Shown here: in pieces, positions 1-64,000 of the stretch
Layout of the letters: the number at the start of each line of letters is the position of its first letter
Position numbering within the stretch: position 1 is the first letter of the stretch
Source: Dictyophora rubrovolvata
Taxonomy: Eukaryota > Basidiomycota > Agaricomycetes > Phallales > Phallaceae
Assembly: GCA_029959195.1 (NCBI GenBank)
Contig: CP114122.1
Coordinates: forward strand, 620,001 to 684,000
Direction of reading: 5' to 3'
Length of the DNA stretch: 64,000 bases
Notes under the pieces: generated by a model
Told to the model about the DNA's origin: nothing
Database searches by the model: none
What the model saw: the letters and a program-made list of their open reading frames with translations, nothing else
Translations under genes and position numbers: made by a program

Positions 1-196
1 CGCTGCTCTTCCCGCGTCGAAGCCTGTCGAAGCTCAGACAACGCAATTCAAAGTCAGCAGTAACTCCGCTAGTGTCCAAATTACTCGTCCTGGACGAAGT
101 GCTTCGAAAGTCGTGCAACATCGTTCTGCCCGTTTTCTCAACGTCATGTTTAGTGTTTGACAACACTTACAGTTCAAACCTGTTATATTATATATC
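1..196. other. Left-edge sequence, no gene assigned
   Basis: One plus-strand frame stays open from base 2 to about 160, but it matches nothing I recognise and its splice joins to the next gene would need an intron of only about 30 bases. It may be the 5' leader or promoter of the SMG7-like gene, or the end of a neighbouring gene cut by the window. Confidence 0.3.
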
Positions 197-3100
197 ATGC
201 AAGATTCAAATTCAACCGCAAGCTCTATTGCCAGGTCAGTCCTCCGGGTTGGTTCATTACTGCATCAGGGCTAATTAAAGGTCAATTCACATAGAGAAGT
301 CAAGACTCTCGCTCAAGGTTTGAAGGAGTCTCTAACCAAGCTTGACCCTTGGGAAAGAGAAATAGAGTTTCAAAGATCGAAGTATGTTTTCTGCTCAATT
401 TAGGGTCTCAGAATGCCATACTGACCCTCCACAGCTTACGGCGACAGCTGCTTTTGCTGCTTTTCTCTCATCCGTATGCTAGGGAGTCAAAAGATGCCGA
501 CCATTCTCTCTGGATGGCTACATCGTACTTCATTATATCGTCCTACAAGTCTCGCATTGCTGCTGCGGATAACACCGCACACCATGCCTCAGAGGCCCAT
601 CCTCATCGTGGCAGTCGTGGCGAGGCTAGTGGTCATCATCATCCCAAAGTCGGTATCGTCGAGTACAGAAAACTGATTCATCGTTTTCGACAATTCTTGG
701 CCGAAGAATCGAAATTTTGGACTAGTTTCATTATTCGCATCGTCCGTGTGTTTGATCTTCAAAGTTCGCATGCTGCTTTAGCCACCTTGGGTATCACGGT
801 CAGCTCAGATAATCTACCGGATGCCTCCCCTACCCGAAACGGCCGCCGGAATTTATTCCCAAATGAGGATGCCACTGAACCACCTTCTCCCACACAAAAA
901 GAACAGAAGCTTGTCATGCTGAGCAAAGCGCTTGTCTGCTTGGGTGACATCGCTCGGTACAGGGAACACTATAATGAGGGCGGTGGCCGACCTCGAGCCG
1001 GAAAGGATTTTCACGACGATGCCAAATCAACGTCCCGCGGTAGGGGACGTCGTGGGGCTGCCGAGCTACTTCCTAGACCAAGGAACTATAGTAAAGCTCA
1101 GGAGTGTTATGAGCGTGCAAGGCTTCTTGTTCCAGATGTTGGCAACGCATCTCATCAATTAGCTATTTTGGCAAGCTACCAACAAGACCCTTTTGGAGGA
1201 GTTTTCCAATACTATCGTGCTATATGCGTAAAGCAACCTTACGAAACTGCCGCATCCAACCTAGACAGTACTTTAAGTCGTAATCTTGAAATCTACAAGA
1301 ACACAATAGCCAAAGCGGATTTGACCGAACCGGAACAACAATCGCCGAAGACCCGCGTGGAAAGGTTCAAAAAAGCTGTGGTTGCTCTTCATGCTTTATG
1401 GCGGTTAGATCCTACAGAGTGTGTTACTTAACTCTTCTTCAACATCCTGACCATCTCACATCTTTTTCAGTGCTGATAAACAACTTCCTGGTCACGAGGA
1501 TATGGTCATCACTACGTTCTCCGCTCTGAGTTCAGATCGCATACTTTCCACGGACATCATCTGGAAAACAGTATTAATGGCTTTGGGCGCATTATGGCGG
1601 CATAAAATGCAGCGTGATTCCAATGCTGAGCGGAATTTTCAAAAAGGGCTTGCCAATGAACTACGCATTTTCAATCACATTGTTCACTTGTTGCACACTC
1701 TATTCCAGATCGGGATCGTTCAGCTTTCCGATGCCGTGAATTTTCCTGAGCCTGCTATCAATGGAACTAATCATTCTAAAGAAGGTCAACCTGACTTGGC
1801 TCAAAACATTACGGCTGTTTTTCGAAGAACTCTCCCAGCCTTGCGCATCGGCACTAAATGGTTTAATGCACATCTTGATTACGTTTCTGAAGTGGTAGCA
1901 AAATTTGGACGAGATCCAGAAACCAGCGTTGAAGCCCTAATGTCGAACTTTTGGTTCACGTGCGACGATTTTGTCACATCGCTGGGGAAGATTTTTCCAT
2001 TGGGAAGGTTACCCAAAATGGAAGTAACCCTGGAAGAGGATATCGAAGTTAATGGATTTGAACCACTTAGGAAAGTTATGAATGACGTGACCACTGGAGT
2101 TGACAACGAAACGGCACTAACGCAAAGCCAAATGCACCCCAATGAAGAACAGTTAATGCGTATAGGAGACCTTCTGTTGGATATGAAGTTGCTGACCCGG
2201 TCTAGGGTAGAGCTGCTACCCTTGAACGGTAAACTGCCTGTCCCTGGGAACCTACTGGTATCGGAAATTAATCATGAAGAAATTTATGTCGACTCCTCTG
2301 ATCAACAAGACCTTAGTCTCGACATTGATGATGATAAAACCACGGCCAGCACAAGGACCGATGATGATCCTGTGGATCTTGTAATGAAAGTCGTACTTTC
2401 ACCTGATGAAGACGACGAGGACGAAGAGCAGGTCCTATATCCCAAACAGAACCTAAATCTAGTGTATGCCTTTTTTCATCATTCTGCCTAATTATTCTCT
2501 CTGAAACAAATTATAGATCTCTGCCCTCACTTCCAGCTGTCGCTTCTCCTGTTAATCCACCTGTTAATCCGCAGCCCAATTTGAATCAGCAGCCTTCCTC
2601 TGTTATCTCGCCAACACTCGTTCAAAAGCCTGTTCCAGTCTCCAAACCTGTTACCGCTGAAGATCTGGTCAACGAGATGATGCGTCCCCGCGTTGTCACT
2701 GATTCCAATGCGTTGCCAAGAACTTTAGGACCGGGTTCACCTATTTCTGACGCAACGAGGTTGTTGTTTGGGTCAGGTTCACCCATTACAACTACATCCA
2801 TTTGGGGTACTACTCCGCTTGATTCTGCTCCGCCTTCAGTTAACGGTATCAGAAGGGTTGGGTATCCTGGTGCACGCGTATCGCCGCCAAATACTATGTC
2901 AGGCTATCCGCCAGCTTCAAACCTTCAAAGTTTAAAAGCCGTTTCCGCTGGTTCTCCCAGAAGTAGCCTTACGCACCAGCGTCAGCTTTCGCAGCCTCTC
3001 TATGGAGCAATTGGATCGCCTGTGCCAAGAACTCCGGCCTCATGGGCAAACAATCAAGACTCTAGTCAACTTTCAATGTTTTCACACATGTCGTCTCAAC

Positions 3101-3396
3101 AAAGACATACTCTGTCGCCTGTTGGCTCTCCATCTTTCTCTACAGTCAATAGCAGCTTCAATCATACATCTTCAAATTCCCAAGTGCCATCGTATTCATC
3201 TTCCCTGATGCACAATATCCGAGGCTTATCAGAACTTCCCTCGCACCCAATTTCTCCCTTCCCACAGACTTTGAATGACAGCACATGGTCCTACAATGGT
3301 CTTGAAAGTCTTTCTGGAATAGGTTCATCATTAATGCCTTTTAGTCATGGACAGACGCGTCCTCCGCCGATGCAGAGGTCCGGGGAATGGACTTGA
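197..3396 (+). CDS. SMG7/EST1-like nonsense-mediated decay factor
   Basis: Five exons (197-234, 295-381, 435-1418, 1471-2463, 2517-3396) give a 993-residue protein with all phases agreeing. The N-terminal half carries the EST1/SMG7 14-3-3-like TPR fold: LTKLDPWEREIEF, then SHPYARESKDADHSLW, EYRKLIHRFRQFLAEE and the helical block GDIARYREHY...YSKAQECYERARLL with HQLAILASYQQDPFGGVFQY. These blocks are typical of EST1-family proteins that bind phosphorylated Upf1 and promote decay of mRNAs with premature stops. The middle is the EST1 DNA/RNA-binding-type helical region with an acidic stretch near residues 680-700. The last exon is Ser/Pro-rich and probably disordered, as in SMG7 C-termini. The ATG at 197 was chosen because exon 1 joins in phase to the conserved REVKTLAQGLKESL. 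SMG7 and EST1 roles cannot be separated from sequence alone. Confidence 0.85.
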
Positions 3397-4076
3397 ACCA
3401 GAATAAACCAGAAACACGACCAAGAATAAAATACGTTTCTCCGTTAGACTTTTTCCGGGATGAGACTTATCCCCTGCGAATGCGTCTTTTCATAGGTTTT
3501 CGGTATCGACTCCAGTATTACCTTGGGACAATTTCCGAAGACCCGTCTGGTGGACTCATTGTCATCGTCAGCTTTGTTGATTGCCATGCGGCGACCCAGC
3601 ATCTTAATTTCACTGGTGGCGATGAGAGTCTAGCTTTCATGTGATCTTGAGAAGATAGCGATAGGGAGACAGGCTATCACATGCGAATATTTTTCTATAG
3701 TATCAGTTCTGCCCGTTATACTTTCTTTCTCTCCTTGTCACCATCGCCCTTGTCTTTGACAATGGATATGAATATGGTTTTGTAACGCAATTTAATTGAA
3801 ATATGCTTGAAAGGGTCCTTTCGAATAAAGATGCATATGATGCTTGCTCGCGACGCCCATAAACGTTTAAAGTAAATAAATTAAATTGAGCTATGTATAA
3901 AACGTTATCCTCAATTGATCGCGCTTGAAAACTCTTGTTACGTATCGCGAACTGAATTACCATTACAATTGAGGCTATATTTAGACGCCCTCATCTGAAC
4001 TGGACCTCTTTTTTTTTTTAAATACGGCGAACTTGAAGCACGAAAGGCATCGTGATACGTTCTTTTTTTCTTCTAA
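3397..4076. other. Intergenic region, SMG7-like to UGDH
   Basis: AT-rich sequence of about 680 bases. A plus-strand frame at 3387-3644 (starting inside the preceding stop region) has no splice context or recognisable motif and is probably 3' UTR. T-rich runs at about 4010-4020 and 4062-4070 lie just before the next start codon. I see no other gene. Confidence 0.5.
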
Positions 4077-5963
4077 ATGGCACCTGTAACAATCAAGAAT
4101 ATTTGTTGCAGTACGTGAACTTTTCCAAAGTTTTTGCTTGACTCTGAGCTCATTGTGCTACCTCAGTTGGAGCAGGCTATGTTGGTCGGTCTTTCACATT
4201 TCAGCCCGGTGGACCTTTTCTCAAGTGTTGGCCTTGAAAAACAGGAGGTCCAACATGCTCTGTTGTTGCTCTTAAATGTCCCGGTGTCAGGGTTACTATC
4301 GTAGATCTAAATCAGGCCCGCATAGATGCTTGGAATAGTCCGGATTACAATCTCCCTATCTATGAGCCCGGTCTAGTTGACGTCGTCAAAGCTGCCCGCG
4401 GCCGGAACTTGTTTTTTTCAACAGACGTCGATAAGGGAATCCGCGACGCCGACCTTATTTTCGTTAGTGTAAACACCCCAACCAAGAAGAGCGGTGTAGG
4501 GGCTGGCTTCGCTGCCGATCTCAAGTGAGCGTTGACTTTTCTAACTATGTCATATCGTCGTCCTGGATTAGTTAACCACAGCTATGTTGAACTTGCGACT
4601 CGTCGTATCGCTGCAGTTGCAACCACGTCCAAGATCGTTGTAGAAAAGTCTACCGTACCGTGTCGAACTGCCGAGTCCATGCGTACCATTCTGGAGGCAA
4701 ATTCGAGAGAAGGATGCAACTTCCAAATACTGTCTAACCCAGAATTTTTAGCTGAAGGGACCGCGATTGTTGACCTCTTCAGCCCAGATCGTGTCCTTAT
4801 CGGCTCATTGCAAACACCTGAAGGCAGAGATGCTTGTGAATCCCTTGCTAATGTCTATGCTCAATGGGTCCCGTACGTTGTGACCTTTAGTCTAATCTTG
4901 GTGTCTGGCTTAATCCATTTGCAGGAAGGATCGCATTTTGTCCGTTGGTTTGTGGTCGTCAGAATTATCCAAGCTAGCTGCCAATGCCATGCTTGCACAA
5001 CGCATTTCTTCCATCAATGCCCTTTCCGCTATATGCGAGGCTACCGGCGCAAACATCGATGAAGTCGCTTACGCCGTCGGTAAAGATAGCCGCGTAGGCC
5101 CTAAGTTCCTTAAAGCCAGTGTCGGTTTCGGAGGAAGTTGTTTCCAAAAAGACATCCTTAACTTGGTATATCTGAGTGAGAGCTTGCATCTGCCCGAGGT
5201 AGCGGCATACTGGAGACAGGTCGTCCAGTTGAATGATTATCAAAAACGAAGATTTTCGAAGCGCGTGGTCGACACCCTTTTTAATACCATCACTGGGAAG
5301 GTTCGCTTGTCCTTCACTTGGACCCTGTTCTTTTTTTTTTTTAATGAATAGTCCCCCCTTTGCAGAAAATTGCTGTTTTGGGATTCGCATTCAAGGCAGA
5401 CACGGGGGATACTCGCGAATCAGCAGCCATTACTTTGATCAAACACTTCCAGGACGAAAGGGCTCAAGTGATCATATATGATCCTCAGGTTAGAGAATCG
5501 TTTGAATAGCGTCTCTAGATTGTTAACCACTTTCGCAGGTCGACGAAGCACAAATATGGATGGATTTATCTGAGGTGTCACCAAATACTTCCCTTGATCA
5601 AAGTAGGTGGAGGGCGATCCGGATTGTTTCTCATCGTTGCTTACTGATAATCCTTTTCTTTTTTACAGTCAAAAAGCAAGTTTCAATTGCACCATCAGCG
5701 CTTGAGGCCTGTCGCAACGCCGATGCAATTGTCATTGCCACTGAATGGAAGGAATTCAAAGAAATAGATTGGAAGCAAGTTCACGCGAGCATGAACAAAC
5801 CTGCTTTTGTGTTTGATGGAAGATTGCTTGTAGACGTTGAGAAGCTCACGCAAATTGGTTTCAAGGTTCGTTTTCCGATTCTCTTTTTGCACGTCTCGGC
5901 TCATTGGGTAATTTTTTTTCACAATTGTAGGTTGTGTCAATCGGTCGCGGAGATACCCTTTGA
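4077..5963 (+). CDS. UGD1: UDP-glucose 6-dehydrogenase
   Basis: This enzyme oxidises UDP-glucose to UDP-glucuronate with two NAD+, feeding UDP-xylose and glucuronate into capsule, wall and glycan synthesis in the cytosol. Nine exons (4077-4110, 4167-4184, 4245-4524, 4582-4872, 4925-5300, 5366-5488, 5539-5602, 5669-5865, 5931-5963) total 1416 bases, 471 residues, the usual family length. Visible motifs are the Rossmann loop GAGYVGGP (residues 13-20), [26 protein letters not shown], the catalytic cysteine in [10 protein letters not shown], the second Rossmann start [14 protein letters not shown], and ATEWKEF plus FDGR near the end. The start [19 protein letters not shown] fits the family exactly. 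Exon 2 is only 18 bases and lies in the glycine loop. No anomalous residues were seen. Confidence 0.97.
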
Positions 5964-6247
5964 GAATTACATGTTATTCCTTCATAAATACATAAATAGA
6001 TGGACTAAACCTTTTGAAGCTACATTGTACCAGTGTTAGAACGGGCAATGGCACTATCGACTCTAGAAATTATATTAATGACCTGCCTGTTATTGCCCCT
6101 AGTATGCACATTATCCCGCTTTGAACTTAGTGAATGTGTTTATCTCGTTTTCGTGGCGAATTGAAGTCCACGACGGGTGTGATTTACTAGTATGAGATAC
6201 TCCGGCGAGAACCGGCCGATAGTGATTATCTCGCACTACGCACTACC

Positions 6248-8333
6248 ATGCCTGCTCCCACCGCTGTTATAGACTACATTAATGCGAAGGCAGACGACTT
6301 CGTAGAACGATTAGCAAAGGCTGTTCGCATTCCAAGGTATTTCGTATCCTTAATGGACGTAAAATAGTATCCATCATATCGCAATCAGTGTATCTGGAGA
6401 TGCAGCTTATCGTGAACATGTATTCAAGATGGCCGAGTTTCTGAAAGGCGAATTGGAATCAGTTGGTGCTAGCGTGCGACTTGCAGAACTCGGAAAGCAT
6501 ACTCTGGACGGACAAGTGCTTCCTTTGCCCCCTCTGGTTTTGGCAAGTATTGGAAACGACAAGAATAAGAGGACAGTTGTGCTTTACGGACACTATGATG
6601 TTCAGCCCGTGCGTATGCTTCAAAATCATGTTTTGGGCTGTGCAGCTCATACCATTTGGCTCTAGGCACTTCGGTCAGACGGATGGGATACCGATCCGTT
6701 TGTCTTGACCGTAGACAAGGAATCCGGCCGACTATATGGACGTGGTTCAACTGACGACAAGGGCCCTGTTTTGGCTTGGATTAATGTCCTTCAAGCCCAC
6801 CATGACATCGGACTGGAACTTCCTGTGAATTTGAGGATATGTTTTGAGGGTTTGTTGTACGCCCAGTCAGTCCAATTTTGTGACTAACCTTTCTTTCATT
6901 TAAGGAATGGAAGAAAGCGGCTCTGAAGGTCTTGATGACTTCATATTTTCTGAACGAGGTCCCGGAAAGTTTTTCGACGGCGTTGATTGCGCATGCATTG
7001 TATTATCAGTAGCCTACTTTCTAGCATTCGATCTGACGCAGTTTACAGTCCGATAACTATTGGTTAAACACTCGCACTGTATTCATTTTCTTCTCGCTTT
7101 CTGTCTTTTTTCACTTCTCTAAATCAGCTTTGACATTTAGCCCTGTATCACATATGGTTTGGTATGTTGAGAGAGTCGACTTTTCCTCCAAAGTTCTTAG
7201 CTGTTTCTACAGCGCGGCTTGGCGTACTTCAAAGTTAATGTTTTTGGACCGTCACGAGATCTCCATTCTGGCGTCTTCGGTGCTATAGTTCATGAACCTT
7301 TGAACGATCTAGTTCTATTACTTTCCAAGCTCGTATCCCCTCATGGAAAAATACTCGTTCCAGGAGTTAATGAGCTCGTTGCACCTCTTACAGAATCTGA
7401 AAGGTACATACATCACACCTCCTTACCTTCTAAACTAACATGCTTTTTTTTTAGAAAACTATACGAAACCTTAGATTATGGCGTCAGCGTACGCGCTTCT
7501 TGTTAACAAATTGCTGTATAAGACAATGCAATGTTTACTCTCTAGGATATTGAAGACGTTGCAGGTGGAAAAATTGCTGTTGCCTCCGACAAGGAAACCC
7601 TACTCATGAATCGAATGAGGTATTTTTCTAAAATTCACTTTCGCACCTCTTATTTTGCGTCGTTAGGTACCCATCTCTGTCTCTTCACGGTATCGAAGGC
7701 GCCTTTTCCGCTCCGGGAACGAAGACGGTCATTCCGGCCAATGTATCTGGAAAATTCTCCATCCGTTTGGTAAGTACATTCTGTATATATTTGTTACCCC
7801 GCACTCACTGCCATTTATTTCTAGGTGCCGGATCAAACCCCAGAAGCAATTGAAGCTCTTGTTAAGGATTATTTAACGAAAGAATTTACTAAACTAGGAA
7901 GCAAAAATACCTTGAATATTGAGATGCTTCATGGAGGAAAAGCTTGGGTAGCATCCCTGGATCATTACAACTACCGTGCTGCCATCAAGGCTACCGAAGT
8001 AAGTATACAGCTTATTACTTCCCGTTATTATATCCTGAGTTCACATGCTAGATTATCTATAACCGAACACCTGATATGACGCGCGAGGGAGGTAGTATTC
8101 CTGTTGTCCTTACGATTGCCGAAGCCCTGGGTGTAAACGTTTGTCTTCTGCCTCTTGGACGTGCAGATGACGGAGCACATTCCACCAATGAAAAATTGGA
8201 CAGGTCCAATTATATCGAAGGCGTAAGTGCAAAAGGCCCACTTTGACTTGGTTTTATTATTGATAGTTGCTAACTAATTTATTAGACCAAGTTATTGGGC
8301 ACATACTTGTATGAGATTGCAGCGGCACAATAA
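6248..8333 (+). CDS. DUG1: M20 metallopeptidase, Cys-Gly dipeptidase (DUG1/CNDP type)
   Basis: A di-zinc dipeptidase that hydrolyses Cys-Gly and related dipeptides in glutathione turnover, cytosolic in yeast and human homologues. The sequence shows the M20 signature in order: metal-ligand His in YGHYDVQP, bridging Asp in [10 protein letters not shown], catalytic Glu pair in [11 protein letters not shown], Asp in [12 protein letters not shown], His in GPSRDLHSG, then [18 protein letters not shown] and the C-terminal His in [13 protein letters not shown]. Early exons are 6248-6336, 6389-6608, 6666-6849, 6905-6999, 7049-7078, 7141-7161 and 7213 onward; later introns are again short. Exons 5 and 6 are only 30 and 21 bases but both are needed to restore the conserved [19 protein letters not shown]. 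The stop follows YEIAAAQ, a normal C-terminus. Confidence 0.95.
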
Positions 8334-8456
8334 ACCAAAGAAAGTGGTTAAGTTATGTAACGTTGAAGCTGTAAAAATTTCGGAATTGTATGCAAAGTAA
8401 CGTGTAGAGTAAATTAAATTGAATGCCGTCTGCGTCGTGACAATCTACTCGCCAGT

Positions 8457-9152
8457 CTATTCAGTATGTAGAGTGCCCTTGGAATCTTGTTTCCTTTGCC
8501 GCTGCTGGAAATTGTTGCCGCTTTGATTACCAGCTGGGGGGCCGACGGGATCGCGTATGACAACCGACCGCTGTCCCTCATTAATATCGTGCAAGTGAGT
8601 AGCAGACGAGGAGATATTTCTGTCTTTCTCCGTTTCTTTATCACCAAATATTCGTTCTCGCGCTGCCTTATATTGGCTTTCTCGTTCCTGCAGAGATTTC
8701 GTAGACTGAGAACTCAGCGACGGCGCTGGTGATGTTGGTGGTGATCTAGCTTCACTCCCGGGTCGTTTCAATATCTTCAATGGCTCTTTGAATGCTGCAG
8801 GTGGAGGTAACGATATTCCGGTAACCGTTGTTGTTGTGGATAGCTGTATTCCCGGCATGGGTGCTCTAGCATTCCTATTGATTATAATTTGTGAGTTGAC
8901 CAACAATTGAATGTCTCCGCGTACGCTTGTTCCCAAATAACTTTGGAATCAGAGAGGGGCTCATCCTCGTCTTCATCGTCGTCCCAAGAATCGCGAACAG
9001 GCACTTTACTTGTCTTAGGACGCTGCATAATGATGATTGTGGACTGTTAAAAAGACAAAACTATAAGCTTCTTAAAACAGAAATACACTAGCACCTACAG
9101 GCGGTTCATTTCCCCATGAATTGTCTCCTGCGTTGGAATCGACGGTGGACAT
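8457..9152 (-). CDS. SUZ-domain RNA-binding protein (SZRD1-like)
   Basis: Three exons on the minus strand. Exon 1 is 9152-9099 (MSTVDSNAGDNSWGNEPP). An acidic exon 2 follows (DSWDDDEDEDEPLSDSK, then IWEQA), and exon 3 holds the rest. The best second intron uses a GTACGC donor and an AATAG acceptor about 50 bases on, giving WEQANARAPMPGIQL, the sequence expected between the acidic head and the SUZ core. The SUZ core is LKILKRP followed by LQERESQYKAARERIFG. Human SZRD1 has the same order of acidic head, ILKRP and QREAEYAEARKRI. The family binds RNA through basic SUZ motifs; its exact role in fungi is not established. It converges with the DUG1 gene (123 bases between stops) and is followed upstream by the co-oriented Hikeshi gene. 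Confidence 0.8.
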
Positions 9153-9428
9153 GGTCACCCTGCATACTCATAGTACGGCACCGATCGGCTTTCAATTATT
9201 GGCCAATGACAAGGCTTTGGCGCCGGTGAACATAAGACGAGAGTTTGTATTTTGAAACACTAGGATACAATTATGCATGCAGAGAGCCAGAAAAAAACCA
9301 AAAGGTATAGCTATGTTGTCTAATGCGGTAACAATCTTTTGAAAGTTGGAATGGTCTAGACAGGTGGAGTCTTGAACAAAGACAACAACTGAACCAGGAG
9401 GAACGTTCTGTCTCGCAATACTTATTTG
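9153..9428. other. Spacer between Hikeshi and the SUZ gene
   Basis: This holds the 3' end of the Hikeshi transcript and the promoter of the SUZ-domain gene, both on the minus strand. No further coding or repeat signal is visible. Confidence 0.4.
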
Positions 9429-10197
9429 TTATTCGTTTTCCAGGAAACTAAGACCAGTCATCTTCACCTTGGACATGAAATAGTCGTACCATTTGGTGAT
9501 AGTAGCGAGAGTCACGGTAGACTCAGGTCCGCGGCCTGAAGCAAAAGAGGACAAATAGTTGAAAAGGTTCTTCGCAACGCGTTCGGCTACTAGCGTGGGA
9601 TCTACTGGTTTCGAGACTGCAGTCGATTTGCCCGAGGAGCTGTTTAGCGTTGCACATTGCGCAAGGACAGCATCGATCGGTTCAACCGCAATGCCAATTA
9701 ATGCTACCGGTCCTACGTTCGTGGTTTCATTTACAGCTAAAAATGCTGCATGGGATCCTGACGATGCATCGGCAGGGATGAAGGTGCCTCTGAGTCGGAA
9801 AATGGCTGAAGGTCGTTCATTAGAAAGCCTTGAAAGAAAGGGTTCAGACACCGACGCGAGACGTAGGTTCGATGCACGGGGTACTTACATCCCTAACAGT
9901 TCAAACCCTTTTCCAAGCCAATTGAGATGTACAGTGGCCGCGTAACCATCAGGAAAAGGTACTGTAGCATGGGTAAACACGTCTAGTCGTGAAGCTACTA
10001 GCATCGTAGCTAATACCTGTTCCAAGAAGAAAGACACATATATGGTTCAAATTCGTGGGATTATCGAGCGTAAAAACTGCATGACTTTCGTCGATTTGCT
10101 GCATATTGGTTTGTACCGGTCGTCCTGGACAAAGACCTGAGCATGTTCAATCAGTGGAAGTAACCATCCAGAAAAACTTTAACTTACATCCAAACAT
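9429..10197 (-). CDS. Hikeshi/OPI10-family Hsp70 nuclear import factor
   Basis: Begins MFGCLCPGRPVQTNMQQ; the first intron interrupts codon 4. The conserved blocks follow: FTLDNPTNLNHICVFLLGT, TVPFPDGYAATVHL, GFELLGMLSNERPSAIF and RLRGTFI, and the C-terminal ITKWYDYFMSKV. Human Hikeshi shows the same layout (MFGCLVAGRLVQT, HVVVFMLGTIPFPEG, GFVTNGKPSAIFK, VLKWYENFQRRL). The family escorts Hsp70 through the nuclear pore during heat stress by binding FG nucleoporins. Length of roughly 210 residues is normal. The gene is divergent from the USP-fold gene across 195 bases. Confidence 0.92.
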
Positions 10198-10392
10198 TGG
10201 AAAGTAAGCGACGTTAAACTCTAAAAACTGAAAGCAAAGTACAAAGGAATACAAGATGAATTAGAGCCGAATTTTAAGAAACAGCCAGCAGCAAGTAGAA
10301 ATACATTTACAACGGTCCACACGTGACTGTTATGACGTTGACCCTTTTAACTTTGTAACTGAAGGCTCCAGTAACTTCGAGACATACAAACG
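10198..10392. promoter_or_regulatory. Divergent promoter, Hikeshi (-) / USP-fold gene (+)
   Basis: A 195-base gap separates the two start codons. It must carry the promoter of both genes or place one inside the other's leader. I see no clear TATA box and no perfect heat-shock element array by eye. Confidence 0.5.
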
Positions 10393-12888
10393 ATGGTCTT
10401 CAGTGCTTCTGATGAGGAAAAAGAAGAAATAGTCCAAACATTGCTGGCGATTCAGCCGGAATGTACGGAGGCATATGCCCGACGTTAGTATTTATTCTAC
10501 TTTCCCTTTCTCTATTATCGACAGAACATGTAGAAATCCTGGAAAAGTGTAACTGGAATGTTGATCAGGCCGCGACTACATTATTAGATACTGCCGCAGT
10601 AAGTACTTTTTTAGAGGATTTTAAGTCCAACCAAACTCCTTTGACATCAGGCAAATGTGTCGAGAGGACCTAGCTCAACGTTGGATCCTTATGCAGCAAG
10701 CGGTACCTCTAACATCTCTAATCCTCCTCGTATGTAATTCATGAATCCACATCCTCTGCTCATATCTGTTGGTAGCTGCAAGGCCAAATTCTGTCATCGA
10801 CCTGACTATGGACGAAGAAGAAGATCTAGGTACGGCACAGGCTGTCGACGCTTCTCTTAATTCCCAACCACCTTCTTATGGTCCTGCTAATTTGGATAAG
10901 TCCAACTGGGCTCTTGTGCCATCTAACGTGCGATCTAAGCTACTAACGTGTGGCCAATGATTAATCGGTCTTACAGGGTCCGCCAGTTTTGACCCAGGAA
11001 GATCGCGCATACCACCAAGCCTTAGAGGCGAGTTGGACTACTAGCTTTGTAGCAAGTCAGGAACCTTATGAAGAACCGCTCGATGTGAAGGAACGTTTGC
11101 GGAAAACTGGCCTGTGAGTTATATTTTGGTTTCTCCCTAACAGCTTACCCACTTGTCCTCAGTCCTGTGGCCCTACGCTCGACGGACTCGGGCCTCATTC
11201 ATGTTCCCGTTGTGATGCAGTGCCTTCTCAGCATTCCAAAAATTCAAGAACGAATTAGGATGTACAGCTCCGATATGAGTTCAGGCAATAATGCTGATCA
11301 CAGTACTGTCCCTTTATCATCTAAAGAGGTGCAAAGTTTTTCACGCTCCCATCAGATCTATACAAAGATTTGCAACGTGTTAGTGCCTGTCTGGCCTTGT
11401 CCGCAAGGGCCTATATACCCGTCGACTCTTTGTTTGAATATCCCCACTTTGATGGCTTCCGTGTGTCAAAAAACCATCAACCGTTAGCAGGAAGTATCAG
11501 AGGTGAGTGGAATTTAAGTTTAGTCTAGCAATGTTGTTCATTGATTCTGTAGAATATTACCAATATCTAGCAAGGTATTTCGAGAAAACTCCCTGCAGTT
11601 CTCCAAGACTTGATCATGACCGGTGCGTCCCCGTTTTACTATTTTCTTCCTTCGCGTTAACTTTATCTTATAAGCTTACTCGAATTCCAAGGCGGAACCG
11701 AACTCGAAGCGGAGAAAACGAATGATTTCCATATTGATGTTAATGTTCCGACGCCTTATGGAAACGATCTAATGTCTTGTCTCGCTCATTCTTTCTCCAA
11801 GGCCGGAGTATTTCTCTCTCGACTTTCTGAGTGTTTTGTGTTTTTAATATGTCGCGACGACCCTGCTTCTCCTTTGAAATATCCTTCGAGGATATATATG
11901 GATCGTTTCTTTAAAGACAATATTGAACATGCCAACAAACTCATGCTTTACCAAGAAGGCGTGCAACATGAAATTCAAAAGCTAACAACGGATCGATATA
12001 AAATCACAAATTGGCAGGTATTCATCTTCATTGCTGGTCGCTGATTGCCCCCAACTCAACTGGTTTCTTTTGTTACAGAATCATGACACTCTAAAGGCTT
12101 TCCGCTCGAGTCTTTATTACTTCGAAAATCTAGTCAACGATAATGGGGATCTCACTCGCAGAGCCAAGAACGAAGAAGTGAAGGTCAAGTTGCGCAGCAT
12201 TATCACAGAAATGGAGAAGAATGTTCAATGTAGGTCATGTGTCGACTGTCACTTCATATCATAGCTGAGTCGTGTTTCAGATTTGGATACTCGTATCAAA
12301 GATCTCACCCTTGATGTCGAAAACCTATTTGACACGCCTGATTTTCAAAAATACCCTGTAAGCATACCAGTCTTCCCCGAATTCAACTATACAAACGACA
12401 ATAATGACATTCTCCCCAGTATGACTTGAATGCAGTCTTAATGCACGATGGTCTATTCGGCAGAAGTCATTTATATAGTTATACAAAAAATCCCAGTGGG
12501 ACGTGGTGGAAAATTCTTGACTACCATGTTTCGGAGGTACAAGTTCCACAGTCCAAATTTTTCTGGCGAAGCTTATTCATTGCGTCTGCATAGGTCTCTG
12601 AAGACACGGTTCTAAATGATCAATTTGGGCTTCACCTCGGTGGAGGTCCGGTTTTATTGCTTTACACCAAACCAAGTAATATCGATCCGAGATCAACATT
12701 AGATTACCCAAGGGATGTGCTGGTAGGTCATTCTGGAATGTCTGAGTGACGTGTTTTTTTTTACAACGGTGTTATTGCAGGAGTTGATAGACTTTGACAA
12801 TCAAACATTTCTTTCTAATCCTTCGGAGCCACAGTCCCAATATGTTACGCCTAATGAAACCCCCGCCGAATTGGGACAGCTATTATAG
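10393..12888 (+). CDS. USP-fold protein with a degenerate catalytic Cys box
   Basis: The N-terminus (about residues 1-60) is a CUE/UBA-like ubiquitin-binding helix bundle: VEILEKCNWNVDQAATTLLD. A short acidic linker and a UIM-like helix (EDRAYHQALEAS) follow, then a ubiquitin-specific protease fold resembling USP25/USP28. The C-terminal box is present: YDLNAVLMHDG, RSHLYSYTKNPSGTWW, ILDYHVSEVSED. The segment that should hold the nucleophile, usually PVGLKNVGNTCWF, reads PVALRSTDSGLIHVPVVMQC, so the Asn and Cys are both replaced. Frame is intact throughout; one seeming shift near 11300-11355 is resolved by a 53-base intron at the GTACTG donor. It probably binds ubiquitin without cleaving it, or acts as a scaffold. 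The His and Asp of the triad appear to be kept. Exact exon ends between 11500 and 12060 are less certain. Confidence 0.8.
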
Positions 12889-13307
12889 CGGTGGTCCTGT
12901 GCCCAGTAGGATGATGCTCGGCTGAGAAAGAGTCCCCGCTTCTCTTTTACTTTCCTTTTCGTCGTGGAATTCGTCTTCATAAATCAGGTCTTCCAACGTT
13001 CCTTGAGATCCGCAGTACCCATTCTTTATTGAGCATGCTGACACATGTTGATTAGCTATAGCAAGTCTGACATGTACTCAGATCGTCTGCAACTAATTCA
13101 TGCGAAGCAGTATATAATATTTTATATTAATTCATATCAAAAACGTTTTTTATACGCTGTTGAATGAGAGACATGACACAAAATGACTGTTGCGTCATCG
13201 GCAATATGCCAAGCACTATTGGGGCACATGACATACAACGCAATTTGAACTGGTTCAACTGGACCGTCCCGGACCACTAGCAGACATTATCAGCACAAAC
13301 CATCAAT
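12889..13307. other. Intergenic region before HMG-CoA lyase
   Basis: About 420 AT-rich bases holding the 3' UTR of the USP-fold gene and the HMG-CoA lyase promoter. A TATAATATTTTATATTAA stretch lies near 13112-13130. No gene is seen. Confidence 0.4.
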
Positions 13308-14727
13308 ATGCTCAAACATCGGATAATTACCAATCATAGTCCACTGCAAATACGAGTACCATTCAAATCCGCTCGTCGATACGCTCAGGTCGCATCTCGA
13401 ACGAATTTGGTGCGTATAGTTGAAGTGGGGCCTCGGGATGGGCTACAGAACGAAAAGGCTGTAATTCCAGTCCAAATGAAAGTTGAGTTGATTGAAAGAC
13501 TCGGCAAGGCTGGTCTGAAAATTATCGAGGGCGGAAGTTTTGTCTCTCCAAAATGGGTTCCTCAGGTGAGTTCATGCCCGGGGGAGTTCATTACAGAATT
13601 AACACTGCGTCACTTTAGATGGCCGGGACGTCTGAAGTCCTTCTCGGTGTAAAACAAATGCCTTCTGTCAGATATCCGGTTTTAGTGCCCAATATGAAAG
13701 GTCTCGATATGCTGCTGGAGCTGCTACAGAAAAATCCCCGTACAGTTCCTCTCACGAACGAAATCGCGATTTTTACAGCCGCAACCGAGTCATTTTGCAA
13801 AACGAACACCAACAAATCTATTGCAGAATCTTTAACAACTTTTGCTGAAGTCACCGAAAAGGCATTGTCTAAAGGTATGTAGTTTGTTTGGTCTATGGGG
13901 GGGGAGCTGTTCTGATAATTAAATGATCGCGCAGGCTTGTTAGTACGAGGCTATATCAGTGTTGTGGACACATGCCCATTTGAAGGCCGAGTCGACCCTG
14001 TGAAAGTGAAAGACATTGCTTATCAACTTAAGCAAATGGGTTGTTATGAAATAAGTCTCGGGGATACTGTTGGAACTGCTGTCCCTCTTACGGTGGAACG
14101 TTTGCTGGACGAGGTAACTAAGAGTGTTGACATATCGCAACTAGCTGTAAGTAGGATTTACGAGCTAAAACCTCATTCACTCAAAAGTTATATAGGGCCA
14201 TGTATGTATTCTCCCTCGGATTTGCTACTGTCTAGTCACGATTACACGATGTTCTAGTTTCATGATACATTCGGGATGGGAGTATGCAATGTGATGACGG
14301 CAGTAAAGGTAAGTCAATGTAACTTTGATTCAAAAATGCGACCATCACCAATGAAACCAGGCCGGAATTCGAGTCATTGATAGTTCCGGTGGGTGCCTAA
14401 TTGTATTTTCCCTTCATTCTGTAACGTTACTTTGCCGCCAGTTGCTGGACTTGGTGGATGCCCATATTCTCCTGGAGCAACGGGGAATGTAGCAACCGAG
14501 GTATAAGTCGGAATTCCTCTATTTTGTTATATCCCCTAATATTTACCGATTTTAAGGATGTGCACCATGCACTACTTGGTGCAGGGTTTGAGACCAACGT
14601 AGATATGAAGCTGCTGGCAGAAACGGGAGCATGGATATCACAGCAACTCAACAGGCCAAATGAAAGTCGCGCTGGGCGTGCTTATTTGGCAAAACTGAAC
14701 CGCGAACGAAAACAAATTTCAAGCTGA
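13308..14727 (+). CDS. Hydroxymethylglutaryl-CoA lyase, mitochondrial
   Basis: Cleaves HMG-CoA to acetyl-CoA and acetoacetate, the last step of leucine breakdown. Eight exons (13308-13565, 13619-13874, 13935-14146, 14196-14201, 14258-14308, 14361-14388, 14442-14500, 14557-14727) sum to 1041 bases and 346 residues. The first 30 residues are basic and Ser-rich without acids, a likely mitochondrial presequence. Family motifs: [12 protein letters not shown] (metal Asp), [44 protein letters not shown], the metal-binding GHFHDTFG, and the signature [18 protein letters not shown] with the active-site Cys. Exon 4 is six bases, encoding the Gly-His before FHDTFG; without it the family's GHxHDT block is broken. 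The C-terminus (KQISS) lacks the peroxisomal CKL seen in animals. Confidence 0.96.
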
Positions 14728-15035
14728 AAACCGTCGGCGCAGGACCTATTATAAGTACTGTGTTGTCCCCCGGTTTTGTTTTATGTAACTGCGTGCGCTG
14801 TTGCGCTTTGTATCCATAGTGATCAAACTCAAATGGATTTTTTTTTTAATTTTTGTGTGTGCATATATTTCAGTGTGTTTCGTCTTGCAACTTCCGACGA
14901 TGCCAACACGTGATCGACTTTGATTAATACCGCGTCCGCCGTCGCGTTCCAACGTAACTTGTCCGTCACCCATTCACCACTTGTTCACCACCCACTTAAA
15001 CGAACTCAGAGCTTTGAATAAAAGACGCGATCTTC
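14728..15035. other. Intergenic region before the SNF2 gene
   Basis: About 310 bases with poly-T near 14838-14848 and a CACCACTTGTTCACCACC direct repeat near 14975-14992. It probably contains the terminator of HMG-CoA lyase and the promoter of the SNF2 gene. Confidence 0.4.
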
Positions 15036-18000
15036 ATGGAAAAAATGTATGTCATTTACTTTACTTTTTATGAGTGACATTCGCACTCAGCATCCCATAA
15101 TACCATCTAGCCGAGCTCGATTCACTAATGCTGTGGAGCTACACAAACCATCCGAAATTGAAAATGTTAAAGTTCAGTACATTGTTAATTCGTTTATCTT
15201 CTCTTGCCTCTGAAGTAATTTATCTTTAGTCTGCATTACCGCCCAAGGCTACCACAGACAACAATGCTTTGCCTGGACACATACAACAAAATCGAAAGGT
15301 CGTTCAATCTGATGATGAAGACGATGACAGCGACATCGTAGTCCTCGACAACCTACCTGCGTAGGTTTCATTATCTTCTTGTTGTTCCCCGTCATGATGC
15401 CTCGTCTGAAGTAGCCAACCAGACCGGCCAATGACGGTCACTGCACAATACAAACAAGCACCGATTCGATTCCCAATTCCCGAGCCATATACACACCCTT
15501 CTATGTATACAAACACTGGTTTGATAACCACCACCATCCAAAGAATCGATCAACACGTTTTACGCAAAGATACTGATGTAACAGCCGCGCTTGAAGCCAT
15601 GGCATCTCAGCCCCCACAGTATGAGATGCGTAAAACTGCAGCAGAAGCGGACAAAGAACTCAAGGATTTGTTTTCTGGCGCCATTGAAGATGGCATAAAG
15701 GAAGTGCTCCCTGAGGAAGCCATCGTAGACGACTTCGTAGATGGTATTGTCTTAAAACCACATCAGGTATGTATACATAATCTGGAACATACGATGACGT
15801 TCCTTTCTAATTCACTTTTTCTAGGTCAGGGCGAGAGTATGGATGAAAGAAAGGGAGTCAGGAAAGGCCGCCGGAGGATTTCTTTGTGACGAGATGGGGT
15901 GCGTTTAACGCGTTGTTCATATAAATCAGAAATTAATTTTTTGAAAATAGATTAGGAAAGACCATTCAAACTGTTGTCCGCATTGTAGACGGAGGACCCT
16001 CAAGAGAGGATCGCAAAGCTGGATGGGCAAGAGCAACGCTGTACGGCCTTTGTATTACTTCCATTTTGGAATCCAACTGACCTCTACTATAGAGTTATTT
16101 GCCCTGTGGCATTAATGGAGCAATGGGCTCAAGAGATCAAAAAATACACTGGAACTAAATTCACGGTAGTGCAGCATTACGGTCCGTCCCGAACTGTTGG
16201 TACGATGATAGGCTTACTTGTGCCAACGTGAACATCCCGGATCTTACTCTCTTCTCAGATCCAGAGGCATTATCTCGTGCAGACGTTGTCGTGCGTTTGT
16301 AGCACTAGCTCTGAACTCCGAGTGCTGATTGTTGCGTTAGGTTACGTCTTATAACACGGTAGCTTCGGAACATGCGAGCTGGACGGGAGCAGCCAAGAAT
16401 GAATCGTCTACCAAGAGCAAGAAGAAAGAGAAAGAATCCCGCAATAGTGGATCCGACAGCGATGATTCATCGAATTTCGGCAAGGTTCTGAAACAAAAGA
16501 AGAAAAAGAAACAAGACGCGTTATTCAACGTGAAATGGTGGAGGATAGTTTTAGGTGGCTTTCCCGTCCGCTTGTTTTGTTAGCTTATTAAGTAATCGTT
16601 CCTATAGATGAAGCTCATACAATCAAGAATCACAAGACCAAAGCCGCCATCGCTTGCTCGGATCTTGCTGCGAAGTATCGATGGGTATTAACCGGAACGC
16701 CTATACAGGTATGTTGTTTATTGAGTTGGTCTGGCTTCATGTAACTTTATATGCGTCAGAATACCGTTGAGGATCTCTATTCTCTTTTGAAATTTCTTCG
16801 GATTAAGCCGTTGAATGAGTGGAGCCGTTTTAACGACACAATAGCGAAACCAATCAAGATTGGTCAAACAACTCGGGCCATGAAATGCCTTCAAGTAAGT
16901 TCTATGCTGTGTTTTTTCTTTGTGTTTAAATGTTCATGTCACATAGGTTGTGTTGAAGGCTGTCATGTTGCGACGCCTCAAAGACATGGAAGAGAATGGC
17001 GAATCTCTTGTGAAGTTGCCTCGCAAAACTCTAGAAATTATCGAATGCGACTTCGATGAAGATGAGCGTGCTTTCTATCATTCTATTGAAGCTAAAGCTT
17101 CAGAAACTATGAAGAAATTTGAACAAGCTGATGCAATTATGAAGAACTATACTGCCATTTTGCTATTGTTGCTAAGGCTTCGACAAGGTATTGTGCAATA
17201 AATGTTTCAATATCCAGGCGATTTTGATCATATTTTTTTCAGCCTGCAATCATCCTAGTTTGGTTACGAAAGACTTTGAAAAGGACCTGGACGCAATCGA
17301 ATCCAAGTCTGTGCCTACATCAACCCAAGAGGGAGCGGATGAAGGAGACGCTTTAGCAGATATGTTCGCAAATTTAGGGATTGTCAAGCGCTGTGAAGTG
17401 TGCCAAACAGAGTAAGAAACTATTGAACTCGTTTTCTTTTTGCCATTCTTATGCTATATTCTTTACAGACTTAACGCAACTACTACCGCTTCTGGAACCA
17501 AAAGATGTCACGATTGCAATAAGACATTGACTCTGCAAAACCAGAAAATGCGCGCTCGGACCGGTGATTTACCGCCTACCTCAGCAAAAGTGCGCAAGAT
17601 ACTGGAAATATTAGAGGAAATCAGCCATCGGGATCACAAAGAGAAGACAATCATTTTCTCTCAATTTACTTCTATGTTGGATATACTTGAACCTTTTCTG
17701 ACTGACGCCGGCTCCCGGCATGTTCGCTGTGAGGATAAAAACGTTTTTTCACCTTGGCAAGGCTCACTCCTTGTTCTGACACAGACGATGGAAGAATGAA
17801 CCAGAAACAACGTGAAATTTCTTTATCAAAAATCAGAAACGACGATTCCATTCGAGTTATCTTGATTTCTTTCAAAGCCGGTGGGGCTGGTCTTAATTTG
17901 ACAGCTTGCAATAACGTTATTTTGGTTGATTTATGGTGGAATCCAGCACTGGAAGTCAGTAATGCTATCACGCAAATCGTACACATTTACATAATTATTC

Positions 18001-18271
18001 GACTAGGAACAAGCATTCGGGCGAGTTCACCGATATGGGCAGGAACGTGACGTGATGATTTACAAGTTAACCATTTATGAAACAATTGAGCAACGAATTT
18101 TAGAGGTATAGTGATTTGTGCTTCTCCCGGTCTCATCAGAGTGATTCTCATTGCGTCTCACTCTAGCTGCAAGATAAAAAGCGGGAATTGGCACGTGCGT
18201 CTCTCAGCGGCGACAAAATTAAGAACATGCGACTCGGACTAGAGGACATCAAAGAACTCCTTGGGGTTTAG
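15036..18271 (+). CDS. SNF2-family DNA-dependent ATPase (Rad5/16-ULS1-like)
   Basis: Complete helicase core: FLCDEMGLGKTIQT (Walker A, split by an intron after DEMG), [33 protein letters not shown] (Walker B), [29 protein letters not shown], then a four-Cys zinc knuckle (CEVC...CHDC) where Rad5/16 proteins carry a [54 protein letters not shown] and a coiled C-terminus ending [12 protein letters not shown]. It should translocate on DNA and remodel protein-DNA complexes in the nucleus, perhaps in repair or SUMO-linked turnover, but substrate cannot be read. A lysine-rich insert (about 16395-16530) separates motifs Ia and II. The N-terminal exons are weakly supported; start 15036 was chosen because [17 protein letters not shown] joins in phase. 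Confidence 0.9.
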
Positions 18272-19286
18272 TGTGTCCACTCGTATTCTTTGTTTTGGTT
18301 ATATTTCGCATCTGTTTCGTTATGTTTACTTTTGTTTCTCATACCAATAGACGCCTCATAAGCGTGGTTGATTTCTCCTGAACGCTAAAAATACGTGAAC
18401 GTTCGCATTCAACAGCTTCCGGAATTGGTTTCCTTTTTTTTCGTTTTCTATGACACCAGTTGTAAACAGAATTCGAATCTGACAGCCGTCTATAATTAGG
18501 GGTGCATATTTGCAAAGTTGACTCGGTATTCAATCGTACCTCGTGAGCGGGCCGAAGCCAATTCAAGTTTTCAGTTATGGGCAGCGATTCTATATGATCG
18601 TGAGGTTTTTATTTTTGGTAAGAGCTTGGCTACTATTGTCATTATTGACAAGTCTCTTTCACTTTGGACTGTTCCTGACTCAACTGGGGAGATCATGCCA
18701 AGTAATTTAATCCCACGACGTCGCCTCAAAATTTTCGTTTTTGACATGTGGATCGAAGTTATACGGTACTTCGGATCATGGCGTCCTAGGGAATGCGAAG
18801 TGCTAAATGTCAAAAGAATGATATTGCACTTATGAACAGATTCCGGAATTAATGGGCGCTGGGAACGAACCGCAAAACGAGAAAGAATGAAAACATAAAC
18901 AGAAAGAAACAAGCAAGGATACTATACTAAAAGATCAGAAACACAGAAAAGTTTTTCCACGTTCTTGGTCCTTATGATGCGGATCAGAATGAAGGAGTCG
19001 GATATTATAGTACTGCTGGAGCTGACTCGGAAGCGAACCGCGCAAAAGGAAAACCTATCAGATTTGGCTTTTGCGTCGTATTCCTTTTGCCGGCATATTC
19101 TCAGGTCCTCAAAATGAATGGTTGGTTGAAGTTTACGAACGTGCTTCTGCGATAAAAGGTACTTCATAAATGTATGTGTTTTACTTTTGCCCCGACTTTC
19201 GCATGGTGATGCTACTCGGATAGGCTATGTATATATAAAGGCCTCGAACCACTGGAACCTTTGGGGAACCTTAGTTCAAGTCAGAC
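18272..19286. other. Intergenic region before the acid phosphatase
   Basis: About 1 kb. Frames of about 100 codons exist on both strands (18518-18835 plus, 18571-18912 minus) but overlap each other and show no known motif. A CACGTT hexamer near 18958 is of the kind bound by yeast Pho4, which is suggestive beside a phosphatase but is common by chance. No gene is called. Confidence 0.4.
19231..19239 (+). promoter_or_regulatory. TATA box of the acid phosphatase gene
   Basis: ATATATAAA lies 48 bases before the ATG at 19287, the expected distance for a short-leader fungal gene. This is a positional inference. Confidence 0.5.
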
Positions 19287-20944
19287 ATGGTGTTTTTCAG
19301 CTCTATTTGCAGCCTAGTCTCTATTCTAGGTGCAATCCACCTCGTTTCGGCTGCTCAGGTTCGTTTGACAAGAAATAAACAATAGCACCACGCTAACAGT
19401 CTACTTCAGACCCTTGTCTTTTCTGATCCTTCGAAGAGTCCGACTGAGCCTTCTGCTAACTATGTTGGCAGTTCGAATTTCACTCTCCCTCGTGCGATTA
19501 CTGTGCCGGGTGCAGCCTTCGATCGTATAATCATCGTGAGTAATGATAAACACATTTTTTCCCCAAAGGTGACCTGTTGATTGTAGATTCTTCTGGAAAA
19601 CACCGACTTTTCAGTTGCTGCCAGTACTGTATGCAGCCTCTCAATGTCTCTCTTTGAGTGAAGTAGATGCTGATGACATACTTTTTAGCCATTGTTTCAA
19701 CAACTCGCTAAGGATGGTATTTTATTGACTAACTATCATGGTGTTGGTCACCCGTCCGAACCGAACTATGTCGCCATGGCCGGTGGTGATACTTTTGGAT
19801 TGGGTAGCGATGCCTTTGTCGATGCCCCAGCTAAGTCAGTTATACAGGGAATACGGATGTTATATAGCATAACTAAATAATTCAACTAGTGTCTCTACTA
19901 TTGTTGACCTTCTTGAAGACAAGAGCATTAGTTGGGCTAGTTACCAAGAAAATTTGCCGTGTAACGCTTATAACGGAATGACGTAGGTTCATACCCTTCA
20001 ATGGTTGAAGTTATGAGTACTCATTGTATCCTTTAGTTTTACTTCATTTAACTACCTCGCCCCGACCGCTCCTCCTAATGAGTTCTATCAAAGAAAGCAC
20101 CATCAAGTTGCAATCTATAACTCCGTCAAACAGCGAGCTCGAAGAGCAGCCCTGCTCCGTAACATGAATGATTTCGCCGCTGACATCAACACCAATGCCT
20201 TACCACAATTCATTTATATCACACCAAACATAGACAACGACGCTCATGATACTAGTGTCGAGTTTGCTGCTCAGTGGATGAACTATTTCCTCGTTCCACT
20301 TTTGAAGGATGAGAGATTTAACGACCCACGAACATTGGTCGTCGTGACTTTCGACGAGAACGAGACGGGCCCGCTCAATAATAATGTATTGACTTTGCTT
20401 ACTGGCAATGCTGTTCCTCAGAAACTGCGTGGAACCACCGATGATACCTATTACACTCATTTCAGTCTACTCACCACTCCTCAAGTAAATTGGGATCTCG
20501 ACTGCTTGGGTCGCTTCGATACAAACAAGTCAATTGAATTGTTTTGTTTGGATTTTTACTGACATTCTTTTTTTTTTTGTTTTTGTCAGGACTCTCGCTA
20601 ACGTCTTCTCATTTGTCGCCGAGCAAGTTGGTTTCAGGAACCAGCACGTAACAAATATACCTTTGACGAACGGTACTGGAACATTCCCGGGTCCCTTCAA
20701 TCCCAATGGAGATGTTACTCCATTTTTACCACCAAACACCCGAGCCCAGTGTGCCAATCCTAGAGGAAAAGTTTTCGTCAACAACAACCCTCCTGTTAAT
20801 CCTAACCTTTTCGATGACGGACAATGCCCACAAGTTGCCTTCTCAAAAGATCCACGCGTTCAATGGAATCCGTCTGTTGATGCTAAAATCGCTGCAGAGC
20901 AGGCTAAATGCTCGGCAACGACATTATCCATTGATTCCCTATGA
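19287..20944 (+). CDS. Secreted acid phosphatase (phosphoesterase family)
   Basis: The N-terminus is a clear signal peptide of about 22 residues (SSICSLVSILGAIHLVSAA). The phosphoesterase domain (PF04185 type) follows: ILLENTDFSVAAS, LTNYHGVGHPSEPNYVAM with GGDTFG, SWASYQENLPC, RKHHQVAIYNS, YITPNIDNDAHDT and VVTFDENETG, matching the fungal extracellular PhoA-type acid phosphatases that release phosphate from organic esters. Exons are short, with introns at about 19369-19408, 19537-19586, 19630-19688 and others; the last joins ...FDTNK to TLANVFSFV. The C-terminal 100 residues are a Pro/Asn-rich tail. The stop is at 20942-20944. Extracellular location is inferred from the leader and the family. 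Confidence 0.9.
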
Positions 20945-21400
20945 TCGGTTACATTCGTTCTGTTTCAATTGTATCAAAAAGAAAAAAGTTCTCATTTCTA
21001 AGCCACAGAAATTATTTTTGAGAGAAGAGTATAGTGCGAAGAGTCATCAGATAAACGTGCCCGCTTTAAACCATAATTTGGAGACGAAGTTCCAGTATCA
21101 ATTACATCCATATTGCACGACAACCAGCCCCTCCAACATCGTCCTTCTCCGACAAGGAGACTATGACGCAGTACTCGTCGAGTGTCTAATCCTCATAAGT
21201 GAATTCAAATATAACTGCAAGGCAGCCGAATAGCAGATAAATTGGAGTACGTCCATATTAGGTGATCATGGTGGTCCGGAAAAGAGGCTCTCTTAAAGAC
21301 TCATGCTATAGAAATATCTTAGGTATTCTTCTGGTGAGAGAATGATTCATTTCTTACAACAAACATAGATCCTGGTGAGCTTGAGTCCGAGTCGGCTATA
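20945..21400. other. Intergenic region
   Basis: The 3' UTR of the acid phosphatase and the 3' side of the minus-strand gene ending at 21401. No protein or RNA gene is recognised. Confidence 0.4.
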
Positions 21401-21976
21401 TCAAGTCAGATAGAAATTCTGGAGCCATGAGGTCGAGGAACGAGGCCAAGAATGCCTGCGATGTCCTAGTACGGCTCTTGCCGCATCGGCGACGCGAGTA
21501 TTGAACCATTGTATATCAGAGATCTTATTCTTGTGCGACGCTTTGGACTCGAAGAACTCGGGGTGTAGATCATGGTATGGTTCAACAACTTCAATAATTG
21601 GCTCAATGGGAATATCTGCATAGCGAAGTTGAAAGCGGTGAATAATAATCTTCTGAGATGGTGCTAAAGGAGTGTTTGTGTGGATAAGTTGCCTTGACGG
21701 CTCTTATATACGAGAGCAGCAACGTTCTTGCTTACCGGGAAAACCACTACGAGGCCTTTTTTGACCTTGAGGGAAAGGGCCGTGGACACCTACGTGCACT
21801 ATCGACCAAAAGTTTTCTTGTCTTTTGTTGATGAACGCATTTCCTTCTCGATTATAGGGAATGAAGTCAGGTGTAACGCCTGCCATGGGACTACGTGGTC
21901 GTTCAACAAGCCGGATCGGAAAGTATTGAAGGGCGGTACAAAACGTCTCGAAGGAACGTCGATCTGTAGGGTTCAT
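21401..21976 (-). CDS. Unrecognised two-exon protein, 167 residues
   Basis: Exon 1 (21976-21736) and exon 2 (21663-21401) join across a 72-base intron with a GTAAGC donor and a TTTAG acceptor. The intron contains an in-frame TAA, so splicing is needed. Exon 1 gives MNPTDRRSFETFC, then GVTPDFIPYNREGNAF and FWSIVHVGVHGPFPQG; exon 2 gives APSQKIIIHRFQLRYADIP, VEPYHDLHPEFFESKA and DIQWFNTRVADAARAV. Composition is balanced and protein-like, not simple sequence. There is no signal peptide or membrane segment. I know no family with these blocks. An upstream in-frame ATG at 22033 is possible, but a TATATATAG box sits between the two, which favours 21976. Confidence 0.5.
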
Positions 21977-22447
21977 AATGAGAAGGGGGGAAATCCGATT
22001 TTCATCAGCTCTGCACCTTCTATATATACGCATAGCTTTTCTCGTAGGATACGGTGACGAGAACTAAAACGTACTAAACACACGCGGAGAACGGTCAGGC
22101 TGTGCGTTTGGTCAAGATAGGGAAAATGCCATCAATAGATCACAGAAGTGGAAGTCCAATTGTAGAATAAAATCGGAGATCCGTACGATATCTTTGACCG
22201 AAGACTGGCCTGGACTGGCACTGCATCAATTTGTCGGCCAAGTCGTGAACGGAATGACCGGGGAACTTTGGCCATCAATTATGTAATTGAATATCTGAGG
22301 CCGTTCGGATGTGTTATTCTTTTGGAAGAAACAATATGTAGGAAACAATGCGCAGGTGGCCTTGTACGTAGACGATTTTCAATTTGTTGGCGCATCTCAA
22401 TTTAAAGGAAGCACAAGCCTGAGTGTGACAGCGTTATGTGAACACGA

Positions 22448-22468
22448 CTATTATTACATAATAGTCAC
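22448..22468. repeat. Perfect 9-bp stem-loop
   Basis: GACTATTAT and ATAATAGTC are exact inverted copies around a three-base loop. Function is unknown. Confidence 0.5.
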
Positions 22469-22501
22469 GTGGAGTAATTGCAAACTCTTGGCCGTTGACC
22501 A

Positions 22502-22770
22502 ATGACTAAGCTCCTCATTCAAGTCACCGCTGTTGGCATGAAGTGTCTGGATGCTATCTACATGGAACGAGGAATTGAAAGACATGGTATCAGAGTTTGC
22601 GTAAGTATTTACAAATTGAGGATGCAGTAAATTCCGTTCTGAACTTCATATAGGAGGATCGCACTGGTGTGGTTGTCGTACTAAGGTGAGTCCGAGCAGG
22701 CACGCCGTCGCCGACGGCCAGGAACGAATCTGCAATTATAATGATGCTCAAACCTGAAGTCATTGCATAG
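22502..22770 (+). CDS. Possible small spliced gene, about 59 residues
   Basis: ATG at 22502 opens MTKLLIQVTAVGMKCLDAIY, MERGIERHGIRVC; a GTAAGT donor and a CATATAG acceptor lead to EDRTGVVVVLR, and a second GTGAGT donor to NESAIIMMLKPEVIA and a stop at 22768-22770. The second intron would be only 35 bases, shorter than any other here, and no family is recognised. It could also be the remnant of a longer gene. Low confidence. Confidence 0.22.
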
Positions 22771-24435
22771 ATTGTCCTTTGCTTCCACGGGCTTTTCCCG
22801 CGACAATGATAGCATCCCTTCAAGAATGATATTATGAAGGACTTCAAGACCTGACTCGACTCATCCTTTTTTATGACGTATCAGTCCTATCTGACGTTCA
22901 TCGCGGTCATCGATAGCCAATGTGCTTTAATTGAAAATGGAAGACAAGGTGCCGCATAGAAAAATCATAGGATCGCCTACGGTAAGTTTTTTTGAGCATT
23001 CGACAATGTGTGAGGTATCTGGATAAAAAACTTGAATGCTCCCTGATTTTGTAATTGGTTTATGGTTCGTGGCACATGGCAGACGGTGTGTGTATGTCCG
23101 AGTGTCCGAGTCCGCTGGCGTTAGTGATTTCTTTTTCTTAAATCAGGTTGCATCAAAGGACATAAGGCTCATATTCAATTTATGCATTGAAGCCGGATGT
23201 TTTCGAAACCTGAACTTGAAGTCGGAGGATCCCACCCGCCAAGTAGCGGTGATTATACACCATCTGCGCCGTAGGCGGACTCCAAGTCAAAGACTTATTT
23301 CAAGTCCAGAAGATGATCAGCATAGAGCAGTTGTTTGCTCTGAGCTCGCATGACAGGTTGAACTTGCCACTCACGTTGGTAGGACACTGATTAATCGGGT
23401 TCGACGGCTGGCCAACCTATATTTATCAAAAAATCATCCCTGCTTCAGTAGAGTTAAATAAACGGACGTCGTTCCTGTGATAAATGGAATTCCCCGTGAG
23501 TCAATTCATAGGTAAGAAAACAATACATGCTGTACTCTGGGCATATGATAAATGTTGGCTCACTGGCATTATTTAGTTGCTCTTCAACAATTGAGCGTGG
23601 AATCCTTGGTTTGTTTGGCACACTTCGTTATCTATCAACTAGCCCCAATTCCATGCAGACTCTTGTCAAAGGCTACGACAAACCACAAGCTAGAAGTATC
23701 AGTATATGCAGCTCTTGAGTTTGATTATTATAGCTTCAGTTGGAGAAGTTGCCTTCGATGGATTAGTAGGACTGATTGATCCGTCGGGCTGTCCGTACCC
23801 CTCGCCCTATAATCCTCTTTATTGCACAAGCCTGCAACATCTGTCGTATTATTAGGATGCGGCGAGTTCTTGTCATTAACCCCTCCCCCTAGTAGCAACC
23901 ACATCGTTGAAGAGCAAGTTTTTTTGTGTCTTGGTTGGCTTTCACATTGTCTTTAGTTAAGACTGTTGAAAACCAGCTGGTCGGTTTCTTCTCGAGAAAA
24001 GGATTAGGCCCGTGAGCAACTCTAATCAACTTAATTGAGTGGAGCTTCCCTCCAGGCTCCGAATGAGTGTATTTGCTCCCTTGCAAAGACGCCTGAAATT
24101 TTTTTACAGCATCACAAATTAGTATCCGTTTAGAAGCAAAATATGGGTCGACGCTCTAAAATTATGTTCAACTAAGGTGTCTATGCTGGTGAAGACATTT
24201 GGAAGAAATTTCAAAAACAAGTTAGAATATTCCGGAGGGCCAATAGGCCAGGATGAATTCATTGTCTAACTGGATAAAATTTCCCAAATCCCAGAGTGAT
24301 GCATTGCATCAGCTTTTGCTGCTTGGGAGTCATAAAAAATTGGTCGTTTTATCTTTTGCCTGTCAGGTTCAACTTCGGAAATCCCGCCTAAATTTCTAAG
24401 CTTACGTAATCTATTCAACTTGCACCGTTTCTCCA
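22771..24435. other. Gene-poor stretch before the PCI gene
   Basis: About 1.7 kb with scattered frames under 110 codons on both strands and no conserved motifs, terminal repeats or tRNA-like structure that I can see. It may contain decayed coding sequence. Confidence 0.4.
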
Positions 24436-26256
24436 ATGAGTGCGACGGCTCGGTATCTCTCCAGAGCTTCATCGGCTTATAAAAACAGGGATGGTGTACT
24501 TTTATCCCAGATATTATTTATCGAACAAGACCCCGACGTGGAAATTATTGCCAATGAACTTCTGCCGGTATGCTTGAACCCACGAAGACGTGAAAGCAAT
24601 AATGTAATACAATACGAACTTGCCATTGTTTTCTTTTTCTCGTAGGATTCCGTGAACATACGGTCTTCGGTGTTGAAACATATCCCCAGCGATGATCAGT
24701 CACGGCTGGCTGATCTTATGGGAACTATTCTCCAGTACCTTCGTGACGCTGCTCTAGGACACGAACAATTGGCTTTGCTTCGGTCCTTAAGGGTGTCTAA
24801 GATATATGAGTGTGTTTATTCTCTTCACGCTCTCTCTCGCTAGCTCTAACATAGCTTAGATCTGCCATAAAGATGTTTGCACTCCGCGATTCTGGTTGGT
24901 TCAACCTGTGCATTCAGCGACTAACACTCTGGGTTCTGCAAGTGGCTAATGAGGTCTCATTGAGTTGTTTATTCTCTAAAGTACACATTTCATTGTTGAT
25001 AGGCCGATACAGCTCGCCAAGATAGTAGTCGAGATCGCCTTGTGGCAGCTATTACTACCGTAACAAATGGCCCTTTGAAAACAGCTGCAGCAGATAATAA
25101 GTGAGCTGAGACCATTGTTCTCTTAACTTATTACCTATCTCGAACTCAAATAGACAACTGGGACCTTTTCACCAACTTGCACCGCGGCCTAGGAACATTA
25201 CATTTTGGCTAGCAAACGTCCTTTTGAAAAGATCTTTCGAGGTTAGGAAACTCTCTTTTGAGAAGGACCATGCTCACATGACTCTAGTTGAGAGATACAT
25301 TGGCCTCTGCAGAACCTATCTTGACATTTTTGGCCCCTCAAATGGAGAATTTGCATCTATTCACAAGAGCTGAACAAGTAACTTTTCGATACTATGCTGG
25401 ATGCGTTTCCTTAGCGAAAGAAGATCTACTCGCTGTAGGTTCCCATCTGTCTCTTCTCCATCCGCGCTCTCTTTAACAATAGATGCAGGCCCGAGAACAC
25501 CTTCACATTGCCTTCAACCTCTGTACAAACCGAAGCTTCCGTAACAAACGGCATGTCAAGTCGCATCTAAAGCACATATACCAAAGCGTCTAATGTTTGA
25601 ACAGATTAATCTTCATCAATCTTGTAACAGTCTCCATTCTCTTAGGGGTTTTCCCCAGCCGTCATCTTCTTTCAGCGTTCGGTCTTACGGCACGCTTTCT
25701 TCCTCTCATCCTAGCTATTCGATCTGGTGATCGGTCGCTATTCCGTAAACATCTCGATGACAACATGGAATGGTTTAGAAAAAAGTATATATATATTATC
25801 TTACGATCCAAGGCTGAACCATTGGTGTTACGAGGTTTATTTCGAAAAACGTAGGTTTTGCGAGCCTCGTAGAAAGCTTTGCCGTTCTTACGCAAGTACA
25901 TTTTATCGCAGTCTTCTTATATCTCGACAATTATGGCCTTCTGTTAATCCAAATTTACCACCGACTATCCAATTTGAACATCTACTAATCGTTGTTCTTT
26001 CCGCTTATCGATACTCTGCCTTGGGGGACATGGATCTGTCCTCGTGGGACAAAGTAGATATGGAAGCGATTTGCGCTAGTCTGATTGACCAGGTAACCGT
26101 CATATCGATTTTGTGTCTCCTATCACTTAATTTGCATTATAGGGCTATATTCACGGTTATATCCTCCACTCTCGCTCCTGCGTGGTCCTGCAAAAGGGAC
26201 CTACTCTGGGATTTCCTCCAATATCATCTGTTGTACGGGGTGATTCAGAAATTTGA
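24436..26256 (+). CDS. PCI-domain protein, PCID2/Thp1 (CSN12-like) family
   Basis: Likely the TREX-2 type PCI subunit that couples transcription to mRNA export at the nuclear pore. The N-terminal helices (RYLSRASSAYKNRDGVLL) are followed by LRDSGWFNLCIQRLT, the TPR-like part with RAEQVTFRYYAGCVSLAKED and HIAFNLCTNRSFRNKR, then the PCI winged helix: LIFINLVTVSILLGVFPS, LRSKAEPLVLRGLFRK, DMEAICASLIDQ, GYIHGYILHSRSCVVLQKG. Human PCID2 has the matching NKRMILIYLLPVKMLLG and GYIHGYISH-like C-terminus. The stop follows SSVVRGDSEI. There are many short exons; the region 24840-25300 (exon joins around SAIKMFALRDSGW) is less certain. The paralogue CSN12 shares the domain, so the exact orthologue is inferred. 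Confidence 0.88.
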
Positions 26257-26640
26257 ATACAAGCGACTTCTACCCTCTTAGATGTCGTAGTGCAGGGTTT
26301 CGCGACCGCAAAATCTGAAGAACAAAACCGTTCGTTTACCGCGAAGGACGTTTAGCTGACGGCTCGCCTGGCCTAATAAAAGTCTAGGCTTATTGAGATA
26401 TCAGAGAGCATAAGTCCTCTAAACAGTTTGGTATCCGCAATACATGTATTGTATAATAACGCGCTATAGTACAGACGAAACAAAGCAGTTAAAGAAAAGA
26501 CAACATGAGTAGGGAAAGAATAAAGTAGATTCAAAAATAGATCGAACACGGAGATATGGTTAGGCTGGAACAAATACAGCGGAAGTGGAGGTGAACAAAT
26601 GTATTAAAACAGCCTTTGCATGTTTCAATGAGGGGTGGTT
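26257..26640. other. Convergent 3' region
   Basis: The 384 bases between the stops of the PCI gene (+) and the Zn2Cys6 gene (-). Nothing beyond expected 3' UTR sequence is visible. Confidence 0.4.
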
Positions 26641-29600
26641 TCAGGAGCCGTTTGTATGTCTAAAGAACACCGAAGTTTGAGATTCGAAGAAAAAAAAGGG
26701 AGCGTTGATAAGATAATGGAAAAACTCACTATACATAGTATTGAACTCGTTCATGAATCCCGTCGCTTGGGAACCTTGCATGACGGGTAATCCATAAAGG
26801 GAAGAAGTGATCAACGCTGGGTCCCCAAATCCTTCAGAAATATCCTTCCATACATCAGAAGCAACAGTGGCTGCAGCACCGCTACTACCATGCCCCGCCG
26901 GGCCGGTGGTACCCAAATTGATGTTCGCTTTAGAATCATATCCGTTGCTTGAATTGACACCGAAGGAAGGATAGGCATAATTATTATCCGACATCGTAGA
27001 GGGCGAATGATGGCTGGAACCATTCCCAGGGGCCGAAGAAGACGACGATGGCGGTGTTGGGGGATTAGGCCAATTATGATAAGTGTTTATCCCACTAGTG
27101 CTAGCTGTGGACACGGGACTCACGCCTCCTCCTCCTGCATTTGATGTCAAGGCTTGTGTGTACAGTGAGGACGGGCGTTGAGTCGGGGATGCGGATGAAT
27201 GCGAAGAAGACAGGCCGCTCAATTGAATAGTCCTTGGGGGTTGATACTGCGGAGGCGAGCGAGGCTTGCTCGTAATATCAATCCCAGCAGATGACGCTCC
27301 ACTAATGCTATTGGATCGGATACTATTAACACCACTTCTTGATCGCGATTTACCGCCGTTCATTTGGGATTGCGCCGATGTATAATCGGTAAACTCAGAT
27401 TTAATTCCATCTTCCCGTTTTCTTTTATCTCGACTTTCTCCGGCTAGTATCCTTGACTGTTCAACTGCTCGAAGATCAATCTTTGAGCCATGTAATAATT
27501 CCCAGGCACGTCCGGCACTTGGCCACAAAATCTGTTTTATCAAAAAGGATAGTTAAGACATCAAAGTCTTTTTTTCCCATGTCACGGAAATAACGTACGC
27601 TCATTGTTTGTAGAGCATCCATGCAGAGCTGTAAGCCCATACCGGCCTGAACGTCTCCTGAACGAACAAACAAAGTCGTCATATGCATGATACCAGCACT
27701 GAAGACGTAGTATGTGAGGAACGCCGGCGCACGGCGCAGACAAAAGTTTTGCTTGTACATGCCAACTATATAAGACAATGAGTAAATAGTACCTTGGCAG
27801 CCCTTGTTGAACTCACCGATGCTGCTGATTTGAGTCGCAGCCGTGGCACATAATTCGAAAGCTCTAGTGCATTTAGCATGATCGGGAGTGTCACTCTCAA
27901 TCGGGCATTGGGCTGCTACATCTTGACCGGGTCTACACGGAATGATTTGGTAACTATCAGTTTGCTACCTTCTCGTCTTTTTTCTGCATTACTTACTGGA
28001 GTTTTCTTCTCATACTGTCAATCAGATTCACGAACGTCATTTAGCTGAGGGTAGAGTACATTTGTTGTTGAACGATACTCACAAGGGACGATGGGCCAGA
28101 AGAACTGAGCACCAATATTGCATATGTAGAGTGAGAACATGTGGAGGAGGGAGGGGACGGCAGCTTAGTTCAGCAGGAGTAGTAGAAGCCGGCAACTCGA
28201 GGTGCTTCGGAAGGTCCAGATACCATCTATCCAACCTTTTTTCGAAGATTGCTAATTCTGCTAGCCGAACATGGGGCTTTTGGGGCTGAACTGCGTAAAT
28301 TGTTTCGACGATGTTGGAAAGGATACCAGCTTCATAGACGTGCATGTTAGTATTCTTACAATTATATCAGAACGTGTAAGACGTACATAATCTTGAAGCA
28401 GCGTTGAAGCACGAGATGAGTCGGGCTGGAACTGGAACGTAAGACGAAGGAAGCTCAGTATCGGGTATAGCTTCTCCAGCGCAAGGCGAATTATGACGCA
28501 ACCACGGCTTTATCTCTTCAGCCTAGGAGAATGGTTTAATTATTCATCTGCCAAAAAAAAAAACGCACACATACATGATCTTCTTGAGGCAAATGGGTGT
28601 CAAAATCTCGCTCAAAAATGGCCAAAGGACGACCTAGAAAATAAGCCAGATAAAAAAACTCGGGACAATCTTCTTCAAAAGAGTTGTCTTACCAATATAT
28701 GTACTCAAATACTTATCCATAACTACACATGAGTACCAGATTCGCCTACGAACCTGCTTTTCAATTTCGGTAAACAATTCTGCTCCAGTGCGCTGCCATT
28801 TATCTGCGGCCCGGTGCATGCCTAAATCTTGTGCCTGTTCGTTATTAGATTTTGGTCAAAGTTGCGCGGTTTAACACGAATAAATACCATTCTGACGGCC
28901 ATGCCGACATACAACCATGCCTGCGCCATGGCGCCGATACCAATTTCGCGATAACTGAGCAACAAGAGAGCTTGACATGTAGTCGGACGGGAAAGAGCAT
29001 AAGTCGAATCTATCAAAGACGTTAAACATCGACTTTTTTAAGAATAGAATAGAGAATTTACTCAGGAGGTTCTTCGCGTCTTCAAGATATTCATCTCCCG
29101 CGTTCCACATATCTCCTTCATTGAGGGGTAAGGGGTCCTCCGGCTCGGTTTTATAACGAGCGGCAATAGCAAACATTGCTAATAGAAGAAGATTCGGTAC
29201 ATTATTGGTGTTTTTATTGACGTGAGGATTGGTTGGTTGTTTCGAATTATAGCCAGAGCTAGAGGAACCAGACTGAGACGAAGGCGCAGGCGAGGGTTTA
29301 TTATTTGTTTCCGGGTCAGATCTAAGTAAAACGTTGATAGTTGACTAAGATCGTAACCAAAAACATAGGAGTTAGTGGACTTACTCTCCTCTGTACTCTC
29401 TCCAGAATTCTTTCTCGATCAAGACGGGTAAAACAGGGTGGACATATGCGAAATACATTTCCAATAATTCCTCCTGTTCTTCTCTGCTTGGGAGCCTAAT
29501 GGATTTTTCGCTATCGCCCTGAATACTTCCCGGACCTAGAATATTTTCCACGTCCTCAACACCGACTCTAAGAACGCTTCTAGAAGCACGGGGCCAAACG

Positions 29601-30684
29601 CCGGCTCGCGGAAATCGCCAAAGGCCGCCCTCGTTGCGCTTGTCAAGACGATCGCTCATACCAAGAATATGTAATCCCGAGGCTTCGCCGTGATAACGCA
29701 CTTGGGACTCCTCGTTGAGTGATAATTGACCAATTGCGCTATGAAGATCGTCTTCTGATATCGAAGTGAGTGCATCAGACGGTGTCGGTGAGAGAGATGG
29801 AGTGCGAGCTTGAACTTGAACGAGAGCCGTACGTTGTGGAGAGCTGTTGGAGTTTATTCGCCGGCGCTGCGCTGGGGACTCACCGGAAGACGTGCGAGGA
29901 ATTCCGGAAGTATCGAGGAAGAGACGAGGAGGTCCGAATATACTTGAATTTGGCGCATATTCTGAGCTTTTGTCTGTTGATGAAGCCATTTCCCCTTTCT
30001 TGAGCCTTTCTCTGAGATGTTCTTGCCATTCGGCGCTGGGTGTTGAGTAAGGGAGAGGGTTTGAAATATTACCAGTTGTACGCAATATGCGGCTAGCACG
30101 GTCTTCTCCTTCTTTTCCTCTCGTACCAAAGGGGCTCTCATCGACACGGTCGAGGATTTCCCTGGCGAGTGGGTCGCCGGCCAAGTCTGAAATGATTGAC
30201 CTCACTCTCTTGTCTTCGGTGGTGAGTAGAGTGCCCATCAAGGCTTCCATTTGATGCAGACGGCTTTCTATTGCATCAATATACCCTTTGGGAGGCCCAC
30301 GCTTCCTGGAGGGTCCCAAGAATGTGCAGGGAGTTCCCAAGAGGATGCAATTTTTGCAAGGTTCATCGCGGGACTCGTGTCTTTCGCATTTACACTTGGA
30401 TTTACGGCATTGATCACAGGCTGAAAAGAGAGAAATATAAGCTTCAACTTGGCGCAATAGCTAGAATGTATTTCCATGGAAGACACACCTTTTGAGCTTC
30501 GTCTCCTTATCTGTCTTGCTTTCTTTGGGCCAGCCGAAAGACCCGGCGTGTCCGGGAAGTCGTCGTCGTAGTCATCACGGTCGATGACGGTGCTCCAGGA
30601 GGGGTTCTGCTGGTCGAGCAGCGGGAGTGGTGTCTGCGGGGGAGCCTGTATCGAGGACGGTATATTGACGAAGAGATGGTCCAT
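26641..30684 (-). CDS. Zn(II)2Cys6 fungal transcription factor, RKRGPPKGY subgroup
   Basis: ATG at 30684 begins MDHLFVNIPSSIQ. Exon 1 ends at 30489 and exon 2 starts at 30420, placing a basic stretch (KKARQIRRRSSK) against the binuclear cluster CDQCRKSKCKCE...CKNC...C, spacing Cx2Cx6Cx9Cx2Cx6C. The linker GPSRKRGPPKGYIDAIESRL, found in sugar and carbon regulators such as the XlnR group, precedes a dimerising helix. After a Ser/Pro-rich part comes the fungal-specific middle homology region (ALLLLSYREIGIGAMAQAWL, MHRAADKW, RRRIWYSCVVMDKYLS, GRPLAI, HVLTLHMQYWCSVLLAHRPL). The C-terminus is Ser/Gly/Asn-rich and probably the activation domain, with a last small exon ending RHTNGS. It acts in the nucleus. 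Whether it controls sugar use, including the transporter 6 kb away, is inference only. Confidence 0.88.
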
Positions 30685-33600
30685 AGGCAAAGTGTGATTA
30701 GAGACAAACCCTCCATAACTATTACTAATGTCATGGCGTATGTGGATGCGTGACAGTCACGTGTTTCGACGTTTTAGAAGGATCCCATTGCCAATCAATT
30801 ACTAACAATGTAAAACAAACCCTTCCCTCTTTTCTCTTTTTTTTCTCTTTCTTCCCAAAAATATACACAAATTTGATGCACTTGGTTGTCGCGGTCTTCC
30901 TTTCGATTTTTTTTCAAACAATTTAATTGATTTATGTAAAATTTCACTTCCGACGTCTGGAGACGGAATTAGTACTAAACGGTGAGCGCGGTCTCCACCT
31001 TCGGTCTCCAACTCGAGCTCACTCCGCTACTCTGCAGCAATATTATACTATGCCGTCCTTAAGCCTGGATATCTAAATTTATATCTTATATCTTATATTG
31101 ATATCTTCAGCGCTATATGTTCGACTGCAAAAAACTCTAAAACACATTCTTATTTCGTCAGGTTCCATCTCCATCTCTCTAATTTTTCGCGGAACAACAC
31201 GGATTCAAATCCGGCGTCGACCTTATTTTCACCCTCTTCACGTGTCTTGCCATGCAAACCTTCCCCGCGTGGGAAGATTCAATACGCCTCCATTTCAGAG
31301 TTTCTTTCTTAAAATGTCCCTTTTTTCCTATTCCTTTCAATCAGCGGGACCGAATGTCTTTTCAATCCTAGCACCGTTCGCAACTAACACTCAGCGATGA
31401 GTAAACGGTGGTCCTATCTGTCATCTGTCTACTTACCGCGCTCACCCCAAGATCATCTAGTTCTCCTGGACCTCCTGTTTTTGCGTGTGGAGGCTTTCCG
31501 ATCTCATTCAAACTAGATTCATGTCATCCTGGCAATCAAATATATCTTTCCCCTTATAGACAACATTCAGCGTGTTCTTTGTCAATTTGGTAGTCAAGGC
31601 ATCATCAATATCCAATCAGAAGCGCACAGTATGTATCCCCCGAGATGTGCGCCCTACACTTTGAAAAGGCTTCTCTCCATCTTCTTGTAATCAGCTTTGC
31701 CTTTTCTGTTTCTTTTGTCTCAAAGACAACGGGCTTGCCTGGGCGCACTATGAATTAGTCGCTTCGACGGCTGTCATGCTCGAGAAACCCGCTAACTCAA
31801 GTCAAAGAACCGTGTCTCTATCACTCGTCACATGAACTTGAACAAGTTCTTCAAAGCATGACTCATAATAATATCTGTTTCCTGGTTTTGAGCGTACGTG
31901 ACCGAGGCCCCTGGTTCTTTTTTCGCCTGATATGGCCTCATGTTCCCTGCGTCTGTGTCGGAATGACATGCGCACAAGCTCCATAGCAGGCTTCTATTGA
32001 TGTGCTATTTCTGTCATACTTGATAATCATGCCAGTGATATACATAAATTTGTATTTAATCACATATTAGCGCTAAAGTTTTTTTTCAGTCCTCAATAGA
32101 CTTCTAGCTTGTATACTAGTGCCTAATATTGATATTATATCACATGGTAACACCAAAAGAAAAAGGCACCATGGTCTTGCGCAACGATCACTCTTTTTAT
32201 CGATCTTGAAGTGAATACATACAGACCCTAAGATTAATTCTAAGCGAAATTAAGCGATACTATCTCGTCGCGTGCTAGAAACGACTTCTTGAACTTCTAG
32301 AACTTCCAACTGTCGCTTGTACCGCTGGGATTCTTGATTTTTCAAAAGTAAGGCACCCATTCATACAAGAACCAGATGGCTATTCTGGGCTATTGAAATT
32401 ACTGGAAAAGAACTCTTCTTTGGGGGTTTCGCATGTATGCCAGCGCTGGCGAATGTCAGAGGATCATTCCCATTCCAGGCTGGTCGATATGCGTAATGGC
32501 AGTCGTTAGGCTTGCACCTGACACTCTTACTGGCGACGTCTTCGAGAAAGACTAGTTGTTTTGCGTCGTCAAAGACATTTTACATAAAGACATTGCGAAA
32601 TTTGAATTGAATTCACCAATGTTATAATTCTCTTCCAACGCGACAACATGGGTTGACTAAACGGCAACGGGTTCTTTCGTGCGCTAGTATCTATGCGCGT
32701 GTCTGGCTACTAGTATTTGACTTGAAATATGCATTACCGGAACAACTAATAGAACCCCGGGTAAGCAATACTAGTTTTATTTGGGGCCTTGTCATTTTTG
32801 GGTGTCGTTCGCCTGGCAGCGCTCATAAAGTTTGGCGGAAAAAAGTGAGATGGCCTACTACCTTAATGGGTATACAGTAAAGCTTCCTCTTATCTCATAC
32901 TTCTTCGAAGTAATGACTGTTTTTCAAAAGGCACAGGTCGAAGGTCCTAATGCTGGAACAGTAGAGATCGCGCACATTATGTAGGGATCCGTGCGCATCA
33001 TTAGAATTAACGTTTAAGCATTCAGTTTAATTGTGTCCCTGTAAAACAACAGACATTACCTTTAATTAATCACGGGGCAATACATATGTTTAAATTCCGA
33101 TGAGATCCTACAGATTCGGAGACAAGATCGAAAGCGTGACAGCTTGCGAGATCTACCAATGAACCCCAAAGATTTTAAGAAATTACCGAGAGAAAGCTTC
33201 AAGGATGACTTCCGACTGTCGACTCGTTCGTAACTAAAATGTCGAGTGATAATATGGAGGATGCTGTTTTCTGGCTGGGAGGATTGCCTAATTTGCCTTA
33301 GACTCTTTAATTGAAAGCCAGTGAAAATCAAACTGGCTACCGCTAGGGAATACACTTACATACTGCTTACTGGACATCCCTCTAAAGCGTCGGCTTTTAT
33401 TGGTTAGTCGGAGGGTAAACTACCCCGACAACATGAGAGGAGTTACCTAGACGCGTAAACCTGAAGGGGAGGGCCAACTGGAGAAGATAAAATTGGCTCG
33501 ACGGAGTTGTGTCAATCCGGGCTGCAACGGATTATAATCAATTTGGAACATTTGGCAACTATTACGAGGGGCTACCTCACCTCACTTGCGATAGAATAAC

Positions 33601-34377
33601 ACACAATTAAACAGTGGCTGTTTCAACCCAAACCCGGGTCTTTTACTCACTTGATGTCAAGACAGCCGATAAAAAAGAGTGTATGTCACATTAGTTGATA
33701 CGCTGATGTTGACGAGAGTGATTCAGTACCCATCTATTGGAAATTTCATCTAACGCTTCCATTAGTGAACCTCTCCCAAAGAAAGGCGAGAGTAAAGCCA
33801 TCGTTGAAAAAAATTGAGAATTTGAGAGATCGCTTTCGAGAATGAATCAAATAAACCGTACGAAAGTCACAAGCCAGTTTTGATATGAAAAAATGTTATC
33901 AAAAGCCCAAGCTAGAACAACTCACGAACATAACGCAACATCCGGGGATCGGAAACGGCCGGATGGCGAAAATGGAAGGTGGAATGTGATCATGATGAAC
34001 GGAAACGACTTCTGTTTTATTTACGATTTTTTTTGTCCAAATAATACTCGCTTTTAACCATGGGTCGAACCATGAGGCGACTAATGGGCAACTCCATCCT
34101 CTCAAAGAAAGGTGGAGAATATGAAGAAAAATACCTCGTCATCTTCCATTTAATGATCAAAATGGAGCAAGATAAAGATAAGGGTTGTTTGTGACTACCG
34201 GTATGGCAAAACCGTCGGAAAGCTCTTGACGGCATATTTCAGAAAGACTGAATAAGGGAATAAATGACTGGTACATACGAGCGGAGAACAAAATATTCAA
34301 CGAAAAGGCGGAATTGATAACTAGATGTCATAGTTCAGAGTGGAAGGCGATTCAGACTGAATTTCGAGACATTTTTC
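30685..34377. other. Long gene-poor region with promoter of the Zn2Cys6 gene
   Basis: About 3.7 kb. Near the gene a C/T-rich tract (30821-30860, GA-rich on the gene's strand) and an AT-rich direct repeat (TTATATCTTATATCTTATATTGATATCTT, 31080-31108 region) could be core promoter elements. Beyond 31.1 kb I see no conserved protein block, tRNA or terminal repeats. Regulators of this type often have long upstream regions. Confidence 0.4.
30821..30860 (+). promoter_or_regulatory. Pyrimidine-rich tract upstream of the Zn2Cys6 gene
   Basis: Nearly pure C/T run about 140-180 bases upstream of the ATG at 30684. Pyrimidine runs are common near fungal transcription starts, but here the pyrimidines are on the strand opposite the gene. 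Weak inference. Confidence 0.3.
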
Positions 34378-34699
34378 ATGACCGCAGTTGCTAAGTGTTC
34401 GGATTCAAACCTGGTCTTTCGTGCCCGCCAGAATGATATTGGAAACCTCACCGTGGTCTCACCACTCCCTGCTACTAGGCCTTGTTCCGGAGTACAGTTA
34501 GATTTCGATCGTGGACCACCTGGCCTAATGTTAGCGTCCGACGGTTTTGGACTATGGACACATTGGGCACGTTCCTCAGTTATGGAAACTTAAGGGCTAA
34601 TTTTTTTTCTCCACAAGTTGAGCCTTGATTTGAGCCCTGAACAAGCACCTCTACTTACCCGTGTATGACATTTATGCGCAAAAGAACTTCTCAATCGTC

Positions 34700-35336
34700 A
34701 TGTCGCAAAAGTCTAAACAACGTGTGAGACGCGTGAGGCGCAGCTCAGGTAAATTAGGGCTAATTAAGTATCGATGAACCTTGTACTAGTAGCCATCTAA
34801 AAAACGTAAATTAGAGTAAATTAGCTTTCTTCGACACATTTGAGATCTTTAGAATTTTTAACTACAGCTAAGATATACTTTTTCTTTGGTATTCAAGACT
34901 TCAAGCTCACTACAAGCGAATGCATAATTTGTGAAATCATTATGTATACTTATTGAGAATATTAGTATATATGGCTAAAGTTATACTACAACATATTTTA
35001 CCTACACTAATAGTCTAATACTATTGTTCTATACTACTGCCCATAGTGCTTCACTATAACTAATATCTACGAGACTTAGCACTTGCTCACGCGTTGGACT
35101 TGGGACTCGGACAGAGCCTCGGGGGAGCAGAAAACCCTGACCAAGTCCTCACTTAAAATAAGAAATATGAATTGCGCACAATCTATGGTCTTTTCCCATC
35201 CATTCAGCGAGAAATATTGTTCAACAGAAAGTCATTGGACGATTATTATTTGGCAGTTAATTAATACAAATTCAGACCCCGCTTCAGAAAATTAGATATG
35301 TAAGATTAGCCCCTTTTAAATTCGATTTTGCGACAT
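34700..35336. mobile_element. MITE-like element with terminal inverted repeats
   Basis: The left end ATGTCGCAAAA (34700-34710) and right end TTTTGCGACAT (35326-35336) are exact inverted copies of 11 bases. Copy B of the host repeat has no such insert at the same point (near 42291), so it serves as an empty site. The outermost AT could be part of the inverted repeat or a 2-bp target duplication; the two cannot be told apart. The inside is AT-rich, with repeated TAAATTAG words near both ends (for example 34752-34820) and no coding frame. It is a non-autonomous DNA element; superfamily not assigned. Confidence 0.7.
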
Positions 35337-35371
35337 ACCAAAACCCACCCTCGAACTTTCTATCACAGATA

Positions 35372-35722
35372 ATGTGTCACCGCGTAATTTACGTTGATAG
35401 ATACGCTTGCGGCCACTACATACCCATTCGCTATAGCGAGGTAATAGACAACTTTCATGATTATTGTGATGGGTCTTCTCATACTATATTTACAGCGGGA
35501 TTGTGGCATGCCGACCTGTCGAATTTCAGCCGCACACCCCCCGGGTGAGTGCGGTCCCAGCTGCCGCTCAACTTGCACTTCAATGTATGTTTTTGCTCCT
35601 TGTTTTCAACTGCTTCGGATTTTGACATATAATTTACCAGTCGGGGTCCTTTCCAGGAGAGACCCAACTCGCCGAACGCCGGTCCTCTCTGCCCTACTTG
35701 CGTTAATCAAGTCACTGAATAG
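35372..35722 (+). CDS. Small cysteine-rich protein A, 79 residues
   Basis: Three exons: 35372-35440, 35496-35584, 35641-35722, with 55- and 56-base GT...AG introns at the same places as in copy B. The protein starts MCHRVIYVDRYACGHYIP and continues with DCGMPTCRISAAHPPGECG, then PSCRSTCTSIRGPFQE and GPLCPTCVNQVTE. Nine cysteines (2, 13, 26, 31, 42, 46, 50, 70, 73) and two histidines (15, 37) suggest a zinc-binding fold. There is no signal peptide or membrane segment, so it is probably cytosolic or nuclear. From memory, short proteins with an MC...CGH...C...C..S..H pattern recur in Agaricomycetes without known function; I could not check this. A MITE-like element ends 35 bases before the ATG, so expression may differ from copy B. 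Confidence 0.72.
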
Positions 35723-36879
35723 CAGTTGATTCTTCCATCGGAATCAGTCTGTAATCTGCAGTCCCTGATATGACTTTGTCTTTCTTTTCGCTTCCACTCC
35801 TCATTAGCCTTCGAGCATAGATTAATTCACTCATATCATATCTCGTGAATTAAGCCATGGTGCAATATAAAATACTGCTTAAATCTCCCTTTTCCCGATA
35901 ATTAGCAAAGCCTTTGTCGGCGCGCAAGCTGGAAGGCGGCTTGACTTATTTCAACGAGTGACCATCGTTGACTGTTAAGTGGCTGATCGTGTTTACCGCC
36001 ATGTCAGATAACAAAAGATCGACGGACTGTAGTCGATACTCAGGCGGAAGGTGTCTATGGATTCAGATCAATTTCTGTTACAAGTGAGTGAGGCGACATC
36101 GGCTTGCGGCGGTTACGCCATCGGCATATTCCATACGATAAAGATCTAGCCACAATGAACGTAGGCAACCGTTTACTCCACGAGTTCTCCAGAGTCCTTC
36201 AACCTTTTCCTTCAAACGAACGACCTCTCCTCAGAGCAAAGGCTTCTTATCTTTGTCTCCGAGAAAGGAGTATAAGCAGTTTTAAACACACGAACTTACG
36301 ACCATTCACTGAATGCGGCGCCCATCGGGACTCGGACACTTAGGACACCGAAACCCGCGCAAAAAAAGTGGTATTTATCGTCCATTTCCATAAGTTCGTA
36401 GGCACTTCTGAGCCTGGGTTATCTTGCACGCGTTGTTTGACGTAGGGGTATTTGAGCTGTCGTAGCAACCATTTGTGCGAGTGTTGGGAGAATGGGTAAC
36501 TCGGCAATTTGAATTTCGGATGCCGTCAAATGTGACAAAAGATTTGATTCCGCGATTGTCGATAGCGGCCATGGTCCATATATCTTGTCGGTGAAAATAA
36601 AGTAACTATTATTCTACAGAAGTTAGAACTTGAGGACTACGGAGGAAGCAGACTCCGTGAATAGATTTCCGAAGTTGAGAAGACTCTCGAGGAGTGGCAT
36701 GACGTGACCACCATTACGTAAAGCAGTTCGTGCAACGTCAGAGGCGTTTCCGTCTTCAACTCCTCCGTTAATATTTGTCTTTCTTGCTTTAGAATTCTAA
36801 CTATTTGGAGATAATCTATTCATCTGGACAGCGTTTCGTCTGTCCATAATACCCACCACAGGTTTTCTTGTTGAACCAG
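35723..36879. other. Intergenic region before the transporter
   Basis: About 1.15 kb. The start of the transporter might include an earlier non-coding exon ending CCACCACAG at 36861. No further gene or repeat is recognised. Confidence 0.4.
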
Positions 36880-39821
36880 ATGACTGGCTTTTCAGCCTTA
36901 TCTAATAGAGAGGTCCATGAAGAAAACGACGATGGACAGTGGCAAGAAAGTGCTAAAGTATCTGGTCCAAAGTTTTTGAAAATGCCATTGTTAACAGTTG
37001 GAATGTTCGGTCTGCAAATTATATGGTCTGTGGAAATGAGTTATGGTGCGTGCTCATCATAGTTCATCCGCTTTCTTGTCAGCCTTATTATTTCGTTAGC
37101 CTCGCCGTATCTGGTATCACTAGGACTATCGAGGAGTCTCATGTCCATAGTATTCCTTGCTGGACCAGTGTCAGGATTAATTGTACAGCCATTAATAGGT
37201 GCGCTTTTTTTCCTAAGTGAAATATGGTGTCGTCACCTCCGGGTCAATCATTGCACAGGTGTTTTTTCTGATCATTCATATTCTCGTTTTGGACGTCGAC
37301 GGCCCTATATATTCCTGGGAGTCTTAGTTGCATTTTTTGCCATGTATCTCTTCGGCTTTACTCGCAACTTCGCCGATATTTTTACGCGTTCTGGTACCAC
37401 ACTGGCAAGTATAAAACCTCTCTTTCAAAGCGATAAACGCCAACCTTCAAAATTGAAATAGAATAATACCTTAACAATTGCCTTGGCTGTCTTTTCGATA
37501 TATCTAATCGATTTCTCCATTAATGCAAGTAAGCGTAAATATTCGGAATCTCAGCACCATGGCCGAAATTGAGCTTCATATTATTAGTCCAAGCCATGGA
37601 TCGTGCACTGTTGGTAGACCTGCTGTCTGCTTCCGAACAAGAAGAAGGCAATGCTTGGGCCGGTAGGATGTTTGGACTCGGGAGCGTTATTGGTTTTTTC
37701 GTGTATAGCAACTTTCTTCCATCCCGCACAGCGTTTGATTCTGTTTAGAGGAAATGTGGATCTAACCGTGTCACTGCCCTTCTTTGGATCAACACAGCTT
37801 GAAGTCCTTTGTGTTATAACATCTGCCTTGCTTTTAGCCGCCCATTGTATCACAGTATTTAACGTCTCAGAACGAGTCTTGCACTCATCAAACGCCGGGT
37901 ATAGTTCAGGTTTATGTCTTTTTTTCTGTCGACTAACTCACCGTAGATCCAAGTTAAAATCGAACATTTTTGAAATTATAAAAGACATTTGGCGTAATTT
38001 TCTATGGTTACCGAATTCTATTAAACAAATTGTAGGCATCGCTGTTCCAAATGCCAAGTAACTTCTCAAAAAATTTCTAGTGCCTTATCCAATTATTGTG
38101 GGCCATTCATATTCTTTGATCAATCGATCCTCACTCAAACCACAAAGCGCTTGGATAGGGTGGTTCCCCGTATTGTTTTGGTCTAGTTTATACGTTGGGG
38201 GATTATATAAACAGTGAGGAATATACACCGGTTGCCTAGAAGGGAAGGGTCGCCTGATTTCGGTTAATTCTCTTTTTAGAAATTCACCTATTCCATCGAC
38301 TAAGGCTGAGGAACAGATGCTGGAGGACGAAGCCACGAGGCTTGGATCTCGCGCATTATTATACAACGCTATTGTCAGCCTCATCGCAAGTATCGTTTGT
38401 CCTTTCTTTGTCTCCGGAGTGCGACGCGCTCACGGTGAATACGGCAATGTCACCAATGTGAAAGTTGGTTGGAGGGCCGCCTTGTGTAGAGTATGGGACA
38501 ATCGGCCCACATGTCATCTTGCATTACTTTGGAGCGCTTCTCACGGGATTTTCGCCGCGTGCATGCTTAGTACCTTGTGAGCTCTTCTTTCAAATATCCT
38601 GTGAACGTTCGTCATCATCATTTTTGATTAGTTTTATCAAAACGGTACGAACTGCGTTGCTTGTTTTAACTATATCTGGATTCAGCTGGGCAATCACTCA
38701 ATGGGCGCCCTTTGCCTTGGTGAGTCAGTGTTAATATTCGTTTGTTACCTCCCATTCATTTCACACAACAACTTGTTTGGCGTGCGTATATAGATTGCTG
38801 AGGCTATACATTTAAGTGAATCACCTCGGTTTCTGATAGGGGAAGAAGATGATTTTAGTGACGTCGGCGATACTATTCCTCTTCGAGATTCCAGAACACG
38901 TCGAGAAAGCTTCGAGGAAATTAGACGTGACAGTTTGGAGATGAATGGCCACGAAGTTAGGCGTGATAGTTTGGAAGTAAAATCCGAGAACGCTCGACTT
39001 ATTAATGGAGAAGCCCCAGGCGGGAAACGAGTACGATTCGCAGACGAGACGCCCGGACTAGAAAATTCCCTTTCACGAATGAGTAAAGATTCTGATGAGA
39101 CGCCATCTGCTACAACGTCGATGTTGGGTATGAATGCTACAGCGCAGCGAAGTGTTGAAAACGTGGGATATACTCACGAGGAAGATAGCCCATGCGATAG
39201 AAGGAGAACATTAGAAGACAAGGCTGGAATTATTTTGGTGAGTTAATTCCATTTCCAGGATATAAATTACTTCCTTTTCCCGTCTTTATTGGCTTCTCAT
39301 TTGCACTATTTTGAGAAATCGGAAAAGGGAACCGCCAATCAGACTTTTTATCCCTATTTTTTTTTTATATCTTGCGTATAAAATGCTAATGCACTTCTCT
39401 TCTGTGACTTCGTAATAGGGTATCCATAATGTTTTTGTTGTAATACCTCAGTTCATCATCACGGGTTTATCGTCCATTATATTTGCGATTTTGGATCCTG
39501 AAAAGTCTGTGTTGGATTCTCATGGTCGCCCGGCCCATCCAGGAGGACTGCCGTCGGTACCAATAAGTAATAGTACTGCCACAAATATTACTACGTTGGC
39601 AACGAATGTTCTTCTGCCTCGCGTCGGAGGGGAGGGTTCCATGAGGAATGCCGACTCAGTTGCAATAATTTTTCGGTGAGTATCAACTAGTAGCCTCAGG
39701 ACCCGATGTTCGGGATGATCTTACTTCTATCAACTAATTTTTTAGGCTGGGGGGTATGAGCGCAGGTATCGCCTGCATATTGGCCATCCGACTTTCTCGA
39801 GAATTGAAACGAGCCCGTTAA
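36880..39821 (+). CDS. MFS sucrose/alpha-glucoside-type transporter (SUT/SLC45-like)
   Basis: Resembles plant SUT and S. pombe Sut1, proton-coupled disaccharide carriers of the plasma membrane. The N-terminus is hydrophilic; TM1 region TVGMFGLQIIWSVEMSYASP, then SIVFLAGPVSGLIVQPLIG, the cytosolic signature SDHSYSRFGRRRPYIFLG, DFSINAIQAMDRALLVDLL, WAGRMFGLGSVIGFFVGN, LIQLFAWIGWFPVLFW, SWAITQWAPFAL and a final TM segment ending ILAIRLSRELKRAR. Early exons are 36880-37045, 37100-37198 and 37259 onward. A long loop (about 38820-39240) holds three RRxS motifs and a basic/acidic mix, typical of the fungal branch. Substrate is not certain. The gene converges with URC4 (148 bases between stops), and the pair lies between the two arms of the inverted duplication. 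Confidence 0.88.
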
Positions 39822-39969
39822 AGAGATTGTCGCCAAGGTATGGCAGCCTTTTAGTTTAGATGATTTGCATTCAAAGCTGTAGAATTTTTCTGCACTGGCA
39901 TACGGACCTTGTTGATCTATTAGTGTACATCTGTAATTATACCCTTTCAAGGATTTTAGTGTGCTCGCT

Positions 39970-41625
39970 TCAAAATACAGTGCCATCAGATTCAATGTCA
40001 ATTGGAGGACCACCAGTTGCTGGTCGTTTGGCTTTGGCGATTTCTCGGCCTCCTTTCCACGTAGCACTTTCCAGAATCTGAGGAAGAGTAAGATCATATG
40101 AATTAAGTTTCTTCCGGATTAAATTCGCAATGCGGTCTCTAATATAAAAAGTTGAATTACAGACGCTTGCTTCACTTAAATGACTGAAACAGGGTAACCT
40201 ACAGTTCTATAACAGTCATGGCTCGCCATTCAATGATCGCTGGATGGGAGGGTGGCAGTTTGAGAATTTGATCAGAGGGAAAGTTGCCAATGGAGCCAGA
40301 CCGCAGATTTAAGACACCGAAATCAACAAGAAGACCACCATTACGATATTCCGGAAGACCGGTCAAAAATTCCAGCCCGTCTATTTTCCACTTTAAAATT
40401 TTCTCAAGTGGTTCGATAAGGCTATAAGCCAGCCACTGAGATAATTTGTGGAATGGGACGAGAGAAGCCAGCTCTCTCTCTACGTCGTTCTGATTTTTGC
40501 CGGAAGGGTTATTCTTCAAGGTGCTGCAAGACCAAACATCTCCGAGTGAATTTCCCTCAATTTCCGTACGAGATCTAGGCCAGATAGGAGCTAGCCCTTC
40601 AATCAAAACGGTCCATAAGCTGGACACATCAACACGTGCTTTGAAGTCAGATGAGTCTAGAGGCAGTGATTGCAACTTGAGATAATCTATGAAAGTCAAT
40701 AGAGATAAAATCGTGAGATCTCGATTGAGTTTGACCAGGATAGATAACTCTAACCGACGAGATTCCCGGGACGTGCTTCCGGTCCGAAGAAGGCAGTATT
40801 TGTACGCAAAGCTTGTGATAGATTTGATATTAATGCCGCACGTCCGTCTATTCCCGCCATCGGATTCAATTCATTCACTTGCATTGCGACTGCGATATCT
40901 TCTCCAGACAATTTGCTCAAACCTACCGCTAAATTGGAGTAAATCCGAAGCAGGTCAGCAAACTTTTACGAGTTCTCGTATGATGAATACAATAGTCACC
41001 ATCAACCCGATATAGCTGACTTCTGTCCGACGAGAACATCCCATGTTTAAACATAGCCAAGCTAGCGATAGCCAAACCTTCAGATCGACTATAAATCCTA
41101 CCGCCTTCCTCACGGTAAATCCAAGAGTTGCCGGCCCCGGCGTCCAGCAGTACAGAGACGAGGAACAAGTCGACGAGCCGCTTACAGATCTCAAATTCTG
41201 GAATATCATTATGGGTCCATTCGTCCAGCAGCTCGCTAATCCTGGGCTTATCCACGTCAAAATGACGCCACCGACCATGAGGAGGTATCTGCTTTCAAGT
41301 AGAGCGCAAGGCTTCTAGCGAGTTCTTAACACGATGATCGGCAGTTCAGATGCGCACCGATTGATAATTAAAGCCGAAATCACGCTAAGGAACCTTGATG
41401 AAAAAAACAATACTCGACGTAATAGAGTCGATGCCTCACTTTGATTATACCTACGCAAAATTCCGCCACTTCGTCTTCCCTGTCCGGGATGTAATCAAAG
41501 TACTCGAGCTTGCCCTGTGTAGCAAGATCATACACTTTACTGCAACGCTCACGAATGGCCGGCAAAGTTTTCAGATACGCCGTTGCGCCCTGGGGAGTAG
41601 ACGTAAACGCAACAAGATGGTTCAT
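39970..41625 (-). CDS. URC4: DUF1688 protein, uracil catabolism URC4 homologue
   Basis: URC4 belongs to the fungal URC route of uracil degradation, a pathway also needing URC1 (GTP cyclohydrolase-like); its exact reaction is unresolved. The ATG at 41625 begins MNHLVAFTSTPQGATAYLKT, followed by LPAIRERCSKVYDLATQGKL, DYIPDREDEVAEFC, the block RISELLDEWTHND, DAGAGNSWIYREEGG and EGLAIASLAMFKHG, then IEGLAPIWPRSR, LVPFHKLSQWLAYSLIEPL, LTGLPEYRNGGLLVD and IEWRAMTVIELD. The last exon restores LTLPQILESATWKGGREIA and ends ESDGTVF at a stop at 39970-39972, the expected C-terminus. Exon edges between 40700 and 41380 are partly inferred. Confidence 0.92.
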
Positions 41626-41842
41626 GTTGAAGATGCAAAGATTAAATAGGATCGGCAGCGGAGAACGAAATGAACATGCATATATTAGTATGACACTAGT
41701 ATTATTTATAACAGCCACAAATTAGCCAGGAGAAGGTTCTCCGGCACAGAGAAAGAAAAAGAAAAAGAAGGTAAATACAAAGCAAAGAAAACAAGTGTCA
41801 TATCAGAAGCAAACTGGTCTGGGGCTCATAGCAGTATCTATT

Positions 41843-42250
41843 TTACGACTGGTGAAAAGTAAAACTACCCGGATTGTTATTTCCACGATTGCGCTGGGCA
41901 TTCGTGATTTGGTTTACGCAAGTAGGGCAGAGAGGACCGGCGTTCGGCGAGTTGGGTCTCTCCTGGAAAGGACCCCGACTGGTGAATTATATGTCAAAAT
42001 CTGAAGCAGTTGAAAACAAGGAGCAAAAACATACATCGAAGTGCAAGTTGAGCGGCAGTTGGGACCGCACTCACCCGGGGGGTGTGCGGCTGAAAGTCGG
42101 CAGTTCGCCATGCCACAATCCCGCTGTAAATACAGTATGAGAAGACCCACCACAATAATCATGAAAGCTGTCTATTACCTCGCAGTAACGTCCAATGGGG
42201 AGACTGTGGCCGCAAGAGTAATAATCAACGTAAATTACGCGGTGACACAT
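41843..42250 (-). CDS. Small cysteine-rich protein B, 98 residues
   Basis: Three exons: 42250-42179, 42123-42035, 41978-41843. Starts MCHRVIYVDYYSCGHSLP, continues YCERDCGMANCRLSAAHPP, GECGPNCRSTCTSI, RGPFQERPNSPNAGPLCPTC and ends VNQITNAQRNRGNNN...FTFHQS. Ten cysteines: all nine of copy A plus one at residue 23. Intron positions and lengths (55 and 56 bases) equal those of copy A, so the two are duplicates that both keep open frames and splice sites. The tail is 19 residues longer because the stop found in copy A is read as sense here. No signal peptide. The promoter lacks the inserted element seen in copy A. Confidence 0.72.
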
Positions 42251-42603
42251 TATTTCTGATAGAAAGTTTGAGGGTAGGTTGGAAAATAAGGATGACGATT
42301 GAGAAGTTCTTTTGCGTATAGAATGTTATACGCGGGTAAGATGAGAAGTAGAGATGCTTGTTCAATGCTCAAATCAAGGCTGACTTCACTTGTTGAGAAA
42401 AAAATGGCCCTTTTAAAGTTTCCATAGCTGAGCAACGTGTCCATAGTCCATGGACCAAAACCGTCGGACGCTAATAGGCCAGGTGGTCCACGATCGAAAT
42501 CTAAGTGCACTCCGGAACAAGGATAGCAGGGAGTGGTGAAGTTTCCAATATCATTCTGGCGGGCACGAAAGACCAGGTCCGAACACTTAGCAATGATCAG
42601 CAT
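41900..42603 (-). repeat. Inverted duplication, copy B
   Basis: Reverse-complement partner of 34378-35722. It covers the cysteine-rich gene and about 350 bases upstream, and lacks the 637-base element. The two arms are about 6.2 kb apart and enclose the transporter and URC4. Confidence 0.85.
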
Positions 42604-44599
42604 GGCCCTTTCTTTTCTAATTTCCACCTTTAGACGTGGAAAAGATCACCGGAAGAAGAGGAATGAATGTATGGTGAGCTATAACCAGAACTTAAGTATT
42701 GAATTTCGAAAGAAAAGAAAGAATTCAGACGCACTTGACGCAGGATATCATATTAGAATCAACAGAAAAACCGTTGAAAAACTGGCTGGCGAATTCAGCA
42801 AGACTATTATAGGAGTACCTTTAATTAGATTTGCAGGGTCAATGTAATTTAGACAAGTCATGCTTGCTCGAATGATTAAATGGATCAGATGAAGCCTTCG
42901 TTTAGGAATTGTGGTCTTTTTTTTTGGACGTTGGAGAGAGAGAGAAAGGTCGTGTGGACCCGGCGTTTGATTTAGACGCCGGGTGTGGGCTGCCTTTTCC
43001 TCCATTCCAGTTCCTCCCAAAGGTTTCGTATCTCTGACTGGCTTTTGAATTTAGGAAATTCTCTGAAGAAATCAAAAATAAGTTAACAAAATAAATAAAA
43101 TACCGAATGCCGAGTAATCGATGGCCGAGCTTTGTGGCGGGGGTGTCAACCTGAGTAGTTCCGTCCTCGATTTTTCTCAAACATGCGTCCAACACGTTGC
43201 TCCCCGGAAGCTGTCGTAATCCGTTGTCAGCAGTTTGGTTCGAGTCTCTGTGCTAGGTTTGTGATGTAATACATGACTGACCAATTGGAAAAGCTTCTCG
43301 ACGTCAGGGATTGTCATTGACAGCGGTAGTTAAGCCCCCCTCAGATCCAAAGAAGCAAGCGTTTTTTTTCTTTTTGACAAGATCTTCGCAGTCAACTTTC
43401 TCTGATAGACTCGCGCATCATACAATCCTCCGGAAATTTCTCAGTCAGTTGTCGTCAAGAGCATTAGATGAAGCCGTAAATTACTCCAGGAGTAGATCTG
43501 TTCCGGGTCATTACCGGTTCAATTTATGGAGTCACTGCCATATTTCACCGACTAATTCGACTCAGTATTGTTCACAATTGAATTCAACATATGCCTTGAA
43601 TGATTCTATAACTCTTGGTTTATCCAGTCTCATTGGACTGTCGTAGTCCATAGGTCGAAACGGAATTTTTTCCGCCAGCGGTGCTGAGGGCCGATTGCGG
43701 GCTAGTTTCTACATTTATTTTTTTGCATCCGATTCAGGCAAGGAAGACTCATTTCATCGGGGCCTCTTGTGGCGTAGGCTTCTCTGATTTTGACACCTGC
43801 GGGCACTTGCCTAGTAATCTTATCAAAAGCGTGTCAGGCATCCACCCATTATACGACTCGGAGGCGGTCGGGCATTCGTGAGACCCTGTTTGTTTCACTG
43901 CTAGTTCCATTTTTCTGTCCAGCCAAGTCCACCTGTTCCGCTGAATCCACTGCATTTCGCATTTCGATCAATAATACCATCCTTAAATAAACTTGATTGG
44001 CATACATGAAGACTTTGCAGGCTGATTCGGTATTTCGAGCGACTGCATTACGGCGCGCCAATGCTGTTGTTGAGTTTTTCCGTTGGAATAAGCCAGGATT
44101 TTTATTTGAAGGGAGCGTGGAGTCATCCCTAACAGGCTTTTTGCGAAAACCCTGACCTTTAAACATCGGGCACTCACCACATGATGTATAAGGAGGTTAA
44201 CGTCGAGAAAAAACGGTAGTTTTCGGGCCGTCATCTTTTTGTTGTTCTCTCAAAAACAAAAAAAAATAAAAAATAAAATAAGGGTCTTTTGTCTGATAAC
44301 AGCATTCCGGAGTTCGCTGATGGTACCGCGAATTCACGCTATAGCTTATGTTGAGTTTGCACCCCCTTTTAATAATCCTAAAGTGACAATGATAATCGCA
44401 ATCAGATCCGAGGACTGAGATTCAAGCAAGGTATTAGATTTAGATTTCGTCGATACAACCAATGAAGCAAACCATGCACACGCAACGAATTAATGGCCGA
44501 TTCAAATATCGCCTTTTTGGATGATTGATGAATAGAATTTTTATCTATTTTCCTACTAGTCATCTATCTAGGCACCGAGCCCCACAATCATGACATCTT
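42604..44599. other. Intergenic region downstream of copy B
   Basis: About 2 kb. A minus-strand frame (44234 down to about 43850), with a GTATGC donor near 44009, could be read as a spliced gene of about 100 residues beginning MTARKLPFFLDV, but the evidence is thin and it is not called. A GC-rich stem-loop sits at 42958-42984. Confidence 0.35.
42958..42984. repeat. GC-rich 9-bp stem-loop
   Basis: ACCCGGCGT and ACGCCGGGT pair exactly around a nine-base loop, in otherwise AT-rich sequence. It could fold in RNA or be a palindromic protein site; no terminator role can be shown in a eukaryote. Confidence 0.5.
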
Positions 44600-46624
44600 T
44601 CACAAACCGAACGCATCAACAGGCGGAAGAGGAGTATCTTCTGGAAGAGCAGGTTTATCGATAAACCAGCCTTGACAGCGGGTGAGTCACACTAAAGCAA
44701 AGAGGGGGAAGACCGAAGTTGATAACACACCTTGATGGCGCTCCCGATGTCGCTTATTACGGACGGCTTCTTCGTACTCAAAAAACCAATTTGGGTTTTT
44801 TGAATAGGGTTCAACAGGATGTAGAACTTCTCCGACTCCCTCGAATTTGGTTAGAAATCGCCAAGGAATCTTTGGTGCACCCTAAAAAAAAACGAAACGG
44901 ATGTCATTACAACGGCTAACTTTTTTCTTCTTATAAAATAGCCCACTTCATAAATCCATATATACCAATACCCGATCGTGAGCTCCTCGTCATCTGAATT
45001 TGCCCAGCGTCCTGCGATGCCCCATGGAAGTATATGACCCGTAACATAATACATATCCGCTTCGTCATCGTTATATTCTTTCACCATACTGACATATAAT
45101 TTCTTATAGTGACCTCTATAAAACGTGACAAAGTCAATCCTTTGTACTTTGAGAAAACAAGAAAACATTAATGAACGTTATTGTAAAAGATCCGCCATGA
45201 TCGCCCCCTCTGCCTTCTATGACGCCGTCGGGTCGGAAATTTAGATACAAGCCTGAGATTGGAACATCAGCATACGATTGTTGTATCGCATTGACTGGGG
45301 GGGGCTCAACGTACGTAATGGCAGGGAGGGAGTACTTGTCACTGCTTGTGGATGGGGATCCTTTGTTATTTTGACGAAGGTTCCCATAGCAAAGACTTCC
45401 CCCTGCCAGACCCCGCGAACACGAGGGATCCACCCCAAGCCCTCTGGATCAACGTCACCCTCATTGTTTTGCCAAATTTCGGGACCCATAGGGGGGAATG
45501 GATACAATTTAAGCCGGTCTTGGGAAGGCTGGATTAAATGAATTAATAATAAAAAACAAAAACCGGAAAAAGACCACACAGGATTCACTAGGCACTTCAC
45601 CAAACAATGTAACGAGTATGTCAAAGACTCCTTTGTTGACAAAGTGTATCGGGTGCCAATAACGTCCAGAATTTGTGTCATAGATTCCTGAACGTACACA
45701 TTGACGTGTATAGAGTTCAACACAAGACTCGGGGAGATCCATAGACCTGGATATATTTACGTGCCGGAGGCGTATAGATATAAACATTAATCACGACAAA
45801 TGTTATTAATACATACCTATTATAAAATGAGATGCGCATATTAGAGCCTGGAAAAAGCGACCTTGTTTGCTCTTAACCCGAACACACATGGCCTCATCGG
45901 CTAGGAATTGATCTAACGAGGACTTTGGTTTGAAAAAAGTTGAAGCGAAAGGAGTCTAAGCGTGATACGTACGTCTTTGGATGTTCCAGAACTCTTTTAT
46001 GATATTTAATTATGATATTCAATTGTGAGAAATAATGGTAGAAAAAGATGATCGGATACCGTGCTCTGTAACTAGATCATACATAACTCTCATGTAATAT
46101 TCTCCTCTTGGTTGATATTTCGTTAAGGCATCTGGCTCAGGGATTTTCACGTGAGGTGTACGTTTGCCTTTCAAACACTGGGTTTGCCATTCATCATCGG
46201 GGAACTCGAATTTATCGAAAGCTGATTTAACGAGGACTCCCCAACCATTAGCCCCATAAGGCGAGTCAGGCTTTAGCGAAGCACGCTTTGCTTTATGTTT
46301 CAAAATAATGGTGTCATAATGACGGGCAGCATGGTGATCTAGCCAACAATCAGTCGTCCGAAGAAGATGCGCTGTCCTTCGGGAAGCCGATGAAAGATTA
46401 AGGAGAGATGCTGGTTCTAGACAGAAACAACCGATTCGCTCGATAACCTCGTCTGGGAGGTAATCGAATGTTGGAGGATGACGCATCGATATCAACCACT
46501 GGCCCACATGTTCCTTATCGGGAACTGGGACGCGTTGGTTAAGAGGAAGCGTATAAGTTTTGTTTCGTTTGGGCCATACGGGTGGTTGTGAAGGGTATGG
46601 GTAGCAGTAGGAATAGATCATCAT
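44600..46624 (-). CDS. F-box protein of unknown substrate
   Basis: ATG at 46624 opens MMIYSYCYPYPSQPP. An F-box follows at about residues 50-90: TFDYLPDEVIERIGCFCLEP with SLLNLSSASRRTAHLL, then LRTTDCWLDHHAARHYD. Downstream exons give LPESCVELYTRQCVRSGIYD, GRYWHPIHFVNKGVFD, YPFPPMGPEIWQNN, WIPRVRGVWQGEVFAMGTF, HGGSFT, VTGHILPWGIAGRWANSDDE and, in the last exons, APKIPWRFLTKFEGVGEVL and GWFIDKPALPEDTPLPP, with the stop at 44600-44602. F-box proteins link substrates to SCF ubiquitin ligases. The C-terminal beta-rich part resembles the many uncharacterised F-box proteins of Agaricomycetes; I cannot name the ligand. Several exon borders between 45200 and 45990 are approximate. Confidence 0.72.
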
Positions 46625-47198
46625 CGGACGAAACTGGCAAGTACTTGACAATGGCGGCGCCGTATATATATACTCGGTCGCTTAGACCTGGACCCAGAAA
46701 ATTCAGATAACGGTGAGCGCTAGAAGCCGAAGATCTGGGTACGTACGTGGTAGAGAGCTTCAGCCTGAGAGACAGACTCAAAGAGCTGAAGCTGGAGCTG
46801 GAGAAACATTACAAACAAACAAAAAAGAAACATCTTCATTTCAGTTGACAGCACGACCGACGATACCAGCAGAAAAGGCCGAATAAGACTGTTTCACTTG
46901 CGCGTTTTGACCCGTACTACCTAGTGTGATAATCATAGGCTTGATGAACGAGATTGAGAATGGCTATGTGAAATTGGCACGGAAAGCACTTGAACCATGC
47001 ATAGATGGAAATTTAGCATGGGGAAGTATTTTTTATAAGACATGGAGTTTCCGAACGAACGCCGTGCAGAGATCCGAGACAGAGATCACAGGAAAAAATA
47101 GAAAGCATATTGTGGTCACACGTCAGTGTCACCGCGTCACATTCTACATTCTTCATGCACAGCTAATTTGTCAACGCATCTCATCCTTGCGATATAGC
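46625..47198. promoter_or_regulatory. Divergent upstream region, F-box gene (-) / recyclin-1 (+)
   Basis: The 574 bases between two start codons. TATATATATA at about 46664-46674 lies 40-50 bases before the F-box start. The recyclin frame stays open upstream to about 46926 without motif content, so a longer N-terminus cannot be ruled out. Confidence 0.45.
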
Positions 47199-50100
47199 AT
47201 GGATAAATGGACAATCCTGGAGCCAGTCAGACTGTACGCTTCGACAGCCACAGGATTTCGTGCGCGTGCATCAGCCAAACCGGACCTGACATCCTACATC
47301 GGCCGTCTTCCTAGGGATATCCATCTGCTCATTTTTACCTATTTACCCCTTCACGAAATACCAGCCTACGCTCTTGGGAATCGAGCGCTTTCTAAATTGA
47401 TTCTGGACGAAAAACTGTGGGAAACTCGATGGAACGATATTTTTGCTGGTCGCGAAGAACTGACGGAGGCTCTGGATGAGCTGGAGACATGGGTCAGCGA
47501 GAAAGCGGCCTCTGCGCGTGCTACGGCTCCTCCAACATTGAACCTGGACGGTGATGACGAATTTGGCGATTTTGCTTCAGTTCCCGTGGTCTCGTCACAA
47601 TTTGAAGAAATGGGAGATTTCGTTGGCAGCTTCGATAATGCCTTCACACTCCCAGCCACCTCTGCAACCACCGCGCCACCTCAAACTGTATTTCGTCAGC
47701 GATATAAGAGAATGCACGCCCTTCTAAAGACTTTACTTCCAAGTTTGAACTTCGCTCCGCATCTCGTCCTCTCCAATATGTTTCCCTCCGTGGCTTCTCT
47801 ACGGCTTCAATCTCAGATTCTCCATATACTATTATTATATATCTCTCCTATTGTCAAACCATATCGAAATTGGTCAAATATACGCAACTCCCTCAAAACT
47901 GTCATTGATCGGTTTGAAGCCGGTCTTCTCACGGCTTTTGAGGCTGGGGACGCTTCCAAAGATGAGATGCGGATGAAAGAGGCAGCTTGGTCGAGTTGGG
48001 AAGTCTGGGGAGATGTTCGAGATGGAAAAAACGAATGGGAAATTGGTCGTGTCTGGATTGAGAAGCAAGAGGTATTTTATGAAACCGGCAGATGGGACCC
48101 TTTGAAAAATTTCACGTAGGTGATATTTTACATCCCTCCAAAAAGCTAGGACTAAATTATTCTCAGTAAGGAAAACGCCCTCAATTTCGAGGCCATGGAT
48201 GGATTTGTAAACCGTCTAATTCAAGTTATTAAGGACCAGAGCTCCATAATTATACGGGTCTTCCCATCAATAGCTTATGTCTCACTGCTATTTGCCGAAA
48301 AATTAGCGACGGAGGTGGTATGTTAGGTTTTTATTAACACTCCTTTTTTGTACTTAAAAAGGTTTTAGATTGCCGAATATATATCAGCTTTATTAGCACA
48401 AGCACGGCAAATATCAAATGAAGTATTTTTGAAAGCAACAGCGGCGAGCTTCTCCCAATCCTTGAAAGCGATTAGTACTTTCGCAACGAGTGTTGGTGAA
48501 TCCGTGTCACGTGTTGAAATTGAGGATGTAATGTAAATTTTTTTACTTACTTAACTTGCAGATTCGTAATTGCCAACAGATACCGAATGTTTGAGGAGCA
48601 TATGGATGATTATTTAGACGAAGAAATTGAATGTTTAAAAGCCCAGCTAGATGTGATTTGCAAAAACTGGCACCGCAAGGTCGGATTTTTTCCTCCCGGA
48701 CACAAATTTATTGATTTGGGGCTTATCTGATACTTTTAGCTTTCAAATCAGACAGAAGCTCGCCTTGCTGACGATACCGCACGATTTCTGGGCTCACAAA
48801 ATCCTGCCTTATTAAAGCGCAATGTTTTAGCTTCCTTCACCAACGTTTTACTCCTCCCAGTCACGATTGTTCCTCGAACTGTTGGTGCTCTGGTGACAAC
48901 AGGTTCTAGTGCTGCCGCTAACGGTATTGCCATGCTAAATCCTCAGCGCTGGGGTGCGCAGGCCGCGAATGGGTATTCAACAAGGCTAGATTCCCAGAAC
49001 AACGATTTTTATCTGGATGATCATGATCAAGATGACGACGTCACAAAGAGAGTCAGGCCTGGTACGTAAAATATTTAGGCGGTCGGAAAATCATTATCAA
49101 TTGCTCGTGCAGCCTCTGTTGCTGAATCTGTCACTTCAACCACTATGACTAGCACTTCGGTCGATGGAGCTTCAATTGTCACCTTTGACAGCCTTGAACT
49201 GCTCCTCTCGCTCGATATAGTTCTTGAGTTAATTCAAGTAGAACGCGAGGCACTGAAGCGAGTCGAGACCTTTCAGCATTATCCAGGACACTACGGTCAG
49301 AAAGTTACGGAGTCTATTGAAGAACTTTTTATATTCTTGTTGCAAGCACTTGGCGAACGTCATATATCCCCCGGGTTCGCGAGGTATGATCGTCCTCTAT
49401 CTTGTTGAAGAAGAATACTTGTTGACAGCGATGCGATAGAGCTACAGAGCAGATGCGTACTTATCAACCCGCTGAACACGAAGGAAACACCAGTGTAACT
49501 CCTTTGTTGCAATTCTTCGAGTTGGTACATATCGGTGATACCATCCAATCCATGATCCAAGTTTATTTTGATAAAGAAATGGTAAATTTAGAGTGGCACC
49601 GTTGACTGATTGTTTGTTGACGAGCTTTCGTTCCCTAGGCTCCGCATATCGATCGCACTGACTTCCTAAATAATGTTGTTCGGGAAAAGAAGCGCTTCGA
49701 AAATGCTTTAGATGACGCCGTGGCAGCAGGTTTGAATGCTGGAACCGAGGTTTTAATGAATCAAGTGATTATTAGCATTCTTATACCCTGGAGGATATTT
49801 CTGACAGCTGCTCTTAGGTTGAGCATATCGTGCAAACTCGGACGGGTCCTCGCGAATATTATCCCCAAGAAGGTACGATTCTCGACTTACGGCCTACCCA
49901 AGGCTGCCAGGAAGCGATTGCTTGTCTTGAGAAGCATTGTAAATTAATGCGAGGAAGTACAAGCAAGGATGTTTTGGAGGTATTTTATTACGAAGTTGGA
50001 ATACGATTACACGCGTTAGTACATGATTTCACGTTTTCTTTCAGTGCTTTTCTTACGCCCCTCCCTAGGATAATACAAAAGCATATCAAACGACAAATCA

Positions 50101-50463
50101 TATCCTTAGAAGGTGGATTTCAAGTCATCGCCGACTTAAACGCATATCATAATTTCGTGTCAACACTGAAGGTTGCTCAGCTTACCTCCGACTTTTCTAA
50201 CCTAAAAATGCTTGGACATGTGTTTATTGTTTCTGATGCCAAGGATTTAGCGCAAATCGTTAGAGATGTGGCCCGTTATGGAGGGTCATTTAAGCCGGAA
50301 GTATGTGCCACATTCCTTTGTATTCATTCTAGTTTCTGACGGGCTATGGTCTTAGGATATTTATGAATTTATCCAACGACGAAGTGATTGGAAGAAGATA
50401 GAAAGAACGGTAGATAAGACCATGTATAATTTAAGTTTTAAAGAGGATTGTATAATTGCTTAA
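47199..50463 (+). CDS. RCY1: Recyclin-1 (F-box plus Sec10-like domain)
   Basis: Rcy1 (Pof6 in S. pombe) is an F-box protein that works in endocytic recycling and vesicle tethering. The F-box is at residues about 27-70: IGRLPRDIHLLIFTYLPLHE and EKLWETRWNDIF. A long helical region resembling exocyst Sec10 follows: ILLLYISPIVKPYRNW, IAYVSLLFAEKLATEV, ATAASFSQSLKAISTFA, MFEEHMDDYLDEEIEC, FTNVLLLPVTIVPRTVGALV, LLQFFELVHIGDTIQSMIQV, REKKRFENALDDAVAAGLN, VEHIVQTRTGPREYYP, CQEAIACLEKHCKLMRGS, EVGIRLHAIIQKHIKRQ, DLNAYHNFVSTLK and LGHVFIVSDAKDLAQIVRD. The ATG at 47199 (MDKWTILEPVRLY) was preferred over in-frame upstream codons because sequence before it is not protein-like. The stop follows SFKEDCIIA. 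Full length, no defects seen. Confidence 0.92.
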
Positions 50464-52308
50464 CAGATAAGTTTGGTATTTGAACCCTTAGATCATGTTG
50501 TGCTCGCGCCAGCTTTGTGTCCCTCTAACGTTCCTTGTGGACTCTCAGCTGCTTAAGATGTTAAATATCAATTGCGATGACATTCCCCATTTATTTTTTT
50601 TCGAAAAAGCAGCACCCGTTATCTCTGATAAATTTGCCATTGGTCGATATTCTATTGTAGTCACGACAAAGGTGAGCGTCACGCATCGTTTCAGAATATT
50701 GGTACTCGTCAGGCTACGACGAGCTCAACGCCTGGAAAAGACATTGGTGACCGTCTTCTATCACCTAGCCATTACCTATTTCTTGAAATTTACCTTTTTG
50801 GTAAACGGCACTCGATTCATTCAATCCTTGCTCACTTTGAGCTCACGACTACTATGAAGTGCCGTCTCGTCATATATGTACAAAGTACATTCTCCTTTTA
50901 TTCTCATTTGGCTCACTAACTCGTAAAAAATAGAAAACCTACAACCACCCTTAATATGTGAAATGCAATGCAATTTCTGCATTCTCAGCCCTACAGTCTT
51001 TAGTGGCTCAACTTCGGGTCAAGAACCATCATTCGCCCGTCCAAAGTTAGCACTTCAGTATCACAATCGCCAGATTCCCTTCTTCTGCAAATGAAAGCCA
51101 CTCATTCCACGAAAGAAAACCCTATCAAACAATCTGTTGTTATTGCTCCCTCGCAGCTGTTTGTTGTTCACACAGCATCAGCCACTCCTGGCCAATACGC
51201 CCTACCGTGCTGTTCACTGTCCAGCAGGAGTTATTTTCTATAATTGTCGAAGCACACCGACTCTGGAAATTGTATTAGAGATCGGGGCTTCGCTCCTAGC
51301 CCTTCTGAACAAAGTGGGATTTTGGCGGAGAAACTCTCAGATGTGATGTTTATGCAAGGCTTGTGGTTGTCACTTCTATGCGTTGCAAGGTTTTATTAAA
51401 TACATCTATGCAGAATGCCCGTAGTGCGGCATAAGGAAAACCAAATCACAAGGGAACTCGGAACAAATTTTCAGCAACTTCTGATCAAACCATTGACGTC
51501 TTGAAGTGGTTGATTCGGGACTCAAGCGTGGCCGCGGCGGGGGGTGGATCCCAGAGCGTGCCCAACTGTTCCGGATTTAGCAGCTATAAAGCCATTTCTG
51601 GCAGAATTTCTGATTGGGAAAGAATTGTTTTAGTTTCGGTGCTGAAATATTGTATGTAAAAACCTGTTTCTGCCGTGGACCAGCAACCTATCAAAGAACT
51701 AACCATATCGTTAGGGACGAGTCTCGAGACATTTCACAACGTCAGGCGATCCTTAATATCGAAGAAAGCAACTTGGACATTAATGCAGAATGCCCAAGAT
51801 TGGGACGACTTGTTTACCTAGAGAGAGATCATCAGCTCAAGCATTAATCAAGCACATACAATCTCGTTTTGCGAAGAGTCCTTAGTCTAATGACCCATAA
51901 TTTGGAAATTGGCGTGTACCTTCAATGCTACTCGAGCTTTATCGCGAGACTTCAGCCGGCTTCTTAATTGGGAAATAGATATATTATCTTGGATATTTGG
52001 TTGTTTCAAGTACCCTGCAATACGGCCAATCTTTTAATCTACAGTGCGACCCAGTGCCGAGCCCAGTCTTCAGTTTTTCTTCAGGCACTATCTTTCCTCT
52101 CATTTTGACATAGCGGTCTGACCCGCACTTCAAGTTCGACGAACTCGCCTCGACCCTCCTCCCGACCACTAGGAATATTTGCTCTTTTATTGGAGCTATG
52201 GAAAAGCGAGGGTTTACACACTTTCGGTTTTTTTTTCTCGCTCTTGCGGAAAAACATTATATCCACCATACAAAATAATACACTTATCAATACAAAATTT
52301 CAGCATGT
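50464..52308. other. Gene-poor region between recyclin-1 and CLF1
   Basis: Convergent 3' ends about 1.85 kb apart. A plus-strand frame at 50495-50857 (120 codons) has no recognisable motif, and a second at 51614-51847 is similar. Neither is called a gene. No repeats or RNA genes are evident. Confidence 0.4.
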
Positions 52309-55031
52309 TTATGCATTTTCACCTTCACCTTCATCTTCGTCTTTGTCCCCATCACCGTCTTCCATCTCGGCGTCGGATGAGGCAGCACTCTCATGGACAG
52401 TTGTCGACAATGTCGTTTGCGCTGGTGCTTGAAAAAGGGAACCTTTCGCCTTCCAAGCTTGGGCCATTTTTAAGAATTTGAATGCGCTTGGGTTAGATTC
52501 ACGCAAATCATCAGGGAAAACCAGGTCGAGGACTTTGTAAAATGTAAGAAAATGCGCCGAAAACGCAGAGATACACATACCTTCTTCCATGTTATACTCA
52601 TCAATTTTCCGATGAATAGCTTTGAGCGTGGGCATCATAGACTCGACCTTGAGAACATGGTCCTCACTACCATGTTCTTGCTCAAATAGTTTCCACGCTT
52701 GTAATAAATCGCGTCGCTAAGGAGAATTAATAATTAAAATCTGCTTTCGCATCATCCAAGTAACGACAAAACGTACAGCTTCCTTTAGGCGCGTGACTTC
52801 CTCATCCAAACCCCTCTCGTTAGCCTTTCCAGAATCTTCCTTCAGGAGCTTATAGCCTCTATCAAAGACGGCCCTAGCACGCTCCGGATCTCCGGGTGTA
52901 GTAGAGACATTTTCTTCTTCGTCTTCGTCTTCCACTGAGATGGCACGAATTGGCGAAGCCTCAAACAAGGCGTAAGAAATCCAGACTTTAACGTGACCAC
53001 TTCTTTCGATAAGACGCTCATATAAGGCTCGAGCTCTGTCTCGTTCGCCCTCTTCTATCTCGAAGTCAATATAACTTTTCCATAGCAACTCGGGCATCGA
53101 AAGGCCTTGCGGGTGTGTTAAGGCAAGCTCATATATAGCCCTGGTTCTAGGGAGGTCTTGCAATGTAGTTTCCAGTTCAGCGAACTTAATCCAGGCGCTG
53201 GAATTTGTTGGATCGTACTATACACCGCGTAACTAAAGGCTGTCACAGGGAAGAGATAAACAACACACCTCCAGATATTTTTCATATAAAGTTCGGACGC
53301 GGTCGAATTCACGAAGCTCCACTTCGAGATCAATGTATCCTTGGAAAAGTTTTGGTTTTGGACACAATCCAATCGCAGCCCCTAATATTTTTCGTGCCTC
53401 AGGTAAGCGGAGACGACGAATTTCGAACCGAGCAAATAGAAGCCAAAGCTTCGCAAAGGTAAACTCTTTATGTGGTACCACCCTCAAAGCGGTTTGATAA
53501 ACCAGGCGAGTTCGGTCATAGTCCTGATTGGAGCGTCAGTGTTAGGTATAATATGTAAATTTTTTACATACTTTTGCTTCAATCTCTTCGAAAAGGGCAT
53601 AGTCCAACCAAAGAAAAATATATCGTCGCCACAGTCTTTTTTCTCTGCCAGGTGGCACTTGAGCGACCGCTCGTTCATAAACTTCCCTAATACGGTTGGT
53701 AGCCTGTTCAACGGCCATATCATCTTCCCCGTCTTCAATCGCCGCGCGTCGCGCATTTTCCTCCAAGCGAACATAATCGAACCAAACATCGTAGTTTTTC
53801 GGGTCATGTAGGACTTCATCCTCGTATTGAATACGTCGTTTATTTGTTACTGTCGCTTCAAGCGATGATCTGGTACCGTGCTGTTTCTCAAACTTTGTAT
53901 AGGCAGCATAAAGAGAGACTGATTTTGCTCGAGGTAGTCGAGATAAAGCGAACTATGAGATGTGTGAGTACTACGATGGAGGAATCATTGGATCCCTACC
54001 TTGAATATAACTCTGGCTCGTTCATACTCCTTTAGCCGAATTTCCATACGAGCAAAAGCAGAAAAAACGGCTTGAGCCTTTTCAATCTGTTCCTCGTCGT
54101 CACCAAAAAATTCCAGCGCGGTTTGGAAGACTTCACGAGCTTTATCAGCACGTTGTCTTTCCTCTTCGAACTTGCCCCATTTTACCCATACACGAGGCTC
54201 AGGTCTAATTGCGGCCCACCGTTCGTAAAGTGCACTCGCGCGGTCTAACTCGGTATATCGTTCCTCGAATTTGATATAGGCTTGCCATGCCTTATCGTCA
54301 GGCTCCCATTTCATCCAACGTTCAAAAACTTGTCGTGCACCGGGAATGTTTTGAAGAAGCTCTTCAAGATAGACGTACTTATACCATAGCTGGTCTACCC
54401 TAGGAAGCAACGTCACTGCACGGTCGAACAAATTACGAGCATGCTGTACGTTTCGTGCTTTAAGCTCCATCTCGGTATAACTATAAGTAGAAATACATCA
54501 ACGAATACGTCAATAGAAAGGTATTTTTCAATCTGACCTTAGCCATAGTGGTATACTTCGAGCATCAACGTCCAAGGCACGCTCGTAAACCGACCGAGAA
54601 CGGTCATATTCACCTTGGCTAGCTTCCCAAGATGCGTATTGAGTCCATTCTTTTAACTAGATTGACAAAACCATCATTTTGCATATATGAAAAAGAAAAG
54701 GGAAGCCGACATACGCTTCCTCGCGTCCGCCGTACACGTTCTTCAAACTCTTTCCGTTTCCTGCCTCTGTATTCATGCAGCTCTTCAAAATCTTCAACCC
54801 TCTGCTTGGGTGCCTTGAATTGAGGCTCTTGTCGTTCCTGAGCTTCACGCAAAAGTTGCTCGGCCGTAATCTAGTATTAAAGCCGAATCAGCAACTTGAA
54901 GATTTCATTCAAACAATGTTCATACCTGGACCGCCGCCGGGGCGCGGTTTTTCACACTAAATACTCATAAATAACTCTGATTGGAAATAGCTACAAAATA
55001 AAACGTACCGAGGTGCTCTACCATCTTGCAT
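52309..55031 (-). CDS. CLF1: Pre-mRNA splicing factor CLF1/SYF3 (crooked neck)
   Basis: Scaffold of the NTC/Prp19 complex in the spliceosome. Starts MQDGRAPR, joined by intron to [10 protein letters not shown] and then [15 protein letters not shown], the exact family N-terminus. About fifteen HAT repeats follow, each with W...Y...E pattern: [172 protein letters not shown] and [20 protein letters not shown]. The C-terminus is acidic ([19 protein letters not shown]). Length and repeat number are normal. Confidence 0.96.
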
Positions 55032-55241
55032 TTTTGGATGACTTAAGGCTGAAACCACCTAACGTTTGCGAGCTAGTGGCAGGAAGTCAATAAGCGCCCA
55101 CGCTGGCTTAGAAATTCTCTTAGAGAGCTTGGACGTCGACAAGTATTGTGCGAAGTTTGAACGCGTCCAATATGACAGTGGCATTATTAGTACATTAGAA
55201 ACTTATATCATATATACACAATCTGAATTCATCTAAGTGCA

Positions 55242-56714
55242 TTAGCGCTTTTTCTTCTTCTTTGCTCTAGCTGAGGTCTCCGTGGTCGAGACTCGGGCGG
55301 CGATTTGAGCTGGTTTTTGCGGATCAGAATTTGCGCGGGGTCGCTTTTTCATGTTAGCACTACCCCCATGATTGACCTGCTCTGAAGGAACAGTAGAAGC
55401 ATTCGCACCATCACTGACACTAGGATGTCCTTTGCCCATGTCTCTTTGCTTTTGTTTGGGTTCTAATTGTGATGACGGCCGTGACGAAGAAGGATAGTTG
55501 GAACCCTGGCTTAACTCTGAGCTATCTTTCGTGTCACCCTGCTGATTTGACACCTGTCCGGAAGTTGGTGTAACAGCCGGCCCGAGCCCTGTTGAATCTC
55601 TTCCTAGATTTTGTACACTTTCCGTGTGCGAAACGACAATCGTAGTTGCCAAACCTGGAGTAACAGCAGGCAGGATAAGGATCGGCTCAGAAAGTATGGA
55701 GCGGTAAGTTTTTCGAGAATCTGAAACATGTTATTTGCTTTTTTATATTCTCGTTACACAATTGGTACATACGTGCTCTGAGTATAGTTGTTTTAGCTGT
55801 TTGAGAGATGGCGTCATGTGAGAGGTTTTGAGGAAGACCAGCAAGTGTTATTCTAATGAAAAGAATGATTGAGCAATCGCAAAAATTATATTTGTTTAAT
55901 CCTCACAGATTAGCAGTATCACGCGGAGCACGCGCGTCCTTGTCAACTTCTATCCCTCCGCTGAGCAATAACCCCTTTCCTTTGGTTACTCGGATGACTT
56001 CTCTTATACCACCCCACCAGAACTTCCGTTCAGAATCATCAGACGTTAAAGCGCCCGCATAGTCAATCTCAAAGACAGAGCCATTCGAGATAGCTGTTCG
56101 AACAAGCGTGTGTTTTAAATAGTACGGTAATCGTGCCGCATGGCTGATAGGAATGGAGATGATATGAGTGGTTACTTGAGAAGGTACGGAAAGGGTGAGG
56201 CAAGCAGCTGAAAATGTGCCCGAGGTAAATGGTTGGACGGCGAGAATGTCATAGGATGATAGTACAGAGAGGTTTTGGGTAGTCTGAGCAGATTGTCAAA
56301 GGCTTGAAAAAAAATCAATCGCAAAGGACATATACGCACAATTCCGTTTCCTTTCTCACTTGCTTCATCAAGTACAATCGTTAATCTTCTCAATAGCTGT
56401 ATACCAGGTCTTTTCTTCAGTTTCGGAATGAGACCAAATATATGATCTACATGGGTCTTGCCATCGATTTTTGATTTGCAAACTTGGGAAAGTGCGAGGA
56501 CAGCATACCCAACTGGCAAGACGTAAGAAAAGGCTCTTTAGCGAGAATAACACAGCTCACGATGAACAAGAAGATCAATACGCGTTTCAAGGGCAGCTAT
56601 TTGAACAGCAGAGAATAGACATAGTGGTACATCCGACTGTTTTTGCTTGTTTAGGTTGGCACAGTTGGCGAGTAGGGCAGGGGTGGGCAATGGAATGTTC
56701 AAATCAAAAAACAT
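55242..56714 (-). CDS. RPP1: RNase P/MRP subunit p30 (Rpp30/Rpp1)
   Basis: ATG at 56714 begins MFFDLNIPLPTPALLANCAN. Exon 1 joins across a 41-base intron to LGYAVLALSQVCKSK, then LRRLTIVLDEAS. The TIM-barrel blocks continue: SYDILAVQPFTSGTFSAACL, AARLPYYLKHTLVRTA, NGSVFEIDYAGAL, WWGGIREVIRVTKGKGLLLS and ARAPRDTANLITLAGLP, which parallel human Rpp30 (YDVVAVFPKTEKLFHIAC, GLAFELVYSPAI, GPYDVANLGLLFGL). The subunit binds RNA in tRNA 5' processing and rRNA maturation in the nucleus. The C-terminal 140 residues are Ser/Gln-rich and end in a lysine/arginine run (AKKKKKR), a likely nuclear signal, and extend beyond the usual family length as in other fungal homologues. Confidence 0.92.
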
Positions 56715-56871
56715 TAATGAAGACCAGGCTCTGAATAGTAATAATAGTGCGTGTTATTCAATGCTTCATACTTTATTATGTCAGAGACCAAGAGAATTGA
56801 GGTAGTACCAGTCAAAGTGAAAGAATGAATATGCGACGATGACAAATCTGCATTACTAATCACGAGCTCTT
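56715..56871. promoter_or_regulatory. Bidirectional promoter, RPP1 (-) / JIP5 (+)
   Basis: Only 157 bases separate two start codons of ribosome/RNA-biogenesis genes. No single motif stands out by eye; co-regulation is inferred. Confidence 0.5.
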
Positions 56872-58396
56872 ATGCCAGACATACCTGTAGGCAACCAGGT
56901 CTTTGACCTGGAATTCCACCCGAAAGAAGATTTTGTTTACACAGGTAGGTAATTTTGTGATTTGGTTGATTATTCTAACACAATTATTGTAGGTCTTCTT
57001 ACAGGAGAGATCAAGGCTTTCAAATACGACAATAATGGATCTTGTGAATCCGTGTTCAATCTAAGGCCTACGAAACGATCTTGTAGAGGCCTTGCTGTAG
57101 AGGCGTCTGGTAAAACCATTTGGAGCGTTTCAAAGGATAAAACTATCCAGCAAGTTAATCTTGTAATGATTGGGACCTTGTTTCTTACATGTCTCATCTT
57201 GTAGCATCATTGATGCCAACTCTGGGAAGATCGTTAACGAAAGACTAGTGGCGCATGAGTATGTTTCAAGATTATTATCATCTGCCATATCCTATCCTCA
57301 ATTCATTTTCTCCAGATCACCGTTGAACCGTGTCATACACCTACTTCCAAATATGGTCGCTACTGGCGATGATGACGGAGTGATCAAGGTGACGTGCCCA
57401 TCCTCACCTTTTCTTCATGTTCTTGTTCCTGATATCAGTAGTATGAAGTTATGGGATTCCAGACAAACTAGTTGCATCAGAGAATATACACAACACTTTG
57501 ATTTTATATCCGATTTCCTTTGGTTAGAAGATAAGCGTCAACTCGTGGCCACAAGGTACAGTTGTTTTTTTTTCTACCTATGTAAGGCTGATTAAATCAT
57601 GCAAGTGGTGATGGCACGCTATCCGTAATGGATATCAGAGTGAACAAAACTGAGCCTTTTGCGCAATCAGAGGACCAAGAAGATGAGTTGTTATCCATTG
57701 TCGGCATCAAAGGGTTTGTTTTCGGCACTCTATTTTTGTTATTCCCTACACTTATGATGTCATTAGGAACACAAAGTTTGTTGTAGGAACACAATTGGGT
57801 ATTTTATCGATCTTTAATCGAAACAAGGGGTGGGGCGATTGTGTTGACCGGATACCGGGGTATGTTACCGTGTTTATCCTTTAGCTCTCGTTGTTAATTA
57901 TGATTATAGACATCCCTCATCTATTGATGCGTTATGCACCTTAACACAGGATGTTATAATAACTGGATCTTCGGACGGTTTGATTCGTGCTGTCCAGATC
58001 TTCCCAACGAAGTTCTTAGGTGTACTTGCCGACCATGGCGAGTTCCCCATAGAGCGTATAAAACTAGATCGGAATTCAAAATGGCTCGGTAGCGCTAGCC
58101 ATGATGAAATGCTTAAATTAACTGATGTCGAGGATGCGTTGGAAGAAAGTGAAGATGAAGGGGCTGATGGGAAGGATAGTGACGCTGGATCTGAGGCTGG
58201 TGATCAAGAAGCTGGCTTAGGGGACATCTCACCCAAAAAGGCATCTAAGGCTGGCAACGAAACAGATGATTCGGACGATACTGATTCGGACAGTAACAGT
58301 ACAACGAAGAAGAGGCGCAAAAAGAGCAAGGATGCCATCGGCGCCAGAAAAAAGATTGACACTACAGTCGACAAATCATTTTTTGCTGATCTGTAG
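56872..58396 (+). CDS. JIP5: WD40 ribosome-biogenesis factor JIP5/WDR55
   Basis: ATG at 56872 begins MPDIPVGNQVFDLEFHP. WD-repeat blocks follow in order: YTGLLTGEIKAFKYD, RSCRGLAVEASGKTIWSVSK, SIIDANSGKIVNERLVAHE, MVATGDDDGVIKLWDSRQ, FISDFLWLEDKRQLVATSGD, TLSVMDIRVNK, NTKFVVGTQLGILSIFNRNK, HPSSIDALCTLTQDVIITGS and WLGSASHDEMLKLTDVED. The C-terminus is acidic then basic (KKRRKKSKDAIGARKK) and ends KSFFADL, characteristic of WDR55/JIP5, a nucleolar protein needed for 60S subunit and rRNA maturation. The stop is at 58394-58396. It converges with the F-box/WD40 gene (193 bases between). Confidence 0.93.
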
Positions 58397-58589
58397 CTCT
58401 TCCCTTGTTGTTTGTTAGAACGCGTTTTAATTAATAACACTACAGACATTTATGTAATACAATACAGAATAAATACAATTGGCGCACTACAAACAGGTAT
58501 ATTGGATTGTTAATTGTTAATTAATGATGCCTGCACGAGATTCAAGAAAAGAATAAGTATAAGCATAGCATGCCAGGCCATGTAAGGTA

Positions 58590-60853
58590 TCATGGAAAGA
58601 GACTTGCGTCCAAACCATAGGACCAATCGAGAACTACGACTTTCTTATCATGGGACGTACTAACATAACACATCAGCATCTCATTTACACTACACTAGTG
58701 CCTGATTGATACTTGCCTTATGATGTGTGCAGCATCAAATTTTGTGTCGAAGATGTGGCTGTCGTGGATGTTTTTGAATTCTCGCACCAATTGGCTATTA
58801 TGGATGTTCCATATTTTGACCGTTCTATCGTAACTCCCGCTGACTAGACGACCGGTGACGGAATTGAACGAAAGAGCTCGAACCAAAGATTTATGACCAT
58901 ATAGTGTAGTGAGACATTGACCGGTGGAAGCGGACCAAACTTTAATCGTATTATCGTTGGATCCGGAGCAGATTAGATCATCCTCAAAGGAAAGTAAGCA
59001 TATCGATCTCTTCTAGAATTTGACAAAATGCTACCTTGAATTCGATGCATGCAAGACCGGCTTCATGTCCAGAGAAAGTTTGAAGTTTACACTTCGCAAC
59101 AATGTCCCACAAGATGATTTTCATATCTCCACTGGCGCTGACAATCTTTCCATCTTGGAGACCGACTGCATTGACCGGACCATCATGCCCACGAAACGCG
59201 TGGTACAATTCCAACGTAGCTCTGTTCCAAACCCTCACCACTGTATCTTTTGAACTGAAACCTCCCGTTACTTTTATGATATACGGGAAGGAAGATACCT
59301 TCTTACCAGCTAACAATCCACTGTCGGTCGAACTTCAGATCAAGTACACCGCCTTCGTGCCCATTTAATCTTTTCTCAACATTCCCTTTATTAAGGTCCC
59401 AGACAAGGATGGTACAGTCGCTTGAGCCCGATACCATAAAACCGTTTCTGTCAAATTTCAATGACAAGACACTGCCACTGTGCCCACTTAATGTTGCCTT
59501 GAGAACGCCAGATTGCAAAGACCACACTTTGATGGTACGATCTCTAGAACCTGTGACTATCTTTTCATGGTCGAATTCCAGACAATACACGCTGTCCGTA
59601 TGTCCGGTGAGAACCATCACCTTCGGTTCCTCGCCAACGACACTGCCATCTACAGGGTGAGCTCCTGAACCATAGTTACCGCAGATACGTCGTTCGATCA
59701 TTGCCCGAGTTTCATACAATGATTTCCAATCTAAGGACAGCGGTGCAACGCTACAATTAATTTGCGATGCTGTGAGAGCAGCAGTGCGGCGGGTATTTGA
59801 ACTGTTTATGGACGATCGGCGACTAAGCAAACTGTTTCTGGTAAGGCGGCTCGGAGAATCTGAAGGTAGTGTTACAAAATGTCCGTTTCCGAGAGAAGAT
59901 TACTTACTTCTAGGCGTAAGAGAAAGTCTAGTCATGCTGTTCTTCAATGCTAGTTCCTTATTTATCTCCCATCCAGCGTCATAGAAAAAATTCCTCCATA
60001 TGAATGGATCAGAAGCTAAACGAGACCAACTTCGCGACACACGTAGACATCCAAAAATTGTCTTCAGATCAACGTATTCGAGGATTTCCAAAGCAATTTC
60101 GGGTGGCAGGGAAGTTAAAATATCTTGTAGAGATGTCAGGAATGCTTTACTTTTTGCTTTACAAAATAACAGCTCACCGAACCCGCGTGTCTCTACAAAA
60201 CAAGCTTCATCATCTACTAGTTCACCTTCTTCACCATCAAGGGGAGATAAGTCATCGTGGGTAGTTTGGTTGTGCCTTTTTCCTTTGACTTTCATGTTGG
60301 AAGTCGTATCTTTAGCGGGAGATGTAAAAGTCGCCAAAAGGCGCGGTAAAATGCGTTTGTTTTTGGGTTTGCCCGCGGACGGAGAAGAGTCGATAGTAGG
60401 AGAACCGTTTCCTTTCGAGGGTGACACGAAAAGGAGATTACGAGAGGTACATGTGGCAAATACATCTGGACTGGTGGAGGGAGATGGATCCGAGTTGGGA
60501 GAACGTATTGACTGCGGCGATGGAGTATCCATGATTGTATAATCTGGAGTTGAGACAAGAGAAGATTGACTGGAACTGTCGTTTCTTGTTTCAATCCGCT
60601 TTGGGACGGAAAAAGAAGAACCAAGGACAGTGTCAAGTAATTTCGAAAACGCGATTCCTGCGGAAGGGCCCTGTCCTTCAGAACGGAACCGGTGATGTTT
60701 CGTAGGTAAACGGACTATCGGTGTTGATGGTGGTGAACCAAGATCAAGATGTGGAGAAGGAGATCGATCCTCTTTTGCGGCGGATGGGAAAGACTTAGCT
60801 GGCTGCATACCGCTTTCGGTGGTGGTGGATTGACAAGGTGAGAGTAGCTTCAT
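58590..60853 (-). CDS. F-box/WD40 substrate receptor (SCF; Cdc4/beta-TrCP-like)
   Basis: ATG at 60853 begins MKLLSPCQSTTTESG. A Ser/Pro-rich head of about 200 residues precedes an F-box (LTSLPPEIALEILEYVDLKT, VSRSWSRLASDPFIWRNFF). Seven WD repeats follow: VLTGHTDSVYCLEFDHEKIV, LSGHSGSVLSLKFDRNGFMV, LNGHEGGVLDLKFDRQWIVS, FRGHDGPVNAVGLQDGKIVS, FSGHEAGLACIEFEDDLICS, LYGHKSLVRALSFNSVTGRL and the last with FDAAHIISTSHDKKVVVLD. It should recruit phosphorylated substrates to an SCF ubiquitin ligase. The final intron (58716-58660) has a GC donor (AG/GCAAGT), required to restore the conserved STSHD. The N-terminal start is the first ATG that keeps the frame; an in-frame GTG lies upstream and is not used. 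Substrate unknown. Confidence 0.9.
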
Positions 60854-62492
60854 CAATAGCAATTTCTGGGTTCTGGAAAAAGTACAATAGGTGTGCCAGA
60901 TTCTTGCAAACGTGTAAGGACTGATACAGTGATGGCGCTGTTGGGACAACGTCACTGGTAGACAACTTATTGTTGATTGTAATTATAATAGCATGAGTTA
61001 ATGCTCACATTATTTATCATTCACCGGCCAATAAATTGCAACAAAGTTACAATTACGAATAGCTTCTTGAAGTTCGACTTAGTTATGGTTTCGACCCAGC
61101 GAACACCTTGCCCAGAGCATTGCACGGACTTGCTTGGTTTCGTCCGTGACTCGTGACTAGTGACTCGTGACAACATGTGACATGTGACAGATGACATGTT
61201 AGCGCTTATGTCAACACCGATCACAGCCGGAATAAATGTCTTGTTTTCTTGAGCCATGGCCATTGCTCTAACTTACAATATGAACGAGGCCACCAAAATC
61301 CACAATTTTCCCGTTTTTCCGAGGTGTGCAATTCATTTGAAACCGATAATCTGGGAAACACTGCAATTTTCGAGTTGTCTCCAAGTCAAAGATCCACATC
61401 GAAGGTTTAGTCGCAATACACGTAACATAGCTTTGGCTTGCTGGACGATTTGAATTATCATTTTGAATGTTTGTTTGTTTTTTTTTTGTCTTTCATTGTA
61501 CAAAGATACTACTACCCGATGAAGTTTTCGAGATGGCTTCGCACGCCACGATTCCGAATCGTATGTATATGGATAGGGCGCATCAAACCTAAACTATCTT
61601 GATCATCTTGCACATTATCTATCACTCAATAAATCCTTGAGAAGGTAGAATCCGTAGATCGTTGCAACGCCTCGTCAAAAGGGGCCTTTTTCTGAACACT
61701 TTGATGACAGTTTGTCTAAAGGTAGATCAATGTTATAATCTTTCCGAACGTGGCAGGTTGAAACCTTCCTCATGTTGCTGTGTAGTTGTACTATCCGACT
61801 AGCTAATCCAAGTTGTCAAACTAACCTGAGGATATTCTTCGATCTTTCTCAAGCGCTATCCCAGCTCAGTTGCACATTTTGACAGATGTACGTTGCTACA
61901 AGGCTTATAAATTCATTGGAATATATATCTGAAGGATATGCTAATATATCCAGATCTTTTTTTCACGTGATCATACTGGCGTTTTCTCTCTGCCGTTTCG
62001 TATAAATTTTGAACATGCCAAACTCAAATGAGATCAATAAAACAGGGGAGCCACTTAGAATAAGTTCGAATTATTGATGGAATCTTGAACACAGGTATCT
62101 GCACTACCCAAAGGAGTTTCATCCTGTGACAAACAGTTAACATAAGGTGTTGGCTGCTTCCTTGCAATGTCAATTAGACAAGAGTTCGGTACCTGAGCCC
62201 ACATCACTGTAATCAAAATCGAACAAGCAGCTGCGGTTCCCTAATTCAGAAATGACCTTTTACTCTGACATCAATTCCTGAACTTGACTCAGGCGATGTG
62301 ATCATCTCCCGGAGGTTTCCCCGGCGGTTTCCTCTCTTTCCGTCTATTCCAAATTTGATTATTTTTTATGATCAAGGCATTTTTTTTATAAATATATCTT
62401 TTTCGCGCCGCGTCATGCATCGGTTTCGATTGCTATATTTAAGTGCAATTTAAGTCATTTGCCACACAACACACCTCCCTACCACTTACAAT
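60854..62492. other. Intergenic region with a short tandem repeat
   Basis: About 1.6 kb between divergent genes. It contains the GTGAC-type repeat at 61146-61198 and an AT-rich stretch with TTTTTTTATAAATATATC at about 62378-62400, a possible TATA region about 95-115 bases before the C2H2 gene. No other gene seen. Confidence 0.45.
61146..61198 (+). repeat. Tandem heptamer repeat GTGACTC/GTGACTA/GTGACAT
   Basis: About seven units of a seven-base repeat (GTGACTC, GTGACTA, GTGACTC, GTGACAACAT, GTGACAT, GTGACAG, ATGACAT), about 300 bases upstream of the F-box/WD40 start. TGACTC resembles a bZIP half site, so a regulatory role is possible but unproven. Confidence 0.7.
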
Positions 62493-63425
62493 ATGAGTCC
62501 CCAAGGCAAGTAACAATGACTCATTCCGACCAAATCTTCTTACCATGTAGTAGATCGTAATGTTTTCTATGGTCAATATCCTATACCGAACGAGTCCAGC
62601 AATAGTAGAGAGCAAACATGTAAGGAGGCATTGTCCCCTGCACAACCTTTTTACTGACGAATTACAAGACCCCCGCCAGCAGTTATATTCTGAATCCCCT
62701 CAGCAGTGGGATGGCAATAACTATGGTGTAAATTATCCCCCCACGTATAATTATCCCGGCGCAGCAGGTGCGTTTGTCGACGATTCACGGAAAGCCTTAT
62801 AATCCTATTTCAGTAGTTCCCCATAATTTTAATCCCATGAATGTGTCGTATCGGGAAAGTTCAATGCCTGAAGCAGGGAATGAGGTTCTAGTGAGTAAAC
62901 GAATTGATAGTACTAGTCATAGATGTTTACAACAACAATCTCCAGCCCCCAAACCCGGCACCCGAGCATCACTACCGAGCTTTACCCATTACGAACGACG
63001 AGCAGCTAGACCACTGGATCTCTGAGACTGTGGACACTCTGGGGAGGCGGTCCTTTGTCTGCAGACAACCAAATTGCGGTATATCTCACCCTAGAAGGAA
63101 TGCTGCATACAGTCATATTCGTAGAGACCATCTTGGGGAAGAAAAAACTTTTGAGTGTATAGTTTGGTATGCCATTCTTGGGTTTAACGCGGATATGTGA
63201 ATCTAAGAATGCTAATGGTGTCCAGCGGCCAGCTCTTTGCGACCGAGAATACTGCTAGGAGACATAGAGACAACCAAGAAAGGCGCTTTACCTGTTCCTA
63301 TTGGTAAGTTTTCGATGTCTGGGTTATTGAACCAGTTTCTAATTCTTTCCATAAGTCATCGTTCTTTCGCGAGGCAGGACTACTATCGTACGCATGAAAG
63401 ACGTTGCCAAGAGCATTTTATTTAA
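62493..63425 (+). CDS. C2H2 zinc-finger protein, 208 residues
   Basis: Seven exons (62493-62505, 62551-62619, 62669-62767, 62814-62890, 62946-63166, 63226-63303, 63356-63425) total 627 bases, a whole number of codons. The N-terminal half is Tyr/Asn/Pro-rich (QYPIPNESSNSREQTYPR, YGVNYPPTYNYPGAAVVP), likely an activation region. Fingers at the C-terminus: a C2H2 (FVCRQPNCGISHPRRN with SHIRRDH), a degenerate second one (FECIVCGQLFATENTARRH, second His lost), and FTCSYCHRSFARQDYYRTHE with RRCQEH, a C2HC form. The acceptor at 63355 was chosen because it restores CSYC; the one at 63373 would give Trp. Intron 1 appears GC-AG. Role: probable DNA-binding regulator; targets unknown. Confidence 0.72.
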
Positions 63426-63626
63426 TTCTTTGATTCGTTTGATAATTGATTCGTTTTTATTTGGACAATTTGTTCCGCCGGAATATTCTCAACCCGCAGC
63501 TGTATCTTGTTATTGTGCTTGATGTCTCCTTAACATCCCCGTCAGGGTGGATCATTTATAATAGTCTAGTGAATATGTATAATTCTTAGTCCGTCTAAAA
63601 TCGTACTTTATATATATATGTGTGAT

Positions 63627-64000
63627 TCAAAAAAGGACATGAGCCATTAGATCCGCGTACGAGGCAGCAGCTCCAGCGTTACGAGCAAAACGAATCGGAT
63701 TTGAGGAGAACGCGCAAAACCATCCTTGTTGCGGTTGATATCCGAGGACCTTGTAATTTTTACTTGATGCGGCTCGAGGACCTCTCGACGAGAACACACC
63801 GGCCTCGCTTTGAGCCGTGTTTTCCCTAAAAGGGAGGTCGATCATGAAATATTAAGTGAGAACAGACCTCAGAAGCTTTTTACACCAATGGTATATGACA
63901 ATTTTGATATTAACGCGTTGAGAAAAATCAAATTCATCTCATCTAGTAAATGAATAATACAATTAGAAAAAAAAAACAAGGGCATCAGCGGACGATGATC
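63627..64000 (-). CDS. Edge of an unknown gene, C-terminal exons only
   Basis: The last exon, ending at 63627, encodes ENTAQSEAGVFSS, RGPRAASSKNYKVLGYQPQQ, GWFCAFSSNPIRFARNAG and AAASYADLMAHVLF. A CCCTTTTAG acceptor near 63830 and a GTCTGT donor about 45 bases upstream would join it in phase to an exon reading VNIKIVIYHWCKKLLR. The gene continues, if real, past the right end of the window. The protein is not recognised, so this is a low-confidence partial call. Confidence 0.35.

Follow-up and report, generated by a model that had tools for sequence, protein, structure and literature searches.

An inverted pair of small cysteine-rich genes flanking a transporter gene and URC4 in a fungal genome

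Passages of a Caenorhabditis study (PMC1803023) describe long inverted repeats that hold convergent or divergent pairs of paralogous genes and speak of an active mechanism maintaining them. The locus analysed here lies in a window of 64 kb (the whole stretch of DNA that was analysed), within a genome of 28.2 Mb on 11 contigs. The window is called fungal on account of a URC4 gene, a Zn(2)-Cys(6) cluster protein and short introns. As those passages present the Caenorhabditis pairs (PMC1803023), the locus resembles them in that its inverted arms hold homologous genes on opposite strands and in the patchy identity along the genes, and disruption of one inverted structure by an insert is reported there too. 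However, the Caenorhabditis arms are nearly perfect in the same part of that account, whereas the arms here are 81–91% identical and fall short of near-perfect identity. In further contrast to the pairs described there, the arms are spaced approximately 6.2 kb apart, two unrelated genes (a transporter gene and URC4) lie between them, and the arrangement is known from one genome.

The initial annotation had described two arms of approximately 0.7 kb in opposite orientation (Table 1). The inverted arrangement was borne out by BLASTN of the two flanks. In the gene-body part, 348 of 382 columns were identical (91%, E = 3e-154; 35342-35720 on the A side), which rules out chance similarity, and in the distal upstream part 266 of 330 columns were identical (81%; 34388-34701 on the A side). 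When the 64-kb window was compared with itself under a dust filter, these two matches were the sole repeat pairs listed at E 1e-6. The proposed size holds for arm B but not for arm A, which measures 1.33 kb because an interspersed element lies inside it. Similarly, the upstream sequence described as the same in both copies is indeed shared, but in A it is interrupted 35 bases before the ATG.

Table 1. Positions of the arms, genes and insert in the window.
Feature	Position	Strand	Description
Arm A	34388-35720	+	Includes inserted element 34700-35336; BLASTN against reverse complement of arm B
Transposon-like insert	34700-35336	.	~637 bases; within arm A; absent from B
Gene A	35372-35722	+	Exons 35372-35440, 35496-35584, 35641-35722; 79 aa, 9 Cys
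Transporter gene	36880-39821	+	14 exons, 13 introns, 690 aa; intact by hand-made model
URC4-type gene (DUF1688)	39970-41625	-	5 exons, 442 aa; intact by hand-made model
Gene B	41843-42250	-	Exons 42250-42179, 42123-42035, 41978-41843; 98 aa, 10 Cys
Arm B	42593-41900	-	Uninterrupted, ~0.7 kb; BLASTN

The edges of the homology between the arms are sharp in BLASTN. Without gaps, the shared sequence runs to base 35715, four bases short of the A stop codon (35720-35722), and a one-base gap lets the BLAST alignment extend to 35720. Clear homology stops at this stop codon, and the C-terminal tails of A and B differ. For the 3' flanks beyond the arms, 2 of 500 shuffles reached the observed likeness with one scoring scheme and 71 of 500 with another; for the 5' outer flanks, the two schemes gave 6 and 33 of 500. 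The sequences past the 3' end of the homology do not appear convincingly alike, so that the C-terminal tail of B, at its 3' end, would be without a counterpart in A.

Genes A and B share a single three-exon model with conserved GT-AG intron sites and are convergent, facing each other across the transporter gene and URC4. The end of A is separated by 1157 bases from the start of the transporter gene, which is on the same strand, and the end of B by 217 bases from the start of URC4, with which B shares its strand. Neither copy has a stop in the proposed frame of the spliced alignment, and the two differ there at nine amino acids, versus 13 and 14 differences, with stops in both copies, in the other two frames. 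Within exon 2, the cysteine-carrying frame again has the fewest differences (4 versus 5 and 6). An unspliced reading was rejected, since in both copies the frame of exon 1 runs into an in-frame stop inside exon 2. This stop, together with the low number of differences in the proposed spliced frame, makes splicing at the predicted introns likely, as judged from the conserved GT-AG sites and the frame. The gene models first proposed for the two small cysteine-rich proteins were upheld, their splicing being deduced from sequence.

A similar CGH / DC / CPxC spacing is probably common among the short proteins of basidiomycetes with annotated genomes. Protein queries with A or B against their own genome retrieved only the exons of A and B (six matches each, E up to 10); this search took short queries one exon at a time and scored just the best candidates, and may therefore have overlooked diverged paralogues. 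Neither protein retrieved a Pfam or NCBIfam family up to E = 10, and no PHROGs family was retrieved for the 98-residue protein. The PDB search with the latter gave no credible chain, its five matches all being antibody chains (best E 0.17). Neither protein matched a curated profile of a known zinc-binding domain family (RING, LIM or treble-clef type). No relatives in viral and prokaryotic contigs were confirmed by tblastn (6 pattern stretches in one scan and 35 in another), and in the literature searches made we recognised no paper on this protein family. A and B are alike to the small cysteine-rich fungal proteins in size and cysteine content, but appear to be set apart from them by having neither an N-terminal hydrophobic stretch nor a Pfam or NCBIfam family. 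Read by eye, their N-termini carry basic or acidic residues at positions 3, 4 and 9 (also 10 in A) and no long hydrophobic run, and for this reason a secreted product is not suggested.

The insert in arm A is bounded by an exact inverted repeat (34700-34710 and 35326-35336, 11 of 11 bases). It belongs to a dispersed family, of which 18 matching pieces, itself included, were retrieved with the window copy as query, and 21 matches in approximately 17 places, with neighbours merged by eye, when a longer relative was used. Five full-length copies of 745–965 bases were found. Inverted ends of 31–34 bases, 88–91% identical, were present in five of the six other family loci compared. In copies L021, L022, L023, L024 and L004 the ends are inverted TGTCGCAAAA, one L023 end differing by one base; L004 additionally contains tandem repeats of approximately 21 bases. 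The longest stop-to-stop stretch is 83 aa in the two family copies checked, neither of which has a long open frame. Flanking dinucleotides, read by eye, match at three of six family sites. The copy in the window has diverged from the rest of the family, being 70–77% like them in its six longest matches.

We take this family to be a non-autonomous, MITE-like TIR DNA element. It is alike to such elements in its inverted ends, its dispersed copies and, in the two copies checked, the lack of a long open frame. Matching flanking dinucleotides at half of the sites, the window site not among them, may or may not reflect a target-site duplication, and the window copy has the divergence given above. 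The presence of the insert in A is best explained as a later arrival after the duplication, the alternative being loss from B. Later insertion is favoured because arm B runs uninterrupted through the point that matches the insert. Given its distance from the start codon, the insert may affect the expression of A, and it constitutes a natural test of promoter disruption.

Divergence between the two copies is uneven. Mismatches per aligned base amounted to 27/287 upstream, where nine indels also occur; the leader had 7/35 and one indel, and exon 1 had 12/69 and one 3-base, one-codon indel. For intron 1, exon 2, intron 2 and the part of exon 3 that is shared, the values were 3/55, 6/89, 2/56 and 3/74, respectively. 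Together, the introns differ at 5 of 111 positions and contain no indel. Twelve of the 26 gene-body differences fall within 40 bases of exon 1 (scan P = 0.0003, with the window width picked post hoc). The differences between A and B are found mainly near the CGH motif in exon 1 and, beyond the last CPTC, in the tail, and all 12 cysteines and histidines in the compared part of A are also present in B. Indels occur less often in coding than in upstream sequence (P = 0.01); this scarcity is not specific to coding sequence, since the introns likewise have none (P = 0.04).

Selection on both copies had been suggested in the initial annotation. Over 76 codons, the comparison of A with B gave dN 0.071 and dS 0.172 by NG86 (ratio ~0.4), 0.077 and 0.151 by LWL85, and 0.072 and 0.159 by maximum likelihood, so that the point estimates of dN/dS span approximately 0.4–0.5. 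All are below 1, but the codon bootstrap of the NG86 ratio ranges from 0.16 to 1.07, with 3.6% of 500 values at or above 1. In a neutral simulation scattering the 20 base differences, 13.7–14.4 changed residues were expected versus nine observed (P = 0.005–0.015). A stricter control, in which clustering within codons was kept (three codons hold two or three differences each), lowered the expectation to 11.7–12.2 (P = 0.04–0.09); the simulations begin from one copy and ignore shared ancestry. All cysteines and histidines were kept by chance in 3.5–6.6% of the base-by-base runs and in 6–10% of those in the stricter control. Exon 1 alone has five changed residues versus 8.2 expected in the neutral simulation, and the rest of the coding sequence four versus 5.7. 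Exon 1 changes fast at the base level with no excess of amino-acid changes, and for this reason positive selection is not indicated. Purifying selection is suggested, weakly, and at least one copy probably has a constrained Cys/His scaffold. The claim stands to this extent and not for both copies, for which two sequences cannot speak.

We consider it likely that the locus arose by local inverted duplication, followed by a TIR-type insertion in A, and that the product is small and possibly metal-binding. Duplication with inversion, one of two origins put forward in the initial annotation, is supported by a single shared segment on opposite strands with the same introns. The layout is a local duplication, ordinary in kind. 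In this scenario, one small gene and approximately 0.3 kb of its upstream sequence would have been copied locally in inverted orientation, and the non-autonomous element would then have jumped into the upstream part of A, an order that we infer. The Cys/His set would have been kept while the exon 1 stretch near CGH and the tail diverged. This set resembles a zinc-binding scaffold with variable loops, and, judging by the residue pattern alone, the product would most likely be a small intracellular protein folded round metal ions. The inverted layout itself is probably a functionless by-product of the duplication. If the family binds metal and diversifies only between fixed ligands, it would offer a small, clean case of scaffold retention with change in loop and tail.

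The other proposed origin, in which both arms would be copies of a segment that was mobile or captured, such as a transposon-carried gene, is highly improbable and was rejected. The sharp homology edges would suit it, and a genuine transposon-like element does lie within arm A, but this element is missing from arm B. A DNA query with the gene segment found no third copy in its own genome, the two matches being the two arms, and neither terminal inverted repeats nor a target-site duplication were seen by eye at the arm edges. A less doubtful, although still tentative, possibility is that one copy is a decaying pseudogene, more plausibly A, whose upstream sequence is split so close to its start codon. 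The position of the insert favours this reading, as does the borderline deficit of amino-acid changes in the stricter control. Open frames survived by chance in 42–56% of the neutral simulations, which makes them weak evidence of function. Set against it are the dN/dS point estimates and the fact that no cysteine or histidine of the compared part of A has been lost in B.

Gene conversion between the inverted copies, keeping the arms alike while exon 1 and the promoter escape, is an unlikely explanation, less so than mobile capture. Only 5 of 130 bases differ in intron 2 and the shared part of exon 3, compared with the 12 of 69 in exon 1, and exon 1 differs from the introns (Fisher P = 0.007, a comparison picked after seeing the data). 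A precedent exists in the patchy identity along paired inverted genes reported in the Caenorhabditis passages (PMC1803023), conversion being our interpretation of the active maintaining mechanism mentioned there. Nevertheless, the longest identical run of 68 bases is not exceptional by permutation (P = 0.07 over the whole gene body and 0.24 without exon 1), the arms are merely 81–91% alike and the difference between upstream sequence and introns is not significant (P = 0.15). Since the introns are no more different than the exons and are free of indels, gene conversion or chance may be behind part of the likeness. A more speculative proposal, which we regard as quite improbable, is that A and B define a family, not described before, of very small metal-binding proteins that are intracellular and have a fixed Cys/His scaffold. 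The loop from CGH to the next cysteine and the tail would diversify fast after duplication, and the inverted layout would let conversion homogenise the conserved part.

In the fission yeast urg1 system, URC1 and URC4 are presented as conserved genes of uracil catabolism, and the locus is placed in a conserved group of genes that also includes a transporter and a zinc-finger factor (PMC3869809). The URC4-type gene between the arms matched the DUF1688 profile with 508.1 bits (cut-off 25) over positions 1–420 of 420 when the hand-spliced protein was used. All five DUF1688 matches in the genome fall in this one gene, which is the sole URC4 locus found; two of the five hold stops, located in introns 1 and 3 of the model. 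The sole match found to GTP_CH_N (URC1-type) is on contig 4 (2406686-2407255, L062), not on the contig of URC4. The URC1-type gene and URC4 are therefore unlinked in this genome, and a URC gene cluster was ruled out. The transporter matched Pfam MFS_2 with 28.8 bits (cut-off 27), BT1 remaining under its cut-off. Its third intron (37405-37461) fits GC-AG (donor GCAAGT) with the frame kept.

Outside the arms, a Zn(2)-Cys(6) cluster domain (PF00172, 29.3 bits, cut-off 21) was detected at 29381-30460 on the minus strand, approximately 4 kb from arm A. Its gene may regulate URC4, as a zinc-finger gene may in the conserved group of other fungi. On the other side, an open frame at 46911-48119 (+) contains two marginal matches in succession, first an F-box-like one slightly below its cut-off (23.4 bits versus 24.3) and then a Sec10_HB one slightly above its own (26.7 bits versus 26).
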